From contig NC_013158.1 in assembly GCF_000023945.1 (NCBI RefSeq), positions 2,480,001 to 2,544,000 on the forward strand: a stretch of DNA of 64,000 bases, in the 5' to 3' direction. The notes beneath the pieces are model-generated. The model worked only from the letters and a program-made list of their open reading frames with translations, did no database searches and was not told where the DNA came from. This document shows, piece by piece, positions 1 through 64,000 of the stretch (the stretch's first letter is position 1; every line of letters begins with the position of its first letter). The position numbers and the translations under genes were made by a program. The DNA is from Halorhabdus utahensis DSM 12940 (GTDB lineage Archaea; Halobacteriota; Halobacteria; Halobacteriales; Haloarculaceae).

Positions 1-309
1 GGTGGAGAGGGCGAGCGCGACGGTGGTGCCGGGCTTCGGCGGTCGATCCGGCTGGAGGCCGAGGCGACGGTATCGTTGCTGACCGAACGCCGTCGGCATC
101 CACCGGCCGGTCGGGCTGGCGGCGGTGACGGTGCGACGGGTCAGAACCGCATCGACGGCGAGCGCGTCCCGGCGAAAACGACGCGAGAGGTCGCGGCCGG
201 GACCGTCGTGACGATCCTGACACCGGGTGGCGGTGGCCATGGGCCGCCGGACGGGGACGCGGCCGGGAACACCGACTCGGCAGCGTCGGACGACGTTGGG
301 AATGGATAA
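1..309 (+). CDS. Hydantoinase B/oxoprolinase family protein, C-terminal end (partial)
   Basis: The frame is open from base 1 to the TAA at 307-309, so this is the last 102 codons of a gene that begins outside the window. The residues LLTERRRHPP, a glycine-rich stretch, GATGQN, RVPAKTT and a final GGGGHG match the characteristic C-terminus of the HyuB (N-methylhydantoinase B / 5-oxoprolinase beta) family. Those enzymes open hydantoin or 5-oxoproline rings with ATP and normally work with a HyuA subunit, often encoded next door. No HyuA is visible here, so the exact substrate cannot be stated. The call rests on the conserved tail only. Confidence 0.8.
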   Translation, partial: GGEGERDGGAGLRRSIRLEAEATVSLLTERRRHPPAGRAGGGDGATGQNRIDGERVPAKTTREVAAGTVVTILTPGGGGHGPPDGDAAGNTDSAASDDVGNG

Positions 310-341
310 CACTCTTGGGCGCCCCCGCAGAATCTCCGACA

Positions 342-1250
342 ATGGCAGTGGATCGCCGCACAGCCGCGGTAGCTGTCCTCGGACTCCTCGCTGTCAGTGC
401 GCTCGTTCTCTCGGCGGCGACGCTGACTGACGCGGCAGAATCAGAGGGTGACGGTGGCTGGATCAATCTCGGACCGGACGAGAATGCGGCAGGTGACATC
501 TTCAGCGGGACGATCGATCTGCCGATCCCGTCGCAGTACCTCGACGAGTTGTGGACCCTGCTTGCCGCCGTTTCGGTTCTCCTTTTGCTTTCAAGTCTCA
601 TCGTCCTCGATCCGGATGAAATCATTCGTATCGTTGCCGGATTGCTGGTCACCCTGTCGGGTGGCGCGATCATCGGCCTTCTCATGGGTACTATCGGCAT
701 GGATGAATCACTGATCTCCATCAACGGGACTGTCACCAACGGGACAGGGTTGTCGCTGCCCACCGGCGAGTCCGCCTCGCCCAGTAGCGGTGCCCTCTCG
801 CCGTATTTGCTGGGTGCGGGCGCGTTCGTGGTGCTGATCGCTGTCGGTCTCCTGTTTGCCCGGTCCGGCGACGAGGACGCCCTGGATGCTCTTGGGGAAG
901 ACAAAGACGAACCGGGCGGCGACACCGAGCGCCTGGTCTCGTTGGGGGAGGCCGCGGGGCGGGCCGCGGCGGGGATCGCGGCGTCGAACGTCGAGACGAG
1001 CAACGCCGTCTATTCGGCCTGGCTCGAAATGACCGACGCACTCGACGTGACGGATCCGGAGACCACCACTCCGGGCGAGTTCGCGGAGGCTGCCGTCGAG
1101 GCGGGGATGGAACCCGAGCATGTCGACGAACTCACCCGGCTGTTCGAGGACGTCCGATACGGTGACGCACCGGTCTCGCCGGCGCGGGCCGAGCGGGCAG
1201 AAGCGGCCCTAAGCCACATCGAGGCAGCCTACGCGGGTGATGGGGCATGA
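342..1250 (+). CDS. Membrane protein with C-terminal DUF4129 domain (copy 1)
   Basis: A 302-residue protein. The ATG at 342 is preferred over an in-frame TTG at 315 because the paralogue at 4048 begins with the same VDRRT segment. An N-terminal hydrophobic helix (about residues 8-28) is followed by two helices around 65-110 and one near 150-170. The C-terminal 100 residues (SNAVYSAWLEMTDALDV, TTPGEFAEAA, LFEDVRYGD) are a DUF4129 domain, which elsewhere accompanies transglutaminase-like and DUF58 proteins. The stop overlaps the start of the next gene by four bases (ATGA), which indicates one operon of DUF4129, DUF58 and a small membrane protein. The biochemical function is unknown. Confidence 0.8.
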   Translation: MAVDRRTAAVAVLGLLAVSALVLSAATLTDAAESEGDGGWINLGPDENAAGDIFSGTIDLPIPSQYLDELWTLLAAVSVLLLLSSLIVLDPDEIIRIVAGLLVTLSGGAIIGLLMGTIGMDESLISINGTVTNGTGLSLPTGESASPSSGALSPYLLGAGAFVVLIAVGLLFARSGDEDALDALGEDKDEPGGDTERLVSLGEAAGRAAAGIAASNVETSNAVYSAWLEMTDALDVTDPETTTPGEFAEAAVEAGMEPEHVDELTRLFEDVRYGDAPVSPARAERAEAALSHIEAAYAGDGA

Positions 1251-3163
1251 CCGCCACGGATGGATCGACTGGCGAAACCGAGTTGAACGCACTGGGCGTC
1301 GGACGCGCCCTCGGTGTGCTCGGTCTGCTCGCGGTCCTGGGCGGTCTCGTGACGATCCTCCAGCCCTCGCTCGCGTCGGATACAGCATTCGGGTACGGCT
1401 TCGTGACGCTGCTAGGCGTCGTCATTCTGGCGGCCAGTCTGCGATACTGGGTCGGACTCGCACTGACGACGGTCGAGTCGGCGACGCCACCGTCAGTCGA
1501 GGAACGACGCGAGATCTCCATTCCGGGTGTCGCGTTCGATCGAACGCTCGCCGACCATCGACTCACGGCAGTCTCACGCCTGCGGGCCAGGCGGGACGTC
1601 CTCGACCGACTACGATCGGTTGCAGCCCGAATCCACGAACGGGACCACGGTGGTTCGGACGGGCAACCGGACGCCGACGTCTTCGGTGAGGACGCGGAGA
1701 CGGTGCTGTTTGACGACGCCGACCGCGAGCAGGGGCTGACAGGCCGTCTGGCGGCCGTCCGGGCGAAGGGCACGCCGCTACAGCGCCGCGTCAGCGATGT
1801 CGTCGCCGAACTTGCACGCCAGTACGACGGCGAGCGCGTCTCGGTCGAATTCGACGTGCCCGAGCGGACGACAGCGACACGGCCATCCGCTCCCGGCCTG
1901 CGGGCGACCAATCGTTTTCGACTCCTCAAACCGATGGCGCTGTCGGCGGTCGGCGTGGGCGTCGTGTTCGGTTCGGCGGCGTTGCTTCTCGTCGGTGCGC
2001 TGTTCGGCGGTGTCGCCGTCTACGCTGCGGCCGATTCGCCGCCGACGGCTGCCGTTCGCGTCACTCGATCAGTCGAGACGGACCAGCCGGCCCCGGGTGA
2101 GTCCGTCCGGGTGACCGTCTCGATCGAGAACACGGGGGATCGGCTGCTCCCCGATCTCACGGTGATCGATCGGGTTCCGGAGGGGTGTTCGGTCACGGCC
2201 GGGTCACCACGGCACGGGACGTCGCTCCGGGCCGGCGCGACCGCGACCTTCGGGTACGAACTCGAGGCCGTCAGGGGTCACCACGAGTTCGGTGACGCGG
2301 CTGTCATCGTCCGGAACCTCTCGGGGTCGTTCGAACGTGTCGCGGATGTGTCCGCCGACGGTGACGCGTCGATCACGTACGATGTGACCGCGGTCACGGA
2401 TCATTCTATCCCCCTGCGAAAACAGACGTCTCGAAGCGTCGGCCGTGTGGTCACTGACGTCGGTGGCAGCGGCATCGAACTCCACTCCGTCCGGGAGTAC
2501 CGGACCGGCGATCCGCTCAACCGGATCGACTGGAACCGGGCGGCCGCCGGCGAGGATCTGGCGACGCTGCAGTTTCGCGAGGAACGATCGGCGACGGTCG
2601 TCCTGCTGGTCGATGCCCGGGTGGAAGCATACGTCGCCCCCGAGGCGGACGCACCGTCGGCCGTCGATCGTAGCGTCCTCGCGGCGGCCGAAAGCGCCTC
2701 GGCGCTGCTGGCTGCCGACGATCAGGTCGGGCTGGCCGCGCTCTCGCCCCGCACGTGCTGGATCGCTCCGAGTTCCGGGCACGCTCATCGGACCCGCATA
2801 CACGAACAGCTGGCGAACGCGGAGGCCTTCGATCCACGACCGCCGGATCGGTCGTTCAAGCCCGCGATTCGCCTTCAGTCGATCCGCAAGCGGCTCCCGA
2901 GTGCTGCCCAGCTGCTGGTGTTCTCGCCGGTCTGTGACGACGAAGTCGTCGATGTCGTTCGCCGGCTGGGGGCCAGCGGACATGCGACCACGGTGATCAG
3001 CCCGAATGCCACGGGCGGCAGGACACCGGGTCGAACGCTGGCCCGGATCGAACGCAGTCTCCGCCTCTCACGACTTCGGGAGGCCGGTGTTCGCGTCGTC
3101 GACTGGGACGCCGAGGAATCACTCGCATTGTCTCTGGACAAAGCCGGCAGGCGGTGGTCGTGA
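1247..3163 (+). CDS. DUF58 domain membrane protein (copy 1)
   Basis: A 638-residue protein starting in the ATGA overlap with the preceding gene. Two N-terminal membrane helices (about 17-65) precede a cytoplasmic loop; a second pair lies near 229-262; then comes a CARDB/DUF11-like beta-sandwich (about 275-370, with SIENTGDRLLPDL). The DUF58 signature HSVREYRTGDPLNRIDW sits near residue 409 and is followed by a von Willebrand-like region that begins VVLLVDA. DUF58 proteins commonly cluster with MoxR AAA+ ATPases and are thought to act in assembly or cell-envelope processes; that role is inferred. A paralogue of the same length lies at 4956. Confidence 0.85.
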   Translation: MTATDGSTGETELNALGVGRALGVLGLLAVLGGLVTILQPSLASDTAFGYGFVTLLGVVILAASLRYWVGLALTTVESATPPSVEERREISIPGVAFDRTLADHRLTAVSRLRARRDVLDRLRSVAARIHERDHGGSDGQPDADVFGEDAETVLFDDADREQGLTGRLAAVRAKGTPLQRRVSDVVAELARQYDGERVSVEFDVPERTTATRPSAPGLRATNRFRLLKPMALSAVGVGVVFGSAALLLVGALFGGVAVYAAADSPPTAAVRVTRSVETDQPAPGESVRVTVSIENTGDRLLPDLTVIDRVPEGCSVTAGSPRHGTSLRAGATATFGYELEAVRGHHEFGDAAVIVRNLSGSFERVADVSADGDASITYDVTAVTDHSIPLRKQTSRSVGRVVTDVGGSGIELHSVREYRTGDPLNRIDWNRAAAGEDLATLQFREERSATVVLLVDARVEAYVAPEADAPSAVDRSVLAAAESASALLAADDQVGLAALSPRTCWIAPSSGHAHRTRIHEQLANAEAFDPRPPDRSFKPAIRLQSIRKRLPSAAQLLVFSPVCDDEVVDVVRRLGASGHATTVISPNATGGRTPGRTLARIERSLRLSRLREAGVRVVDWDAEESLALSLDKAGRRWS

Positions 3164-3654
3164 TGGCGGACACTGAATCGCCGACCCCGCGGTTGCTGCT
3201 CCCGGCCATCGCCGCGACGGCACTCGTCGTCGCCCTCACGGGCACAGTCCAGATAGCGGCACTCGTGGCACTCGGCGGTGCTGCTGGGGTGATCGCGGGG
3301 ATGCGCCGGGGGTCGCGACTGGTCCTCGGGATCGGGGTTACGATCCAGTTCTGGGCGGTGGTCGTGGCTGCGCTCGGTGCGCTCCGAGTCGAACTCGTCC
3401 TCCTCGCGTCGATGGCGGTCGTGCTGTGCTGGGATCTCGGGGAACAAGCGATCACCGTCGCCGACCAGTTGGGCGCGACCGGTACCGGGACCCGACCGTT
3501 CGCCGTCCATGCCGCCGGGACGCTCCTCGTCGGGACACTCTGCTATTGTGGCGTTTACGGCCTCTATCAGATAGCCGGCGGTGGTCAGCCACTGCTTGCG
3601 CTCGTCTTGCTGTTGGGCGGTGGCACAGTCGTCCTGGCCGGGACGCGAATCTAG
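3163..3654 (+). CDS. Small polytopic membrane protein of the DUF58 operon (DUF7519-like, copy 1)
   Basis: A 163-residue hydrophobic protein. The ATG at 3163 overlaps the DUF58 stop by one base (TGATG). About five membrane helices can be seen with short loops; the central GMRRGSRLVLGIGV and WDLGEQAITV segments are shared with the paralogue at 6878 (GTARGSRVILGIGT, WDVGEQSINV). It resembles the haloarchaeal DUF7519 group that ends such operons. No catalytic motif is seen. Its position suggests a membrane subunit working with the DUF58 and DUF4129 proteins. Confidence 0.7.
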   Translation: MADTESPTPRLLLPAIAATALVVALTGTVQIAALVALGGAAGVIAGMRRGSRLVLGIGVTIQFWAVVVAALGALRVELVLLASMAVVLCWDLGEQAITVADQLGATGTGTRPFAVHAAGTLLVGTLCYCGVYGLYQIAGGGQPLLALVLLLGGGTVVLAGTRI

Positions 3655-3678
3655 GGGTTCCAGGGCGCTGCTGCGCAC

Positions 3679-3915
3679 TCAGTTTTCGACGTTGACGGGG
3701 ATCCACCACACGCGACTCCGGCCACCGACTTTCTTCGAGGTCAGTTCCGTCGACGCCTGAAGCTCGTGCAACTTGTTCAGTGCCGTCCGGCGGGAACAGC
3801 CCAGTTCGTCGGCGACTTCGCTGGCCGTCAGCGGTTCGGCGTAGTCCGTCCGGTCGCTGAACACGTCGGTGACATCCTCGACTGAATACTCGACTTCACG
3901 GCCCGGTTCACTCAT
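3679..3915 (-). CDS. Small winged-helix DNA-binding protein
   Basis: A 78-residue protein lying between the two DUF4129-DUF58 operons on the opposite strand. Residues 28-50 (LTASEVADELGCSRRTALNKL) form a clear helix-turn-helix, and a wing with KKVGGRSRVWWIP follows. A TATA box at 3936-3945 lies about 27 bases before the ATG, so a leaderless transcript is expected. It could regulate one or both flanking operons, but that is inference from position only. Confidence 0.75.
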   Translation of the reverse strand: MSEPGREVEYSVEDVTDVFSDRTDYAEPLTASEVADELGCSRRTALNKLHELQASTELTSKKVGGRSRVWWIPVNVEN

Positions 3916-3935
3916 ACGCCTCGTTCGAGGTCATC

Positions 3936-3945
3936 ACATATATTT
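3936..3945 (-). promoter_or_regulatory. TATA box for the winged-helix gene
   Basis: The AT-rich core ACATATATTT is centred about 27 bases upstream of the ATG at 3915. That is the usual haloarchaeal spacing for a leaderless mRNA. Confidence 0.55.
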
Positions 3946-4047
3946 CTCACGTAGGTATTCTCGGTGGTGTTGCGCTGTTGTAACTGATTCCTGATGAACT
4001 AACCACCTGTTCGAGGGGGACAACACTCACATTGATCCATCGACTAG

Positions 4048-4959
4048 GTGCCCGCAGTGCAAGTCGATCGTCGCACGGTTGGGGTTGTGATCGTCGGGGT
4101 CTTGGGCGCGCTCGCGCTCGCGTTCGCGGCCGCGACGCTGACGAGTCCTGCCGCGCAGGGTGGGGGAAGCCTGGTTTCGACCGGGGACGGCTCGCCGGCG
4201 CTTTTTCAGCCCGACGAGACGCTCGACCCCGATCCGGGCCCACTCCCCGAACCGGGGCCAGTGTTGCAGGCGATTCTCGTCGGGCTGTTCGTCTTCACTG
4301 GCCTGGTCTCCGTCTATCTCCTCTCGATTCGTGATCTGGTGAATATCGTGATTGCCGTGTTCGTGGCCGGTCTCGGGTTCTGGCTGCTGATGGCATTGCT
4401 TTCGGCGTTGGTCGGCCCCAGTGGCGACATTGGCTCCGGCGAAGACACCGGTGCTGGACTCCCCAGCGGATCGGGTGGATTCGGACCGCTGACTGGCGAG
4501 GCGGCGCCGACGTCGCCGCTCTTGTTGGGTGCCATCGGCGTCGTCGCGGTGCTTGCACTGGTGATCCTCTTCGGGCTTTCGACCGACGAGCCCTCGCCTG
4601 AACAGGAATCCGAGCCCGACGACGAGGTGCCGCCGGAGACACTGACACCGGTCGGCGCCGCGGCCGGCCGTGCCGCCGACAAACTCGCTGACCAGACGAC
4701 CTCGACATCGAACGCCGTCTACCGCGCCTGGGTGGACATGACCGAAGCCCTCGACGTCCAGAACCGGCAGTCGACGACGCCGGGGGAGTTCGCCGAGGCG
4801 GCGATCGAGGCGGGGATGAAACCCCGTGACGTCGAGGCACTCACCCAACTGTTCGAGGACGTGCGGTACGGCGACGCGGCCGTCTCAGACGAACGTGAAC
4901 GCCAGGCAACCGACGCGCTACGACGGATCGAATCGACGTACGCCGGTGATGAGACGTGA
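4048..4959 (+). CDS. Membrane protein with C-terminal DUF4129 domain (copy 2)
   Basis: A paralogue of the protein at 342: VDRRTVGVV at the N-terminus, four membrane helices, and a DUF4129 tail with SNAVYRAWVDMTEALDV, TTPGEFAEAAIEAGM and LFEDVRYGDAAVS. No ATG is available; GTG at 4048 or GTG at 4057 can start it, and 4057 aligns better with copy 1. The middle, non-conserved segment has low-complexity Gly/Pro/Ser residues. It overlaps the next gene by four bases (GTGA). Function unknown; it is probably the partner of the DUF58 protein that follows. Confidence 0.78.
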   Translation: MPAVQVDRRTVGVVIVGVLGALALAFAAATLTSPAAQGGGSLVSTGDGSPALFQPDETLDPDPGPLPEPGPVLQAILVGLFVFTGLVSVYLLSIRDLVNIVIAVFVAGLGFWLLMALLSALVGPSGDIGSGEDTGAGLPSGSGGFGPLTGEAAPTSPLLLGAIGVVAVLALVILFGLSTDEPSPEQESEPDDEVPPETLTPVGAAAGRAADKLADQTTSTSNAVYRAWVDMTEALDVQNRQSTTPGEFAEAAIEAGMKPRDVEALTQLFEDVRYGDAAVSDERERQATDALRRIESTYAGDET

Positions 4960-6881
4960 GTGGGATGCGTGAACGCTCTCGGCGCCCCGACGAGGAGACG
5001 GAGGGGGCCGCCGCAGTCGGATTGGGCCGGTTTCTGAGTGTGCTCGGTGTGTTCGCGGTCGCGGTCGGCTTCCTGCTTTTGGTTTCGCCGGATCTCGGGG
5101 AGTCGCTCTCGGTGCAATACATCGTCGTGCTGGCGATCGGTGGGCTGTTGCTCTTGTTCGCCGCTCGCCGGTGGTTCAAACGACTGACTTCGTCGATCGA
5201 CACCGCCGAAACCCCGCCTGTCGAGCGTCGAACGACGGTCTCGGTTCCGGGCGACGGTTTCGACAAACTGCTCGTCGACACCGCATCGAACGCGATGGGC
5301 CGGTTGCAGGTGAAGGCGACGGCCCGCGAGCGCATTCGTGCGGTTGCCAAAGTGGTGGTTAGTGGGGATCCCGAGGATATCGACGACCAACTTGCAGCCG
5401 GGGCCTGGAGTGATGATCCCGACGCCAACGCGCTGTTCTCGAACGGAACTGCCAGCGTCCGGGATCGGGTCTCGTCGTTCGTCAGCGGGACATCCATCCT
5501 GAAACGGCGGGTTGTCAGCGCAATCGAAGCCCTGGCCCGTCTCGCTGACGAGGATGTCGAATGGGAGGCCGAGCCGGTCGTCCCGGAAGTAACGCAAGAG
5601 CCCGCCGAGGAAGGCGACCATGCGACCGGCCGCTGGAACGGACTGACTGCCGTGGCACTGACGGTAGTCGGGTTCGGTGTTCTTCTGGCCCGGCCCGGTT
5701 TGGTTCTTTCAGGCGCTGTTCTGTCAGGGCTCGGCGCGTACGCGGTCGCCGGGTCCTCCCCCTCGACGGCGGTCCGCATCTCCCGGGAGATCCAGCCGGC
5801 CGCTCCGCGACCCGGCGAACCCGTCGACGTCACCGTCGAAGTCGAAAACATCGGTGAGCAGTTTCTCCCTGACCTCCGGATCGTCGACGGCGTGCCGGCT
5901 GATCTCACAATCGAGGCGGACAGCCCACGTCACGGGACCGCGCTTCGCCCCGGCGCGACGATGGAATACACGTATACAGTCCGTGGGATCCGCGGCAGCC
6001 ACACGTTCGAGGACGCGTTTCTCGTCTCCCGAAACCTTCCGGGGACGCTCGAACGAGTCGAGGAATTCGGTGTCGATGGCGACCGGACCGTCACGTACGA
6101 TGTCTCCTCGGCCCTCGATCTGTCGGTCCCGCTTCGCAAACAGGCCTCGATGCACGTTGGGCGTGTCTTGACTGACTCAGCCGGGAGTGGCCTGGAGTTT
6201 CACTCGGTTCGGGAATATCGAAGCGGTGACCCACTGACACGTATCGACTGGAGTCGGGCGGCCCGTGGCGAAGGGCTGGCGACGCTGCAGTTTCACGAGG
6301 AGCGAGCGGCGACTGTCGTCCTGTTGATCGACGCTCGCAAGGAGGCCTACGTCGCCAACGACGACGATTCCCCCTCGGCCGTCGACCGGAGTGTCCTCGC
6401 GGCGGCGAAGCTCGCGTCGGCGTTGCTCGCGGCGGACGATCGAGTCGGCTTGGCCGCCCTCTCGCCCAGACAGTGCTGGCTCGCGCCCGGAGCAGGGCAT
6501 ACGCACCTCGCACGCCTGCAGGACGTGCTCGCGACTGACGGGGCCTTCGCTCCGTCGCCACCGACGCTCCCGTACTACCAACGGATCAACCTGCCTGCGC
6601 TCCGGAAACGGTTATCGTCCGACAGCCAACTGGTCGTGTTCTCGCCGCTGGTCGACGACGAAGTAGTCGACATCGTCCGCCAACTCCAGGCTAGCGGCCA
6701 CCCGGTAACGATCATCAGTCCGGACGCTTCTGGCAGTGGAACGCCGGGTCGGACGCTCGCGCGACTCGAACGCCGGAAACGACTCTCGGAGCTTCGGGGA
6801 GCCAACGTTCGCGTGGTCGACTGGGACGCCGATGAATCGCTCGCACTCGCGCTGACGAACGCCGGACGGCGGTGGTCATGA
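4956..6881 (+). CDS. DUF58 domain membrane protein (copy 2)
   Basis: A 641-residue paralogue of the protein at 1247 with the same plan: two N-terminal helices, a cytoplasmic loop, a helix pair near 225-265, a CARDB/DUF11-like sandwich, and the DUF58 signature HSVREYRSGDPLTRIDW near residue 413. The C-terminus RTLARLERRKRL ... VVDWDADESLALAL closely follows copy 1. The GTG at 4956 overlaps the previous stop; an ATG at 4965 is the alternative start. Conservation of both full-length copies argues that neither is decaying. Confidence 0.85.
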   Translation: MSGMRERSRRPDEETEGAAAVGLGRFLSVLGVFAVAVGFLLLVSPDLGESLSVQYIVVLAIGGLLLLFAARRWFKRLTSSIDTAETPPVERRTTVSVPGDGFDKLLVDTASNAMGRLQVKATARERIRAVAKVVVSGDPEDIDDQLAAGAWSDDPDANALFSNGTASVRDRVSSFVSGTSILKRRVVSAIEALARLADEDVEWEAEPVVPEVTQEPAEEGDHATGRWNGLTAVALTVVGFGVLLARPGLVLSGAVLSGLGAYAVAGSSPSTAVRISREIQPAAPRPGEPVDVTVEVENIGEQFLPDLRIVDGVPADLTIEADSPRHGTALRPGATMEYTYTVRGIRGSHTFEDAFLVSRNLPGTLERVEEFGVDGDRTVTYDVSSALDLSVPLRKQASMHVGRVLTDSAGSGLEFHSVREYRSGDPLTRIDWSRAARGEGLATLQFHEERAATVVLLIDARKEAYVANDDDSPSAVDRSVLAAAKLASALLAADDRVGLAALSPRQCWLAPGAGHTHLARLQDVLATDGAFAPSPPTLPYYQRINLPALRKRLSSDSQLVVFSPLVDDEVVDIVRQLQASGHPVTIISPDASGSGTPGRTLARLERRKRLSELRGANVRVVDWDADESLALALTNAGRRWS

Positions 6882-7372
6882 TGGACGAAGAGATTCGCCC
6901 GCCACGGGTTGGCGTGCTCATGACCGGTGGTGCAGTCACGGTCGCAACACTCGCGATGGCGCTCGTGCCATCCGCGGCAGTGGTCGCCATGATCGGCGGC
7001 GTGATCGCCGTCGTCGGGACCGCTCGTGGCTCACGGGTGATCCTCGGTATCGGCACTGTCTGCCAGATCGGCGCGATCGTTTTCGCCGGGGCAGCCGCCC
7101 TTCCGCCGGGGCTGTTGCTCGTCGCGGTTCTCGGGGTTGTTCTGGGGTGGGACGTCGGCGAGCAATCGATCAACGTGACCGAGCAACTCGGGGCCGGTGC
7201 CACGATGGTCCGCTCGATCGTCGTCCACGCGGCTGCCACGACCCTTGTCGGCGCGGTGGCGATGGTGATCGTCTACGGGACCTTTCTCGCCTCGAGTGGC
7301 GGACAACCGCTCGTCGCCCTCGTGGCGTTTCTGGGTGGCGGTGGGCTGGTGTTGCTCGCGATGCGGGCCTGA
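6878..7372 (+). CDS. Small polytopic membrane protein of the DUF58 operon (DUF7519-like, copy 2)
   Basis: A paralogue of the protein at 3163, with about five membrane helices and the shared GSRVILGIGT and WDVGEQSINVTEQLGAG segments. The ATG at 6878 overlaps the DUF58 stop by three bases (ATGATGG); a second ATG follows at 6881. It ends the second triplet. The convergent MoxR gene begins its 3' end 24 bases further on. Confidence 0.7.
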   Translation: MMDEEIRPPRVGVLMTGGAVTVATLAMALVPSAAVVAMIGGVIAVVGTARGSRVILGIGTVCQIGAIVFAGAAALPPGLLLVAVLGVVLGWDVGEQSINVTEQLGAGATMVRSIVVHAAATTLVGAVAMVIVYGTFLASSGGQPLVALVAFLGGGGLVLLAMRA

Positions 7373-7395
7373 CGCAGTCGCGACGGCTGCCAGTA

Positions 7396-8343
<948 letters not shown>

Positions 8344-8474
8344 GGGTGGTGGTCGCTCCACGTGCCCTTAGTTTTCGTGGTGGTATTCGAACCCGATGGA
8401 CGCTCGCCGAGACACTCACGGTGGTGCGTCAAGATCGAAACGGATAAACACGGAACCGTAGTACCGGATAGTGA

Positions 8475-8559
8475 GCCGAGGTAGCCTAGCCTGGCCAAGG
8501 CGCCTGCTTCGAGAGCAGGTCTCCTCACGGACTCGGGAGTTCAAATCTCCTCCTCGGCG
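8475..8559 (+). tRNA. tRNA-Ser(CGA)
   Basis: An 85-nt class II tRNA. The acceptor stem is GCCGAGG pairing with CCTCGGC, with a G discriminator. The anticodon stem-loop has CGA within a TTCGAGA loop, followed by a long variable arm (TCTCCTCACGGACTCGGGA region) and a T-arm with GTTCAAATC. The CGA anticodon and long variable arm identify serine. No CCA is encoded. A partial copy of its 3' end lies downstream at 8690-8710. Confidence 0.93.
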
Positions 8560-8626
8560 CTTCTCACGTTACAACTCGCGAGCGGGCTCTGTGCCGCTCG
8601 CATCCGTGACTGCGTATCGCCGACAC

Positions 8627-8710
8627 GGGAGATTTGAACGAGAGGGCGCGCAGTCCGCGCAACGAAGTGAGCAGAACCGTGACCGCGTAGTTCGAATCTC
8701 CCCCTCGGCG
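8627..8710. repeat. tRNA-Ser 3'-end remnant with inverted T-arm
   Basis: Bases 8690-8710 repeat the last 21 bases of the tRNA-Ser gene (8539-8559) with two mismatches. Bases 8627-8639 carry the T-arm sequence in the opposite orientation, so the two could pair in a large hairpin. The rest of 8560-8750 has no recognisable gene. This looks like an attachment-site scar or tRNA-derived repeat. Confidence 0.6.
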
Positions 8711-8750
8711 TTTTTCTCGCCACAACCCGCCAAGCGAAGCGCTCCGTCGC

Positions 8751-10607
8751 TCACGTCAGCAAGAATAGCAGGAGACTGATCGCGACGACGGCGAAGACGA
8801 ACATCCCGGCGAGCGCCCCGCCCATCGAGACGACGGCGTTGGCGGTACTCGCAAGCGTTTCGGTCCGGTCGGTCCCGAAGACGGTGACTTTCGCTTTCTC
8901 GCTGGCCATCCCGGCTTCGACGGGTTCGAGATCGTCGAGAGCGGCATCGACGAGTCCGTCGATCACGTCGATCAGATCCTCGCCTGGGATCTCGTCGCCG
9001 ACCTGGTTCTCGGCCTCGACCGTGTTGACGACGTGGGTGTCCGAGGTCATCACCTCCAGCAGATCGACCTGGTCGATCGCGTCGACGATCTCCTCGCGGA
9101 GGCCGGGTTCCATGTTGTTGCCGTCGACCAGCACGTAGGCCGTCGTCCCCCCGTCGACGTCGACGACGGCCACGCGGACGCCGAGCGGCCCGATCCCGTC
9201 CTGTGGTCCCCAGGGTGTCTCGTCGTGGGCCGTGCCGAGGCGGAGCGATCCCTGTTCGGCCGCTTCGAGGCGCTCACCGAGACGATCAGCCCCATGGATC
9301 AGGTCGAACGATCGTTCGCCGCCGGGGACGACGTGTCCCAGGTTCTCGCCTTCGAGGCCGTTGTTGCAGTTGTGGGCGTCGACGACCATGATTTCCGATA
9401 GGTGGCCGTTTCGTGCCTCGGCAGCGGCCGAGAGGCCGACGGCGTACTCGATATCGTCGGCAAATCCCGGCGAGTACGTCACGGTCGCGAGCGCATTGTC
9501 GCCGAAGGCCTGCCCGGTGAGGGTCGCTTCTCCCTCCTCGAGACGCTCGCCGGGCGTCGCGGTTTCGGTATACTCGATGCGGTCGTGGGCTCGCTCGGCG
9601 GCGTCGAGGATCGTTTCCACTTCCCGTTCAGTCACGAGATTGAAATCGTGACCGGCGGTGGCGTGTGGCGGAAAACCCAGCCCGTCGGCCTCCTGGGCGA
9701 TCCGCTTTGGCAGGTTGCCGCCGCCGATCTCACCCATCGGCCCGGGGTGGATCATCGGCAGGACGAACCGCGCCTTCTCGTCGCCGTCGGGTCGACGGAA
9801 CACGAGGACGCTCACCGGCACGAGCGCTTCCTCGCCGATTTCCTCGAAGAACTCCTCGAGCTCGTTCGATCCCTCCGCGATGTGGCCGATGAACCCTTCG
9901 AGGAAATCCAGCGCACTCACGCCGAGACTTCGCCGCCAGGGCCAGTCGATAGTGACGAGAAACAGCCAGACGGCGATCGCGTAGATCCCACAGAGCAACG
10001 CCAGGACGAAGAAATCGTTCGGCAGAATCACCAGCAGTTCGGCCGGGGCCTGTTCCGGCCGCGAGAGGTAGGATCTGGCGAGTGGTCCGCCGATCTCCAG
10101 ATACCGCATCGTCCCGCTGTAGACGAACAGCAACACGGCGGCAGCGACGGTCTGGATGCTCGCCGGGACCGCCGCGACGGCCAGTCGGTGGCGAGACACG
10201 GCCATGATGACGAGCAATCGGACGGCGAAGATGGCTGCCAGCGCGAACAGGAGGGCGTCGAAGACGAAGTTCTGTCCGAGCGGCGCGACTGCGGATACCA
10301 GACTCGCACCGGTCATGATGGCGATGACGAGCAACTCACAGCCGAGCGCGAGCAGCGACGCGCGACTCGGCGTCAACTGGCCACCGATCAGCCGATCGAC
10401 CGGCGGCGTCAGGACACCGGCCGCAAGCGTCGGCAAGCCGATGTAGAAGATCCCCTGCCATGCGTCCTCGAGGATGTACCGCGAGTCGAAGGCCGCGACG
10501 CCGACGATCGCCGCGATCAGCACCGCAAACCCGATGCTCGAATACCACCGGGGGGCACGGAAGATATATCGCGAGAGGCCGGCGAGATTGCCCTGCGTCG
10601 TCGTCAT
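8751..10607 (-). CDS. DUF2070 family membrane protein
   Basis: A 618-residue archaeal membrane protein. About six or seven helices occupy residues 20-235; a large soluble domain follows with the family hallmarks PMIHPGPMGEIGGGNLP near residue 280 and a conserved histidine/asparagine segment (VVDAHNCN) near 400. One hydrophobic helix ends the protein. DUF2070 is widespread in Euryarchaeota and has no established function; the HPGP and DAHN motifs look like a metal or catalytic site. A TATA-like box at 10632-10641 supports the ATG at 10607. Confidence 0.85.
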   Translation of the reverse strand: MTTTQGNLAGLSRYIFRAPRWYSSIGFAVLIAAIVGVAAFDSRYILEDAWQGIFYIGLPTLAAGVLTPPVDRLIGGQLTPSRASLLALGCELLVIAIMTGASLVSAVAPLGQNFVFDALLFALAAIFAVRLLVIMAVSRHRLAVAAVPASIQTVAAAVLLFVYSGTMRYLEIGGPLARSYLSRPEQAPAELLVILPNDFFVLALLCGIYAIAVWLFLVTIDWPWRRSLGVSALDFLEGFIGHIAEGSNELEEFFEEIGEEALVPVSVLVFRRPDGDEKARFVLPMIHPGPMGEIGGGNLPKRIAQEADGLGFPPHATAGHDFNLVTEREVETILDAAERAHDRIEYTETATPGERLEEGEATLTGQAFGDNALATVTYSPGFADDIEYAVGLSAAAEARNGHLSEIMVVDAHNCNNGLEGENLGHVVPGGERSFDLIHGADRLGERLEAAEQGSLRLGTAHDETPWGPQDGIGPLGVRVAVVDVDGGTTAYVLVDGNNMEPGLREEIVDAIDQVDLLEVMTSDTHVVNTVEAENQVGDEIPGEDLIDVIDGLVDAALDDLEPVEAGMASEKAKVTVFGTDRTETLASTANAVVSMGGALAGMFVFAVVAISLLLFLLT

Positions 10608-10631
10608 TCCAACTGATGGTTTTCCCGACAG

Positions 10632-10641
10632 GGGTTAAAAG
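10632..10641 (-). promoter_or_regulatory. TATA-like box for the DUF2070 gene
   Basis: On the minus strand the sequence reads TTTTAACCCC, centred about 30 bases from the ATG at 10607. A transcript start within a few bases of the start codon is expected. Confidence 0.45.
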
Positions 10642-10688
10642 TATCTGACTGTGACTCCGTCGACGTGAACATCGGCGTCCCCGTGACG

Positions 10689-12788
10689 TTACTGATAGAT
10701 GCGCCGGTAGAGCGCGAGTACGTCGCCGACGTCGACACCGCCGTCGCCGTCGAAGTCGTAGGCGTCGGCGTTTTTCTGGACCACCTCGCTGTTGACGTTG
10801 GTCAACAGCGACCGGACATCGCTGACGTCGACGGTGCCGTCGCCGTTGACGTCTTCATGCAGGCCATCGCCGTCCAGATCCTGGGACGGCCCCTCACCGC
10901 CGGGCAGCCCACCGGCTGGCGTCCCCTCGCTACCGCCGGCTTCGCTGTCATCCTGCTCTCCCTCGCTCTCGCCGGACGTGTCCGTCTCAGTGTCGGTGTC
11001 GCCATCCGTTCCGACCGCCGTCTCTCCGGTCTCCGCCCGGACTGGGAGGTCGTGGGCTCGCACCCCCTCGGCAAAGTCGATCACTGCGAGGCCGCCGATG
11101 TCGACCGTCTGGGCCGCGGCACCGAGCCAGATCTCGGTCCACCACTCGCCGGGGGCGGCCGAAACGCCGAACTCGATCGGGAAGTAATACCGCTGCCACT
11201 CGGCACCCAGTGGCGGCTGGGCCCCGGTCACGTAGTTGTCCGGCGTATTGGTCGACGCCGTCGACTTGTAGGTCACCGACGCTTCCTCTCCGGGCGTGCG
11301 CATGTACGCGACACCGAGGAGGACTTGCCCGCGCTCCAGTTCGCGCTCGCCGAAGGACTTGAGGGTGATCCCCCACGGATTCTCCGGTGGATCGGTCACC
11401 GAGAAGCGGGCCGCCTCCGAGAACGGTACCTCGTCGCCGACCGCCAGTGACGACCGCTCGAGGCGGTCGGCGTTGCCGCCGTCGATCTCGTAGGTGTCCC
11501 AGACGACCGACTCGTCAGTACCGTTGACGAACTGGCCCGCGCTGGGGAGGTCGTACCCCGTGAGATCACTGACGAGCGTCGCATAGTACGGATCGTCGGT
11601 GTCGGTCCACGTCTCGTATCCGTCGCCAGTCCCATCGCCAACGTCATCGCCAACGCCACCGCCATCACCAGTCCCGTCGTCACCGCCACTGCAGTAGCCT
11701 CCTTCGCCGGGGACGGCCATCTCGCTGGACGGCGTTCCGTCGCAGCCGATGATGGGCCACCCGTCCTCCCATTGGATCGGATCGACGAACAGCTGCCGTG
11801 CCGGCGGCCAGCCGTTGTCGACGAACTCCGGGCCTTCGGTGTCGTAAGCGTGATAGACGAACCAGTAGGTGCCGTCGTCGTCGACCGTCACGTCACCGTG
11901 GCCCGGCCCGACGAAGCGATCGTTGTCACCGAGGTGAGTCGGCCCCGCGTTCCACTCGTCACGCTCGAGCATCGGGGTGCCGTCCCGGTCATGGTACGGG
12001 CCGAGGAGGTTCTCTGATCGACCGACCTCGACCTCGTACGTGCTGTCGAACCCATCACAGCAATCGCCGGTGGAGCCAAAGACGTACCAGTAGTCTCCCC
12101 GCTGGAAGATTGCCGGCCCCTCGTAGGCGCTTCCGGCGATCTGATTGAACGTCCCGGGCTGGTAGTCCTGCAGGTCCTCGGTGAGTTCCACCACGTTAAT
12201 GCCAGCAAAGTTAGCCCAGAAGAGGTACGGTGTCCCGTTGTGATAGGCGAAGTACGGGTCGATCGTGTTGCCAGGATAGGGGTGATCCGGGTTGGAGAGG
12301 ATCTCCCCATGGTCCGTGAACGGGCCGTCGGGCGTCTCCGACGTGGCCACGCCGATGCCGGGCACCTGACTGTCGTCGTCTCCGCGCGGCCAGAGGGCGT
12401 AAAACAGCACCCACTGGCCGTCGTGGTAGTGGACATCGGGTGCCCAGATCGACCCGTACAGCCAGCCGGGTCGGGAGTCGAACGCCTCGCCCTCGTACGT
12501 CCAGTTGACGAGGTCCGGCGAGGAGAGGATCGGTATCAACCTCTCGTCGCTATCCTCGATATAGCTCATGTTCGAGGCGTAGGCCCACCACGTTCCGTCC
12601 TCGGCACGGTGGATCGTGGGGTCCGCGAAGTCCGGCCCGTACAGCGGATTCGAGTAGTGGGTTCCGCCGTTGTCGGCTATCGCTGATCCGGACGTCCCGA
12701 GTATCCCCGTGGTACCGAGCGCCCCAACCCCGATCGATTTGAGTACGTGACGTCGATTCAGTGAGTGCGTGTCATCCCCCGCCGTCAT
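10689..12788 (-). CDS. Secreted GH43 glycoside hydrolase with C-terminal dockerin-like module
   Basis: A 699-residue Tat-exported protein (LNRRHVLKSIG at residues 10-20). The GH43 five-bladed propeller covers about 38-350, with the expected acids in FADPTI (base), NTIDPYF (pKa modulator) and YEGPAIF (acid). The segment STGDCCDGFDSTYEVEVGRS is typical of arabinanases, so an arabinan or arabinoxylan substrate is likely. A Gly/Asp linker leads to a beta-sandwich, probably carbohydrate-binding (about 395-590), then a Thr/Glu/Ser/Gly linker. The C-terminal 60 residues hold two calcium-loop repeats, VNGDGTVDVSD and DFDGDGGVDVGD, as in dockerin type I. A paralogous catalytic domain is at 44130. Confidence 0.87.
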   Translation of the reverse strand: MTAGDDTHSLNRRHVLKSIGVGALGTTGILGTSGSAIADNGGTHYSNPLYGPDFADPTIHRAEDGTWWAYASNMSYIEDSDERLIPILSSPDLVNWTYEGEAFDSRPGWLYGSIWAPDVHYHDGQWVLFYALWPRGDDDSQVPGIGVATSETPDGPFTDHGEILSNPDHPYPGNTIDPYFAYHNGTPYLFWANFAGINVVELTEDLQDYQPGTFNQIAGSAYEGPAIFQRGDYWYVFGSTGDCCDGFDSTYEVEVGRSENLLGPYHDRDGTPMLERDEWNAGPTHLGDNDRFVGPGHGDVTVDDDGTYWFVYHAYDTEGPEFVDNGWPPARQLFVDPIQWEDGWPIIGCDGTPSSEMAVPGEGGYCSGGDDGTGDGGGVGDDVGDGTGDGYETWTDTDDPYYATLVSDLTGYDLPSAGQFVNGTDESVVWDTYEIDGGNADRLERSSLAVGDEVPFSEAARFSVTDPPENPWGITLKSFGERELERGQVLLGVAYMRTPGEEASVTYKSTASTNTPDNYVTGAQPPLGAEWQRYYFPIEFGVSAAPGEWWTEIWLGAAAQTVDIGGLAVIDFAEGVRAHDLPVRAETGETAVGTDGDTDTETDTSGESEGEQDDSEAGGSEGTPAGGLPGGEGPSQDLDGDGLHEDVNGDGTVDVSDVRSLLTNVNSEVVQKNADAYDFDGDGGVDVGDVLALYRRIYQ

Positions 12789-12984
12789 ACACCGGCTGAC
12801 ATCGCCGACTCACTAATGGTTTGTCATTCTTAACAAACAGATTGTGTTAATCGTACTGTGGCTGAGAGAGCGCCGCAAAATCGTCTCGCGACCGCTGAGT
12901 CCGGCGTGGGCGCGCCTTTCTACGCGGCACACCATTCACCCGTTTTGAGTCTCGTCGATTGCGGTCGTTGCGACAATCGGATAT

Positions 12985-13533
12985 TCACTCGCAGATGGAC
13001 AGAAAGTTCTCGAAGACTGCTTCGCCTTCTTCGGTATGGGCCACCTCTGGATGCCACTGGACGCCGTAGAGATCTCGGTCGGTGTCACTCATCGCCTCGA
13101 CACCACAGACGTCGGAGGTTGCCGTTCGCTCGAAGCCCGTCGGCACCTGCGTGACTTCGTCGGCGTGGCTGGCCCAGACCCGCGTTTCGGGTGCGAGTGA
13201 GCCGATCAATGGGTCCGCGTCGTCGAGAATGTCGACGGTCACGTCCGCGTAGCCGCCGTAGTCGCCTTCGCCGACCGCCCCGTCGAGTTCGGCAGCCATG
13301 ATCTGCATACCCAGACAGATGCCGAGGACCGGGACGTCGAGGTCGAGATACGCCGGGCTGTTGCCGATGCGGTCCATCGACGGACCGCCCGAGAGGACAA
13401 GCCCATCGGCGTCGATCTCAGCGGGTGGCGTGGTGTTGTCCACCAGCGAGACGTCAACTCCCAGATCCCGGAGCGCTCGCTGTTCGAGGTGGGTGAACTG
13501 GCCGTGGTTGTCGATCACGTCGATGCGGGTCAT
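12985..13533 (-). CDS. guaAA: GMP synthase glutaminase subunit (GuaAa)
   Basis: A 182-residue class I glutamine amidotransferase. GICLGMQ contains the nucleophilic cysteine, and WHPEVAHTEEGE gives the catalytic His and Glu. Size and sequence fit the separate archaeal subunit that supplies ammonia to the GuaAb synthetase for converting XMP to GMP. The synthetase is not in the window. A strong TATA box at 13557-13564 sits 27 bases upstream of the ATG, so the mRNA should be leaderless. Confidence 0.92.
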   Translation of the reverse strand: MTRIDVIDNHGQFTHLEQRALRDLGVDVSLVDNTTPPAEIDADGLVLSGGPSMDRIGNSPAYLDLDVPVLGICLGMQIMAAELDGAVGEGDYGGYADVTVDILDDADPLIGSLAPETRVWASHADEVTQVPTGFERTATSDVCGVEAMSDTDRDLYGVQWHPEVAHTEEGEAVFENFLSICE

Positions 13534-13556
13534 ACCCGCCGCTAACGGAGAAGTGG

Positions 13557-13564
13557 ATATATAT
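13557..13564 (-). promoter_or_regulatory. TATA box for guaAA
   Basis: The run ATATATAT is centred 27 bases before the ATG at 13533, matching a leaderless haloarchaeal promoter. Confidence 0.65.
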
Positions 13565-13597
13565 CCCCGGAAACGCGGTGAGGTCGAGCGCTACCCG

Positions 13598-14650
13598 TTA
13601 CTTGCCGCGTCGGAGCGGCATCGACCGATGTAATCGCAGCGTGACCGCGCACGTATCGCCGTTCTCGACGCTGATCGATCCACCATAGCCGCTGACGATC
13701 CACCGGACGATCCACAGATCTAGTCCCTCGCTGTGCTGGAGGGGCGTTTCGACGCCGGACTCCAGCGTTTCGATCTCCGCGGGTTTGAGACTGCCATTGA
13801 CGTCGACGATCCGGATCGAAACTCGCCCGGTGTCGCTCTTTTCGAGATGAATCGAGATCGTCGTGGCGTCACCGTGCGCCCGAACCGTCCGGAGGACGAT
13901 TTCGATCGCGGTTTCGAGCATCCAGTCGGCGCGGACCCACGCCGTCTCGGGCATCGATGTTTCAAAGCTGATGTCGCTGTCTGCCGCCCGCGTCTTTTCG
14001 ATCCCCGCATCCACACAGCTGACTGCGTCGACTGGGTGGCACTGGCGTTCCTCACGCATGACGGCCAGTTCGACCAGCCGAGCCTTCTCGGAGAGGGCAG
14101 CGATGTCGTCGATAGCAGTCCGAATCGTGCGTGTCGGTTCCAGGGTTCCCCTGGAGTCGCCGTCGAGTTGATCGAGCTGCCCGAGAATGACCGTCATATC
14201 GTTTCGGAGGTTGTGTCGGAGTACCCGTGAGAGCACTTCGGTACTCTGGGTGAGTGTCGTCGTCGAGCGGTCGAACTCGCGAATCGTCCCGGCTACGGTC
14301 CCTCCAGTCCCACCGAGGGCGATACTACTCACCAGTAGCGTTGATTCCGACGCCCCCGGGTCGGTCACTTGCGTGAGTCCGAACACCAGCAGACTCCCGA
14401 GCGTGACGACACCGATCCCCAGTCCGGCGTGGATGGCGACCCGCCAGATCTGATCGCCGTGCATGCCAATCCGGTCCAGCCAGTACCCAGCTGTCGCCAG
14501 TATGCCCGCCGCGAGCAACCCGAGGCCGCCGATGACCAGTGCTGACGGGTCGGTCCCCTGGACGGACAACAATGGGACGAACAACCCACACAGGAGAATA
14601 CCTGTCCCTGTGACGTAGTTCGTCCCGAGTGTCCGTTTCGTGACGGCCAT
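13598..14650 (-). CDS. Membrane histidine-kinase-like protein with degenerate ATPase domain
   Basis: A 350-residue protein from the ATG at 14650. Four to six hydrophobic helices fill residues 10-125 (GILLCGLFVPLLSV, VIGGLGLLAAGILATAGY, VTLGSLLVFGLTQV). The H-box VLRHNLRNDMTVILGQL holds the phospho-acceptor histidine near residue 145. The HATPase region follows, but the N-box reads LETAIEIVLRTVRAHG without the Mg-binding asparagine, and the G1 box (DVNGSLKPAE) lacks the usual DNGxGI. The end of the domain (GLDLWIVRWIV, GGSISVENGD) is recognisable. It may bind ATP poorly or act as a pseudokinase. No response regulator is adjacent. Confidence 0.75.
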   Translation of the reverse strand: MAVTKRTLGTNYVTGTGILLCGLFVPLLSVQGTDPSALVIGGLGLLAAGILATAGYWLDRIGMHGDQIWRVAIHAGLGIGVVTLGSLLVFGLTQVTDPGASESTLLVSSIALGGTGGTVAGTIREFDRSTTTLTQSTEVLSRVLRHNLRNDMTVILGQLDQLDGDSRGTLEPTRTIRTAIDDIAALSEKARLVELAVMREERQCHPVDAVSCVDAGIEKTRAADSDISFETSMPETAWVRADWMLETAIEIVLRTVRAHGDATTISIHLEKSDTGRVSIRIVDVNGSLKPAEIETLESGVETPLQHSEGLDLWIVRWIVSGYGGSISVENGDTCAVTLRLHRSMPLRRGK

Positions 14651-14764
14651 TTTCACGCAGTCTATATCTTCTCGAATTGGACACTTATGGGTAACCACTC
14701 TATTATTGGATGTGATAATCGGTGGGCGGTGCGGACGGATTGCCGAAGGGGATCCGGGACTCCG

Positions 14765-15403
14765 TCAGGAACTGTCGTCGAACCGATCGGCTGCCGACTC
14801 GAAGGATAGTTCCGACTGTTCCTGACTCCGACGGGCTTCTCGGGCTGCGATCGCTTCCGAGTCGGGCGACGCCGGGTCCGCGACGCCCGCCCAGGAGTTG
14901 TGGACTTTCGCGTGACACCACCGGCAGAGATAGATCGTGATCTCGTGGGCCAGTGCGTCTGTCTCGGCGCGGGTTCCGCCGTCGCCCGGTTCCGACCCGC
15001 TTGCTCGCGGGTCGCGTTCGCTTTCCGCTCGCGTTTCCGCGGCGCTTCGCGCCCCGCCCTCCGCGTACGAGAGGTGGTGTTCCTCCAGCAAGGGGCGTTC
15101 GTCAGTGTGGGCCGACCGGCGCTCTTCGAGGCCGCACCGTGCACACTCCCGGTCACGGTTGCGAGCACGCATGTGCGGGCAATCTTTCCAGTCCCACGGA
15201 CCGGTCAGTCCGGTTTCCTGTGGGTCGCCGACCACGGGACATCGGAAGTCGCGGCTGCTCAACTCGTCGGCGAACGACGGGTCGACGTCACCGCGGTCGA
15301 CGGCGAACCGGCACCGTCCCTCGTCGGTGCAATGATCGCAGCGGTCGACGTACGCGTAGGGGTCGCCGACGCCGACAGTCGTCCCCGCGTCCGTCTTCTT
15401 CAT
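14765..15403 (-). CDS. HNH-like multi-cysteine protein (DUF7097-like)
   Basis: A 212-residue protein from the ATG at 15403. Several Cys/His clusters are present: CDHCTDEGRC, CPHMRARNRDRECARCGLE, LEEHHLSYAEGG, and later LCRWCHAKVHNSW. The order of a CxxC knuckle, HH and a CxxCHxxxH end is that of a zinc-stabilised HNH fold, so nuclease or nucleic-acid binding is possible but unproven. Between HHLSYAEGG and HEITIYLC lies a Glu/Arg/Ser/Gly-rich stretch of about 40 residues encoded by palindrome-rich DNA (about 14950-15070); it looks like an insertion. Similar haloarchaeal proteins are listed as DUF7097, which I recall but cannot check. Confidence 0.55.
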   Translation of the reverse strand: MKKTDAGTTVGVGDPYAYVDRCDHCTDEGRCRFAVDRGDVDPSFADELSSRDFRCPVVGDPQETGLTGPWDWKDCPHMRARNRDRECARCGLEERRSAHTDERPLLEEHHLSYAEGGARSAAETRAESERDPRASGSEPGDGGTRAETDALAHEITIYLCRWCHAKVHNSWAGVADPASPDSEAIAAREARRSQEQSELSFESAADRFDDSS

Positions 15404-15513
15404 ATGCACATCTACGCGTCGACGGTGAAAACCGACACGGCCGCATCCAGCAGGAGGCACCGCCGTCGATCGACAACCCCCAACGTTATTCTCCCTCCTT
15501 TCGACCATCGAGT

Positions 15514-15876
15514 ATGCGCGTCGTGCACGAGCCAGCGGACGGCGACGAGACACGGACGCTGGCGACGGACATCCAGATGGCCGAGGGCGTCCTGGCGAAA
15601 GTCCGTGGGCTCCGGTTTCGTCGATCGCTTCCCGACGACTACGCGCTCGTGTTTCCGTTCGGGCACGCGGGCCGGCGGGACATCGACATGCTGTTCGTCC
15701 GTACTTCGATCGACGTGCTCTGGATCAGCGACAATCGCGTCCAGCAGGTCAAGACACTCCGGCCCTGGATCGGCTTCGGCCTGGCACGCGCCGACTGCGT
15801 CATCGAGTTGCCGCCCGGCGTGGCCGATGGCGTCGAAGCAGGCGACCGGGTCCTCGTCGAATCCGAGGACTCCTGA
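15514..15876 (+). CDS. DUF192 family protein
   Basis: A 120-residue protein from the ATG at 15514. The pattern ADDIQMAEG-like start, then KVRGLRFRRSLPDDYALVF, DIDMLFVRTSIDVLWI, VQQVKTLRPWIGF, and CVIELPPGVADGVEAGD follows the DUF192 (UPF0127) fold, a small beta-barrel found in archaea and bacteria. The function is unknown. It stands alone, divergent from the HNH-like gene. Confidence 0.85.
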   Translation: MRVVHEPADGDETRTLATDIQMAEGVLAKVRGLRFRRSLPDDYALVFPFGHAGRRDIDMLFVRTSIDVLWISDNRVQQVKTLRPWIGFGLARADCVIELPPGVADGVEAGDRVLVESEDS

Positions 15877-15919
15877 CCGCTGGAGCGCTCACCTGTGGCA
15901 GTCTGTGTCGTTCCGAGAT

Positions 15920-15926
15920 CAATATC
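15920..15926 (+). promoter_or_regulatory. TATA-like box for the leuA-family gene
   Basis: CAATATC is centred about 26 bases before the ATG at 15949. This favours a leaderless transcript and the long N-terminal form of the protein. Confidence 0.45.
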
Positions 15927-15948
15927 TTCATGAACGTCGAGCACATTC

Positions 15949-17586
15949 ATGCAACTACAATGTCGGAATATCCGACGAGCGAGGATAGAGGAAGTCGCCG
16001 CAAGGCGACTGGGCGCGAAATTCTCCCAGCGTAGCGAGGACCGAATTTTGCCAGGATTGTTCGGCGAGCACCCGGCGACCCAGTCACTCGAGTCGCTCTC
16101 TGACGTCGGGCTGCTCGATACGACGCTTCGAGACGGTGAACAGGCCCCCGGGGTATCGCTGTCGCCCGCGGAGAAAGCACACATCGCCAGAGAACTCGAC
16201 GCCGCCGGTATCGACGTGATCGAGGCCGGCAGCGCCGTCACCGGGCCGGGCGAGCGAGAGACGATTCGCCGCGTGACGGAGCTGGATCTCGACGCGACGA
16301 TCACGAGTTTCGCCCGCAACGTCGAGGGTGACGTCGATCTTGCCCTGGAGACCGGTGTCGACGGGGTGCACCTCGTCGTTCCAGCCAGCGATCGCCACAT
16401 CGAGGGGAAACTCTCGGCCACCCGCGAGGATGTCATCGCCGACACCGCTGACCTCGTGGCGTACGCGACCGATCACGACCTCTGGGTCGAGGTGATCGGC
16501 GAGGACGGCTCCCGGGCCGACCTGGATTTCCTCGAGGAACTCATGGGTGAAGCCCTCGATGCCGGCGCGGATCGGGTTTGCTACGCCGACACCGTCGGCC
16601 ACGCCACGCCCGACCGGACGCTGGATGCCGTCTCGCGGCTGGCCGATCTCGGCCCGACGAGCACCCACACTCACGACGACCTCGGGCTTGCGGTCACCAA
16701 CGCCCTGGTCTCGCTGGCGGCGGGTGCCGACCTCGTCCACGGGACGATCAACGGCATCGGCGAGCGGGCCGGCAACGTTGCCTTAGAGGAGGTCGCCATC
16801 GCCCTCGACCACGGTTACGGCGTCGAGACGATGGACCTCACGCAGGTCCACGATCTTGCCCAACTCATCGCCAACAAGACCGGCATTCCGCTGGCCCCGA
16901 ACAAGGCCGTCGTCGGCGAGAACGCCTTCACTCACGAGAGCGGCATCCACACCGACGGCACGCTCAAGGACGAGTCGATGTACGAGCCCTACCCGCCGGA
17001 GAAGGTGGGCCGGGAACGTCGACTCGCGCTGGGCAAACACGCCGGTCGGGCCGGCGTCGAGGCCGCCCTTGCCGAGCACGACGTCGACGTCACCGACGAC
17101 GAACTCGACGCCGTCTTCGAGCGCGTCAAGGACCTCGGCGAGCGCGACAAGCGCGTCACCGACGCCGACCTGCTCGCCATCGCCGAGGACGTCCAGGACC
17201 GCGAGCGCGAGCGCCGGATCGAACTCCTCGACCTGAACACGGTCGCCGGCAGCGGCACACCGACCGCGAGTATCCGCCTGCTCGTCGACGACGTCGAACG
17301 CACCGAGGCCTCGGTCGGCGACGGCCCCGTCGACGCCGCGATGAACGCCGTCGAGGCCGCCCTCGGTCACGATGTCGACTGGAGTCTGGACTCCTACCAC
17401 GTCGACGCCATCACCGGCCAGACCGACGCCGTCGTCACCGTCGAGGTCGAGATGTCCCGCGGCGACCGCTCGGTCACGGTCGCCAGAAGCGACGCTGACA
17501 TCACCCGGGCCTCCGTCGAGGCCATGGTCGAGGCCATCGACCGGCTGGTCGAGACGGAGTCCGGACCGCTGGTCGCTGACGACTAG
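15949..17586 (+). CDS. 2-isopropylmalate/(R)-citramalate synthase family protein
   Basis: A 545-residue HMGL-like synthase. LLDTTLRDGEQAPG near residue 52 is the acyl-transferase signature, THTHDDLGLAVTNAL and GTINGIGERAGN supply the metal-binding histidines and conserved loop, and VGENAFTHESGIHTDG follows. A C-terminal LeuA allosteric dimer domain covers about 405-540, so feedback control by leucine or isoleucine is likely. It condenses acetyl-CoA with 2-oxoisovalerate (leucine) or pyruvate (isoleucine); sequence alone does not settle which. The first 45 residues are basic, unlike homologues, and come from palindromic DNA. The TATA spacing supports the ATG at 15949; a TTG at 16048 is the alternative. 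Confidence 0.85.
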   Translation: MQLQCRNIRRARIEEVAARRLGAKFSQRSEDRILPGLFGEHPATQSLESLSDVGLLDTTLRDGEQAPGVSLSPAEKAHIARELDAAGIDVIEAGSAVTGPGERETIRRVTELDLDATITSFARNVEGDVDLALETGVDGVHLVVPASDRHIEGKLSATREDVIADTADLVAYATDHDLWVEVIGEDGSRADLDFLEELMGEALDAGADRVCYADTVGHATPDRTLDAVSRLADLGPTSTHTHDDLGLAVTNALVSLAAGADLVHGTINGIGERAGNVALEEVAIALDHGYGVETMDLTQVHDLAQLIANKTGIPLAPNKAVVGENAFTHESGIHTDGTLKDESMYEPYPPEKVGRERRLALGKHAGRAGVEAALAEHDVDVTDDELDAVFERVKDLGERDKRVTDADLLAIAEDVQDRERERRIELLDLNTVAGSGTPTASIRLLVDDVERTEASVGDGPVDAAMNAVEAALGHDVDWSLDSYHVDAITGQTDAVVTVEVEMSRGDRSVTVARSDADITRASVEAMVEAIDRLVETESGPLVADD

Positions 17587-17607
17587 AGGCCACGACCTTT
17601 TTACTTC

Positions 17608-17701
17608 AGAGGGTCGCCGACGGCGACCCTCTTCGCAAAAAGCTCGGCCAAAAACACCTGCTGGCTTCGCCAGCAGTGAAACGGCGGCCGTCGGCCGCCG
17701 T
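17608..17701. repeat. Three tandem perfect hairpins with 3-nt loops
   Basis: Stems are 17608-17618/17622-17632 (11 bp, loop GAC), 17658-17665/17669-17676 (8 bp, loop TTC) and 17681-17689/17693-17701 (9 bp, loop GTC). Every stem is perfectly paired, and the stem sequences are unrelated to each other. They lie between the convergent leuA-family gene and the zinc-ribbon gene. They may terminate transcription, but the uniform architecture recurs elsewhere in the window. Confidence 0.7.
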
Positions 17702-17746
17702 ATGCTCAATTCCTCGGGTTTATTTCTATCTCTCATACTCCGAAAT

Positions 17747-18175
17747 TTAAATGGAGAGATACGCAACCGCTCCGAATACGAGAGCAAAAGCGAGCAACGG
17801 CAGGAGATAGCGCCACAGCACGGCGAAGGGTGCTCTGACCGTTGCGCGTAGCGTATTCCATATCGCTCGGACGAATTCGGCTACGTGTTTCAAATATCCG
17901 CGTTGTCCTTTCGGTGGGTCGTCGTCCTCAGGTGGGGAGTCATCAACGAGCGACCCGTCGGGGGCCACGTCGGGACTACTGTCATAGTCGGGCGTCGGCG
18001 TAGTTCCCATACTCGAAATCTCTTCGGGGTTGATACTGTCTGGCTGCCCGACTCCACTCGAGATATCATTGATCGATTCACTGCTCATGGGCTCCAAAAT
18101 AGAGTGACCACAGTTTCGACATTCGTTCGGGTTTTGTGTATGGAGTGTTCCACAGCGCGTGCATGCCCAGCCCAT
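17747..18175 (-). CDS. Zinc-ribbon protein with C-terminal membrane anchor
   Basis: A 142-residue protein from the ATG at 18175. Residues 4-23 hold a four-cysteine zinc ribbon (CTRCG and CRNCGH). A long Ser/Asp/Pro-rich disordered region follows, and a single hydrophobic helix (about 122-140, LLPLLAFALVFGAVAYL) ends the chain. The topology puts the ribbon in the cytoplasm. No homologue with known function is recognised. AT content is slightly higher than in its neighbours. Confidence 0.7.
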   Translation of the reverse strand: MGWACTRCGTLHTQNPNECRNCGHSILEPMSSESINDISSGVGQPDSINPEEISSMGTTPTPDYDSSPDVAPDGSLVDDSPPEDDDPPKGQRGYLKHVAEFVRAIWNTLRATVRAPFAVLWRYLLPLLAFALVFGAVAYLSI

Positions 18176-18346
18176 CCTGTGTTTCCGTCCCTCTTTTCGA
18201 AGGATAATCACTTTACTCTACTGTATCTTCAGATCTCGGCGCGAAGCGCCGCGTATGCCTGCTCCGCCGATCCCCAGCAACGCGCTCTGTTTCAAATTCA
18301 TAGCCGAGACCACCACGTTCATCCCCCGGAGTGGCCTAGCCGGGCG

Positions 18347-18673
18347 ATGATGTCCTGGTGGATCCTGTTCGTGGCCGGGCTGTTCGAGATCGCGTGGGCG
18401 ATCGGCCTCGAGTACTCCGACGGCCTCTCGAAACCGTTGCCGACCCTTGGGACAGCCGTCGCGCTCGTGATCAGTATGGTCCTGCTGGCCCAGGCGGTCA
18501 AAGAACTCCCGGTCGGGACGGCTTACGCAGTCTGGACCGGGATCGGGGCCGTCGGGACGGCGTCGCTGGGGATCGTCCTCTTCGACGAACCGGCGACGCT
18601 CGCGCGGATCTTCTTCATCGGGACGATCGTCGTCGGCATCGTCGGCCTGCATCTGGTCTCCGGCAGTGCCTGA
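18347..18673 (+). CDS. SMR family transporter, SugE/Gdx-like
   Basis: A 108-residue, four-helix small multidrug resistance protein. The essential membrane glutamate lies in GLFEIAWAIGLEYSDG, and LPVGTAYAVWTGIGAVGT is the family signature. The WTGIGAVG and LEYSDG segments resemble the SugE/Gdx subgroup, which exports guanidinium in bacteria; substrate here is inferred. ATG codons at 18347 and 18350 can both start it. It probably functions as an antiparallel homodimer, since no partner SMR gene is adjacent. Confidence 0.88.
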   Translation: MMSWWILFVAGLFEIAWAIGLEYSDGLSKPLPTLGTAVALVISMVLLAQAVKELPVGTAYAVWTGIGAVGTASLGIVLFDEPATLARIFFIGTIVVGIVGLHLVSGSA

Positions 18674-18690
18674 CTTTTCCCGGGCGTCTC

Positions 18691-19365
18691 TCAATCACTC
18701 GCGGGCAGTTCGCCCTCGAGAATCCGTGGCACGGCCGCGAGCCCGTCGATCTCGTACGCGGGTGTGACCGACAGGTTCTCGCCAGCGCGGTGGGGCCGGC
18801 GGACGAACGCCGCGTCGATCCCGGCTGCGTGGGCCGCTTCGACGTCGGTCTCGCTGTCGCCGACGTACAGCGCGTCCGTCGTCCCGAGGTCTGCGAGTGC
18901 CGCTTCGAGATAGTAGGGCGCGGGTTTCTTGCGCCGGAGGCTCTCGACGGTGGGTTCCCGACCGTAGACTATCTCGAAGTGCTGAGCAAGGTCAAACGCG
19001 TCCAGCCCGAACTCGACGGTCGCCTGCTGGTTGGAACTCACGATTCCGGCGGGTCGATCCAGCGCAGCCAGGGCCGTGACGTCGTCGTAGACGCCTTTCT
19101 CTCCGCGGCGGATGGCCTCTTTCTGGCGGCGAGCCATCAAGTTATCTCGCGTCCGCCAGAACTCCGGGGGATCGAGGCCGTAGTACTCACAGACGGCGTC
19201 CAGTTTCGGGACGGTGACGCCGATGCTCATCGCCTCGACGTGCTCTTCGGCAGGGTCGGCGACGCCGACGGCTTCGAAGGCGTCGCGGGCAGCGCGCCGG
19301 TGGAGGGCCATCTCCGTCAACTCCATCAGCACGCCGTCGTTGTCGAAGACGACGGCCTCGTACAT
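18691..19365 (-). CDS. HAD superfamily phosphatase
   Basis: A 224-residue protein. Motif I is VVFDNDGVLME (nucleophile and acid Asp) at residues 5-14, motif II is GIVSSNQQ, motif III is KKPAP, and motif IV is YVGDSETDVEAA. This order with a helical cap after motif I fits the phosphoglycolate phosphatase-like branch. The substrate cannot be named. It is convergent with the SMR gene 17 bases away. Confidence 0.88.
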   Translation of the reverse strand: MYEAVVFDNDGVLMELTEMALHRRAARDAFEAVGVADPAEEHVEAMSIGVTVPKLDAVCEYYGLDPPEFWRTRDNLMARRQKEAIRRGEKGVYDDVTALAALDRPAGIVSSNQQATVEFGLDAFDLAQHFEIVYGREPTVESLRRKKPAPYYLEAALADLGTTDALYVGDSETDVEAAHAAGIDAAFVRRPHRAGENLSVTPAYEIDGLAAVPRILEGELPASD

Positions 19366-19484
19366 ACGCCAATGTAGTGGCTTGCAGTGTCGAGAACGTT
19401 CCGGTCGCGGCGGGTCCCGTCGCGGTCGCCGACGACTTCCGGCCGGACGGCATTCTCTTGTGAGTGCCCTTCGGACAGGGGAGT

Positions 19485-19997
19485 ATGATCGAAGACGGAT
19501 CCACGGCCCCGGACTTCTCCTTGCCAGGAATCGTCAACGGCCAGCCGGAATATTACAACCTGATGGATCCTCTCCGGGATGGGCGTGCGGCGCTTTTGCT
19601 GTGGTATCCGGTCGATTTCGTGCTGACGATCACGCCCGATCTCGTCGCCGCCGGCGAGTGGCTCGACCGGGATGATCTCGTGGTGTGGGCCATTTCTTCG
19701 GATAGCCTCTTCGCTCACGAGGAATACGCCGAGACGCGAGATATCGAGATCCCGCTACTGTCGGACCTGCACGCCACGATCGCCGATGCCTACGACATCG
19801 TCCACGAGGACTTTCGCGGTCACGCTGGCGTTCCGAAACGGGCGGCCTTCGTCGTCGATCCTGACTGGACGATCCAGTATGCCTGGAACAGTGACGATCC
19901 TCTCACGGAACCTACGGAGTCACCGCTCGTCGGTGCGGCCGACTCCCTCTCGGCAGTGCTCGAAGCGCCGATCGAACTGCCGGCGGTCCCCGAGTGA
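19485..19997 (+). CDS. Redoxin/AhpC-TSA family protein lacking cysteine
   Basis: A 170-residue thioredoxin-fold protein from the ATG at 19485. APDFSLPGIVNG, a central LLLWYPVDFVLTITPDL, DLVVWAISSDS and IPLLSDLHATIADAYDIV follow the peroxiredoxin order. The peroxidatic cysteine that should follow the conserved Pro/Thr in the YP...T...C motif is absent, and the protein has no cysteine anywhere. It therefore cannot be a thiol peroxidase. A structural or binding role is possible. The reading frame is intact, so it is not an obvious pseudogene. Confidence 0.75.
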   Translation: MIEDGSTAPDFSLPGIVNGQPEYYNLMDPLRDGRAALLLWYPVDFVLTITPDLVAAGEWLDRDDLVVWAISSDSLFAHEEYAETRDIEIPLLSDLHATIADAYDIVHEDFRGHAGVPKRAAFVVDPDWTIQYAWNSDDPLTEPTESPLVGAADSLSAVLEAPIELPAVPE

Positions 19998-20080
19998 TGT
20001 CGCGAGTGCCAGGCCGACTATCGAGCCCTATATAGCCGTCATAGAAAGCTACTCCTTCGGCGGGCCACTGTTCCTGGTCG

Positions 20081-20506
20081 ATGACGGGAGAGACAACGAC
20101 GCTGGGGTTCGTTTGCGTCCAGAACGCGGGCCGCAGCCAGATGTCGACGGCCTTCGCCGAGCGCGAGCGCGACCGTCGGGGACTCGAAGATGCGGTCGAA
20201 ATCGTCACCGGCGGGACCGATCCGGCCGATTCAGTCCACGACGGAGTCGTCGAGACGATGGCCGAGGTCGATATCGATCTCTCTGACCGGGAGCCACGGG
20301 AGCTCTCGACCGCGGCGTTGAACGACTGTGACCTCGTGGCGACGATGGGTTGTTCGACGCTGGAACTCGATGCCGATGTCGAGGTTCGCGACTGGGCGCT
20401 GGCTGATCCTGACGGCCAAGACCCGGCGCGCGTTCGGGAGATCCGCGACGAGGTCGAGGGACGCGTTACCGCGCTTTTCGAGGAACTGTTCGGGGCTGAC
20501 GAGTGA
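20081..20506 (+). CDS. Low-molecular-weight phosphatase / arsenate reductase (ArsC-like)
   Basis: A 141-residue protein. The P-loop CVQNAGRS at residue 12 matches CX5R(S/T), and DWALADPDGQD near 105 contains the general-acid aspartate. These are the marks of the LMW protein tyrosine phosphatase fold shared by thioredoxin-type arsenate reductases. An ArsR-type regulator lies 15 bases beyond its stop on the opposite strand, which favours an arsenic role, though no arsenite exporter is nearby. Tyrosine phosphatase activity remains possible. Confidence 0.8.
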   Translation: MTGETTTLGFVCVQNAGRSQMSTAFAERERDRRGLEDAVEIVTGGTDPADSVHDGVVETMAEVDIDLSDREPRELSTAALNDCDLVATMGCSTLELDADVEVRDWALADPDGQDPARVREIRDEVEGRVTALFEELFGADE

Positions 20507-20521
20507 GTGATTTCGTTTCGG

Positions 20522-20857
20522 TCATTCGAACTGTTCGATTACGCCGATGACCTCGTTCCCACACTCGGTCGGCCGATAGGTCACGTAATTGCCGTCGCGA
20601 TCGGCCGTCACCAGTCCCGATTCTTTCAGTACCTTGAGGTGATAGGAGAGTTTGGAGTATTCGATATCGAAGAGGGCGACCAGATCACAGACACAGAGCT
20701 CAGACTCAGCAAGCAGTCGCATGACCTTCAGACGGCGCTCGTCCGACAGGGCTTCGAAGATCTCCAGCGCGGCTTCAAGGTCGCCCCGTTCGAGAACCGA
20801 TTCCAGATCGGCCATCGTCTCCGGCGCGACCCGGTAGTCATTCGATTGGGATGCCAT
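20522..20857 (-). CDS. ArsR-family winged-helix regulator
   Basis: A 111-residue protein from the ATG at 20857. A helix-turn-helix (SKLSYHLKVLKESGLV) and a beta wing (DGNYVTYRPT) are preceded by ELCVCDLVALF, whose paired cysteines match the ELCVC(D/E)L metal or arsenite site of ArsR repressors. It is convergent with the ArsC-like gene, so it may control arsenic genes. Confidence 0.85.
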   Translation of the reverse strand: MASQSNDYRVAPETMADLESVLERGDLEAALEIFEALSDERRLKVMRLLAESELCVCDLVALFDIEYSKLSYHLKVLKESGLVTADRDGNYVTYRPTECGNEVIGVIEQFE

Positions 20858-20998
20858 TCGCGTACGTAGATCCACGGGGTCCAGACACAAATCAGTATCT
20901 GCGCACGATTGCGGTTGGCGCGTTACCGAGGGGTACCTCGTGCGGACTGAGCAGCCGTCCTGTCGATGGGCGGTGCCCGATCTGAACAACTCGATCGC

Positions 20999-21532
20999 TC
21001 AAAAGTCCATGTCCTCAGGATCGTCGAAATCGTCGCCGGCATCGAACGAGGGGTCCTCAAACGGGTTTGGGTCGCTGTCGGCACCGATCTGCTCGTCGTC
21101 GTCCGGTTCGAACGCTTCCGGAGGACGGCCAGCCTCGTCGATGACCGCGTCGTTCACGACGATCGGGCAGTCTTCCCGGAGCGCGATCGCGATGCCGTCG
21201 CTGGGCCGGGCGTCGAAGACTGCGTTCTTGCGGTTGCCCTCGACATACTGTTCGGCGTCGACTTTCGCGTAGAAGGTACCGTCAGAGAGGTCGTCGATCC
21301 GGACGCGGTCGATGGCCGCGCCGAACTCCGACACCATCTCGATCAACAGATCGTGCGTCAACGGCCGTTCGAACGGCTCGTTCTCGATGGCGAGTTGCAT
21401 CGACTGGGCCTGATCGCCACTGACGAAGATGGGAATGAGTTGCTCGCGAGCACGCAGCAAGACCACAGGTGCCCCCGCACCTTCCTCCCCCACGCCGACA
21501 CCCACGCCCTCGATGGTCGCTTCGTGTTCCAT
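20999..21532 (-). CDS. Bifunctional nuclease (DUF151) family protein
   Basis: A 177-residue protein from the ATG at 21532. VVLLRAREQLIPIFVSGDQAQSMQLA, RPLTHDLLIEMVSEFGA, DLSDGTFYAKV and FDARPSDGIAIALREDCPIVV are the ordered motifs of the BFN/DUF151 domain, which in plants and some bacteria has nuclease activity. The last 50 residues are an acidic tail. The domain is complete. Its role in archaea is not established. Confidence 0.87.
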   Translation of the reverse strand: MEHEATIEGVGVGVGEEGAGAPVVLLRAREQLIPIFVSGDQAQSMQLAIENEPFERPLTHDLLIEMVSEFGAAIDRVRIDDLSDGTFYAKVDAEQYVEGNRKNAVFDARPSDGIAIALREDCPIVVNDAVIDEAGRPPEAFEPDDDEQIGADSDPNPFEDPSFDAGDDFDDPEDMDF

Positions 21533-21670
21533 AGCGTCTGGTTGGGTACCCGTGGTGAAAAGTACTCCCCCGGCCGTATTCAAGACTCCTGAGCTTGTTC
21601 GTCCCAAACGTGCACCGGGAGACTGTCGCTGTTCGTCTCCCGAGCCCCCGTTCGCTTCGCTCACGAGGAC

Positions 21671-21781
21671 AGGGACGCAGTCCCTCGAGCAGTCGGACGT
21701 AGTCCGACGACGCCGGCAGGGAGTGAGCGGATTCTTTGAATCCGCGAACGCCGATCGACGGCGTCGATCGGAATGTGAACC
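21671..21781. repeat. Hairpin array and left copy of a 65-bp direct repeat
   Basis: Four perfect triloop hairpins run in series: 21671-21676/21680-21685, 21692-21698/21702-21708, 21727-21734/21738-21745 and 21752-21759/21763-21770. Bases 21717-21781 recur at 23507-23571 with two mismatches and include the last two hairpins. A looser 8-bp stem is at 21616-21623/21635-21642. The repeats bracket the DUF234 ATPase. The whole intergenic stretch 21533-21886 contains no gene that I can recognise. Confidence 0.75.
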
Positions 21782-21886
21782 TTCCGAGAGCAGCGATGCC
21801 GCACTTGCCGTGGCGGTATGAATCTACGTTTGACGTTGCGGCTGGGGAAACTATAAGTCATTATCGCAGTAATCATTATCTAGAGT

Positions 21887-23269
21887 ATGACCTTCCACGA
21901 CCGAGCGGAGGAAATCGACGCCCTCGAAACGGCGTTCGAGTCACCGGGCCACGGCTTCTACGTGGTCTACGGTCGGCGTCGCGTCGGGAAAACCGAACTC
22001 CTCAAAGAGTTCTGTGCCGACCGATCCCACATCTACTTCCTCGCGGCCCAGGAAGCACAAGACCGCCAGCGCGAGAAGTTCATCGAGAAGGTCGCTGATT
22101 ACTTCGACGATCGTGTTCCCCGTATCGACGGCTGGGACGAGGCCTTTGCGTACCTCGGCGAGAAACTAGCGACTGAACAACTCGTCATCGCCATCGATGA
22201 ATTCCCATATCTCGTCGAGGAAAACGACTCCCTCCCGTCTTACCTCCAGTCGTTCGTCGATGAACAACTCACGGACACTGAGTCGATGCTTGTGCTATGT
22301 GGGTCCAGTGTGAGTACAATGGAGTCAGCGGTGCTCGGTCACGAAAGCCCGCTGTATGGCCGCCGGACGGGACAAATTGACGTCCAGCCGTTTTCGTTCC
22401 AACAGGCCCAGGATATCATCGCTGACGATATCGAGGACGCAATCCGGTCGTTTGCTGTCACGGGTGGCACGCCGATGTATCTCACCCTTTTCGACTATGA
22501 CCACTCTCTCAAGGAGAACATTCAGACCCATGTTCTCTCCCCGACGGCCCGTCTCTACAACGAGCCCGAGTTTCTGCTCCGCACCGAGCTTCGGAACCCC
22601 GCTCGATACATGAGTATTCTCGAATCAATTGCGACCGGTCACACGACGCCCAACGAGATCTCGGGAGCGACCGGCATCGATGTCGGCCCACTGTCGAAGT
22701 ATCTCCAGACGCTTCGGCGACTGCGGCTGATCGACCGCGAGGTGCCAGTGACGGCGTCACCAAAGCAGTCCAAGCGGTCGCGATACCAGGTCGCTGACGA
22801 GTTCCTCCGGTTCTGGTTTCGATTCGTCGAGCCGAATCGCTCCAGTATCGAAGAAGCACCCGACATCGTCTACGAGGGAACGATCGAGCCGAACCTCCCT
22901 GACCACGTCGCAACGACGTTCGAGGATGTCTGTCAGGAGGCCGTCTGGGAAGCGATCCGTCGTGGCGAATTCGGGCCGTATTCAGCGGTTGGGCGGTGGT
23001 GGTACGGCGAAGACGAAATCGACATCGTCGGACTCGCCCCGGATGCCGACCGGATTCTGCTTGCAGAATGTAAATGGACGACCCAGCCTGTTGGCCACTC
23101 ACTCGTTTCACAGCTCCAGGAGAAAGCAGCTCGTGTTCGATGGGGGCCGGACACACGAGATGCGGAATTCGCGTTGTTCTCGAAGAGCGGGTTCGTTGAT
23201 GGGCTCGCTGCGGACGTCGGCGACAATTGGTCGCTGTTTAGTCTGCGTGAGCTGGCGGCAGTTCTGTAG
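21887..23269 (+). CDS. Archaeal AAA-type ATPase with DUF234 domain
   Basis: A 460-residue protein. Walker A is VYGRRRVGKTELL at residues 26-38, Walker B is LVIAIDEFPYLVE near 103, sensor LVLCGSSVSTME near 140. A winged-helix region (TGIDVGPLSKYLQTLRRLRLI) near 265-285 joins to a C-terminal DUF234 domain with a PD-(D/E)XK-like pattern (EIDIVGLAPDADRILLAECKW), so a nuclease core is plausible. Such ATPases are frequent in archaeal mobile regions. It lies between copies of a 65-bp repeat, close to a tRNA-Glu gene, which supports acquisition as a cassette. Function is unknown. Confidence 0.85.
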   Translation: MTFHDRAEEIDALETAFESPGHGFYVVYGRRRVGKTELLKEFCADRSHIYFLAAQEAQDRQREKFIEKVADYFDDRVPRIDGWDEAFAYLGEKLATEQLVIAIDEFPYLVEENDSLPSYLQSFVDEQLTDTESMLVLCGSSVSTMESAVLGHESPLYGRRTGQIDVQPFSFQQAQDIIADDIEDAIRSFAVTGGTPMYLTLFDYDHSLKENIQTHVLSPTARLYNEPEFLLRTELRNPARYMSILESIATGHTTPNEISGATGIDVGPLSKYLQTLRRLRLIDREVPVTASPKQSKRSRYQVADEFLRFWFRFVEPNRSSIEEAPDIVYEGTIEPNLPDHVATTFEDVCQEAVWEAIRRGEFGPYSAVGRWWYGEDEIDIVGLAPDADRILLAECKWTTQPVGHSLVSQLQEKAARVRWGPDTRDAEFALFSKSGFVDGLAADVGDNWSLFSLRELAAVL

Positions 23270-23506
23270 CCGAACTCCTCCCGTTCCGGAAAACGAATCG
23301 GCGCTTGTTCACGAGATACGTGAGTGAGGACGTGATGTGTTCGATGCCGCGCGGAATAGTGTTCGAATATGGGCGTGGATGGAGTGGGCGACGCTGAAAT
23401 CGCTCGGCAGTTTCGGTCCCGCGACTCGTTGGGCGCGACTGGACCTCCTCTACATCCCGCTGTCCATCCCTTCTTCGTGACTTCGTTCCTCAGAAAAGTG
23501 CTCCGA

Positions 23507-23571
23507 CAGGGAGTGAGCGGATTCTTTGAATCCGCGAATGCCGATCGACGGCGTCGATCGGAATTTGAACC
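23507..23571. repeat. Right copy of the 65-bp direct repeat
   Basis: Matches 21717-21781 with two mismatches and keeps both triloop hairpins. It begins next to a degenerate copy of the tRNA-Glu 3' end (AGTGCTCCG at 23497) and ends in the T-arm-like TTTGAACC. From 23270 to 23850 I see no gene, only repeats and palindromes. Confidence 0.75.
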
Positions 23572-23684
23572 GAGTGGAGACGTTCCGGGGTGCTCACTTC
23601 GTTGGCTCGCGGCTCCGCCGCTCGCCGTTCCGAGACGCTTCCTTCGGTCGCGTCTCGCTGCGCTCCCGGGACTGCGACTCCCCA

Positions 23685-23872
23685 GGTTCAAATCCAAATC
23701 GAGCATTGCTGCTCACGAATTTGTTCGCAGCAAAGTGCTCCGGCAGGGATTTGAACCACGCCCAGACGTGCTCGCTTCGCTGCGCGCGACTGGTCTACTT
23801 CAAATCCCTCATGCCGCATTCGTCGCTCGCGACATTGCGAGCGACAGAAGTGCTCCGGCAGGGATTTGAACC
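23685..23872. repeat. Alternating tRNA-Glu T-arm repeats
   Basis: The 24 bases at 23734-23757 are identical to 23849-23872, which is the 3' end of the tRNA-Glu gene. T-arm sequence in the opposite orientation occurs at 23685-23695 and 23799-23809, so direct and inverted copies alternate. A 9-bp hairpin lies just upstream of the tRNA (GTCGCTCGC with GCGAGCGAC). These look like tandem attachment-site scars. Confidence 0.7.
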
Positions 23873-23925
23873 CTGGTCCTTGCCGTGAGAGGGCAAGATG
23901 ATTGGCCGGACTACACCACCGGAGC
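23851..23925 (-). tRNA. tRNA-Glu(CTC)
   Basis: On the minus strand the acceptor stem GCTCCGG pairs with CCGGAGC, followed by an A discriminator. The anticodon stem TTGCC/GGCAA closes a CTCTCAC loop with CTC anticodon, and the T-arm contains GGTTCAAATCC. All arms are complete in 75 nt, with no intron and no encoded CCA. It decodes GAG, the most used Glu codon in this GC-rich genome. Confidence 0.93.
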
Positions 23926-24001
23926 GCATTCTACCGTTACGATGAAACGGGTTTAACCGTTCCGCTTTCGATCGATTACGCCACTCGATCCCACGCCCGT
24001 C

Positions 24002-25411
24002 TCACTCGTCCTCCTCGTCGAGATCATCAAACGGCGAGCGTGCGGCGTCCGGCTCGGATCCGGGCAGACTCACGATGTTCTCCCGGCCGACCCGGAGTTT
24101 CGTGATCTCGCCGTCGTCTTCCATCTCCGAGAGCAGCATACTCACCTTGGACTTCGACCATTCGGTCGCCTCGACGATCGCCGTCTGTTTCATTCGACCG
24201 CCGTTGTCTTCGAGCAGCTGTCGAACGCGATCGTCGTCACTCAGTAGCGCTGCCCCGGTCACTGCCTGCCCACCCGTCTCGGCCGTCGCTTCAGCCGATC
24301 CGTCCGCTGGCTGGTTAGCGTCGGATCCATCACCGTCGTCGCCACCGCCAGCCCCGGGACTGGCTTCGCCCTCGCCGACGTCGAAATAGCCCCCTCGCCA
24401 GGTGGCGATCACCACCACGAGCGTGATCACCACGAGACCGACGAGCATGCCGCCGAGTCCGGGACCGCCAGCCGACCCATCTCCCGCGACTGTCGTCGCG
24501 GTCGTGTCGGTTGTTGTACCAGGGGACGCACCTGCCTGTTCGGTGGACGTCACGGTCCGTTCGCTCGTTGGTCGGTCGACCGTGGTCTCGGACCCGTCGC
24601 TCGTCGTTTCGTCCGTCGACTCGGTCGGCGTTTCCTCGCGCTCGGTCGTTGTCTCGGCTGTGACGGGACTGAAGGCGACTCGCGGACGTTGATCCGCGAA
24701 CGAATACTCGCCGACCCACTCGACGGACTCGCTGTCAGAGACCGAGAGGCCGGAGGTGTTCGACGGCGACGGCTCGACGCTGTCGAACGTGAGGTTCGGC
24801 CCGGCCACGAAACGCAGTTGCTGGTCAGCGCGGATGGCCAACCCGCCTTCGAAGATATCGCTGACGAGGACGCCACCAGTCTGCCGTTGCTCGGCGAAGT
24901 TCGTCCACGTGAATGACATTTCGACGATGCCCAGGTTGTCGAGCGTTCCCGTGCGGGCGTCCCGAGCGAAGTCGGTGGCGTTCATCTGCCGGCCAGTGAC
25001 GTTCGTTCCGGTTCGGGCCAGCTCGCCGGCATAGCTGACGAACTGCCGGTACAGGTCGGTCTCGTTCTCCCGGAACTCGGCCGCGTAGGCTTTGAAGTTC
25101 GTCTCCTCGGTATCGTTTTCCAGGCGCTGGGTATACTGGAAGCGCCACTGGGCCGATTGATTCTCGTAGACGGTGATCTCGAACAGCGTCCGGTCGAAGC
25201 GGTCGTCCCCGATCGCAAACGGGATCTGGGCGCTGGAAGCTCCCCCGCGCAGGCGGGACTCGTCTGACACGCGCTCGAAGCCGGCGTCGTTCGTCGGGGC
25301 CATCTCCGACGTGCCCGACCCGATTCCGAGCGGGCCACTCACGGCCATCATCGGGCCCACGAGCCCGACGATCATCAACAGACACCCAACTGTCGCTGCC
25401 CGTCTAGACAT
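24002..25411 (-). CDS. Membrane-anchored protein with cytoplasmic winged-helix domain
   Basis: A 469-residue protein. Residues 7-28 are a signal or membrane helix; an extracytoplasmic domain (about 60-260) includes FAIGDDRFDRTLFEITV and SVEWVGEYSFADQRPRVAFSPV; a Thr/Ser/Glu-rich stalk follows; a membrane helix (GMLVGLVVITLVVVIATW) lies near 325. The cytoplasmic tail ends in a winged helix with KQTAIVEATEWSKSKVSMLLSEMEDDGEITKL, typical of haloarchaeal DUF7343/DUF7345-type proteins. The layout suggests direct transmembrane control of transcription by an outside signal; this is inference. Confidence 0.78.
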   Translation of the reverse strand: MSRRAATVGCLLMIVGLVGPMMAVSGPLGIGSGTSEMAPTNDAGFERVSDESRLRGGASSAQIPFAIGDDRFDRTLFEITVYENQSAQWRFQYTQRLENDTEETNFKAYAAEFRENETDLYRQFVSYAGELARTGTNVTGRQMNATDFARDARTGTLDNLGIVEMSFTWTNFAEQRQTGGVLVSDIFEGGLAIRADQQLRFVAGPNLTFDSVEPSPSNTSGLSVSDSESVEWVGEYSFADQRPRVAFSPVTAETTTEREETPTESTDETTSDGSETTVDRPTSERTVTSTEQAGASPGTTTDTTATTVAGDGSAGGPGLGGMLVGLVVITLVVVIATWRGGYFDVGEGEASPGAGGGDDGDGSDANQPADGSAEATAETGGQAVTGAALLSDDDRVRQLLEDNGGRMKQTAIVEATEWSKSKVSMLLSEMEDDGEITKLRVGRENIVSLPGSEPDAARSPFDDLDEEDE

Positions 25412-25569
25412 CTACCTCGAAATGACCCGACGACAGCATAAAAGCACTGTGTCTCTCCCGGTCATGACAGCGACACAGGCACCGAAACGCCACGCTGCCT
25501 CGCGGTTTTCGGATTCTTCGACGCCGATCGACGGGTAGCGCTTTCCGACCGGAGCGATGGTCGCCGTCT

Positions 25570-28500
25570 TTACTCCTGGAGGTCCGCTGCGAGCACTTCG
25601 ATCGGGTGGGGCGGATCGTCGCTCGCCCCCTCGTGTTCGCCGATCTGATGGCGACACGACGCACCGGGGGCGATGACTCGCTCGCCCGAACTCTCCCGGA
25701 TCTGGTCGAAGAGGATGTCGCCCATCGCCTGACTCAGCGAGTAGTGCTCGGCCTCGTAGCCGAAGGATCCGGACATGCCACAGCAGCTACTGTCGAGCGC
25801 ATCGACCGTGAACCCGACGTCTTCGAGGACCTCCGCGGTGAAGTGCTCTTTCTTGATTGCCTTCTGGTGGCAGTGTCCGTGGTAGGTCAGCGGTCGGTCG
25901 CTCGGGTCCACCTCGATCTCCTCGACGAGGCCGTGGGTGTCGAGGTATTCGAAGATCCCGTAGGTGTTGTTCGCGACGGTCTCGGCGTCCCTCCCGCCCA
26001 GCAGATCGAGGTAGTCGAGCTGGAACATCACCGCGACCGACGGCTCGATACTGACGACGTCCCACCCATCTGCTACTCGCGGGGCCAGCGTTTCGACGTT
26101 CTCGCTGGCGTGTTCTTTGGCCTTGTCGAGAAATCCCTTCGAGTTGGCTGCACGGCCACTGTCGGTGACGTCGCTGGGAACGTCGACGTGGACGCCGGCC
26201 GCTTCGAGAACGCGGACGGCCTCCTTGCCCGCCTGTGGGCGGTTGTAATTCGAGAACGTATCGGGGAACAGCAACACCTTGCGATCAGCTTCCGCCGCCG
26301 AGACCTGCGGTTCGTGACTCGCGAACCAGTCGACGAAGGTCTCCCGGTAGAAGGTCGGGAACTTTCGCTCGCGGGCGATCCCGAGGACCTTCTCCTGGAT
26401 GATGCCACGGCCGGGGAGGCGCTGTGCCCAGTTCGAGATGGGGGCAAGCGCGCTTCCGAGCGGGAGGAGTCGGTCGACGTTGGCGAAGATTTTGTCCCGG
26501 AGGCTCGACCCGTGTTCCTGGTGATACTGGTGGGTGACTTCCGCTTTGAGTTTGGCCATGTCGACCTCGCTCGGGCAGTCCTTCGCACAGCCCTTACACC
26601 CGATACAGAGGTCAAGTACCTCCGTCATGAACTCCTCGTCGGTGACGTCCGCGGGCAGGTCGCCGCTCATCGCCTGCCGGAGCATGTTCGCCCGGCCTCG
26701 TGTCGACGTGACTTCCTCCTCGCTGGCGCGGAAGGTCGGACACATCACGCCACCGGTGGTTTCCTGGGGGCCCCGACAGCCACCACACCCGTGACAGAGC
26801 TCGACCATCCCTTGCATCCCGTTCTCGTTGTCCCATTCGAGGACGGGATCGAATCCGAGTTCGAAGTCGTACTCCGGGCTGAACCGGAGGTTTTCGGTCA
26901 TGTCGTGATCGCCACAGATGTTGCCCGGATTGAGCAGCCAGTCGGGGTCGAAGGCGGTCTTGAGTTCCTCGAAGGTCTCCCAGAGTTCGTCGCCGTACAG
27001 CTTGCGGTTGAACTGCGAGCGGGCGCGGCCGTCGCCGTGCTCGCCGGAGACGCTGCCGCCGTACTCGACGACGAGGTCGGTCGCCCCCTCGGCGATGGCC
27101 TCGAACTGCTCGATCCCCTCGGTCGTCTTCGTGTTCACGAGCGGGCGGATGTGGAGACAGCCCGGGCCCGCATGGGCGTAGAAGGCTGCAAACGTGCCGA
27201 CGTCCTCCAGCAGGTCCTGGAAGTCCGCGACGTACTCGGGGAGGTTCTCCGGCGGGACGGCGGTGTCCTCGATGAAGCTGATGTGCTTCTCGTCGGTCGT
27301 CCGGCCCAGCAGGATCGGATTGCCGGACTTGCGCAGCTTCCAGAAGCGTTTGCGTTCGTCGTCAGCGTGGGCCTCCTGGGCGTCAAAGGCGTAGTGTGGC
27401 TCGTCGGTAATCTCGCTCGCCCCCTCGCTGGGATCGAGTTCACTGTCGCCGTCGGGAACCCGGTCGGCGATCAGGTCGGCGACCTTCTGTCTCCCCGCTT
27501 CGTCGCTGTCAGCGTAGAACTCCACCAGCAACATCGCGCCGGTGCCCTCGGGGACCATCTCCGCGACGAGCGGGCCGAACTCCTCGGTCTTGCCTGCCAA
27601 CTCCAGTAGCGTATCGTCGAGCACTTCGAGGGCGGAGGGATCGTGTTCGAGGATGATCGAGACGTCCTCCATCGCGTCGATGAGACTCTCGTACGCCAGC
27701 AGTGCGATCGACTTGGTCTCGGGCACTGGCTCCAGGGAGACCTCCGCTTCGGTGATCACGGCGAGGGTCCCCTCGCTGCCGGCAAGAAGCCGGGCGAGGT
27801 TGACCGTCCCGTCGTCGGCTTCCTCGACGAGTCGGTCGAGGTTGTATCCCGAGACGTTCCGCTTCAGGTCCGGGAACCGCTCGTCGATAGTCTCCGTCTC
27901 CTCGTCGAGGATACGGCTCACCTCGGCGTGGATCTGTGCTTCGAGATCGCCGTCCGGGTCAGCGCTGTCTTGTAGTTCTTCCAGTGTCACTTCCCCGAAC
28001 TCCGTGACGGTGCCGTCGGCGAGGACGACCTCCACCGACTCGACGTAGGCGTCGGTCTTGCCGTACTTCAGCGAGTGAGAACCGGTCGAGTTGTTGCCGA
28101 TCGCGCCGGCGACGGCGCTCTTGTCGCCGTAGGCGGGATCGGGCGCGAACTTCAGATCGTGCTCGGCGAAGGCCGCGTTCATATCGCCGATGTAGGTCCC
28201 GGCCTGGACGCGTGCCCGGGCAGCGTCAGGATCCGTTTCGAGCACGCTGTCCATGTAGCGGGTGAAATCCAGGACGACGGCCTCGTTGACCGTCTGGCCG
28301 GCGAGGCTCGTGCCGCCACCCCGTGGCAGGACCGGGATCTCCCGAGCGGCGCAGTACTCGACGACGCTCGCGACGTCGGCCGTCGACTGCGGGAAGACGA
28401 CGCCGACCGGAAGTACCTCGTAGGCGCTGGCGTCGGTCGCATACAGTTGTCGGGAGTATTCGTCGAAGCGAACGTCCCCCTCGATGCGTTCCTCCAGGTC

Positions 28501-28617
28501 ACTCACGAGGCCTGGCCGTTGCACGTCGTCGCTGACGTAGTCGTACGTGGCCCGACTGTCGGCTGCCGGATCGATACTGTCCGGGACGCCGGGTCCGACC
28601 TGGTCACTGATTCCCAT
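25570..28617 (-). CDS. FAD-binding and Fe-S oxidoreductase, D-lactate dehydrogenase-like
   Basis: A 1015-residue fusion from the ATG at 28617. An FAD_binding_4 domain (about 45-240) has PVLPRGGGTSLAGQTV; an FAD-oxidase C-terminal domain follows to about 530. A ferredoxin-like segment contains CHGCGGC and CIGCKGCAKDCPSEVDM (about 620-710). The C-terminal half holds CCG-type motifs HGHCHQKAI and SSCCGMSGSFGYEAEHY (about 915-965). The same domain order occurs in quinone-linked D-lactate or D-2-hydroxy acid dehydrogenases, equivalent to GlcD plus GlpC in one chain. The substrate is inferred. A TATA box is found 28 bases upstream. Confidence 0.88.
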   Translation of the reverse strand: MGISDQVGPGVPDSIDPAADSRATYDYVSDDVQRPGLVSDLEERIEGDVRFDEYSRQLYATDASAYEVLPVGVVFPQSTADVASVVEYCAAREIPVLPRGGGTSLAGQTVNEAVVLDFTRYMDSVLETDPDAARARVQAGTYIGDMNAAFAEHDLKFAPDPAYGDKSAVAGAIGNNSTGSHSLKYGKTDAYVESVEVVLADGTVTEFGEVTLEELQDSADPDGDLEAQIHAEVSRILDEETETIDERFPDLKRNVSGYNLDRLVEEADDGTVNLARLLAGSEGTLAVITEAEVSLEPVPETKSIALLAYESLIDAMEDVSIILEHDPSALEVLDDTLLELAGKTEEFGPLVAEMVPEGTGAMLLVEFYADSDEAGRQKVADLIADRVPDGDSELDPSEGASEITDEPHYAFDAQEAHADDERKRFWKLRKSGNPILLGRTTDEKHISFIEDTAVPPENLPEYVADFQDLLEDVGTFAAFYAHAGPGCLHIRPLVNTKTTEGIEQFEAIAEGATDLVVEYGGSVSGEHGDGRARSQFNRKLYGDELWETFEELKTAFDPDWLLNPGNICGDHDMTENLRFSPEYDFELGFDPVLEWDNENGMQGMVELCHGCGGCRGPQETTGGVMCPTFRASEEEVTSTRGRANMLRQAMSGDLPADVTDEEFMTEVLDLCIGCKGCAKDCPSEVDMAKLKAEVTHQYHQEHGSSLRDKIFANVDRLLPLGSALAPISNWAQRLPGRGIIQEKVLGIARERKFPTFYRETFVDWFASHEPQVSAAEADRKVLLFPDTFSNYNRPQAGKEAVRVLEAAGVHVDVPSDVTDSGRAANSKGFLDKAKEHASENVETLAPRVADGWDVVSIEPSVAVMFQLDYLDLLGGRDAETVANNTYGIFEYLDTHGLVEEIEVDPSDRPLTYHGHCHQKAIKKEHFTAEVLEDVGFTVDALDSSCCGMSGSFGYEAEHYSLSQAMGDILFDQIRESSGERVIAPGASCRHQIGEHEGASDDPPHPIEVLAADLQE

Positions 28618-28642
28618 GGTCCTACACTGCGACCCGACCGAG

Positions 28643-28648
28643 ATTAAT
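28643..28648 (-). promoter_or_regulatory. TATA-like box for the FAD/Fe-S oxidoreductase
   Basis: ATTAAT centred about 28 bases upstream of the ATG at 28617, consistent with a leaderless transcript. Confidence 0.45.
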
Positions 28649-28727
28649 GTCACGCTCTTTGGCCGAGGGGGGTGGGTTGGGCCCTATTCCGGTCGGCCAG
28701 GCAGCTTCCCAGCCACTGCTTCGGCGG

Positions 28728-30239
28728 TCAGTCCGTATTGACCGCCTCGGGCGGCTCGGCCGCTGGCTCGCTGTCCGGACCGGTCTCCTCGATGACGGCT
28801 TCCTTCCAGGTTCCGCGGGTGAACCACAGGACGGCGACGATCCCGCCGAGGATGTCGCCGGCGGCGAACCCGATCCAGATGCCGAACTCGCCAAGGATGC
28901 CGGGGTCGACCGCGAGGAGATATACCAGTGGGACGCGGCCGAGCCATAGCGCGATGACGGAGAGGACCATCGCCGTCCGGGTGTTTCCTGCTCCCCGGAA
29001 CGCGCCGAGCATGACCTGGAAGACGCCCATGAAGACGAACTCGAAGGCCCTGACCTGGAGGTACGTCGCGGCGAAGGCAAGCGTGATCGCCGCCTCCTCG
29101 GTGCCCGTCCCGAGGAACACGCCGACGATCGGTTCGGGGAAGATGAACGCGATTGCGCCGGCGACAAAGAGGACGCCGACGATGACCTTCGAGGCGACCC
29201 AGGTTGCCCGCTCGGCGCGGTCGGGCTTTTCGGCTCCCAGATTCTGGCCGACCATTGTGTTGGTTGCCCGCCCCAGTCCCATCGACGGCAGGAAGACGAT
29301 CGTCCCGATCCGGTTGGTGAGGCCGTAGGCCGCCACGACCGCCGGCGAGAACATCGACACCATCGCGGTCATGGTGATCATGCCCAGCGCCGCGGCCGAC
29401 TGTTCGGCGGTCGTCGGCAACCCGAGGTCGACCATTTTCCGAATCACGCCGAAGTCCGGCCGCAAGTGTTCCAGCCGGACGTCCGGACCGTAGCCGGCGA
29501 AAAAGAGGAGGAGGATGCCGGCGACCGCCGCCAGCCCACGCGAGGAGATGGTGGCGATGGCGGCTCCCTGGATCCCGAACCCGCCGAAGGCCGTCAGCTC
29601 CGCGAGCGTCGCGCCGATCACGTCGAGTCCCGGCGGCGCGAACAGCGGGTTGTCGGCAAACCCGAAGATGAGGATCGGGTCGATCACGACGTTCAGTCCG
29701 ACGCTGCCGGCCATGACGTACATCGGCGTCTTGGTGTCGCCGTACCCGCGCATGACCGACGAGAAGACGAAAAACGAGAACAAAAGCGGGAGCCCGAGGT
29801 AGAACACCTCCATGTAGTCGTTGGCCATCGGGATGATCCGCTCGGTCGTGTCCGCACTCGAGGGCAACAGTGCGAGCAGCTGATCGGAGAGGAAAAAGCC
29901 GGCGACGCCCAGGACAGTCGCCATCCCGACGACGAACACCAGCTGGTTGCCCGTCACGAGTCCGGCCGACCCCTCGCTATCCGCGCCGGTGTACTGGGCG
30001 ACCAGGATCGCCCCCGCGGAGTTGAACCCGCCCGCGATCGAGATGAACAGGAAGATCAGCGGCCACGCGATGCTCAGCGCACCGACCGCGTCGGCCGAGT
30101 AATGGCCGAGCCAGATGGTGTCGGTCACGTTATAGGCGACGTTCAGCAACTGGAAGACGACCAGCGGCCACGCGATGTCGAGCATTGGACGGAGGAGCCC
30201 ACCCTCCGTGACGTTCGTTTTCGGTCCGGATTCGTCCAC
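28728..30239 (-). CDS. MATE family efflux transporter
   Basis: A 503-residue protein with twelve hydrophobic helices in two halves; PMLDIAWPLVVFQLLNVAYNVTDTIWLGHYS is the first conserved helix region (residues 18-48 of the product) and GLPTTAEQSAAALG opens the second half. MATE proteins export drugs or metabolites using Na+ or H+. The GTG at 30239 is chosen because a BRE/TATA element at 30265-30271 predicts transcription starting at that base; a longer form from 30299 would include the promoter. Confidence 0.87.
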   Translation of the reverse strand: MDESGPKTNVTEGGLLRPMLDIAWPLVVFQLLNVAYNVTDTIWLGHYSADAVGALSIAWPLIFLFISIAGGFNSAGAILVAQYTGADSEGSAGLVTGNQLVFVVGMATVLGVAGFFLSDQLLALLPSSADTTERIIPMANDYMEVFYLGLPLLFSFFVFSSVMRGYGDTKTPMYVMAGSVGLNVVIDPILIFGFADNPLFAPPGLDVIGATLAELTAFGGFGIQGAAIATISSRGLAAVAGILLLFFAGYGPDVRLEHLRPDFGVIRKMVDLGLPTTAEQSAAALGMITMTAMVSMFSPAVVAAYGLTNRIGTIVFLPSMGLGRATNTMVGQNLGAEKPDRAERATWVASKVIVGVLFVAGAIAFIFPEPIVGVFLGTGTEEAAITLAFAATYLQVRAFEFVFMGVFQVMLGAFRGAGNTRTAMVLSVIALWLGRVPLVYLLAVDPGILGEFGIWIGFAAGDILGGIVAVLWFTRGTWKEAVIEETGPDSEPAAEPPEAVNTD

Positions 30240-30264
30240 GAAGAAATAGTTCAGCCGTTGTCGG

Positions 30265-30271
30265 ATAAATA
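30265..30271 (-). promoter_or_regulatory. TATA box for the MATE gene
   Basis: Minus-strand TATTTAT is preceded by a BRE-like CGAAGGG. Its centre is about 28 bases before the GTG at 30239, which fixes that codon as the probable leaderless start. Confidence 0.6.
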
Positions 30272-30341
30272 CCCTTCGAAACGCACGGCGGGCGAGCAAA
30301 TCGCCGTCGGACGCAGCCCCGGCCGGTCGGCCAGGGCTCGG

Positions 30342-32879
30342 CTAGTACGTCTCCCGGAGGTGCCTCGTCGAGAGGTGCTCCCGGAGGCGGGCTTCGATCA
30401 GGCCGTCGCGGTGGTTCTCACGGGCCTCGAAGGCGACGGTCCGCGTCTCGCCGGGCCGCAGGTCGACGTAGTTGTCTGTGAACCACCCCGTGAGTGGTCC
30501 GGCGTCGAGCTCGACGAACAGGGCGGCCCCCTCGGGCGCGCTGACTGTCACTTCGTCGCCGTCGATCGTCACGTCGAGGTCGACAGCCGGCAGCTCGAGC
30601 GCCTTGTAGTCCTCGAAGACGGCCGTCGCAGGATAGGATTCCCCCGGCCCGTCGTATTCGGCTCGAATCATCACCGTCGCCGGATCGACCTCGGCAGGCA
30701 GATCCGCACGGTCGACGGTCCCAAGCGGCGTGCTCTCGCCTGCTTCGACGTTCACCTCGACGGTTCGTTCGATGAGGACTTCGCCGTCGAAGGTGAGAAC
30801 TTCGAGGGTGATCTCGCCGTCGAGCGGCCGCGGGTCGTCGCTGGTGAGCCACAGCGTCTGGGCGGTGATCTCCCCGAAATCGCGTTCGGCTTCGTCGTCG
30901 GCCCCCGCGTTCTCGCCGCCGGTGTCGCCCTCGAATTCGGGATGGAAGGAGACGAGAACGGGTGCGAACTGCCGGCGGGCGGCGTACTGCTGGGCCTTCC
31001 ACGTCCCGTCGTATTCGATCGACGACCACGACGCAACGGGCCAGAGATCGTTGAGTTGCCAGTACAGCGCCCCCATTGTCTCGGGTTTACGACGCCGCCA
31101 GTGCTCGATGGCCGTCGACATCGCCTCGGCCTGGAGCAGCTGGGAGAGGTAGACGAAATCTTCGAAGTCGAAGGGCACCCGGAAGTACGACGCCAGTCGG
31201 GTGAGGATCGTCGCGTTCCCGCCGGGGTTGCGCTGGTGGTGCTCCATGAGGGGGGCAGTCGGGTTCAACTGGTCGTCCGGGATGACCGTCCGCAGCGATT
31301 CGACCGACGGGAACGACTGGTAGCCGAACTCCGAGACGAAGCGAGGCTCCGTCGTGTAGTAGTCCTCGAACGGTTGGCCCTCGTGCCAGACGTCCCAGTA
31401 GTGGACGTCACCCGACCCGAACTCGTAGGGGTCCTCGGCGTCGGGGCCGCTGGAGGGCGAGCCCGGCCAGAACGTCCGCGAGGGATCCTCGTCGCGACAG
31501 GCCGGCCCGACGGTCTCCTCGTAGAGCGCCTCGTAATCCGCGACCTGTTCATCGTGGGCCGGGTGGTCGACGAACCAATTGTGGAGGGCCTCCTCGTTCT
31601 CGTTGTTCCCACACCAGAGTGCAATCGAGGGGTGATTCGCCAGCCGACGGACCTGATAGCGGACCTCCTCCTCGACGGTCGCCAGAAAGGCGTCGTCGGC
31701 TGGATAGAGCGCACATGAGAACATGAAATCCTGCCAGACGAGCAGCCCCTGTTCGTCACACAACTCGTATAACGCGTCGTTCTCGTAGTAGCCGCCACCC
31801 CAGACCCGGAGCATGGTCATGTTCGCCGCGGCGGCACTCTCGATAAGGTGCTCGTAGCGGTCGCGGGTTACGTCGCCATACAGCGGCGCGACGGGGATCG
31901 TGTTCGCTCCCTTCGCGAAGACGGGGGTGTCGTTGACCGTGAAGTGAAACGACGACCCCTCCGCGTCGGGTTCGACGACGACTTCCAGGTCGCGAAAGCC
32001 CAGCCGGTCGGTCACGGTGTGACTGGTCGGGTCGCCGGCACCGCTCCGATCGGTGATCGTCGCCTCGAGATCGTATAGCGGCTGGTCGCCGTAGCCGTTG
32101 GGCCACCACAGGTCGACGTCCTCGACGCCGAGCGTGAGTTCGACTTCCTGCTCGCCCGCCCCCAGTACCACCGTCTCGGTCGTTTCGCCGTCCGCGACCG
32201 ACGCCGCGAGTTCGCACTCGCCCGCACTCGGCGCGTCGATCCCGACCCGGACAGTCAGGTCGATGCGCTCGCCGTCGTGGTCCTGTTCGGTCGTCGTATG
32301 GGTAATCCGCGGGGCGGAGTAGGCCACAAGCGAGATGTCCCGGTAGATCCCCGTCGTCGGGAGACTCGGGCCCCAGTCCCACCCGAAGTGACACTGGGCC
32401 TTCCGGATGAACGGTCGGCCGGGCTGCTCGACTGGATAGTGGGTGTGGGGAACCTCGTGGGGATGGGCCTCCTGTCGCTCGAGGGCGTACTCGACGGGGG
32501 ACCGAAACTCGATACGGATCTCGTTTTCCCCGCGCTTGAGGGCGTCGGCCACGTCGAATTCGTTGGCGACGTGCATGTTGACCGACTCTCCGACCACCTC
32601 GCCGTTCACCCGGACTGTCGCGACGGTGTCCAGTCCGTCACAGCCCAACAGGACGCGGTCGTGAGCAAGCATTGCCGGCTCGACATCGACGGTCCGGCGA
32701 TAGGTCCAGTCGGTCCGACCGACCCACTGGACGTCGAGTTCGTTGTCGGCCACGAACGGATCGTCGATCACACCGTTCGTCCGCAGGTCCGTGTAGACGC
32801 CGCCGGGAACGGTCCCATCGAGCCACTCGCCGTCCGGGTCGCGGAACTCCCAGCGACCGTTGAGGAACTTTTTCTGCAT
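30342..32879 (-). CDS. GH2 family beta-mannosidase-like glycoside hydrolase
   Basis: An 845-residue protein. The N-terminal sugar-binding jelly roll starts with [14 protein letters not shown] and contains [20 protein letters not shown] (about 165), a beta-mannosidase signature. The Ig-like and TIM-barrel domains follow. [15 protein letters not shown] near residue 425 carries the acid/base glutamate, and [13 protein letters not shown] near 520 the nucleophile glutamate. There is no signal peptide, so it acts in the cytoplasm on imported mannosides. A low-complexity insert ([17 protein letters not shown]) lies near 665. Confidence 0.88.
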
Positions 32880-33003
32880 AGTTGCACGAGTTCTGTCGCT
32901 GACACCATAACGTTGTGGGCGAGAAGCCCACAGCTATCGGCGATGGATCGGGGACGGGACCGCCCTTCCGGCGGTCGTGACCGCGGCCGGCAAACGGGCC
33001 GCG

Positions 33004-33462
33004 TTACTGGAGGTTGACCGTGACTTCGCCGTCGAAGTCGAGCAAGACCGACTGGACCGTGTCACCGAACAGTGCTTTCCCGGTCGGCGAGCGCTTGCGG
33101 CCCGACAGGAAGATGTGTCCGCACTCGAACTTCTCGGCGGCCTCGATGACCTTCGAGGCGCGGTCGCCCTCGCCTGCGACCGCACCGACGGTCTCGTACG
33201 CGAAGTCCGGGTCGCCGAAAACCTCCTCGATGGTCTCGTTCAGCGAAGTGTGGACCGTTTTCAGGATGTCCGAATCGGTGTAGGACGTGTTCTCGACTTC
33301 GCCGATCGTATCGAGGGTTTCCCGGGCCTCGTCGAACTCGTCCGGGTCGAGGGTTCCAAAGAGGTACAGCTTTGCCCCGAGTCCCTCGGCGATATCGCCG
33401 GCCTTCCGGAGTAACTCCTCGCTCGCTTCCGTGTCGTCGACGACAACCAGTGCTTGTTCCAT
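33004..33462 (-). CDS. Universal stress protein (UspA family)
   Basis: A 152-residue protein from the ATG at 33462. It begins QALVVVDDTEASEELL and ends with the nucleotide-binding pattern GHIFLSGRKRSPTGKALFGDTVQSVLLD, where GxxxxG and the GxxVxxVL-type end are the ATP-binding UspA marks. These proteins respond to stress and starvation. A TATA box at 33482-33489 gives a leaderless mRNA. Confidence 0.87.
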   Translation of the reverse strand: MEQALVVVDDTEASEELLRKAGDIAEGLGAKLYLFGTLDPDEFDEARETLDTIGEVENTSYTDSDILKTVHTSLNETIEEVFGDPDFAYETVGAVAGEGDRASKVIEAAEKFECGHIFLSGRKRSPTGKALFGDTVQSVLLDFDGEVTVNLQ

Positions 33463-33481
33463 ATACGCGTCATCGCACAAA

Positions 33482-33489
33482 ATATACTA
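33482..33489 (-). promoter_or_regulatory. TATA box for the universal stress protein
   Basis: Minus-strand TAGTATAT, centred about 24 bases before the ATG at 33462. Confidence 0.55.
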
Positions 33490-33643
33490 AAGTGTTGCCT
33501 TCGCGGGTTCTGCGGCGCTGATCGACGCGGTTTTCGGCAGCCGCGATGGCTCGAAGAACCCGCCGTCACCCGTCTGTCCACTGGCCCACCCCGAACCGTC
33601 GACCGATCGGCAGGTTCTTTTCCGCTACTCCGAACCCATATTC

Positions 33644-34162
33644 ATGCCAGGTCCAGTGTTTCGCGAGGGGGAAACCGTCTCGCTCCGAGCGATCGAACCG
33701 TCGGATCACGCCTATCTGGCGACACAGGCGAACCGGCGGGACGTCAGGCGCATGACGAATGGTCAGGAACCCTGGAGCCACGACGGCAAGGAGGCGTTTC
33801 TCGACGATGACGATGTCGTCGGCTTCCTGCTCTCACGGGACGGCGAACGCGTCGGCTTCTGCTGGCTGTTTTTCCGCGAGGAGGTCCACGGGCGGGCTGC
33901 GATCGGCTACTGGGTTGATCCCGACGCGCGACGGGAGGGCGTCGCCACGGCGGCCGTGTCACTGCTCAAAGCGTACGCTGTCGACGAACTCCGTCTCCGA
34001 AAGCTACACGCTCGCGTCTTCGAAGGGAACGACGCTTCAGCGTCGGTCTTGGAGTCAAACGGCTTTGAGAACGTTGGACGACTGCACGAGCACTATCTGG
34101 TCGATGGCGCATATCTGGATGCGAGACTCTATGAGTGGTTGTCGCCGGCCCGATCCGAGTAA
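33644..34162 (+). CDS. GNAT family N-acetyltransferase (RimJ/RimL type)
   Basis: A 172-residue protein. It starts VSLRAIEPSDHAYL, and the acetyl-CoA site VDPDARREGVATAAVSLLKAYAVDELRLRKLHARVFEGNDASASVLESNGF (residues about 88-140) is a full GNAT motif A and B of the RimJ/RimL branch, which acetylates protein N-termini or small amines. The exact acceptor cannot be told. It is an isolated gene, divergent from the universal stress protein. Confidence 0.87.
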   Translation: MPGPVFREGETVSLRAIEPSDHAYLATQANRRDVRRMTNGQEPWSHDGKEAFLDDDDVVGFLLSRDGERVGFCWLFFREEVHGRAAIGYWVDPDARREGVATAAVSLLKAYAVDELRLRKLHARVFEGNDASASVLESNGFENVGRLHEHYLVDGAYLDARLYEWLSPARSE

Positions 34163-34273
34163 CGGGGTTTGCCAGCCACTGCTGGTATCAGCCCGTCGCC
34201 GGTAGCTCAGGGTGACAGCTCACGCGATTACGTCGTCCAAAACGAAGGTGGAGATATCCTCACTGCGATCCGT

Positions 34274-35590
34274 TCAGGATTCGAGGATGTAGCTGTTGAG
34301 AACTGCCTTCAGCTTCTCCTGGCGACCGGACTCGAGTTCGATCCCGTCGTTCTCGAGGGCGTATTCGGCGAGCGCCTCGAAGTCGGTCGACTCGGCGGCG
34401 ATCTCGGCACCGATCCCCGCGTCGTAGCCGTAGCGGTCGTCGATGACGTCCGCGAAGACACCGTCCTCCCGGAGTTCGTGGGCGACTTCGAGCCCGCGTG
34501 CGAAGGTGTCCATACCGACGACGTGGCCGTAGAAGAGATCGACAGGCTCGAAGGATTCCCGTCGAACCTTCGCGTCGAAGTTGAGGCCACCGGGTGCGAT
34601 CCCGTCGTTCTCCAGCACCTCGTACATCGCCAGCGTCGTCATGTAGACGTCGGTCGGGAACTCGTCGGTGTCCCAGCCGATCAGCTTGTCGCCCTGGTTT
34701 GCGTCGACGCTGCCCAGCGCGTCGTTGACACGGGCGTACTGGAGTTCGTGTCGGAACGTGTGGCCGGCGAGCGTCGCGTGGTTGGCCTCGAGGTTGAGGT
34801 TGAAGCGGTCTTCCAGGCCGTACTCACGCAGGAACGCCATGACGTTCGCGGCGTCGAAGTCGTACTGGTGTTTGGTGGGCTCTTTGGGCTTTGGCTCGAT
34901 GAGCAACTGCCCGTCGAAGCCGATGTCGTCGGCGTAGTCGGCCGCCATCCGGAAGAACCGGCCCATGTTGTCCAGCTCTCGGCCCATGTCGGAGTTCAGC
35001 AGCGTCTTGTAGCCCTCGCGGCCGCCCCAGAAGACGAAGTTCTCGCCACCCAGACGCTCGGTGACTTCCATCGCTTTCTTGACCTGTCCCGCCGCGTGGG
35101 CGAAGACGTCGGGGTTCGGCGAGGTTGCCGCACCGTGGGCGAACTTCGGCTCCATGAACAGCTGGGCCGTCCCCCACAGGAGTTCGACGCCCGTCTCGTC
35201 GATCTTCTCCTCGACGTGGTCGACGATCTCATCGAGGTTCTCGTTGGACTCGGCGAGATCCTCGCCCTTGGGTGCGATGTCGCGATCGTGGAAACAGAAG
35301 TACGGGACGCCGAGTTTCTCGAAGAACTCGAAGGCGGCGTCGACTCGCGCGTGGGCCTTCTCCATTGGGTCGTCGATATCGTCCCAGGGACGTTGCATCG
35401 TCCCTGCTCCGAACGGGTCGGACCCGTCTTCGCGGAGCGTATGCCAGTAGGCCACCGAGAATCGAAGATGCTCGGCCATCGTCTTCTCGCCGACCTGCTT
35501 CTCGGGGTCGTAATAGCTAAACGAAAGCGGGTCCTGGGAGTCCGGTCCCTCGTACGTGATCTCGTCGATTTCTGGGAAGTATTCGCTCAT
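34274..35590 (-). CDS. xylA: Xylose isomerase
   Basis: A 438-residue class II xylose isomerase. CFHDRDIAP contains the catalytic histidine, [14 protein letters not shown] is the family signature, and [17 protein letters not shown] carries the active-site lysine and metal glutamate; [18 protein letters not shown] and [19 protein letters not shown] provide further metal ligands. It converts D-xylose to D-xylulose. xylB lies 4.6 kb away on the other strand, with two transducer-like genes between. A TTTAA box about 33 bases upstream may be its TATA element. Confidence 0.95.
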
Positions 35591-35968
35591 GGTATCACCA
35601 GTGTCGTAGGACAGACACGCTTAAACTGCATTCAGTAGCTACTTCAATATTGCGGTACCCTGTCGCTCACTCGCTACCAGACCGTCCGCAGTCGGGCTTT
35701 TGGCTCCCTTCGGACCGGGATCGTGCTGCTCACTTTCGGAGAGTGGCCGGCTCTCCACCGCGGACCGGTTGTCTGTCCGGATCGGCGACTCCCGATCGTC
35801 GGCCGACAGTATCGAGTGGGTCCTCACAGACTGAATCCACACCCTACATTTTAATATCGAGGTAGGAAAACCACTGGTTTCGAAGACGGAAAGCGTATTT
35901 GTCGTATCAAAATAGAATTATGATGACGAAGCTTCGACTGGTACATTGCAAGACACGTATCACAAACT
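35591..35968. other. Intergenic region between xylA and transducer gene 1
   Basis: It must hold the divergent promoters of xylA (TTTAA near 35622-35627) and of the transducer gene (candidate AT-rich boxes CATTTTAATAT near 35847 and ATCAAAATAG near 35905). I see no convincing gene; short frames here have no recognisable motif. If the genes are sugar-regulated, the operators should be in this stretch. Confidence 0.45.
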
Positions 35969-37912
35969 ATGAGCACTGATCCAGATATTGACGTCGACGA
36001 TCCTGCAGAAGGGGTTCTCGGCCAGACGCTGGCGACGATCGTCCCGGATTTCATTCGAAAGCGTTTCGCGCTGAAGTTCGCCCTCGTTCTTATCATGATG
36101 GGACTGATTCTCGCGGGCATCGGGTTCACCGCGACCGGGACCCTGGCTGACCAGGTCGAAGAGGACGCACGTGCCGAGTACGAACAGTTAGCGACCCAGC
36201 AGGCGACGATCGTCGAGAAGTGGGTCGAACGCAACAGTGTCTCCGTCCGATTAGCCTCCCAGAGCACTGGGTTGACTGCCGGCAGTGACCAGTCAACTGA
36301 CCTGACGCTAAGACGGCTCTGGGGAACGATCCTCGGAGATGCCGAAGGGTTCTACCTCGTCTCCTACGATGGTGCGGAGCCGGCAATCATCGCCCAGGCC
36401 TCCAGTTCGAGTACGGAGGCCAATCAGCAAATTCCGCTTGTGGATTCCGCTCAGTCCTGGGTGGCGGACGTCGACGTCACAACCATGGACACGTCTGAGG
36501 TCGAGATGTCCGACGTCTACACCCGGAACGGCGATGCAGTCGTCGGCTTCGTCAGTCCGATACAGGATTCGCCCAGCCGGTATCTCGTCATCGAGTACGA
36601 CGCCACACGGCTGGGCAGTTCGATCGTCGGCGATAGACAGGACGACACGCCGGCGAACCATTTCGCCCAGATCATCAACAGCTCCGGAACCGTCCAGGTT
36701 GATTCCCGAATGGCGACTGCAGACGACGCCGGGTCGGCCGTTGGCAGTCCGTACGGGAACTCCCAGACCGTAACAGAGGCCATGGAGAGCCCCGGTGAGA
36801 ACGCCGCTCGGACCTCGGGCGTCAGGATCGTCGAAGACGACACGTCCGTCGTCGGTGAGCCCTACGCTGTCGGCTACGCATCGATCGAGGTCGAGGACGA
36901 AGGGATCGACCGCCAGTGGGCCGTCGTCACGCACGCGCCGACGAGCGATCTGTTCGGGTTCGTCCAAACAATATCGAAGTGGGGTCAGATCGTGACGATC
37001 CTGGCTGCGCTCCTGATCGGTGGCGTCGGGGCCATCCTCGGGTATTCGACGGCGAGTTCCGTCGATCGGCTCCGGCGGAAAGCCGAGGAGATCGAACAAG
37101 GGAACCTCGACGTGGCGATCCACACGACGCGGATCGACTCGATCGGCCGGCTGTACGAGGGCTTCGCAAACATGCGGGATTCGCTTCGCGAGCAGATCGA
37201 CGAGGCCGAACAGGCCCGTAAGGAGGCGGAAGTCTCCCGGGCCGAGGCCACGGAGATGAACCAGTATCTCCAGGAGAAAGCGGAGGAATACAGCCACATC
37301 ATGGAGCGATGTGCGGCCGGTGACCTCACCCGTCGGATGGACATCGACGGGGAGAACGAGGCGATGGACCGGATCGCCAGCGAGTTCAACGAGATGATCG
37401 ACGAACTCGAGAAGACGACGGGTCAGCTCAAGAGCTTCGCCGACGAGGTCGAGGAGGCCGGCGAGATCGTCCAAAACTCCTCGGACAGCGTTCAGGAAGC
37501 CGCAGAGCACGTTGCCGAATCGGTCCAGCGGATCTCCGACGACGCCTACGAACAGCAGGAACGCCTCCAGGAGATCTCCGAAGAGATCGACGCCATCGCG
37601 GCCCGACTCGATGAGTTTGCGGCCGCGCATCCGGATGTCGACTTCGAGGACCAGCTCGCCCAGATCGACGAGGTCGCCCGGACGGTCGCGGCGGTCGTCG
37701 ACCTGGCTGAAGAAACGCTCGAAGAGTCCGAGAGCGTCGCGGGCGCGGCCGAGGAACAGGCCGCCGAACTCAACGAGGTTTCCCAGCGCGCCGGTGATCT
37801 TATCCGCTACGCCGGGCCGCTGCACGAGGTGCTCGATCGCTTCAAAACCGAATCCGAACACGAGTTCTACTTCCCGACCGGACCGCGAGACGAAGCGGAC
37901 AACGGGGAGTAG
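35969..37912 (+). CDS. Transducer-like membrane sensor with HAMP domains, no kinase-control tip (copy 1)
   Basis: A 647-residue protein. Membrane helices at about 29-52 and 340-362 enclose a 285-residue extracytoplasmic sensor of dCache type. A HAMP domain (about 362-415), a second HAMP-like unit (RCAAGDLTRRMDIDGENEA, about 448-500) and a coiled coil follow. The ending AAEEQAAELNEVSQRA ... LHEVLDRF matches the C-terminal helix of methyl-accepting proteins, but the conserved hairpin tip (LLALNAAIEAARAGE in canonical proteins), which binds CheA and CheW, is absent. It may signal by another route. A paralogue follows at 38071. Confidence 0.8.
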   Translation: MSTDPDIDVDDPAEGVLGQTLATIVPDFIRKRFALKFALVLIMMGLILAGIGFTATGTLADQVEEDARAEYEQLATQQATIVEKWVERNSVSVRLASQSTGLTAGSDQSTDLTLRRLWGTILGDAEGFYLVSYDGAEPAIIAQASSSSTEANQQIPLVDSAQSWVADVDVTTMDTSEVEMSDVYTRNGDAVVGFVSPIQDSPSRYLVIEYDATRLGSSIVGDRQDDTPANHFAQIINSSGTVQVDSRMATADDAGSAVGSPYGNSQTVTEAMESPGENAARTSGVRIVEDDTSVVGEPYAVGYASIEVEDEGIDRQWAVVTHAPTSDLFGFVQTISKWGQIVTILAALLIGGVGAILGYSTASSVDRLRRKAEEIEQGNLDVAIHTTRIDSIGRLYEGFANMRDSLREQIDEAEQARKEAEVSRAEATEMNQYLQEKAEEYSHIMERCAAGDLTRRMDIDGENEAMDRIASEFNEMIDELEKTTGQLKSFADEVEEAGEIVQNSSDSVQEAAEHVAESVQRISDDAYEQQERLQEISEEIDAIAARLDEFAAAHPDVDFEDQLAQIDEVARTVAAVVDLAEETLEESESVAGAAEEQAAELNEVSQRAGDLIRYAGPLHEVLDRFKTESEHEFYFPTGPRDEADNGE

Positions 37913-38070
37913 GGTCTATCCTCACGGTTTGAATCCGCTCCCTGGCCTTTTTTATCGATGCAGCGGAAGGTGCGAATATCGATGCCGGCGGCCGGATCTG
38001 TAGCATGGAGAATAAAAACAATGAATACAACCGGCAGTATCGATACACAGCAGGACGCTTCTCGTAAACT

Positions 38071-40050
38071 ATGAGCAACAATCCAGATATCGAATCCGAG
38101 GATGACGACGCTGGGGGCGGCCCGATCGGCCGTCTCCTGGCGACGATCGTCCCGGACGTCATCAGGAAACGGTTCGCACTAAAATTCGGGTTGGTTCTCG
38201 TCATGATGGGCCTGATCCTCGCAGGGATCGGGTTCACGGCGACGGGTGCGCTGGCTGAGCAGGTCGAAGAAGACACGCGAGCGGAGTACGAGCGCCTCGC
38301 CTCACAACAGGCGTCGATCGTCGAGCAGTGGATCCAGCGAAACGCCGTCACGGCTGATCTCGCGTCGACGAACGACGGATTGGGAGCCGATCTGTCTGAG
38401 AAGGCCACACTCAATCGGCAGTTAGCTCGACCATTGTTCTCGAAGGTCAGTGAGGGGGCACACGGGATCTACCTCCTCTCGCCCGACAACGGGACTGAAG
38501 TCCTGGCCATGCAGTATACGGGCGACACCCTCGAGGAGATCAACCGGGGCGCGCTCCAGTCGAGGACGATTCCCGTCTCGGAGACGGATCACCCGTTGCT
38601 GAGTGAGCTCCAGCTGGGTATCGACGAGTATCCGCAGGTCCAGATGACAGAGGCCTACGAGGTCTCGGGAGAACCGGTCGTCGGATTCATCAAGCGCGTC
38701 GAACACAATGTCGCCAATCGGTATCTCTTCATGGAGTTTCGCGTATCGAACCTGGCCAGTGCAATCGAGAGTGAAGGACTGACCGATGGGGATGCAAGCA
38801 CTCACTTCTCACAGGTGGTCAACTCCGACAATACCGTCCAAGCGGATACGCGAGCTCTGGCGGGTGACGGACAGGAATCCACCGTCCTCGGCACGTACGG
38901 TAACGAGGAGACGATCCGGCAGGCGATGGCCGAACCCGCCGACGGACAGAACCGAACGAGCGGCGTTCGGATCATCGAGAACAATCCGACCGTCCTGGAT
39001 GAGGCCTACGCCGTCGGGTACGCCTCGGTCGGGGGTGACGTGATCGATCCCTCGTGGACAATCGTCACGCACGCCCCGACGAGCGATCTGTTCGGGTTCG
39101 TCCAAACAATATCGAAGTGGGGCCAGATCGTGACGATTCTGGCCGCCATCATGATCGGTGGCGTCGGGGCCATCCTCGGGTATTCGACGGCGAGTTCCGT
39201 CGATCGGCTCCGGCGGAAAGCCGAGGAGATCGAACAAGGGAACCTCGACGTGGCGATCCACACGACGCGGATCGACTCGATCGGCCGGTTATATGATGGC
39301 TTCGCGAACATGCGGGATTCGCTGCGCGAGCAGATCGACGAGGCCGAACAAGCCCGCAAGGAGGCCGAGGTCTCCCGGGCCGAAGCCATGGAGATGAACC
39401 AGTATCTCCAGGAGAAGGCGGAGGAATACAGCCAGACGATGGAACAGTGTGCGGCCGGTGATCTCACCCGTCGGATGGACATCGACGGGGAGAACGAGGC
39501 GATGGACCGGATCGCCAGCGAGTTCAACGAGATGATCGACGAGCTCGAGAAGACGACGGGTCAGCTCAAGAGCTTCGCCGACGAGGTCGAGGAGGCCGGC
39601 GAGATCGTCCAAAACTCCTCGGACAGCGTCCAGGAAGCCGCAGAACAGGTGGCGAGCTCCGTCCAGCGGATCTCCGACGACGCCTACGAACAGCAGGAAC
39701 GCCTCCAGGAGATCTCCGAGGAGATCGATGGGCTGTCCGCCCGACTCGACGAGTTCGCGGCCGAGCACCCGGACGTCGACTTCGAGGACCAACTCGCCCA
39801 GATCGACGAGGTCGCCCGGACGGTCGCCGATGTCGTCGACTTGGCTGAAGAAACACTCGAAGAGTCCGAGAGCGTCGCGGGCGCGGCCGAGGAACAGGCC
39901 GCCGAACTCAACGAGGTCTCACAGCGTGCCGAGGACCTCATCCGCTACGCCGGGCCGCTACACGACGTGCTTGATCGGTTCGAAACCCAGTCAGAACACG
40001 AGTTCTACTTCCCGACCGGGCCGCGTGACGACGGGCCAAACGAGCAGTAA
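38071..40050 (+). CDS. Transducer-like membrane sensor with HAMP domains, no kinase-control tip (copy 2)
   Basis: A 659-residue paralogue of the preceding protein with the same plan: helices near 30-52 and 350-370, a diverged sensor domain, HAMP, second HAMP-like unit, coiled coil and the EFYFPTGPRD end. The cytoplasmic half is almost identical to copy 1, including 137 identical bases at 39152-39288 versus 37014-37150, whereas the sensor domains differ strongly. It too lacks the CheA/CheW-binding hairpin tip. Placement between xylA and xylB suggests sensing of pentoses or oligosaccharides; this is inference. Confidence 0.8.
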   Translation: MSNNPDIESEDDDAGGGPIGRLLATIVPDVIRKRFALKFGLVLVMMGLILAGIGFTATGALAEQVEEDTRAEYERLASQQASIVEQWIQRNAVTADLASTNDGLGADLSEKATLNRQLARPLFSKVSEGAHGIYLLSPDNGTEVLAMQYTGDTLEEINRGALQSRTIPVSETDHPLLSELQLGIDEYPQVQMTEAYEVSGEPVVGFIKRVEHNVANRYLFMEFRVSNLASAIESEGLTDGDASTHFSQVVNSDNTVQADTRALAGDGQESTVLGTYGNEETIRQAMAEPADGQNRTSGVRIIENNPTVLDEAYAVGYASVGGDVIDPSWTIVTHAPTSDLFGFVQTISKWGQIVTILAAIMIGGVGAILGYSTASSVDRLRRKAEEIEQGNLDVAIHTTRIDSIGRLYDGFANMRDSLREQIDEAEQARKEAEVSRAEAMEMNQYLQEKAEEYSQTMEQCAAGDLTRRMDIDGENEAMDRIASEFNEMIDELEKTTGQLKSFADEVEEAGEIVQNSSDSVQEAAEQVASSVQRISDDAYEQQERLQEISEEIDGLSARLDEFAAEHPDVDFEDQLAQIDEVARTVADVVDLAEETLEESESVAGAAEEQAAELNEVSQRAEDLIRYAGPLHDVLDRFETQSEHEFYFPTGPRDDGPNEQ

Positions 40051-40186
40051 GGCGTCGATAGCTTCGCATTCCCCGTCCGAATCGACATTTTCCGCCGGGT
40101 TCGACCGCCGATTTGTGTTGTCCTGTCACCCGTCGCGCTGTCGCCGTTCCTCTCCGCGTTGGCATCGCGACGCGAAGAACAGCAAC

Positions 40187-40192
40187 ATTTAA
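40187..40192 (+). promoter_or_regulatory. TATA-like box for xylB
   Basis: ATTTAA centred about 33 bases before the ATG at 40223. It shows that xylB has its own promoter and is not only read through from the transducer gene. Confidence 0.4.
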
Positions 40193-40222
40193 CCCTAGAA
40201 ATGGCGAGTACACAGACGTACT

Positions 40223-41782
40223 ATGAGCCTTTTGATGGGACTCGACCTGGGGACGTCAGGCGTGAAAACCCTCGTTGCCGACGCCGACGGGGAGGTCCTC
40301 GCGACAAACACCGAGGAGTACCCGCTGTACCAGCCCGAGGTCGGCTGGTCCGAACAGGATCCGGCTGACTGGTGGGCGGCCACCCTCGACGGCATCGAGG
40401 CCGTCCTCGAGGACCCCGCCGTCGATCCGGAAGACGTCGAGGCACTGGGACTCACCGGCCAGATGCACGGCTCGGTCTTCCTCGACGGGGAGGGCGAGGT
40501 CCTGCGCCCGGCGATCCTCTGGAACGACACGCGGACGTCGGCTCAGTGTGACGAGATCGAGGAGCGCGTCGGCGAGGATCGGATCATCGAACTCGCCTCG
40601 AACCCGCCGTTCGAGGGCTTCACCGCGCCGAAGATTCTCTGGGTGCAGGAGCACGAACCCGAGGTCTACGACCAGACCGAGTCCATCCTGCTCCCGAAGG
40701 ACTTCATCCGGTATAAACTGACCGAGGCGTTCGCCACCGACGTCAGCGACGCTTCCGGGACGCTCCTGCTCGACGTCGGCGAGCGCGACTGGTCGCCCGA
40801 GATCCTCGACGAACTGGATATCTCGCGGGACCTCCTCCCCGAGGTCTACGAGTCCCCGGAGGTCACCGGCGCGGTCACGGACGCCGTCGCCGAGCGGACG
40901 GGGCTGCCGGCTGGAACCCCTGTCGTTGCGGGAGCCGGCGACAACGCGGCCGGTGCCGTCGGCTCGGGCGTCGTCGGGGACGGTGACGTCTGGGGTTCGA
41001 TCGGCACCTCGGGCGTCATCTTCGTCGCGACCGATGACGAGCGGACCGATCCCGAGGGACGGGTGCATACGTTCTGTCATGCCGTCCCCGACACGTGGCA
41101 CGTCATGGGTGTGATGCTCTCGGCGGGCGGCGCGTTCAGCTGGTTCTCCGAGACGCTCGGCGGGCCCGAGGAGGTCGTCGCCGACCAGCTCGGGAAGGAC
41201 GCCTTCGAGGTGCTGACCGACGAGGCCGCGACTGTCGATCCCGGTTCGGAGGGGCTCATCTTCCTCCCGTATCTCAACGGCGAACGGACGCCCCACCGCG
41301 ACGCCGACGCTCGGGGTGCCTTCTTCGGTCTTTCGACCCGCCACGACAAATCCCACGTCGTCCGGTCGGTCCTGGAGGGTGTCACCTACGGCCTGCGAGA
41401 CTCCTTCCGGATCGTCCGTGACGACCTCGGTGTCGACACCGGGCAGCTGAAGGCGGCCGGCGGCGGCGCGAAGAGCCCGCTGTGGAAGCAGATCCAGGCT
41501 GACATCTTCGACGCGGAGATCCTGACGCCGAACGTCGACGAGGGGCCGGCCTACGGGTCGGCACTGCTTGCCGGCGTCGGCGCTGACGTCTACGACAACG
41601 TCGCGGACGCAACCGAACAGGCGGTCGACATCGTCGACAGCGTCGAACCGATCGATCAGCACACTCGCGTCTACGACGAGTACTACGAGATCTACGAGTC
41701 GCTGTACCCTGCGCTGGAAGACTCGTTTGCCGCCAACAGCGCCGCGATCGAGTCCGCCCAGGACATCCTCGACGAAGCGTAA
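40223..41782 (+). CDS. xylB: Xylulokinase
   Basis: A 519-residue FGGY kinase. GLDLGTSGVKTLV is the phosphate-1 motif, LTGQMHGSVFLD near residue 72 is the xylulokinase substrate loop, WGSIGTSGVIFVAT near 256 is phosphate-2, and AAGGGAKSPLWKQIQADIF near 412 is the adenosine site. It phosphorylates D-xylulose to xylulose 5-phosphate, completing the isomerase route with xylA into the pentose phosphate reactions. Confidence 0.94.
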   Translation: MSLLMGLDLGTSGVKTLVADADGEVLATNTEEYPLYQPEVGWSEQDPADWWAATLDGIEAVLEDPAVDPEDVEALGLTGQMHGSVFLDGEGEVLRPAILWNDTRTSAQCDEIEERVGEDRIIELASNPPFEGFTAPKILWVQEHEPEVYDQTESILLPKDFIRYKLTEAFATDVSDASGTLLLDVGERDWSPEILDELDISRDLLPEVYESPEVTGAVTDAVAERTGLPAGTPVVAGAGDNAAGAVGSGVVGDGDVWGSIGTSGVIFVATDDERTDPEGRVHTFCHAVPDTWHVMGVMLSAGGAFSWFSETLGGPEEVVADQLGKDAFEVLTDEAATVDPGSEGLIFLPYLNGERTPHRDADARGAFFGLSTRHDKSHVVRSVLEGVTYGLRDSFRIVRDDLGVDTGQLKAAGGGAKSPLWKQIQADIFDAEILTPNVDEGPAYGSALLAGVGADVYDNVADATEQAVDIVDSVEPIDQHTRVYDEYYEIYESLYPALEDSFAANSAAIESAQDILDEA

Positions 41783-41841
41783 CTGCCCTGTCGGCTGTTG
41801 CTTTCTGGCACTAGTGAACCGCTCTCCACGACCGGACAGAA

Positions 41842-43584
41842 TCACCCGAGAAAGTCATGGAGGCCGGCAGCCGATCGAGCATTGAGTACGTTTGCGTCTT
41901 CCGCCCAACCGCGCCGCGCGGTGTGGACGCCAAAGCGCCGGTAATCGAGAGCTTCAGGTCGGTGCGCGTCGGTGTCGATCGCGATCGTCGCCCCCGCGTC
42001 GATCGCCCGCTTGACCTGGCTCCCTTCGAGATCGAGCCGATGCGGGTTGGCGTTGACCTCCAGCGCCGTGTCGTGCTCGGCCGCCACCTCGGCCACGGCG
42101 GAAACGTCCACGTCGAGGCCGGGGCGGCGGTTGAGCTGTCGCCCCGTCGGATGGCCGATCACGTCCACTGCGGGGTGGCGGGCGGCTTCGATCAGGCGGT
42201 CGGTTCCGTCGCCGTCGAGGCCGGCGTGTGGCGAGGCGACGACCAGATCCAGCGTTTCGAGCACCTTATCACCGACAGAGATTCCGCCGTCGGTATCGAT
42301 ATTTGCTTCGACGCCCGTCAGGACCGTGATATCGTCGCGTTCGTCCTCAACCGCCTCGATCGCCTCGCGCTGCTCGCGGAGTTCGTCGTCGGTGAGCCCG
42401 ACGCCGCCGACCATGCCCGGCCCGGTCGCGTGATCGGTGATGCAGACGTACTCGTCACCCCGTTCGGCGGCAGCCGCGGCCATCTCTTCGATCGTGTTGT
42501 TGCCGTCCGACCATTCCGTGTGGACGTGGAGGTCGCCGCGGATCTCGGCCGTCTCGATCAACTCGGGCAGCGCACCCGCGTCGGCGGCCGCGATTTCACC
42601 GCGGTTCTCACGTAACTCCGGCGGGATCCAGGGGAGATCGAGCGCCTCGTAGACCTCGGCCTCTGACTCGCCGGCGACGCGCTCGCCAGCCCGCTGATCG
42701 TCTACTTCCCCCTCCACAGCCGAAATGTCGAAGACGCCGTACTCGTTGAGTTTGAGATCCCGATCGATCGCCCGGTTGCGCAGGTCGACGTTGTGGTCCT
42801 TGCTTCCGGTGAAGTACTGCAACGCCGCGCCGAATTCGGCTGGATCGACCACCCTGAGGTCGATCCGGACGCCGTCGGCGCGCAGGCTCGCCTTCCCCTC
42901 GCCGGCTTCGATCACCCGGTCGGCCCCGTCCCAGTCGGTGAATGCTTCGACCACGGCCGGACCCTCGGTGCTTGCGACCAGCGCATCCACATCGCCGATC
43001 GTCGGTTTCCAGCGGCGAAGCGACCCGCCGAGTTCACATTGCTGGACGGCCTCCACCGCTCGTAGGTACTCGCGCACGCGCTCGCCCCGCGGCCGGGCCT
43101 CGCCCAGCAACTGGCGTTCGTGGGCTTCTCTGGCGAAGTCGATCCCATCGAGGATGTTCTGCTCTGTCTTCGCCCCGAACCCCGAGACGTTCTGGATCTC
43201 CCCCGCCTCGGCGGCCGCCTCCAGGTCGTCGAGGGTTTGGATTCCGAGTGCCTCATAGAGCGTGCCGACGGTCTTCGGCCCGACGCCCTCGACGCTCGTC
43301 AGCGCGTCCATCTCGACGGGGAGTTCCGCCCGCAGATCCTCGAGTTCCTCGATCGCGCCGGTCTCGACGTACTCGACGAGCTTGTCGGCGATCGCCTCGC
43401 CGACGCGGTCGATTTCCTGGACTGCCTCGACCCCGTCTTCGGCGAGATCGACCACGTCCCCGGGATATTCGGCGACGTTCTCGGCCGCCCGGCGATAGGC
43501 GCGTGGTTTGTATTCGACGTCTTTGGCGTCCAGCAGGTCGGCGAATTCCTCGAGACGAGCGGCGAGTTCGGCGTTGCTCGTCAT
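41842..43584 (-). CDS. polX: DNA polymerase X family protein with PHP domain (PolX)
   Basis: A 580-residue protein. N-terminal helix-hairpin-helix repeats (about 45-135, VEGVGPKTVGTLYEALG) lead to the polymerase X palm with GSLRRWKPTIGDVDALV near residue 188, where the paired aspartates bind metal. The C-terminal PHP domain (about 345-575) starts DLHVHTEWSDGNNTIEEM and carries CITDH and further His/Asp ligands for 3'-5' exonuclease or AP-endonuclease activity. PolX acts in base-excision or gap repair. It overlaps the downstream DUF5788-like gene's stop by four bases (ATGA). Confidence 0.93.
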   Translation of the reverse strand: MTSNAELAARLEEFADLLDAKDVEYKPRAYRRAAENVAEYPGDVVDLAEDGVEAVQEIDRVGEAIADKLVEYVETGAIEELEDLRAELPVEMDALTSVEGVGPKTVGTLYEALGIQTLDDLEAAAEAGEIQNVSGFGAKTEQNILDGIDFAREAHERQLLGEARPRGERVREYLRAVEAVQQCELGGSLRRWKPTIGDVDALVASTEGPAVVEAFTDWDGADRVIEAGEGKASLRADGVRIDLRVVDPAEFGAALQYFTGSKDHNVDLRNRAIDRDLKLNEYGVFDISAVEGEVDDQRAGERVAGESEAEVYEALDLPWIPPELRENRGEIAAADAGALPELIETAEIRGDLHVHTEWSDGNNTIEEMAAAAAERGDEYVCITDHATGPGMVGGVGLTDDELREQREAIEAVEDERDDITVLTGVEANIDTDGGISVGDKVLETLDLVVASPHAGLDGDGTDRLIEAARHPAVDVIGHPTGRQLNRRPGLDVDVSAVAEVAAEHDTALEVNANPHRLDLEGSQVKRAIDAGATIAIDTDAHRPEALDYRRFGVHTARRGWAEDANVLNARSAAGLHDFLG

Positions 43585-44030
43585 GGGCCACCCCGCGCCC
43601 GCCGGTCGCCCGACTCGCCGTCTTTACCCAGTGCCTGCTGGATGAACTGCATCCAGCGCTTTCGATCGGCGGTCCTGGCGGCTTGCTTCTCAGCCTCGAT
43701 GTCTCCGGATTCGAGGGATTCGAGCGCCTCCAGCGCCCGGTCGATCCCCACGATCGAATCGGCGAGGTCCTCGCCCTGTTCGTAACTCACGTCACCCGAT
43801 TCGAGCCGTTCGATCCGTCGATTCCGCTCCTGGCGGAGTTTGGTCTTGACAGCCTCGACCCGCTCGCGGTGGTCCGGCGGGACGGTCTCCTGGCGTCTGG
43901 TTTCGAAGACGAACGCCGAAAGATCGAGGGATTCGCCGTCGATCTCGATCGTGTCGGGGATCGTCGCGCCCACGGTCGCGCCCTCGCGTCCGACACGTTC
44001 GAGGAGCTGTTTGCGTTCGTACTCGTGCAC
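43581..44030 (-). CDS. DUF5788-like small haloarchaeal protein
   Basis: A 149-residue protein. The GTG at 44030 (VHEYERKQLLERV) is preferred to a TTG at 44057. It is charged and mostly helical, with YERKQLLERVGREGATVG, AFVFETRRQETVPPDHRERVEAVKTKL and a Glu/Arg-rich end. I recall this pattern as DUF5788. It precedes polX and overlaps it by four bases, so the two are cotranscribed and a role alongside DNA repair is possible. No catalytic residues are evident. Confidence 0.65.
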   Translation of the reverse strand: MHEYERKQLLERVGREGATVGATIPDTIEIDGESLDLSAFVFETRRQETVPPDHRERVEAVKTKLRQERNRRIERLESGDVSYEQGEDLADSIVGIDRALEALESLESGDIEAEKQAARTADRKRWMQFIQQALGKDGESGDRRARGGP

Positions 44031-44129
44031 GGCTGTTCGTCCGGGGCCGACGGACAAAAACCCCCGCTCGTGGCGGCTGGGACGTTCAGCTGGAGTCCCA
44101 GCGGATCGTCCGTAGCGTGGATCGCGGCC

Positions 44130-45743
44130 TCAGATCGCGTCGAACTGCCACCGCTGATTGTCGCCGCCGTGCCAGGGCCACTGCAGGACGTTTGCCCCGT
44201 CCTCGCTTGATGCACTGTCGACATCCGCCACGGAGCCGCTGTTTTCGTTCTCTAGGCGATACGTGCCGTCGCCGTTGTCGATGAGGCTCCAGTCCTGACA
44301 CGGATGGCCGGTGTCGGCATATTGGCGGACGTTGGCCCCGTCGGCAGTATCGGCATTCGCGACCTCCAGGAGCTTGCCGCTGTTTTCGTTCGTGACGGTG
44401 TAGGTCCCATCGGCGTTCTCGGCGACCTCCCACTGCTGGCAGGGATGGTCGGTGTCTCCGTACTGGCGGACGTTGTCGCCGTCGGCTGTCCCGGCGACGG
44501 CGACTTCCAGCAGCTTGCCGCTGTTAACGTTCGTGATTCGGTAGGTACCCTCGTCGATGGCACCGCTGTCCGGGCCGTCGGTGCTGTCGGAGCCACCGCC
44601 GGTACCGTCGTCGCCACTGTCGGAGCCACCGCCGGTACCGTCGTCGCCACTGTCGGAACCACCGCTGTTGCCCCCGCCAACGCCACACGGGTATTCGCCG
44701 CTCGCCGGCATCGGGCTCTGGCTGCTCGGGGTGCCGTCACAGGCGACGACCGGCCAGTCGTTCTCGTCCCACTGGATCCGGTCGATCATCAGCTGGCGCT
44801 CCTCGAGGTCGGCCGTGGCCTCGACGTGGTAGAGCATCCACAAATCACCGGCGTCGTCCCGAATTACGGTGTTGTGACCGGTGCCGATGAACTGGCTCGT
44901 GCCCGCCAACACCGAGACGCCGCTGTGGTGTTCGTTCAGGTCACGCAGGTCGGTGCCGTTCTGGTTGTCGTACGGCCCGGTGAACGACTCCGATCGGCCC
45001 ACCTCGACGGCGTAGGTGCTGTCGGCACCCTCACAGCAGTGGCCCGTCGAGTAGAACAGGTAGTAGTAGCCGTTCGCCTCGACGATCATCCCGCCTTCGC
45101 GCCGGTCGCCGGCGAGGTGAAATGTCGTTCCCGGAACGTAGTCCCGGCCGTCGCCGGTGAGTTCGACGCCGTGGATGCCGTACCAGCTCCCCCACACCAT
45201 GTACGGCGTCCCGTCGACGACCCGAAACTCCGGATCGATGCAGTTGGTCATCCCCAGGTCCTCGGCGCGGAACACCGGGCCCTGGTCGGTGAACGGGCCC
45301 TCGGGGGTCGGGGACGTCGCCAGCCCGATACCGGGATTGTTCTGACTCCCCCAGGCCGAGTAGGAGTAGTAGAGGTGGTACTGGCCGTTGTAGTCGTTGA
45401 TGTCGGGCGCCCAGACGCCGGCGTCGGGGTCGTCCCGCCAGTCGGGGTGGTCCGGTAGCGCGGCGCCGACGTACGACCAGTTCACGAGGTCGTTGGACGT
45501 GGCGATGGGGACGACGTCGTTGGGCGTCTCCGTCCCGTAGACGTAATAGGTCCCGTCGTCGGCCTGGATTGCGGTGACATCCCCGAAGCCGACCGGACCC
45601 ACTGGATTGTGATAGTGGTCCGGGCTATCGTCGGCCGTCACGGCACCCCCCAGAGCCAGGGTGCAGGCCCCGACTGCTCCCGTACCGATCGTTTTCAGCA
45701 CGCTTCGCCGGTTCAGGTTCGGCCCCCCTTCGAGTTCGTTCAT
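44130..45743 (-). CDS. Secreted GH43 glycoside hydrolase with ricin-type lectin domain
   Basis: A 537-residue Tat-exported protein (LNRRSVLKTIG). The GH43 domain covers about 40-350: GFGDVTAI, NCIDPEFRVVDG and REGGMIVEANG hold the three carboxylates, and STGHCCEGADSTYAVEVGRS is arabinanase-like. A Gly/Ser/Asp linker with 11-residue repeats joins a C-terminal beta-trefoil (about 405-537) with three QxW-type motifs (QQWEV, QDWSL, QRWQF). It is the second gene of an operon with the beta-helix gene, four bases apart. Arabinan or arabinoxylan side chains are the likely substrate. Confidence 0.88.
   Translation of the reverse strand: MNELEGGPNLNRRSVLKTIGTGAVGACTLALGGAVTADDSPDHYHNPVGPVGFGDVTAIQADDGTYYVYGTETPNDVVPIATSNDLVNWSYVGAALPDHPDWRDDPDAGVWAPDINDYNGQYHLYYSYSAWGSQNNPGIGLATSPTPEGPFTDQGPVFRAEDLGMTNCIDPEFRVVDGTPYMVWGSWYGIHGVELTGDGRDYVPGTTFHLAGDRREGGMIVEANGYYYLFYSTGHCCEGADSTYAVEVGRSESFTGPYDNQNGTDLRDLNEHHSGVSVLAGTSQFIGTGHNTVIRDDAGDLWMLYHVEATADLEERQLMIDRIQWDENDWPVVACDGTPSSQSPMPASGEYPCGVGGGNSGGSDSGDDGTGGGSDSGDDGTGGGSDSTDGPDSGAIDEGTYRITNVNSGKLLEVAVAGTADGDNVRQYGDTDHPCQQWEVAENADGTYTVTNENSGKLLEVANADTADGANVRQYADTGHPCQDWSLIDNGDGTYRLENENSGSVADVDSASSEDGANVLQWPWHGGDNQRWQFDAI
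44587..44652. repeat. 33-bp tandem repeat in the GH43 linker
   Basis: Two identical 33-bp units (44587-44619 and 44620-44652) and a partial third encode an 11-residue Gly/Ser/Asp linker repeat. Such units probably change number by slippage and alter linker length. Confidence 0.75.
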
Positions 45744-45746
45744 CGG

Positions 45747-47495
45747 TCAGACACCCTCGAACGTCCAGCGCTGATTGTCGCCGCCGTGCCAGGGCCACTG
45801 CAGGACGTTCGCCCCGTCCTCGGTCGATGCACCGTCGACATCCGCGACCGAGTCGCTGTTCGCATTTTCCAGACGGTACGTACCGTCGCCGTTGTCGACG
45901 AGGGTCCAGTCCTGGCAGGGGTGGCCGGTGTCTCCGTACTGCCGGACGTTCGCGCCGTCGGCCGTCTCGGCGTTGGCGACCTCCAGAAGCTTGCCGCTGT
46001 GTGCGTTCGTGAGCCGGTAGGTCCCGTCGCCGTTGGCCGTCACGTTCCAGTGCTGACAGGGATGGCCGGTGTCCCCGTACTGCCGGACGTTGTCCCCGTC
46101 GGCTGTGCCAGCGTTGGCGACCTCCAGGAGTTTGCCACTGTTTGCGTTCGTGATCTGGTAAGTGCCGTCACTGACGGGGCCGGCACTGTCGCTGCCATTG
46201 TCCTCGCCGCCGCCACTATCCCCACCAGTACCACTGCCATTGTCCCCACCAGTACCACCGCCACCGCAGTCCGTGTTTCCGCGGACCGTCGTGTTGCCCG
46301 CGTAGGTTTCGATGGCTCCCGAACCGTTGTCACAGAAGGCGTTGTTGACGATCGCGTTCCCTTCGGTGTCCGGCCCCGTTTCGTAGACGCCGTAGCCCGC
46401 GTTGTCCCGGATAGTCAGGTTCCGGACGGTGACGTTGCGGGTGTAGGGGTGCGTGTCACTGTCGCGGGAATCCAGCCGGATCCCGGCACTCCCCGTGTTG
46501 GTGATCGTGCCGCCGTCGATGACCGTCTCCCGGGTGTCCTGAATCAGGTTTCCACCGTTCCCGTCGAGGGTGACGTCGTGGATCTCGATACCGCTGCTGC
46601 CCGACACGGTGAAGATGCCGCGTCCACAGTCAGTCGCGTCGACGCTGTTGACGGTGATGTTCGGCCCGGCGTCGTTCGCACACCGGAAGCCGGCGTAGCC
46701 GCCACCCTGGTCACACCGCGTCGCGTCCACGAAATCGACCGTCGCGTTCGACGTATCGTTCAAGAGCAATCCACAACCGGAATCGATGTCCGTTGCCCTG
46801 ACTGTCCCGATGTCGATCCCGTCGACGCCGTAGGTTTCGACGGCGTGGGTCCCCGAACCGGTGATTTCGGTGCTGTTGAGCGTGACGTTCGTCGTGTCGG
46901 GCCCGTTCCGGCCGTCGATCCGGATGCCCAGCCCGCCCGAGAGGTCCATCGTGACGTCGTCGATGACCACGCCGTCGCAGTGAGAGATCCGGATTCCATA
47001 GCGTGGATTTCCCGTGACGTTGAATCGCTGAATCTCGACTTCCTCGGCGTTCTGTGCCCGGGCCGGGATGACCCACGGCTCCCCGGTGTCGTTGACGTCG
47101 ATCGAGCCGGGGATGTCCAGAATGGTGTAACTCGGCAGATCCACTGCCCGGAGACTCGAGGCGGTGCCGGTGCTCCCCGTCGCGTCGACTCTGACCTTTT
47201 CCTTCGTCCTCCGACCGGGTGTAAGACTGTCGACGGCGGCCTGGATCGCGTCGATGTAATCGTACCCGGCATAGACTTCCTGTCCACTGTTTTCCGCGAT
47301 GAACTGACCGTTGGTGTCGTAGACGACTGCGTCGTGATCGGCCCCGAGCGCGGTTCCCACCAGGCCGGAAACCAGCCCAGTCCCCGCCAGCGCGAGGGCA
47401 CGCCGTCGCGTCGTCGCTCGCCCGCCCCCCGTATCGGTTGCTCCCCGTTTTGCTTTCTCGTTGCGCCCCCCGTCCGCGTTGCTATCAGGTGCCAT
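45747..47495 (-). CDS. Secreted right-handed beta-helix protein with ricin-type lectin domain
   Basis: A 582-residue Tat-exported protein (TTRRRALALAG near residue 28). Repeating coils from about 100 to 395 (GIRIS, GLGIRIDG, HAVETYGVDGIDIG, GIRLDSRD, GYGVYETG) give a parallel beta-helix as in pectate lyases and related polysaccharide lyases or hydrolases. No definite catalytic triad can be assigned. After a Gly-rich linker comes a ricin-type beta-trefoil (about 430-582) almost identical to the one in the next gene. First gene of the operon; substrate probably a plant-type polysaccharide. Confidence 0.82.
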   Translation of the reverse strand: MAPDSNADGGRNEKAKRGATDTGGGRATTRRRALALAGTGLVSGLVGTALGADHDAVVYDTNGQFIAENSGQEVYAGYDYIDAIQAAVDSLTPGRRTKEKVRVDATGSTGTASSLRAVDLPSYTILDIPGSIDVNDTGEPWVIPARAQNAEEVEIQRFNVTGNPRYGIRISHCDGVVIDDVTMDLSGGLGIRIDGRNGPDTTNVTLNSTEITGSGTHAVETYGVDGIDIGTVRATDIDSGCGLLLNDTSNATVDFVDATRCDQGGGYAGFRCANDAGPNITVNSVDATDCGRGIFTVSGSSGIEIHDVTLDGNGGNLIQDTRETVIDGGTITNTGSAGIRLDSRDSDTHPYTRNVTVRNLTIRDNAGYGVYETGPDTEGNAIVNNAFCDNGSGAIETYAGNTTVRGNTDCGGGGTGGDNGSGTGGDSGGGEDNGSDSAGPVSDGTYQITNANSGKLLEVANAGTADGDNVRQYGDTGHPCQHWNVTANGDGTYRLTNAHSGKLLEVANAETADGANVRQYGDTGHPCQDWTLVDNGDGTYRLENANSDSVADVDGASTEDGANVLQWPWHGGDNQRWTFEGV

Positions 47496-47500
47496 CTGTT

Positions 47501-47532
47501 CACACGCACAATGCTGTGTGTCGCATTAAATT
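47501..47532 (-). promoter_or_regulatory. Promoter region of the beta-helix/GH43 operon
   Basis: A TATA-like minus-strand TTTAATGC lies near 47525-47532, about 33 bases before the ATG at 47495. Bases 47501-47520 have CACAC/GTGTG ends and could be a small operator. Weak evidence. Confidence 0.3.
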
Positions 47533-47714
47533 GTTTTCTTTTCTGGACGTTATAGATACTAATTCGGGTGTGCCCGTTGGCCCTTGCCAGCCCAGGTGGT
47601 TTTGCGGGGAGGTGACTGGCGGCAAACCGGCTTCCGAACTGCGGTTTGAGTGGGAGAGGACTGCAATCGGGGCAAGCACAATCTCTTTGCCGCAGGGTCC
47701 GTTACCCACCGGCA

Positions 47715-48695
47715 ATGACGACCTGTGACGTGTGCGGCACGGAGATGAATATGCCGTATCACTGCAATCACTGCGGGGGAACGTTCTGCTCGGAACATCG
47801 CCTCCCGGAGAACCACGACTGTCCGGGACTGGACGACTGGGGTGACCCGGAAGGGGTCTTCGACAGCGGGTTCGACGACAGCGTCTCGGCGGGCAACCAG
47901 TCCCGCTCGTCGAAGGGTCTCCTCGAACGGATCGGTATCGACACTGGGCCAGGTGGTCCGCTGGCGTACTTCCGCGGGAACATGACCTACGTCTTCCTCG
48001 GGCTGATGTGGATTACCTTTCTCTTTCAGTTTCTCGTTGCCACCGTGGCGATTGGGACGCCCAACCTTCAGGTTGCAACGCTTTCTTCGGAGTTGTATCG
48101 ATCGATTTTCGTCCTGGCTCCACAGCATCCCGAATACGTCTGGACGTGGTTCACGTCGGTACTTTCACACGGGGGATTCGCACACATTGCATTCAACAGT
48201 ATCGTGATCTTCTTCTTTGGACGGCTAGTCGAGGACTACATCGGCTCGCGGGACTTCACGCTCCTGTTCCTCTCTAGCGGGGCGCTTGCCGGGCTTGGAC
48301 AGGTCCTCATTCAACTCTATCAGGGTCTACCGTCCGCAGCGGCGGTCGGGTACTTCCCTGGTGGAGTCGTCGGCGCGTCGGGTGCAGCCATTGCGATCAT
48401 GGGCGTCTTGACCATCCTCAACCCCAGTCTCCGAGTGTACGTGTACTTCATTTTTCCCGTCCCGATCTGGCTGGTGACGATCGGCCTGGTCGCGATGAAC
48501 GTCCTCGGGATGTTCGGTGCGGGCGGCCAGGGCGTTGCCAACGCCGCTCACCTGATCGGGCTCGCGATCGGTCTCGCCTACGGCCAGCACGTCCGCGATC
48601 GGATCCGGGTCCCGAACCAGCTCCAACTCGGCGGCGGTCGCGGCCCTGGCGGCCCGGGCGGCCCCGGCGGCCCGGGTGGCCGCGGGCCGTTCTGA
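47715..48695 (+). CDS. Rhomboid family intramembrane protease with AN1-type zinc finger
   Basis: A 326-residue protein from the ATG at 47715. Residues 1-40 form an AN1-like finger (CDVCG, CNHCGGTFCSEHRLPENHDC). Six membrane helices follow; GASGA near residue 222 contains the catalytic serine and NAAHLIG near 275 the catalytic histidine, and HGGFAHIAFNS the oxyanion residues. The tail is a Gly/Pro repeat. The protease cuts membrane proteins. It is three bases upstream of the endonuclease V gene, so the two are cotranscribed. Confidence 0.9.
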   Translation: MTTCDVCGTEMNMPYHCNHCGGTFCSEHRLPENHDCPGLDDWGDPEGVFDSGFDDSVSAGNQSRSSKGLLERIGIDTGPGGPLAYFRGNMTYVFLGLMWITFLFQFLVATVAIGTPNLQVATLSSELYRSIFVLAPQHPEYVWTWFTSVLSHGGFAHIAFNSIVIFFFGRLVEDYIGSRDFTLLFLSSGALAGLGQVLIQLYQGLPSAAAVGYFPGGVVGASGAAIAIMGVLTILNPSLRVYVYFIFPVPIWLVTIGLVAMNVLGMFGAGGQGVANAAHLIGLAIGLAYGQHVRDRIRVPNQLQLGGGRGPGGPGGPGGPGGRGPF

Positions 48696-48698
48696 GCG

Positions 48699-49508
48699 AT
48701 GGACGTTTCCCGCCCCGAGTACGTCCCCGACCCTTCGCTCTCCCGCGACGAGATGGAAGCGCTACAGCGTGAGATAGCCGACGTTGCCCTCTTCGAGGAC
48801 GGCTTCGCTTTCGATCCCTCGGCGATCGAATTCGATTCACCAGTCGATCTCGGGGACGACGATCAGCACCGACTCACCGGCGACGGCCCGATCGTCGCGG
48901 GTGTCGATCAGGCGTTTCTCGACGATGGCGATCGAGCCCTCAGCGCCGTCGTCGCCCTACAGGACGGGCGTGTCGTCGATCGGGCGTACGCGGTCGTCGA
49001 CACCGAGATCCCCTACATTCCGGGATTGCTGAGTTTCCGCGAGGGCGGGGCGATCCTCGCGGCACTGTCGAACCTTGCCGTCGAGCCCGATCTGCTCGTC
49101 GTCGATGGGAGCGGTCGCATCCACTTTCGGGAAGCCGGCCTGGCGACCCACATCGGTGTGACCGTCGATGTCCCCGCCATCGGTGTCGCCAAGAACCTGC
49201 TCTGTGGCACGCCGGCCGAACCAATTCCTGATCGCATGGCGGAGGGCGATCGCATCCCGATCGAGGCCGATGAACGGGTCGAGACTGCTGAGCCCGGAAC
49301 CGTCATCGGTCATGCCGTCCAGACGCGCCAGTACCAGTCGGGATCGACGTCGATCAACCCGCTGTACGTCAGCCCCGGCCACCGCGTGAGCGCGGTGACG
49401 ACCGCCGACCTCGTGAGTCAGTGTGCGGCCGGGTACAAACTGCCCGAGCCGACGCGGTTGGCCGACCGCAAGGCAGATCGGCTGAAACGCGAAGGCGGCG
49501 AGGCGTGA
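48699..49508 (+). CDS. nfi: Endonuclease V
   Basis: A 269-residue protein. VAGVDQAF (metal Asp), PYIPGLLSFREG (specificity wedge and Glu), LLVVDGSGRIHFREAGLATH (Asp, lacks none of the usual ligands visible) and IGVAKNLLCG (Lys) are the ordered endonuclease V motifs. It nicks DNA 3' to deaminated bases such as hypoxanthine. The N-terminal 60 residues are an extension compared with the bacterial enzyme. It is the last gene of the rhomboid operon. Confidence 0.92.
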   Translation: MDVSRPEYVPDPSLSRDEMEALQREIADVALFEDGFAFDPSAIEFDSPVDLGDDDQHRLTGDGPIVAGVDQAFLDDGDRALSAVVALQDGRVVDRAYAVVDTEIPYIPGLLSFREGGAILAALSNLAVEPDLLVVDGSGRIHFREAGLATHIGVTVDVPAIGVAKNLLCGTPAEPIPDRMAEGDRIPIEADERVETAEPGTVIGHAVQTRQYQSGSTSINPLYVSPGHRVSAVTTADLVSQCAAGYKLPEPTRLADRKADRLKREGGEA

Positions 49509-50064
49509 CCACACGGTCGACAACTCCGAACCGCTGATCGGGTCGTGTATCGATTAGCCAGAATCGCTTGCAACAGCCAGAAAGCCCCCGCGCTCTCAGC
49601 TGCCGCGACTCTCACGGCTCACTCCGTTCCCCGTTCGAGCGATCCGAGACGCTCACTCCGTTCGCGTCTCGCGCTCGCTGCGCTCCAGTGGGTGCTTGCG
49701 TCACCGGGAGAGCGAAGCTCTCCCGAGCCACGCGGCAGAGCCGCGGACGCCGGGGGACGCTGAGAGCGCGGCCCCTTTCAGTCCCACCCGAGACCGGTTG
49801 GTCGGCCGGCATGGGTGGGACTGAAAGGGGCGGGTGGCTCCGGGAAGACGGCCGACGCTAGGCGCGAGGCGGCAGAGCCGCCTCGGCACGCGCGAACGGG
49901 CCTGTGGCCCGTGAGCGGACACCGCAACGGAGTGAGGAGCGCAGCGAGGGCTTCGACCGGAGCCGCTCGGGGCTTTCCGGCTGTTCTCAACCACGACTCG
50001 CGTAACGAAACACCACCGCTGATCGACCGCCAGGGCTTACTGCACCCCGCTCCTCGCGGTCGGT
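49509..50064. other. Palindrome-rich intergenic spacer
   Basis: A 556-base stretch without a convincing gene. It contains an array of perfect triloop hairpins (49705-49713/49717-49725, 49731-49736/49740-49745, 49866-49873/49877-49884, 49896-49902/49906-49912) and one large stem-loop (49771-49831). Short palindromic words such as GCGCTCGCTGCGC fill the rest. Overlapping frames here are Arg/Pro/Ser-rich and look spurious. Confidence 0.65.
49771..49831. repeat. Perfect 19-bp inverted repeat
   Basis: Arms 49771-49789 and 49813-49831 are exact reverse complements (GCCCCTTTCAGTCCCACCC and its complement) around a 23-nt loop. The GTGGGACTGAAAG core is reminiscent of archaeal CRISPR repeat ends, but there is only one pair and no spacers. 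It could be a small transcript, a transposon end or a strong terminator. Confidence 0.75.
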
Positions 50065-50901
50065 ATGGAAGACCACATCGCCCTCATTACCGGCTGCTCC
50101 TCGGGCATCGGCCGGGCGAGCGCCGAACGCTTTCTCGAAGAGGACTGGACGGTCTACGCGACCGCCCGTGACACCGACGATATTGCCGACCTCGCCGACG
50201 CCGGGGCCGAAACAGCCAAACTCGACGTGACCAACGCCCGCGCCGTCGAGCGGGTCGTCGACCGGATCATCGACGAAGAAGGCCGGATCGACTGTCTGGT
50301 CAACAACGCGGGCACCGGTCAGTTCGGCCCGATCGAGGACGTCCCGACCGATGCCCTCCAGGACCAGTTTGACGTCAATCTCTACGGTCCGCACCGCCTG
50401 ATCCGAGCGGTTCTGCCGCACATGCGCGAACAAGCGGAGGGGACGATCGTCAACGTCTCCAGCCTCCAGGGTCGGCTCGCCGTCCCTGGCATGGGAGCCT
50501 ACGCGGCCTCGAAGTTCGCCCTGGAGGCGATGAGCGATTCCCTCCGAGCTGAGGTCGATTCCCACGGCGTCGACGTGGTCGTCGTCGAACCGGGCGTCGT
50601 CGAGACGTCGTTTGCCGACCGGACCGACGCGAGCCGCGAGCGTCTCGAACAGTCGGGCGCGTACGACGGGATCTACGAGGCCCAGGACGATCGCCGGGCG
50701 ATCGAGTACGACGGCGTCTTCGGGATCCCGCCCGAGGATGTCGCAACGGTGATCTACGACGCCGCGGCGATGACCGATCCCGATCCCCGCTATGCGGTGG
50801 GCAACGGCGCGAAGTTGATCCTGGCGTTGCGATACCTTCCCGATCGCTGGCGCGACGCCGCCTTCGGCTTGTTCCAGCGCGTAGCGGGTCTTCGCCGATG
50901 A
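50065..50901 (+). CDS. SDR family oxidoreductase
   Basis: A 278-residue short-chain dehydrogenase. ALITGCSSGIGRAS is the cofactor loop, LVNNAGTGQFG, NVSSLQGRLAVPGMGAYAASKFALE gives the Ser-Tyr-Lys catalytic residues, and VVEPGVVETSF follows. An arginine after the second strand (ATARDTDD) suggests NADP. It overlaps the glycerate kinase gene by four bases (ATGA), so the pair may form a catabolic operon; the substrate is unknown. Confidence 0.88.
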   Translation: MEDHIALITGCSSGIGRASAERFLEEDWTVYATARDTDDIADLADAGAETAKLDVTNARAVERVVDRIIDEEGRIDCLVNNAGTGQFGPIEDVPTDALQDQFDVNLYGPHRLIRAVLPHMREQAEGTIVNVSSLQGRLAVPGMGAYAASKFALEAMSDSLRAEVDSHGVDVVVVEPGVVETSFADRTDASRERLEQSGAYDGIYEAQDDRRAIEYDGVFGIPPEDVATVIYDAAAMTDPDPRYAVGNGAKLILALRYLPDRWRDAAFGLFQRVAGLRR

Positions 50902-52217
50902 TTGACGACCGCGACCGGCTGGCGGCGACGCCGGCCCACGACGTCGCCCTGTCTTGCATCGAGGCCGGGATCGAGGCATCGACCCCGAAGGCGGTCCTCC
51001 GGGAGGCACTCTCGGTCGAGGGAGGCGTCCTGACCGTCGCCGGCAGCGAGTACGACCTCGGGGCCTACGACTCGGTGGTCGTCCTCGGCGGCGGGAAGGC
51101 CGCCGACGTAGTCACCCGTGAACTCGAACGTCACCTCGAAGACTACATCGACCGTGGACTCGTCGTCTCGACGAAACCAGTTGCGACTGACACCGTCGAG
51201 ACAGTCGCGGGAAGCCATCCGATTCCCGACACGGATAGTCTGGACGGGGCCCGGCGGGTCTTCCAGCGGGCCCAGGGGCTGGGCGAGGGAACGCTCGTTC
51301 TCGCGCCGATCACCGGCGGCGGGAGCGCGCTGCTGGCGTTGCCCGCCGGCGACATCACGCTCGTCGACCTCCAGGCCACCACCGAGGAACTCGTCGAGAG
51401 CGGGGCGTCGATCGAGGAGATCAACGCCGTCCGGAAACACTGCTCGGCGATCAAAGGCGGCGGGCTGGCCAGGGCAGCAGCCCCGGCGACAGTCGTCGGC
51501 CTGCTGTTCTCGGACGTTGTCGGCGACGACCCCGGCGTGATCGCCAGCGGGCCGACCGCCCCCGACGAGACGACCTACGAGGACGCTCTGGAAATCCTGG
51601 ATCGCTACGACGTGGACGTCCCCACAGTGGTCCGCGAGCACCTCGAAGCCGGCGCGGCCGGCGAGCGCGCGGAAACGCCAGCTGATCCCGGGGTGCTGGG
51701 CCACGTCGACAACCACGTCCTCGCCGACGCCTGGACGACGCTCGCGGCGGCCCGCGACGCCGCGGCGGAAGCCGGCTACGAACCGTTGGTCCTCTCCTCG
51801 CGGATTCGCGGGGAGGCGACCGAGGCAGCGCTCTCGGGGCTCGCCATCGCCGAAGAGTGTGCGGCCACCGGAACGCCCGTCGAACCGCCGGCCGTGTTGC
51901 TGTCGGGCGGCGAGACCACAGTCACGGTGATGGGCAACGGCGACGGCGGTCCCAACCTGGAGTTCGCGCTCCGGGTCGCCGTCGAACAGCCGGAGGGGAT
52001 CGTCTGCGCCAGCGTCGACACCGACGGCGCGGACGGCGGCACCGAGGTCGCGGGTGCGATCGTCGACGGCGAGACGCTGTCGAACCCACAGCGCGGGCGG
52101 GCGGCGCTGTTGGAGAACGACGCACTGCCGGCGCTCGAAGAGTCAGGTGCCGTGATCGAGACCGGGCCGACGGGGACGAACGTCAACGATCTGCGGGTGT
52201 TCGTGATCGAAGCGTAG
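50898..52217 (+). CDS. Glycerate 2-kinase (DUF4147/MOFRL family)
   Basis: A 439-residue class II glycerate kinase. The N-terminal DUF4147 domain has VVLGGGKAADVV and ITGGGSALLALP; SAIKGGGLA and LLFSDVVGDDPGVIASGPT follow. The MOFRL domain (about 320-430) has LLSGGETTVTVMGNGDGGPNLEFAL and SVDTDGADGGTEVAGAIVD. It phosphorylates D-glycerate to 2-phosphoglycerate. The last 155 bases (52063-52217) are present again as a diverged fragment at 53526-53680. Confidence 0.92.
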   Translation: MIDDRDRLAATPAHDVALSCIEAGIEASTPKAVLREALSVEGGVLTVAGSEYDLGAYDSVVVLGGGKAADVVTRELERHLEDYIDRGLVVSTKPVATDTVETVAGSHPIPDTDSLDGARRVFQRAQGLGEGTLVLAPITGGGSALLALPAGDITLVDLQATTEELVESGASIEEINAVRKHCSAIKGGGLARAAAPATVVGLLFSDVVGDDPGVIASGPTAPDETTYEDALEILDRYDVDVPTVVREHLEAGAAGERAETPADPGVLGHVDNHVLADAWTTLAAARDAAAEAGYEPLVLSSRIRGEATEAALSGLAIAEECAATGTPVEPPAVLLSGGETTVTVMGNGDGGPNLEFALRVAVEQPEGIVCASVDTDGADGGTEVAGAIVDGETLSNPQRGRAALLENDALPALEESGAVIETGPTGTNVNDLRVFVIEA

Positions 52218-52250
52218 ATCGGCGAGGCACAGCCGTCGATAGCGGCCGAC

Positions 52251-52799
52251 TTATCTTTTGTCGACGGATTGGTTCTCAAGTTCGTTTACTAGTTCTCGCC
52301 CCTCCACCACCGTCACCCCGTCGCCGGCCCCTGAAGCGTCCAGCACGTCACCGATCGCCTGTTCAGCCAGTGTATCGCTCACTAGCACGGCCACGTGGTC
52401 CGACTCCCCGGTCGCGTACTGATATGCGAGTCCTGCGAGTACGGTATCCGCCTTCTCGATTTCGTCTTCCGTGACGTCGTCGTCCGACAGGCGATCCATC
52501 CGCGTTCGCGTGCGATCGACGACGTCGGAGACGTCCGGGTTCGAGAAATCCACGACGCCAAGCTCGAGCTATCCGGCATTCCTGGCTGCCTGCAAGCGAT
52601 CGCGCTGATAGGCGTATGCGTCCGGACTCTCGCCGAGTTCCTCGGCGACGTGGTCGGGAATCCGAACTTCGATATCTCGGACTGTCACGAACCGCTCGAA
52701 GGCCTGGTATTTCACGTTCGACGGCCCACCCATCGCGAAGAGGACGCTGCTGTCGATGACCGCGGTACTCCCGCGAGGAATCTGCTCCCCGGACATCAC
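52251..52799 (-). pseudogene. PIN-domain toxin gene interrupted by an in-frame amber codon
   Basis: The first 76 codons (AVIDSSVLFAMGG, VRIPDHVAEELGESPDAYAYQRDRL) start a PIN-type nuclease. A TAG at 52569-52571 stops the frame, and the same frame then continues for another 100-plus codons (LELGVVDFSNPDVSDVVDRT, DEIEKADTVLAGLAYQYA, HVAVLVSDTLAEQAI), completing the PIN fold. A TGG to TAG change would explain it. It overlaps the end of the regulator gene by four bases (ATGA). Toxin activity is probably lost. Confidence 0.75.
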
Positions 52800-53362
52800 T
52801 CGCCAATGTCCAGATACGGATCGTAGGCTTCGGCCGCCTCGACGACGTCCTGAAGGGCAGTGATCACGGTCATCCCCTCGACCGGATGGACATCGAGTTT
52901 ATTGGCGGCAGTGCGCTGGGTGAGGTCGCCGTCCATCACGTGCAGCGTGTAGTGCAACGCGGCGGCGAGTTTCGGGATCCCCTGACGCTCGACGAACACG
53001 CGGATGTCCTCGGTGTCATGCTGTCGAGCGATCGCGTCGACGAGGACGGGTTTTACCACGACATCGCCGTGATCAGTCTCCATCGTCAGTCGGATCGGTT
53101 CGACCTCGATCGTCGTCGGCGTCGCCTCCTCGTGGCGAGTGAGGACGCCCATCTCCTCGAGTTCGCCGACGTACTTGTAGGTCGTCGAGTGTGGCAACTC
53201 GAGATCGTCTTTGACGGTCTCTATCGCGACGGGGCCGTTCCGGAGCACGTAGACGTAGAGTCGCGCCAGTTTCGGCGTGTTGAGCAACTCCGCGTAAGTG
53301 AGAAGATTACCGACCGTCGCTTCCGGATCGGTAGCGTCGGCGAGGCGGTGCTCGGTTGACAT
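52796..53362 (-). CDS. Winged-helix regulator, antitoxin-like partner of the PIN gene
   Basis: A 188-residue protein from the ATG at 53362. A winged helix lies at about 45-85 (VKDDLELPHSTTYKYVGELEEMGVL). The C-terminal half (KLAAALHYTLHVMDGDLTQRTAANKLDVHPVEGMTVI) resembles haloarchaeal DUF7437-type proteins that pair with PIN genes. It is intact although the toxin gene downstream carries a stop codon. It probably autoregulates and once neutralised the toxin. Confidence 0.68.
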   Translation of the reverse strand: MSTEHRLADATDPEATVGNLLTYAELLNTPKLARLYVYVLRNGPVAIETVKDDLELPHSTTYKYVGELEEMGVLTRHEEATPTTIEVEPIRLTMETDHGDVVVKPVLVDAIARQHDTEDIRVFVERQGIPKLAAALHYTLHVMDGDLTQRTAANKLDVHPVEGMTVITALQDVVEAAEAYDPYLDIGE

Positions 53363-53468
53363 CACTATCCATGTTCTATGTATAGCGTATTAAGGGTTCC
53401 GGGATAGCAGGTGAATGACTGAATCATCACAAGACATTGTTGGCAGTCGACGTCTGGTTTGCCGATCG

Positions 53469-53519
53469 CTCAGAAGTCGATGACCTGCTTGTCCGTCCAG
53501 AACAGTCCGCCCGGTGATC
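53469..53519 (-). pseudogene. Diverged copy of the 3' end of the SDR gene
   Basis: The 51 bases correspond to 54611-54661, the end of the SDR gene on the same strand, at about 82% identity. The frame reads PGGLFWTDKQVIDF and a stop, versus PSGLFWKDKQVIDF in the full gene. It stops six bases before the glycerate kinase fragment. Confidence 0.82.
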
Positions 53520-53525
53520 ATTTCT

Positions 53526-53680
53526 TCGACGGCGAGACGCTCTCGAACCCACAGCACGGACGGGCAGCTTTGCTGGAGAACGACGCGCTGCCGGCACTCG
53601 AGGAATCCGACGCGGTGATCGAGACTGGGCCGACGGGGACTAACGTCAACGATCTGCGGGTGTTCGTGATCGAGGCGTGA
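53526..53680 (+). pseudogene. Diverged copy of the 3' end of the glycerate kinase gene
   Basis: The 155 bases align without gaps to 52063-52217 with about 20 differences (87% identity). Apart from the edge, only two residues differ (Arg to His, Gly to Asp), so nearly all changes are synonymous. The fragment therefore evolved under protein-level selection in another gene copy before it reached this place. It has its own TGA stop and no start. Confidence 0.88.
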
Positions 53681-53723
53681 CTCACCTCAAACGCTAAGTG
53701 GTTTGGCTCACATTGTACACATA

Positions 53724-54026
53724 ATGAGCAGCGACAAGAAGCGCGTCCAGTTCAGAGCGCCACATCGACTCGTCGATCGGACGGACGCACTCGCGGACGT
53801 TCTCGGCGAGGACCGGACGGACATTCTCGTGACGGCGCTCCGGGAGTACCTGCAGGACGCGACGCACGACGACGCGCTCACCCAGGAGATCGCGGCCGCC
53901 TACTACGACGACGAGATCTCCTTCGAGCAACTCAAAGCACTCGTTGGTGCCGAAGAGGCCGCGAACCTCCGGGTGTTGAAACAGCAACTCGACCGGGACT
54001 TCGTCGACGAGGTCGCGGACGCATAG
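53724..54026 (+). CDS. Antitoxin-like protein (RHH plus UPF0175-type)
   Basis: A 100-residue protein from the ATG at 53724. The N-terminus KRVQFRAPHRLVDRTDAL and DRTDILVTALREYL resemble a ribbon-helix-helix. The C-terminal half (AAAYYDDEISFEQLKALVGAEEAANLRVLKQQL) resembles UPF0175. Such proteins precede PIN-like DUF3368 genes, as here, where the downstream ATG directly follows the stop. It is the probable antitoxin and autoregulator of the pair. Confidence 0.75.
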   Translation: MSSDKKRVQFRAPHRLVDRTDALADVLGEDRTDILVTALREYLQDATHDDALTQEIAAAYYDDEISFEQLKALVGAEEAANLRVLKQQLDRDFVDEVADA

Positions 54027-54539
54027 ATGTCGGTCCTCGTCGCCGATGCCTCCGCACTCGTCAGCCTCGGGATCGTGGCGGAGGGCGATCCCGATCCACT
54101 TGCGCTCTGTCTGGATCGCTACGAAGTCGTCGTCCCGATAGCCGTCGTCGACGAACTTCAGGAGATCGCCGCTTACGATGACGAGCACGGTCAGGCGGCT
54201 ACGGCCGTCCTCGATCGAACTGACTCGTTCGAGACACGGTCGGTCGATCTCGACGCCGAGTTCCCGCTCGATGACGGCGAGAACGCTGCCGTCACCCTCG
54301 CGAACGATCTCGACGCGGCGCTGTTCCTCTGTGACGAGTTCAACCAGCTCGGGCTGATCCACGCGTCGCTCGCCGATACCCGGCTCGTGACGACCCCGAC
54401 GCTGCTTTCGGTTCTCGTTCGGTCCGGGCAACTATCGTCGACGGCTGCAGAGGGGCTCCTCGACGAGATCAGTGACGCCCGGAGCTGGGACGCCAATAGC
54501 TACGTCCAGCGCGCTCGCTCGCTGCTCGAAGAGCCGTGA
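54027..54539 (+). CDS. PIN-like toxin (DUF3368 type)
   Basis: A 170-residue protein. VADASALVSLG supplies the first acidic residue, VVVPIAVVDELQEI the second region, DDGENAAVTLANDLDAALFLCDEFNQ the central acids, and LADTRLVTTPTLLSVLVRSG the end. This is the order of PIN-fold ribonucleases of the DUF3368 group. The frame is intact, and it is coupled to the antitoxin-like gene with no gap. Confidence 0.8.
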   Translation: MSVLVADASALVSLGIVAEGDPDPLALCLDRYEVVVPIAVVDELQEIAAYDDEHGQAATAVLDRTDSFETRSVDLDAEFPLDDGENAAVTLANDLDAALFLCDEFNQLGLIHASLADTRLVTTPTLLSVLVRSGQLSSTAAEGLLDEISDARSWDANSYVQRARSLLEEP

Positions 54540-54611
54540 CGCTGATCAGCTATTTTCTTCGTCGCTTTCAACCACGAAACTGAGGGTAAACGACGGACTA
54601 TGCCCGCCCAC

Positions 54612-55310
54612 TCAAAAGTCGATGACTTGCTTGTCTTTCCAGAAGAGGCCGCTCGGCGACCCCGGACCGAAGCGGGACAGCCATATCGGCGTCTCGGCCC
54701 CTTTTTGGGGTTCGCGCGGGGCCTCTTCGCCGCCGAGGTCGGTCGCCACCCAGCCGGGATCGACGGAGTTGGCGATGAGTCCGTCTTCGCCGTACGTCTG
54801 ATCTAGCGAGACCGTCAACGCGTTGATGCCGGCCTTCGAGATCCGATAGGCCGGCATTTCGGACTCGATCGGCTCGGCGAGGATGCCCACGCCGGAGGAG
54901 ACGTTCACGATCCGTGGGGCGTCCGTCTCCAGCAAGTGCGGGAGCGCGTACTTGCTCAACAGCGACGGCCCGCGGAGGTTCACGTCCAGGATTCGATCGA
55001 AGTCCTCGCTGTCGATGTCTTCGATACCCGCTCCGGCCCCGCCGACGCCCGCGTTGTTGACGAGCAGGTCCAACTGACCGCCGGCGCTGACTACCTCCTC
55101 GACCGCGCTTTCGATCATGGACTCCTCTGTTACGTCGATCTCGACAGCCTCGACACCGTCCGGAAGGGCCGCCGTCGGATCACGGACGCCGCCGTAGACC
55201 GTCGCGTCGAGTTCGACGAGACCGCTGGCGATCTCGCGACCGATGCCCCGATTCGCTCCCGTCACGAGGGCAACCTGTCCATCAAGTGTTTCCAGCAGAT
55301 TTGGCTCCAT
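54612..55310 (-). CDS. SDR family oxidoreductase
   Basis: A 232-residue short-chain dehydrogenase from the ATG at 55310 (a GTG at 55349 is possible). ALVTGANRGIGREIA binds the cofactor, LLVNNAGVGGAGAGIED, IVNVSSGVGIL and PAYRISKAGINAL carry the catalytic Ser, Tyr and Lys, and VDPGWVATDLGG is typical of the carbonyl-reductase-like branch. The last 51 bases have a diverged copy at 53469-53519. Confidence 0.88.
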   Translation of the reverse strand: MEPNLLETLDGQVALVTGANRGIGREIASGLVELDATVYGGVRDPTAALPDGVEAVEIDVTEESMIESAVEEVVSAGGQLDLLVNNAGVGGAGAGIEDIDSEDFDRILDVNLRGPSLLSKYALPHLLETDAPRIVNVSSGVGILAEPIESEMPAYRISKAGINALTVSLDQTYGEDGLIANSVDPGWVATDLGGEEAPREPQKGAETPIWLSRFGPGSPSGLFWKDKQVIDF

Positions 55311-55390
55311 CGTTGGCAGTTGGTCGGGGGCCGGTTTGGATGTTGTCACTAGAGGTCACAGAGAAGCGGATCAAACGACGACGTGGGCAG

Positions 55391-56428
55391 CTACTCTTCG
55401 AGACAGGCAGAGACGACCCGCAGCAACTGCTCGCCGCGGACTTCGTCGGCGAACAATGGGACTCGTCGGACGTCGTGGCCCCGGAAGACGTCCTGGGAGC
55501 GCTGTAGTGCCTGCTGCTGGACGTCCCAGCGACGCTGGCAGAACTCACACGTCTCCAGGTTCGGCGAGACGTACCAGTCGGCGTCGACGTCAGCGACGTC
55601 AGCCAGATCCTCCATGACTCGGTTGACCACGATAGTGCCGACGGGAATGTCGAAGGCAGCGAGTCGCTCAAGGAGACGCTCGGACTCCATGACGCTCAAC
55701 TCCTCGGGGACCATGACCACGCGGAAGTCCGTTTTCGCAGGGTCCTGGAGGATCGATCGGAGTCGTTCGATCCGCTCCCGGAGGACGCGCAGGTCGTCGA
55801 GTCCTTCTTCGATGTCGTCCTCGTCGGCGTCGCCGAACATCCCGGTGATCGTGCCCATCATTCCGCTCAGGCGCTCGCGGAAGGAGAGGAGTTTCCCGAC
55901 CATCGTGTCCATGACTTCGGGGAGTTCGAGTAATCGAAGGGTGTGGCCGGTGGGGGCCGTGTCGACCACGACCCGGTCGAAGCGCTCGTCGTCGAGATAC
56001 CGGATGAGCAGTCGAATTGCAGCCGCTTCGTCCGTGCCGGGCATCGCGTTCGTGAACGGGTCGGTGACGTCATCGCCAAGCAGATCCCCGAGACCACCGA
56101 GGCCGCCGCCTTCGAGGCCCAGCGGGTCGTCGCCCAATGCGGCTTCGGGGTCGATCTCGGCGGCGTACAGCGGCATGTCCTCGCGGATCTGGGCCGGCTC
56201 GGCGGGGATGTCGGTCTCCAGTGTATCCGATAGCGAGTGGGCGGGGTCGGTCGAGACGACCAGCGTGGCGGTCCCGTCGCGGGCGCTCGCGAGTGCCGTT
56301 GCCGCCGCCATCGTCGTCTTGCCGACGCCGCCCTTCCCACCGTAAAGGACGTACTCCGACCCCTCGATTCCCGTCGGCACGACCGACTCGTCGATCTCCT
56401 CGACAGGTTCCACGTCGATGTCGTTCAT
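55391..56428 (-). CDS. ArsA/GET3 family ATPase
   Basis: A 345-residue protein from the ATG at 56428. YGGKGGVGKTTMAAA is the deviant Walker A (about residue 31), STDPAHSLSD is switch I, and VVVDTAPTGHTLRLL is switch II. CEFC near residue 290 is the CxxC that binds zinc at the Get3 dimer interface. The family inserts tail-anchored membrane proteins or acts as a redox chaperone; a strict arsenite pump role is unlikely without ArsB. It follows the beta-propeller gene by about 50 bases, so cotranscription is possible. Confidence 0.9.
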   Translation of the reverse strand: MNDIDVEPVEEIDESVVPTGIEGSEYVLYGGKGGVGKTTMAAATALASARDGTATLVVSTDPAHSLSDTLETDIPAEPAQIREDMPLYAAEIDPEAALGDDPLGLEGGGLGGLGDLLGDDVTDPFTNAMPGTDEAAAIRLLIRYLDDERFDRVVVDTAPTGHTLRLLELPEVMDTMVGKLLSFRERLSGMMGTITGMFGDADEDDIEEGLDDLRVLRERIERLRSILQDPAKTDFRVVMVPEELSVMESERLLERLAAFDIPVGTIVVNRVMEDLADVADVDADWYVSPNLETCEFCQRRWDVQQQALQRSQDVFRGHDVRRVPLFADEVRGEQLLRVVSACLEE

Positions 56429-56478
56429 GGACGGTGTTTCCCGCCCGGCCTTACGAACTTCCCGGTCCAGGTGCCGAT

Positions 56479-58437
56479 TCAGTCTGCCACCGGGACCGTC
56501 GCCGTCCTCGACCAATCGGTTTCGTCGACGACGACCAGCTGTTCGTCCCCGACGAAATACAGGAAGTCGTCGATGTAGGCCGCCCGTTGCGCGCCGCCTT
56601 CCACTGAGACGGTTGTTCGTTCAGTCAGCGAGCCATCAGTGTAACTCACGACAGTCCCACCCTCGCTAGTCGGCAGGAAGAACACCTCGTGGCGGCTGTC
56701 GAGCAGGAACGCGTGGTGCGATTCCGAGATCGCCGACCAGCTCGCCTCGGGGTAGTACGTATCGTCGATCGTTGGATCTGACGGATCGCTCACGTCGAAG
56801 AGTACCGCTTTGACCCTTCTGTCTTCTCGACCCACGCCAAGCACGTGGTCGTCGTCAACGGGGTGGAGATACGACGAGTAGCCTGGCAGTTCGAGTGTCC
56901 CCACCTCCTCGGGTTCGGCGGGGTCCGAGAGGTCGACCACGTGGAAGGGATCGACCTGCCGGTAGGTCACGACGTAGCCAGTCTCATCGACGTATCGTAC
57001 CGAGTAGACCCGTTCGTCGATACCCATCCCCTGGACGGAGCCGACCCGTTCGAGGGAGTCGCTATCGAGCGTGTAGAGGTCGTTGACGCTCTCGGTGCCT
57101 GATTGTCGAGGCATCGTCGTCGCGATGCGGAGCGTCCCATTGTGCTGGTCCATCGAGAACTGATCAAGGGGCACGCCCGGAACCGACCCGACCGCATCGA
57201 CGGCAAGTCCGCCGTCCGTGCCGATCCTGACGATCCCTGACTGGATCAGCTTCCGCCGATGTTCCATGACGAATTCGTCGGTCGCATTTTCGAGTCCGGC
57301 CCGGGTCCGTTCCATCTGGTCGTCAGACATGTTCGACAGCCACCGTTGACTGAGCTTCCGAAGTTCCGTCATCCGCGCTTCCGTCGAGAGATCGTACGAC
57401 CGGAGTTCGGCCAGGCGGTCGTCGAACCAGCCTGGTGTTTCGGCGGCCTCAAGGGCTGCCATGGCGATTTCGGCGCGACTAGTGCGCTGGGTGTAGGTCA
57501 GATACATCGCGTCCGAAGACATGTATACCGCAGAGGTCCCAGCGCTTCCGACGACGCTTTCGGTCTCGCTGACCGTGCCGTCACCGGGATCGATCGAGAG
57601 GGCCGTGTAGGTAACGTCGACGTCGATCTGGCCACCTGGTCGGTAGACGTCCGTACAGGTGATACCCGCTTCGCCGCCGAGCGGTTCGATCGTACAGTCG
57701 CCCGGTGAGACGGGCGTCTCGGTCAGGAGGTACACCGTTCCGTTCAGCAACCGTGCGCTCACAACACTCCCGTTCAGGGAGTGACTCCAGACTTCCCGGG
57801 GATCGGCGGGCTCGCTCACGTCGTAGCCCACGAGGCGATTGTGCTCGAAGGCGACCAGCCGGTCATCGGTTCGGAGGAGTCGACCGCTGGCGTTGATCAC
57901 CGCGGTCCGGTCGGGTGTCCCAGGATCGGACGTGTCGAAGACGTGCGTTCGTCCGGTACGATAGCGACGTCTGTCGACAACTTCGTCGTCCTCCATGACC
58001 GGATCGATCATGACTTCCCCTTGCGCGCTATAATACAGCCTCTCGCCGGTCGTTTTCAGCCAGTCGGGTTCGTCGATGCCGGCCTCCTGGACGTTCGTCG
58101 AGGAATGACGCTCGACATCACTGGTTGAACCGGAAGCGGCTGAATCAAGCGCCACTGCCCCGGTGCCCCCGGAAGAAGCGAGTGAAACCGGTGGACCACG
58201 GAGCCGGACTGCCGTCCGGACGCCCGCAACGCTGTTGGTACCGTCTTCGGACTGACCGGCACGAACGTACTGTTGAAACGCGCCCTCGTTAGGAAACGTG
58301 GCCAGTTCGTCGGTGTCCCCGATCGCCGGCCTGATCGGCGGGGATGGATCGTCCGCGACCAGGACGAATCCGCTGACGCCGACGACCATGACGGCCAGTA
58401 TCACCGCCACGATCACGGGAGTCGAACGAAGATTCAT
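56479..58437 (-). CDS. Secreted membrane-anchored beta-propeller protein
   Basis: A 652-residue protein from the ATG at 58437. A hydrophobic N-terminal helix (TPVIVAVILAVMVVGVSGFVLVA, shortened in homologues) anchors or exports it. The region EAGIDEPDWLKTTGERLYYSAQGEV and repeated VFDTSDPGTP / DVSEPADPRE / VDLSDPAEPEE units form the secreted beta-propeller family (about 120-640). Function is unknown; cell-surface binding is likely. A TTTAAA box in its leader (about 58458) may be the promoter. Confidence 0.82.
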   Translation of the reverse strand: MNLRSTPVIVAVILAVMVVGVSGFVLVADDPSPPIRPAIGDTDELATFPNEGAFQQYVRAGQSEDGTNSVAGVRTAVRLRGPPVSLASSGGTGAVALDSAASGSTSDVERHSSTNVQEAGIDEPDWLKTTGERLYYSAQGEVMIDPVMEDDEVVDRRRYRTGRTHVFDTSDPGTPDRTAVINASGRLLRTDDRLVAFEHNRLVGYDVSEPADPREVWSHSLNGSVVSARLLNGTVYLLTETPVSPGDCTIEPLGGEAGITCTDVYRPGGQIDVDVTYTALSIDPGDGTVSETESVVGSAGTSAVYMSSDAMYLTYTQRTSRAEIAMAALEAAETPGWFDDRLAELRSYDLSTEARMTELRKLSQRWLSNMSDDQMERTRAGLENATDEFVMEHRRKLIQSGIVRIGTDGGLAVDAVGSVPGVPLDQFSMDQHNGTLRIATTMPRQSGTESVNDLYTLDSDSLERVGSVQGMGIDERVYSVRYVDETGYVVTYRQVDPFHVVDLSDPAEPEEVGTLELPGYSSYLHPVDDDHVLGVGREDRRVKAVLFDVSDPSDPTIDDTYYPEASWSAISESHHAFLLDSRHEVFFLPTSEGGTVVSYTDGSLTERTTVSVEGGAQRAAYIDDFLYFVGDEQLVVVDETDWSRTATVPVAD

Positions 58438-58499
58438 AGCTGACACTTCCGATCCCAATTTAAAATGAGTGCCGATTGATCAAGCACTCGTCATTTCAG

Positions 58500-58589
58500 C
58501 TATCGACGCTCCCAGAACCGATCGATCTGATCGGGCAGGAACTCCGGACTCATCGTCACGAACTCCTCGCGCTCGACCGGCGAGAGATA
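58500..58589 (-). pseudogene. Diverged copy of the 3' end of the helicase gene
   Basis: Bases 58511-58589 match 59593-59671, the end of the helicase gene on the same strand, with four differences in 79 bases. The frame reads YLSPVEREEFVTM, then PEFLPDQIDRFWERR and a TAG at 58500-58502; the full gene ends FWAER and TGA. It has no upstream part. With the full gene it brackets the lipoprotein cassette. Confidence 0.88.
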
Positions 58590-58678
58590 CATGCAGGTAA
58601 ACGTAGCTGACGAAGCTGTTAGCGCGAACGTGATCATTCAACAGAAGGTATTCATACTGAGTACTATATGGGTGAGTA

Positions 58679-59104
58679 ATGCGTGATCACTTGCTGGGGG
58701 CGTTTTGCGCTTTCGCAGTGGTACTACTCGTGACTGGCTGTGTGGGGACTCCCGACGGGGAACATACGCACTCAGATCATCCAGTGTATCTCGAGAACCT
58801 TGGCAGCGAGAGCGCAACAATTGACATTACGGTTGTCCGAAACGCAACGGGCGAAACCGTTCACAATCAGCGTTATGAGGTTGACCCCGGCGAAGAGCGA
58901 AAGGTCTACAACACTGACAGAGCGTCCCCTACTGGCCTCGAGACCTTTGAAATCCGCTATACTGCACGTAATGAAACTAAGCAGGTAACCGTTCAGACGA
59001 ACAAATGTTTCGGAAGCGCTCATGTAGTGATTCAAGCGGACGGCACTCCCTCATCGTACTACACGACTTGCCGAGTGGATCTCTTGGCACTCACTGAAAC
59101 CTAG
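58679..59104 (+). CDS. Predicted small lipoprotein
   Basis: A 141-residue protein. A signal peptide with lipobox VTGC (Cys near residue 21) is followed by a beta-rich domain: PVYLENLGSESATIDITVVRN, RYEVDPGEERKVYN, TFEIRYTARNETKQVTV, with a cysteine pair (NKCFG, TTCRV). Ig-like fold is plausible. Codon use is more AT-rich than in flanking genes, which agrees with recent acquisition. It lies between the full helicase gene and the extra helicase 3' end. Function not known. Confidence 0.68.
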   Translation: MRDHLLGAFCAFAVVLLVTGCVGTPDGEHTHSDHPVYLENLGSESATIDITVVRNATGETVHNQRYEVDPGEERKVYNTDRASPTGLETFEIRYTARNETKQVTVQTNKCFGSAHVVIQADGTPSSYYTTCRVDLLALTET

Positions 59105-59581
59105 CCCCCTGTCTGTAACGATTCGGTCGCTGAGATCTGCGCAACAACCGGTGCAAGAGATACGCCTTGTATCTCGCACGGCACTCTCGACCAGACCCAG
59201 GTAGACAGCCATACGGAGCGTTGTCTGAGACGCTTTGGTGTCAACTGCCACGGGCACTGGCCCGTGGCTTATCAGTGGACTCACCGCGTCGTGCCGAACT
59301 GTCTTGTTCGGTGTTCACGGGTCGGCATCCCTGACTTCGAGGGCCGGTTGACTGCGGCCCGTGATCGACGACAACTGTGGGCCGCCGACCACTATCAGAT
59401 TAATAGGATGTAAGTATAATAAGAATTGTGGACAGTTCGGCCAGTGTCGACTTCCTCCCCGCCCACGGTGTTGACGCAAATCGAATATTTGCGAAAGCCG
59501 AAAACCGGGTTTTCGGAAGGGCGGGAGAATCCGCCTTGCTACCTAGTTTGAAACCATTCGGCAAGAGCAACGATCGCCAAG
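59105..59581. other. Gene-free region with a series of hairpins
   Basis: Hairpins occur at 59151-59179 (7-bp core stem), 59247-59255/59260-59268 (9 bp, 4-nt loop), 59475-59481/59487-59493, 59498-59505/59509-59516 (8 bp, 3-nt loop) and 59520-59524/59531-59535. No reading frame shows a recognisable domain. The minus-strand GTGGGCGGGGAGGAAGTCGAC near 59446-59467 resembles ends of haloarchaeal IS200/IS605-type elements, but I cannot confirm it. This is the non-coding half of the lipoprotein cassette. Confidence 0.6.
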
Positions 59582-62002
59582 TCACCGCTCCGCCCAGAAC
59601 CGATCGATCTGATCGGGCAGGAACTCCGAGCTCATCGTCACGAACTCCTCGCGCTCGGCCGGCGAGAGGTAGCCATAGACCGAATGACGCGCCTCGGGCG
59701 TGTACCGTGCGCCGACCAGCGCCCGGACGCCGACCTCCTCAGCCCCGCGGATCACCCGACCGATCGCCTGGCGGGCGCGCCTGACCGCGGGGATCGTCAG
59801 CGCGTACTCGAAGGCATGGTCCTCGCCGAAGACGTCGCCGTAGGCGCGCTGGACCGCGCGAACGCGGGGCGATCCGATGTTGACCAGCGGGACGCCGACG
59901 ACGGCGGCCGCCCGGAGTTTCGCGCCGTCGTAGTCGACGCCCTCCGTGAGCGTCCCTCGGGTGCTCGTGACCAGCACCTTCCCCTCGCCGGCGAAAAAGT
60001 CGCGTTTGAGATCCTCGGTCGCCTCGCTGCTGGAAGACTCGTCGACGAGGACGGGCTTCTCGACGGCGTCGTCGAGGTACGCGCCGGCCCAGGTCGCCTC
60101 GCGGTAGTTGGGCATGGCGATGAGGACGTTGCCCGGGTTGCGCGCGATGGCCCGGAGGACGTGGGCGTACTCGTCGCGGGTCGGGTTCCACTCGGTGCCA
60201 AGCGGTTCCATCGTCGCCGGATCGCCGCGGTTGCGGGCGGTAAAGGGCGTCGCGTCGACGATCCAGCTGGCGCGATTCGCCGGCGGGAACGAGAGGCCAT
60301 AGGAGCGCGTGAGGACGGGGCGGCCGTCGTGTTCGTCCCGATCGTCGTCCCATTCTTCCAGCGTGTCCAGCCCCGAAACCCGCGTGAACACGTCGAGCGG
60401 TTCCAGCGTCGCACTCATCAACACCCCGCCACCGACATCCTCGAAGGTCCGCGCCAGCGCCTCGGCCGGGAGACAGTCGAACAGCGTCAGCCCGGCGGTA
60501 TACGTCGCTCGCCACCCCTCGATACGTTGATCGTCCCGTGGCGAGTGATCGAGTTCGATCTCCCGGAACGTCGTCGCGTGGTCGTGTTCCCACCACCGAC
60601 GCATGATCACGCCGGCCGCGCCGACGACGGGCGTGCGGCCGACGCCGAGTTCCTCGCTCGCGTCCTCGACGGCCAGTCCGATCGTATCGAGTTGCCGGAA
60701 GAGGTCGCCGTCGTAGCCCGCCTGTTCGGCCCACCGCGTGAGTTCGTCGGGTTCGGGTTCGTCGGGATCGCGGAGCGGGATCTCCAGGTCGTGCTCCGGC
60801 AATGCCGCGTCGTCGGCCCGCCAGCTCCGTCCCACTTCGTCGTCGAGGTGAGCGGCGATCCGGTCGTCGAGCCAGTCCAGCAGGTCGTCGTAGAAGTCAC
60901 GGGCGCGATCGACGGCCTCCAGGGGCACGTCCTGGCTGCCGAGGTGGGCCCGGACCTCGCGCTTGTGGTCCGGACTCTGGCGGGCCATCGAGCGCAACTG
61001 GTGGCAGTCGTTGCGCGCCTGGACGATCGTCTGGCGACCCAGGCGGTCCGACAGCAGATCCCTGACGCGGCCCTCCAGGCGGTGGGCCTCGTCGACGATC
61101 ACGAACGTCCGCTCGTCGAGGATCGGTTCGATGAGCGCTCTGGAGGCGGGATCGAAGAGATGGTTGTAGTTGCCGATCACGACGGCGGCGGCCCCGACGA
61201 GCGTCTGCATCGCCCGGTGGGGACAGGTCCCGCGTTCGACGGCTCCGGGCAGGTACTCCGCGGCAGTGACCACGCTGTCTTCGCCGGCGGCAAAGCCGAT
61301 CGGCGACCCCTTGTTCCGGGCGAACCAGTCGGCCTCGAAGGGACAATACAGCGGCGGGTCCTCGCCGCCGATCTCGTCGGGGGCAGTCGGCTGGGTGCGG
61401 CGGTAGGGTGACTCGGTTCCGGCGGTCGTGAGTGTGCCGGCGACCGCCTGCTGGCCGACACCACCTGGTCGGGCCGCTTTCGCCAGGTCGCTGCCCGTCT
61501 GGGGGTCCCACCAGATGTCGTCGTTCCGTGGCCGAATCACGGCGTCGGCGACGGGGCGATCGTCGCTCGACCCGTCGCTCTCGACGAGGTCGGCTGTGTT
61601 CTCACGGAGCTCCTCACAGCGATCATGGACGCTCGCGTCGGGCGGAAAGACGTCCTCGCGGCCGTACGGACAGAGATCGCGTTTGCCGACGAGGGCAATG
61701 CCGGCGAGTGGCTCGTCGAGTCCCGCGTTGAGTTGGCGGAGGTCGGCGACGAACTGGCGGCGTTGCTGTTTGACGGGTGTCACCACGAGCACGCGTTCGT
61801 ACTCGTCCTCGCGGACGAGCGTCGCGCCGGCTGTCAACGCGGCCATCGTCTTCCCGGTCCCACAGGGCCCTTCCATCGCTAGGAAGCCCTGCCTGCGCCC
61901 GGCCGCGATCGCCGCCTCGATCGCGTCGGCCTGGTCGTCGTAGGGCTGGCCGAACCCGAACAGTTCCTGCCAGGTCGCGTCTGTTTCCTCCCGCGTGCCC
62001 AT
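59582..62002 (-). CDS. XPD/DinG-type superfamily 2 DNA helicase
   Basis: An 806-residue protein from the ATG at 62002. Walker A is GPCGTGKTMAAL near residue 37. Four cysteines (DLCPYG, HDRCEEL, LYCPFE, GTCPHRA) between Walker A and VIVDEAHRLEG form the Fe-S domain of the XPD/DinG group. The C-terminal helicase motifs include TSTRGTLTEGVDYDG and VVGVPLVNIGSPRV and QAIGRVIRG. It unwinds DNA 5' to 3' in repair or R-loop removal. The last 90 bases have a partial copy at 58500-58589. Confidence 0.92.
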   Translation of the reverse strand: MGTREETDATWQELFGFGQPYDDQADAIEAAIAAGRRQGFLAMEGPCGTGKTMAALTAGATLVREDEYERVLVVTPVKQQRRQFVADLRQLNAGLDEPLAGIALVGKRDLCPYGREDVFPPDASVHDRCEELRENTADLVESDGSSDDRPVADAVIRPRNDDIWWDPQTGSDLAKAARPGGVGQQAVAGTLTTAGTESPYRRTQPTAPDEIGGEDPPLYCPFEADWFARNKGSPIGFAAGEDSVVTAAEYLPGAVERGTCPHRAMQTLVGAAAVVIGNYNHLFDPASRALIEPILDERTFVIVDEAHRLEGRVRDLLSDRLGRQTIVQARNDCHQLRSMARQSPDHKREVRAHLGSQDVPLEAVDRARDFYDDLLDWLDDRIAAHLDDEVGRSWRADDAALPEHDLEIPLRDPDEPEPDELTRWAEQAGYDGDLFRQLDTIGLAVEDASEELGVGRTPVVGAAGVIMRRWWEHDHATTFREIELDHSPRDDQRIEGWRATYTAGLTLFDCLPAEALARTFEDVGGGVLMSATLEPLDVFTRVSGLDTLEEWDDDRDEHDGRPVLTRSYGLSFPPANRASWIVDATPFTARNRGDPATMEPLGTEWNPTRDEYAHVLRAIARNPGNVLIAMPNYREATWAGAYLDDAVEKPVLVDESSSSEATEDLKRDFFAGEGKVLVTSTRGTLTEGVDYDGAKLRAAAVVGVPLVNIGSPRVRAVQRAYGDVFGEDHAFEYALTIPAVRRARQAIGRVIRGAEEVGVRALVGARYTPEARHSVYGYLSPAEREEFVTMSSEFLPDQIDRFWAER

Positions 62003-62096
62003 CGATACGGGTACTGGATCCCGGTCGGGTTTGAACCCACGGATTCGGCCGGGGGCTCGCCGGACTGGTTTTCGGTTCCGCTGCTTCCGATAGGGA

Positions 62097-62104
62097 TTTT
62101 TATA
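62097..62104 (+). promoter_or_regulatory. TATA box for the APH-like gene
   Basis: TTTTTATA lies about 28 bases before the GTG at 62129, which supports that unusual start as leaderless. Confidence 0.6.
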
Positions 62105-62128
62105 GGGTGTGCCAATCAATAGGCACTT

Positions 62129-63145
62129 GTGTCGGGGGCCGCCGAGATCATCGAAGCGATACTGGGGGAGTCCGGGCCGGACTACGAGTCGTACTCCTTC
62201 GAGGAGACGCCGGGGGACACCCGGTCCGACAGTCACTTCGTTACCGTCGAATATCAGGGGGAATCCTACGAAGTGGTGGTCAAACTCGCCCCCGAGGTCG
62301 ATTCGACGTTCGCAGTCGAACCGTTCCTCCACGAGTACGTCGCCGAACGTACCGACGTGCCGCTCCCGGGCATTCTCGTGTTCAAGGAGGAACCCGAACA
62401 GGACGTCCCGCCGTACTTCATCACGGAACGCATTCACGGGGACAACCTCGACGAGCACTTCGAATCCTTTTCGATGGACGAGCGCGGAGCGATCATGTTC
62501 GAGATCGGGGAGATCCTGGGCGATATGCACTCGACGATCGCCTTCGAGGGGTACGGCCGGCTGGATCTGGATGACGGTCGACTCATCGTCCGGGACCTCT
62601 CCTGGGACTGGCGTGCGTACTTCGAGGAGTTGACGCAGGGTCACATCGACCAGCTTGCGGAGACGACCTTCGAGGACCTGCAGCCCACCGCTCGCGAACG
62701 CCTCGCGGACCGACTCTCCGTCGTCCCGAAACAGGGAACCCCACGGCTCGTCCACGACGATTTTCGACCCGGCAATCTCTTGATCGAGCCCGATGGCCCC
62801 GAGATCTCCGCGGTGCTCGACTGGGAGAAGACGCTCGCTGGCGATCCGCTGTACAACCTCGCACAGATCGAACTCCTGTTCATCGACTCGGTGTTTCGCG
62901 ATCCCGACGAGCGCGAGCAACTCAGGGAGAGACTCTACGAGGGGTATGGCACCGAGACGGACTTCGATGCCGACGAAAGCTACCAGGCTTGCAAACCGCT
63001 GTATCAGTTCTCGACGCTGGTCTGGCGGATGGCGGGCTTCGATTCGATTTATGGAGACGCCTCGCCGCTGGCGCGCACCCGGGCCGAGGCCTACTACCGC
63101 GAGCAGTTCACCAACCTCGCCCGGACGCTGGAGCCTGACCGATAA
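62129..63145 (+). CDS. APH family small-molecule phosphotransferase
   Basis: A 338-residue protein. SYEVVVKLAP holds the ATP lysine, ITERIHGDNLDEHF marks the hinge, LVHDDFRPGNLLIEPDG near residue 208 is the Brenner catalytic loop (HxDxxxxN), and AVLDWEKTLAGDPLYNLA the metal site. The fold is that of aminoglycoside or choline/homoserine kinases. The substrate is not known; resistance should not be assumed. The GTG start is fixed by the TATA spacing. Confidence 0.85.
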   Translation: MSGAAEIIEAILGESGPDYESYSFEETPGDTRSDSHFVTVEYQGESYEVVVKLAPEVDSTFAVEPFLHEYVAERTDVPLPGILVFKEEPEQDVPPYFITERIHGDNLDEHFESFSMDERGAIMFEIGEILGDMHSTIAFEGYGRLDLDDGRLIVRDLSWDWRAYFEELTQGHIDQLAETTFEDLQPTARERLADRLSVVPKQGTPRLVHDDFRPGNLLIEPDGPEISAVLDWEKTLAGDPLYNLAQIELLFIDSVFRDPDEREQLRERLYEGYGTETDFDADESYQACKPLYQFSTLVWRMAGFDSIYGDASPLARTRAEAYYREQFTNLARTLEPDR

Positions 63146-63207
63146 GACGGTCCAGCCGGTGAGCCGGAGTGGGTGTGTTTTTCACGCGGGCCGCCCAGTG
63201 ACCAGTG

Positions 63208-63726
63208 ATGACGGACGATTCCGACTTGCCGATCGAGGAACGCGTCGGGGCCGCGCTTCGGGAGCGCGATGAAACCGTCGCAGTCGCCGAATCCTGCACT
63301 GGTGGGCTCATCGGATCCCTGTTGACGGACGTACCCGGGTCGAGCGACTACTTCGACCGATCGCTGGTAACCTACTCCTATGACGCAAAGCGAACTGAGC
63401 TGGCTGTCTCACGGGAAGCACTCGACGAGGAGGGGGCCGTCAGTGAACCTGTCGCCCGACAGATGGCGGGGGGTGTTCGCGACCGCGCGGACGTGACCTG
63501 GGGCGTCTCGACGACGGGTATCGCCGGGCCGACCGGCGGGACGACCGAGAAGCCCGTCGGGACCGTCTTCATCGGCGTCGCCTACGCCGCCCCCTGGGGT
63601 AGTGGCGAGTCGGCGACGCGAGTTCGTCGGTACGAGTTCGACGGGTCCCGAACCGAAATCAAGCGACAGATCGCCCAACAGGCGTTGACAGACCTATACG
63701 ATGCGCTCGATTCAGGCGGCCTGTGA
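63208..63726 (+). CDS. CinA C-terminal domain protein, nicotinamide-nucleotide amidohydrolase-like
   Basis: A 172-residue protein from the ATG at 63208. AVAESCTGGLIGSLLTDVPGSS and VTYSYDAKR, then GVSTTGIAGPTGGTTEKPVGTVFIGVA, are the motifs of the CinA C-terminal (PncC) domain. The enzyme deamidates nicotinamide mononucleotide to nicotinate mononucleotide in NAD recycling. The N-terminal CinA domain is absent, as in other stand-alone PncC proteins. Confidence 0.9.
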   Translation: MTDDSDLPIEERVGAALRERDETVAVAESCTGGLIGSLLTDVPGSSDYFDRSLVTYSYDAKRTELAVSREALDEEGAVSEPVARQMAGGVRDRADVTWGVSTTGIAGPTGGTTEKPVGTVFIGVAYAAPWGSGESATRVRRYEFDGSRTEIKRQIAQQALTDLYDALDSGGL

Positions 63727-63799
63727 GGTGTGAGTGGGGTCACCCTCACTGCCAGCGGATGAGAAACCCTTTCGGGGGCGGCCCACGTCGATCCGGTCG

Positions 63800-64000
63800 A
63801 TGAACAAACGCGGACACGTTCTCAACGCCCTGCTTTTGAGCATCGGCCTCGGGTACGTGCTCGAACCGTCCGGTGACGTCGTCACCTTCGAGATGATCGC
63901 GGCCGTCATCGTCCCGGTGGTCCTCGGTGCGATGGTCCCGGACATCGACACGGCCTTCGGTCGCCACCGCAAGACGCTGCACAATCTGTTCGTCCCGCTG
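63800..64000 (+). CDS. DUF457-like membrane-bound metal-dependent hydrolase (partial)
   Basis: The first 67 codons before the window ends, with no stop. KRGHVLNALLLSIGLGYVL and VVLGAMVPDIDTAFGRHRKTLHNL carry the His and Asp ligands and the PDxD...H...HN pattern of the YdjM/DUF457 family of membrane-bound hydrolases. Substrate unknown. Confidence 0.8.
   Translation, partial: MNKRGHVLNALLLSIGLGYVLEPSGDVVTFEMIAAVIVPVVLGAMVPDIDTAFGRHRKTLHNLFVPL

What the first reader, a model, noticed from the sequence alone, without database searches (positions are those of the whole stretch)
21717..23571. DUF234 ATPase cassette between 65-bp direct repeats
The 65-bp repeats (two mismatches) at 21717 and 23507 enclose one gene, an AAA ATPase with DUF234, and both repeats contain two perfect triloop hairpins. 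The right copy adjoins remnants of the neighbouring tRNA-Glu gene. This is a compact unit of about 1.8 kb with no recombinase, and may be mobilised in trans or be a product of repeat-mediated duplication.
Basis: partly seen in the sequence, partly recalled or inferred. Interest (0 to 1): 0.6.

Follow-up and report, generated by a model that had tools for sequence, protein, structure and literature searches.

The report
Defence-like gene in tRNA-tail repeat array
The two repeats around this gene are modified copies of the end of the neighbouring tRNA gene, part of an apparently undescribed kind of repeat array that follows many tRNA genes in salt-loving archaea, and a candidate virus-defence gene has been captured inside this one as a removable unit.

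Summary
The repeat is 69 bp (21713-21781 and 23503-23571, 96% identical), occurs only twice in the genome, and a congener has the empty site: same flanking genes, one repeat copy, no DUF234 gene. The repeat is the end of a unit in a tandem array behind tRNA-Glu: a copy of the tRNA's T-arm and acceptor, split by a two-hairpin insert. Such arrays are widespread. In this genome and a congener, 35 of 73 tRNAs have copies of their own 3' end downstream and none upstream; 7 of 26 sampled tRNAs from other haloarchaea do; 0 of 25 from other classes. Units of about 135 bp carry an inverted T-arm, a hairpin, then T-arm and acceptor. Their bodies resemble units behind other tRNAs while their ends match their own tRNA. 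Units are present or absent between congeners with exact ends. At tRNA-Ala a 16.6-kb integrase-bearing element uses the same 13-bp acceptor end. The DUF234 gene (candidate defence family PDC-S27) is best read as cargo that replaced the body of one unit, exchangeable by recombination between unit ends. In-trans action of an integrase is inferred, not shown. I found no description of these arrays in the open literature searched.

The parts
23850..23925 (-). tRNA-Glu(CTC), intact; head of the array
   Evidence: ARAGORN; Rfam RF00005 54.5 bits
23735..23849 (-). array unit 1 (115 bp): trailer hairpin, inverted T-arm (TTCAAATCCC at 23799-23808), hairpin, then copy of the tRNA-Glu 3' end (23735-23757)
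   Evidence: fold
23498..23734 (-). array unit 2 (237 bp): trailer hairpin, inverted T-arm (23685-23695), long hairpin, ends in the split T-arm/acceptor copy
23503..23571 (+). proximal (right) copy of the 69-bp repeat = split tRNA-Glu 3' end (two hairpins between T-loop and 3' T-stem)
21713..23497 (-). cargo unit (1785 bp): trailer hairpin, dispersed-repeat remnant, DUF234 gene, split end
23468..23497 (-). tRNA-Glu-type trailer (CTTTTCTGAGGAACGAAGTCACGAAGAAGG) at the start of the cargo unit; its match follows intact tRNA-Glu genes in G005 and G064
23382..23436 (.). fragment of a dispersed haloarchaeal repeat inside the cargo unit
   Evidence: matches at several places in G000, G046, G059, G072 and others
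21887..23269 (+). cargo gene: AAA ATPase + DUF234, 460 aa, PADLOC candidate PDC-S27
21846..21886 (+). conserved promoter/operator-like stretch (ATAAGTCATTATCGCAGTAATCATTATCTAGAGT) that travels with the gene
21713..21781 (+). distal (left) copy of the 69-bp repeat; single copy at the empty site of congener G072
21727..21745 (.). hairpin 1 of the left copy (right copy 23517-23535)
21751..21771 (.). hairpin 2 of the left copy (right copy 23541-23561)
21672..21712 (.). 41-bp double-hairpin insertion next to the left copy, absent in G072
   Evidence: alignment

Best explanation
The locus is a tandem array of short non-coding palindromic units behind tRNA-Glu. Each unit ends in a copy of the tRNA's own T-arm and acceptor. 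In the last two units that end is a variant in which a two-hairpin insert splits the T-arm. The DUF234 gene, a candidate single-gene anti-virus system, sits inside one unit in place of most of the unit's body. Shown: the anatomy; the single-copy empty site in a congener; presence/absence of plain units with ends exactly at the tRNA 3' end; and the use of the same acceptor end by an integrase-bearing element at tRNA-Ala. Inferred: units, including this cargo unit, are gained and lost by recombination between cognate unit ends. The likely agent is a tyrosine recombinase of a mobile element that targets that tRNA, acting in trans, with RecA-type recombination across the 65-bp copies as the fallback. 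Also inferred: ends stay cognate because an exchange puts the unit's acceptor onto the tRNA, so only matching ends leave a working tRNA.
For: Empty site in G072: both neighbouring genes conserved, one split copy, no DUF234. The two G000 copies share hairpin loops that differ from the G072 copy, so they are copies of each other. Arrays: copies of the cognate 3' end downstream of 16/42 tRNAs in G000, 19/31 in G072 and 7/26 in other haloarchaea; upstream 0/99; non-cognate ends 0.4-1.7%; other classes 0/25. Split ends match their own tRNA at a mean of 12.6/14 positions against 8.8 when tRNAs are shuffled (maximum 9.6 in 1000) (that script stopped on an error after printing this). Inverted T-arm in 34/44 units against 0.28 in shuffles. 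Hairpins covary: 97.3% of cells paired, 9 of 17 pairs changed on both sides, 0/500 shuffles. Precise presence/absence: tRNA-Asn 0 vs 160 bp, tRNA-Pro 0 vs 127 bp, tRNA-Val 3 vs 1 units, flanks aligning from position 0. At tRNA-Ala(CGC) a 16.6-kb element with a 351-aa tyrosine recombinase ends in CCCCGCGAGTCCA, as the array units there do; G072 lacks it. A second DUF234 gene (77% aa identity) lies between tRNA-Phe 3'-end copies in G123, in a 3.7-kb segment without an evident recombinase ORF. The cargo unit begins with a tRNA-Glu-type trailer.
Against: No recombinase was shown to act on any of these ends, and no circular form was seen. The identity shared by the two copies here (69 bp) is longer than an integrase core needs and would also serve homologous recombination. 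The left copy lacks the last acceptor bases (CCGG then a 41-bp hairpin insertion), so it is an imperfect core. Direction is not proven: G072 could have lost the cargo. Only the gene with its promoter (window 21846-23288) matches plasmid copies, not the repeats, so the gene may have arrived by another route.
Confidence: 0.6

Rival explanations
1. Homologous recombination or slippage only: the arrays expand and contract by unequal crossing-over between tRNA-end copies, and the DUF234 unit arose when a piece with the gene was inserted and the 65-bp end was duplicated. No site-specific enzyme is involved.
For: No recombinase in the window. Repeats of 14-69 bp are available. Repeat-mediated deletions, including two at partial tRNA duplications (43 and 22 bp), are reported for Haloquadratum (PMC3119063). 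The tRNA-Glu unit of G072 looks like a chimera of two G000 units.
Against: Unit bodies resemble units of OTHER tRNAs (88 pairs at E<1e-4) far more often than units of the same tRNA (8 pairs); local duplication alone predicts the opposite.
Confidence: 0.3
2. Attachment-site scars: each unit is the collapsed remnant of a former tRNA-integrating virus or plasmid, and the DUF234 segment is a less decayed remnant.
For: An intact 16.6-kb element sits at the tRNA-Ala array. The G123 DUF234 segment also holds a GTPase-like ORF. Duplicated tRNA 3' ends are the known mark of such integration (PMC3119063).
Against: Scars should hold random element sequence. These units share a fixed plan (trailer hairpin, inverted cognate T-arm, hairpin, T-arm, acceptor) with strong folding and, in the split ends, covarying stems. 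No match of the array to phage records and none of the common motif in viral contigs.
Confidence: 0.2
3. The units are functional RNAs or processing signals of tRNA transcripts (for example decoys for tRNA 3'-end enzymes), conserved for an RNA role; the DUF234 insertion is incidental.
For: Strong folding (mean RNA MFE z -3.8 against mononucleotide shuffles in 30 units) and covariation. Interrupted tRNA-Ser copies are kept upstream of tRNA-Ser(GGA) in several genera.
Against: Copy number differs between congeners and many tRNAs lack units. No Rfam family matches them at the gathering threshold.
Confidence: 0.2

Closest known systems
tRNA-targeting integrative elements (duplicated 3' tRNA ends as attL/attR, e.g. 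Haloquadratum genomic island 3, PMC3119063)
   Same: ends are copies of the tRNA 3' end; single copy at the empty site; tRNA left intact
   Different: units are about 135 bp, non-coding, palindromic, tandem, and the repeats here are split by two hairpins; no integrase in the cargo unit
Integron gene cassettes with attC sites (comparison from memory)
   Same: one-gene unit beside a tandem array; imperfect folded palindromes with a variable hairpin at the recombining end
   Different: no integron integrase nearby; core GTTCAAA does not fit GTTRRRY; most units carry no gene; ends copy the local tRNA
PATEs/MITEs and REP-type palindromes (PATEs in PMC3119063)
   Same: short non-coding hairpin elements in many copies
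   Different: found in tRNA 3' flanks and bounded by cognate tRNA-end copies
PDC-S27 candidate defence protein (ATPase_2 + DUF234)
   Same: profile match E 4.5e-55
   Different: defence activity is not established here

Membership tests
tRNA-targeting integrative element | flanking direct repeats derived from the tRNA 3' end | tested here: met
tRNA-targeting integrative element | empty site with a single copy in a relative | tested here: met
   G072
tRNA-targeting integrative element | encodes its own integrase | tested here: not met
   one gene only; no PF00589 match in the window, five in the genome
tRNA-targeting integrative element | excises as a circle | not testable with these tools
   needs reads or PCR
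integron gene cassette | integron integrase gene next to the array | tested here: not met
   no PF00589 match in the window
integron gene cassette | attC core pair RYYYAAC / GTTRRRY | tested here: not met
   read by eye: core is GTTCAAA with C in the fourth place
MITE / IS-derived element | terminal inverted repeats with short target duplication at many unrelated sites | tested here: not met
   full repeat only twice; relatives beside tRNAs
archaeal tRNA intron (T-loop insert) | bulge-helix-bulge splice motif in an otherwise functional tRNA gene | not tested
   inserts lie in partial copies or in copies next to an intact gene; no motif search was run
PDC-S27 defence candidate | profile match over most of the protein | tested here: met
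   E 4.5e-55, residues 5-355
PDC-S27 defence candidate | protects against virus infection | not testable with these tools
   experiment needed

The most novel reading that the evidence does not exclude
Haloarchaea carry a cassette system in which tRNA 3' ends are the insertion platform. Short folded units, mostly empty and sometimes carrying a gene such as this defence candidate, are inserted, exchanged between tRNA genes and stacked, their ends rewritten or selected to match the recipient tRNA, by a recombinase supplied in trans.
Probability: 0.3. Interest if true: 0.9.

Novelty: new variant of a known kind. Interest (0 to 1): 0.7.

Why it matters
It turns an odd repeat pair into one case of a class-wide feature: stacked, structured copies of tRNA ends behind many tRNA genes of halophilic archaea. 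If unit ends are working attachment sites, the arrays give the host several landing sites that spare the tRNA, and a route by which single defence genes can be taken up and lost without their own recombinase. The puzzle that bodies are shared between different tRNAs while ends match the local tRNA is directly testable with sequenced strains.

Tried and rejected
A dispersed mobile repeat: rejected, two full copies in the genome. Chance pairing: rejected (and the empty site). The repeat as part of a DUF234 transposon: rejected, plasmid relatives share only the gene and promoter, and close homologues share no flank beyond the promoter. A known RNA family: no Rfam match except tRNAs and leuA. Units carried by viruses: the common motif is absent from viral contigs, no phage record matches; the three viral contigs with the split pattern have no tRNA and were not followed. 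Named-genome scan with the split pattern: 6 of 25 stretches were haloarchaeal, the rest GC-rich bacteria judged to be chance. Paper searches found no description of these arrays; subscription journals are not covered. The array counts use a simple rule (14 nt, one mismatch, 600 bp) and the samples outside the genus are small. No structure prediction of the DUF234 protein was run; its domains were already clear from profiles.

Full report
What is there. The repeat pair is real: 69 bp at 21713-21781 and 23503-23571, 96% identical, 1790 bp apart, each with two perfect triloop hairpins. It occurs only twice in the genome, a single 3,116,795-bp contig of which the window is 2480001-2544000. Between the copies lies one gene, ATPase_2 plus DUF234, matching the candidate defence family PDC-S27.

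The empty site. In congener G072 the same neighbours (the bfn-like nuclease gene and the HTH gene beside tRNA-Glu) flank tRNA-Glu, one 69-bp copy (93% identical) and no DUF234 gene. The two G000 copies share hairpin loops TTT and GGC, where G072 has other triplets, so they derive from each other. G072 cannot by itself tell gain from loss.

What the repeat is. Read in tRNA-Glu orientation it is GGTTCAAAT, then a two-hairpin insert, then TCCCTGyCGGAGCA: the tRNA's T-arm and acceptor end, split after the T-loop. Relatives found by sequence and by a covariance model lie beside many tRNAs (Glu, Gly, Lys, Leu, Arg, Ser, Asp, Ala): 41 of 45 best loci have a tRNA within 1.5 kb. The model includes bases of the T-arm, which favours such sites; the acceptor match to the particular neighbouring tRNA is not built in. 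It averages 12.6 of 14 against 8.8 with shuffled tRNAs, none of 1000 shuffles above 9.6. The hairpins covary.

The array. Split ends are one variant of a general feature. In G000, 16 of 42 tRNAs have copies of their own 3' end within 600 bp downstream, in G072 19 of 31, in other sampled haloarchaea 7 of 26; upstream 0 of 99; in other classes of the phylum 0 of 25. Units average 135 bp and share a plan: trailer hairpin, inverted T-arm, hairpin, T-arm, acceptor. The inverted T-arm is found in 34 of 44 units. Between the congeners, units are present or absent with exact ends: tRNA-Asn 0 vs 160 bp, tRNA-Pro 0 vs 127 bp, tRNA-Val 3 vs 1 units. Unit bodies resemble those behind other tRNAs (88 pairs) far more than those behind the same tRNA (8 pairs). 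So local duplication alone does not explain them.

Link to integrases. At tRNA-Ala(CGC) of G000 a 16.6-kb element with a 351-aa tyrosine recombinase ORF lies between the tRNA and its array, bounded by CCCCGCGAGTCCA, the same acceptor end that closes the array units; G072 has no such element. The Pfam match of that ORF is below the curated cut-off (23 against 27.1 bits), so its identity as an integrase rests on that weak match and its place at the attR side. The unit ends are thus of the kind that integrases of this group use. That any integrase acts on the units is inferred.

The cargo unit. In tRNA orientation it begins after the acceptor copy at 23498 with CTTTTCTGAGGAACGAAGTCACGAAGAAGG; the matching stretch directly follows intact tRNA-Glu genes in G005 and G064. 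Then come a fragment of a dispersed repeat, the gene, its promoter and the distal split end. The gene and promoter (21846-23288) match plasmid copies of other genera at up to 85%, with a conserved operator-like stretch. In G123 a homologue (77%) lies in a 3.7-kb segment between copies of the tRNA-Phe 3' end, beside an array unit. Two such cases among the ten closest homologues examined are suggestive, not statistically strong.

How it likely works. Units and cargo are exchanged by recombination between cognate ends; a tRNA-targeting tyrosine recombinase acting in trans is my first choice (about 0.6 with the anatomy), homologous recombination the main rival (0.3). The rivals are not fully exclusive, so confidences need not add to one.

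Limits. Samples outside the genus are small; unit detection is by a simple rule; literature coverage is open access only; no reads were available. The genome length equals, from memory, that of Halorhabdus utahensis; this was not confirmed.

Noticed in passing
L095, L099, L106, L107, L147: An interrupted full-length tRNA-Ser copy (hairpin insert in the T-loop; in L095 and L147 about 10 nt near the anticodon arm are missing) sits upstream of the intact tRNA-Ser(GGA) in several genera. Its conservation is unexplained.
   Followed up: partly
L101 (G119): Tandem tRNA-Arg(TCT) genes, the first interrupted in the T-loop by the two-hairpin insert.
   Followed up: partly
G000:C1:771704-788348 (L200, L211, L278): 16.6-kb integrase-bearing element between tRNA-Ala(CGC) and its array; G072 is the empty site.
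   Followed up: partly
L338, Haloarcula halophila plasmid NZ_CP119561.1: Cluster of 23 predicted tRNA genes next to a PolB gene and a TROVE-domain gene, with an array-like hairpin module among the tRNAs.
   Followed up: no
21846-21886: ATAAGTCATTATC..TAATCATTATC stretch conserved upstream of DUF234 genes across genera; looks like an operator.
   Followed up: partly
23382-23436: Fragment of a dispersed repeat with several copies in G000, G046, G059, G072 and others; nature unknown.
   Followed up: partly
15974-16026: leuA-Halobacteria cis-regulatory RNA (Rfam RF03001) at the start of a leuA-like gene.
   Followed up: no
L150 (G091), L191 (G000): Units with an inverted acceptor instead of an inverted T-arm; in L150 three near-identical copies about 74 bp apart in tandem.
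   Followed up: no
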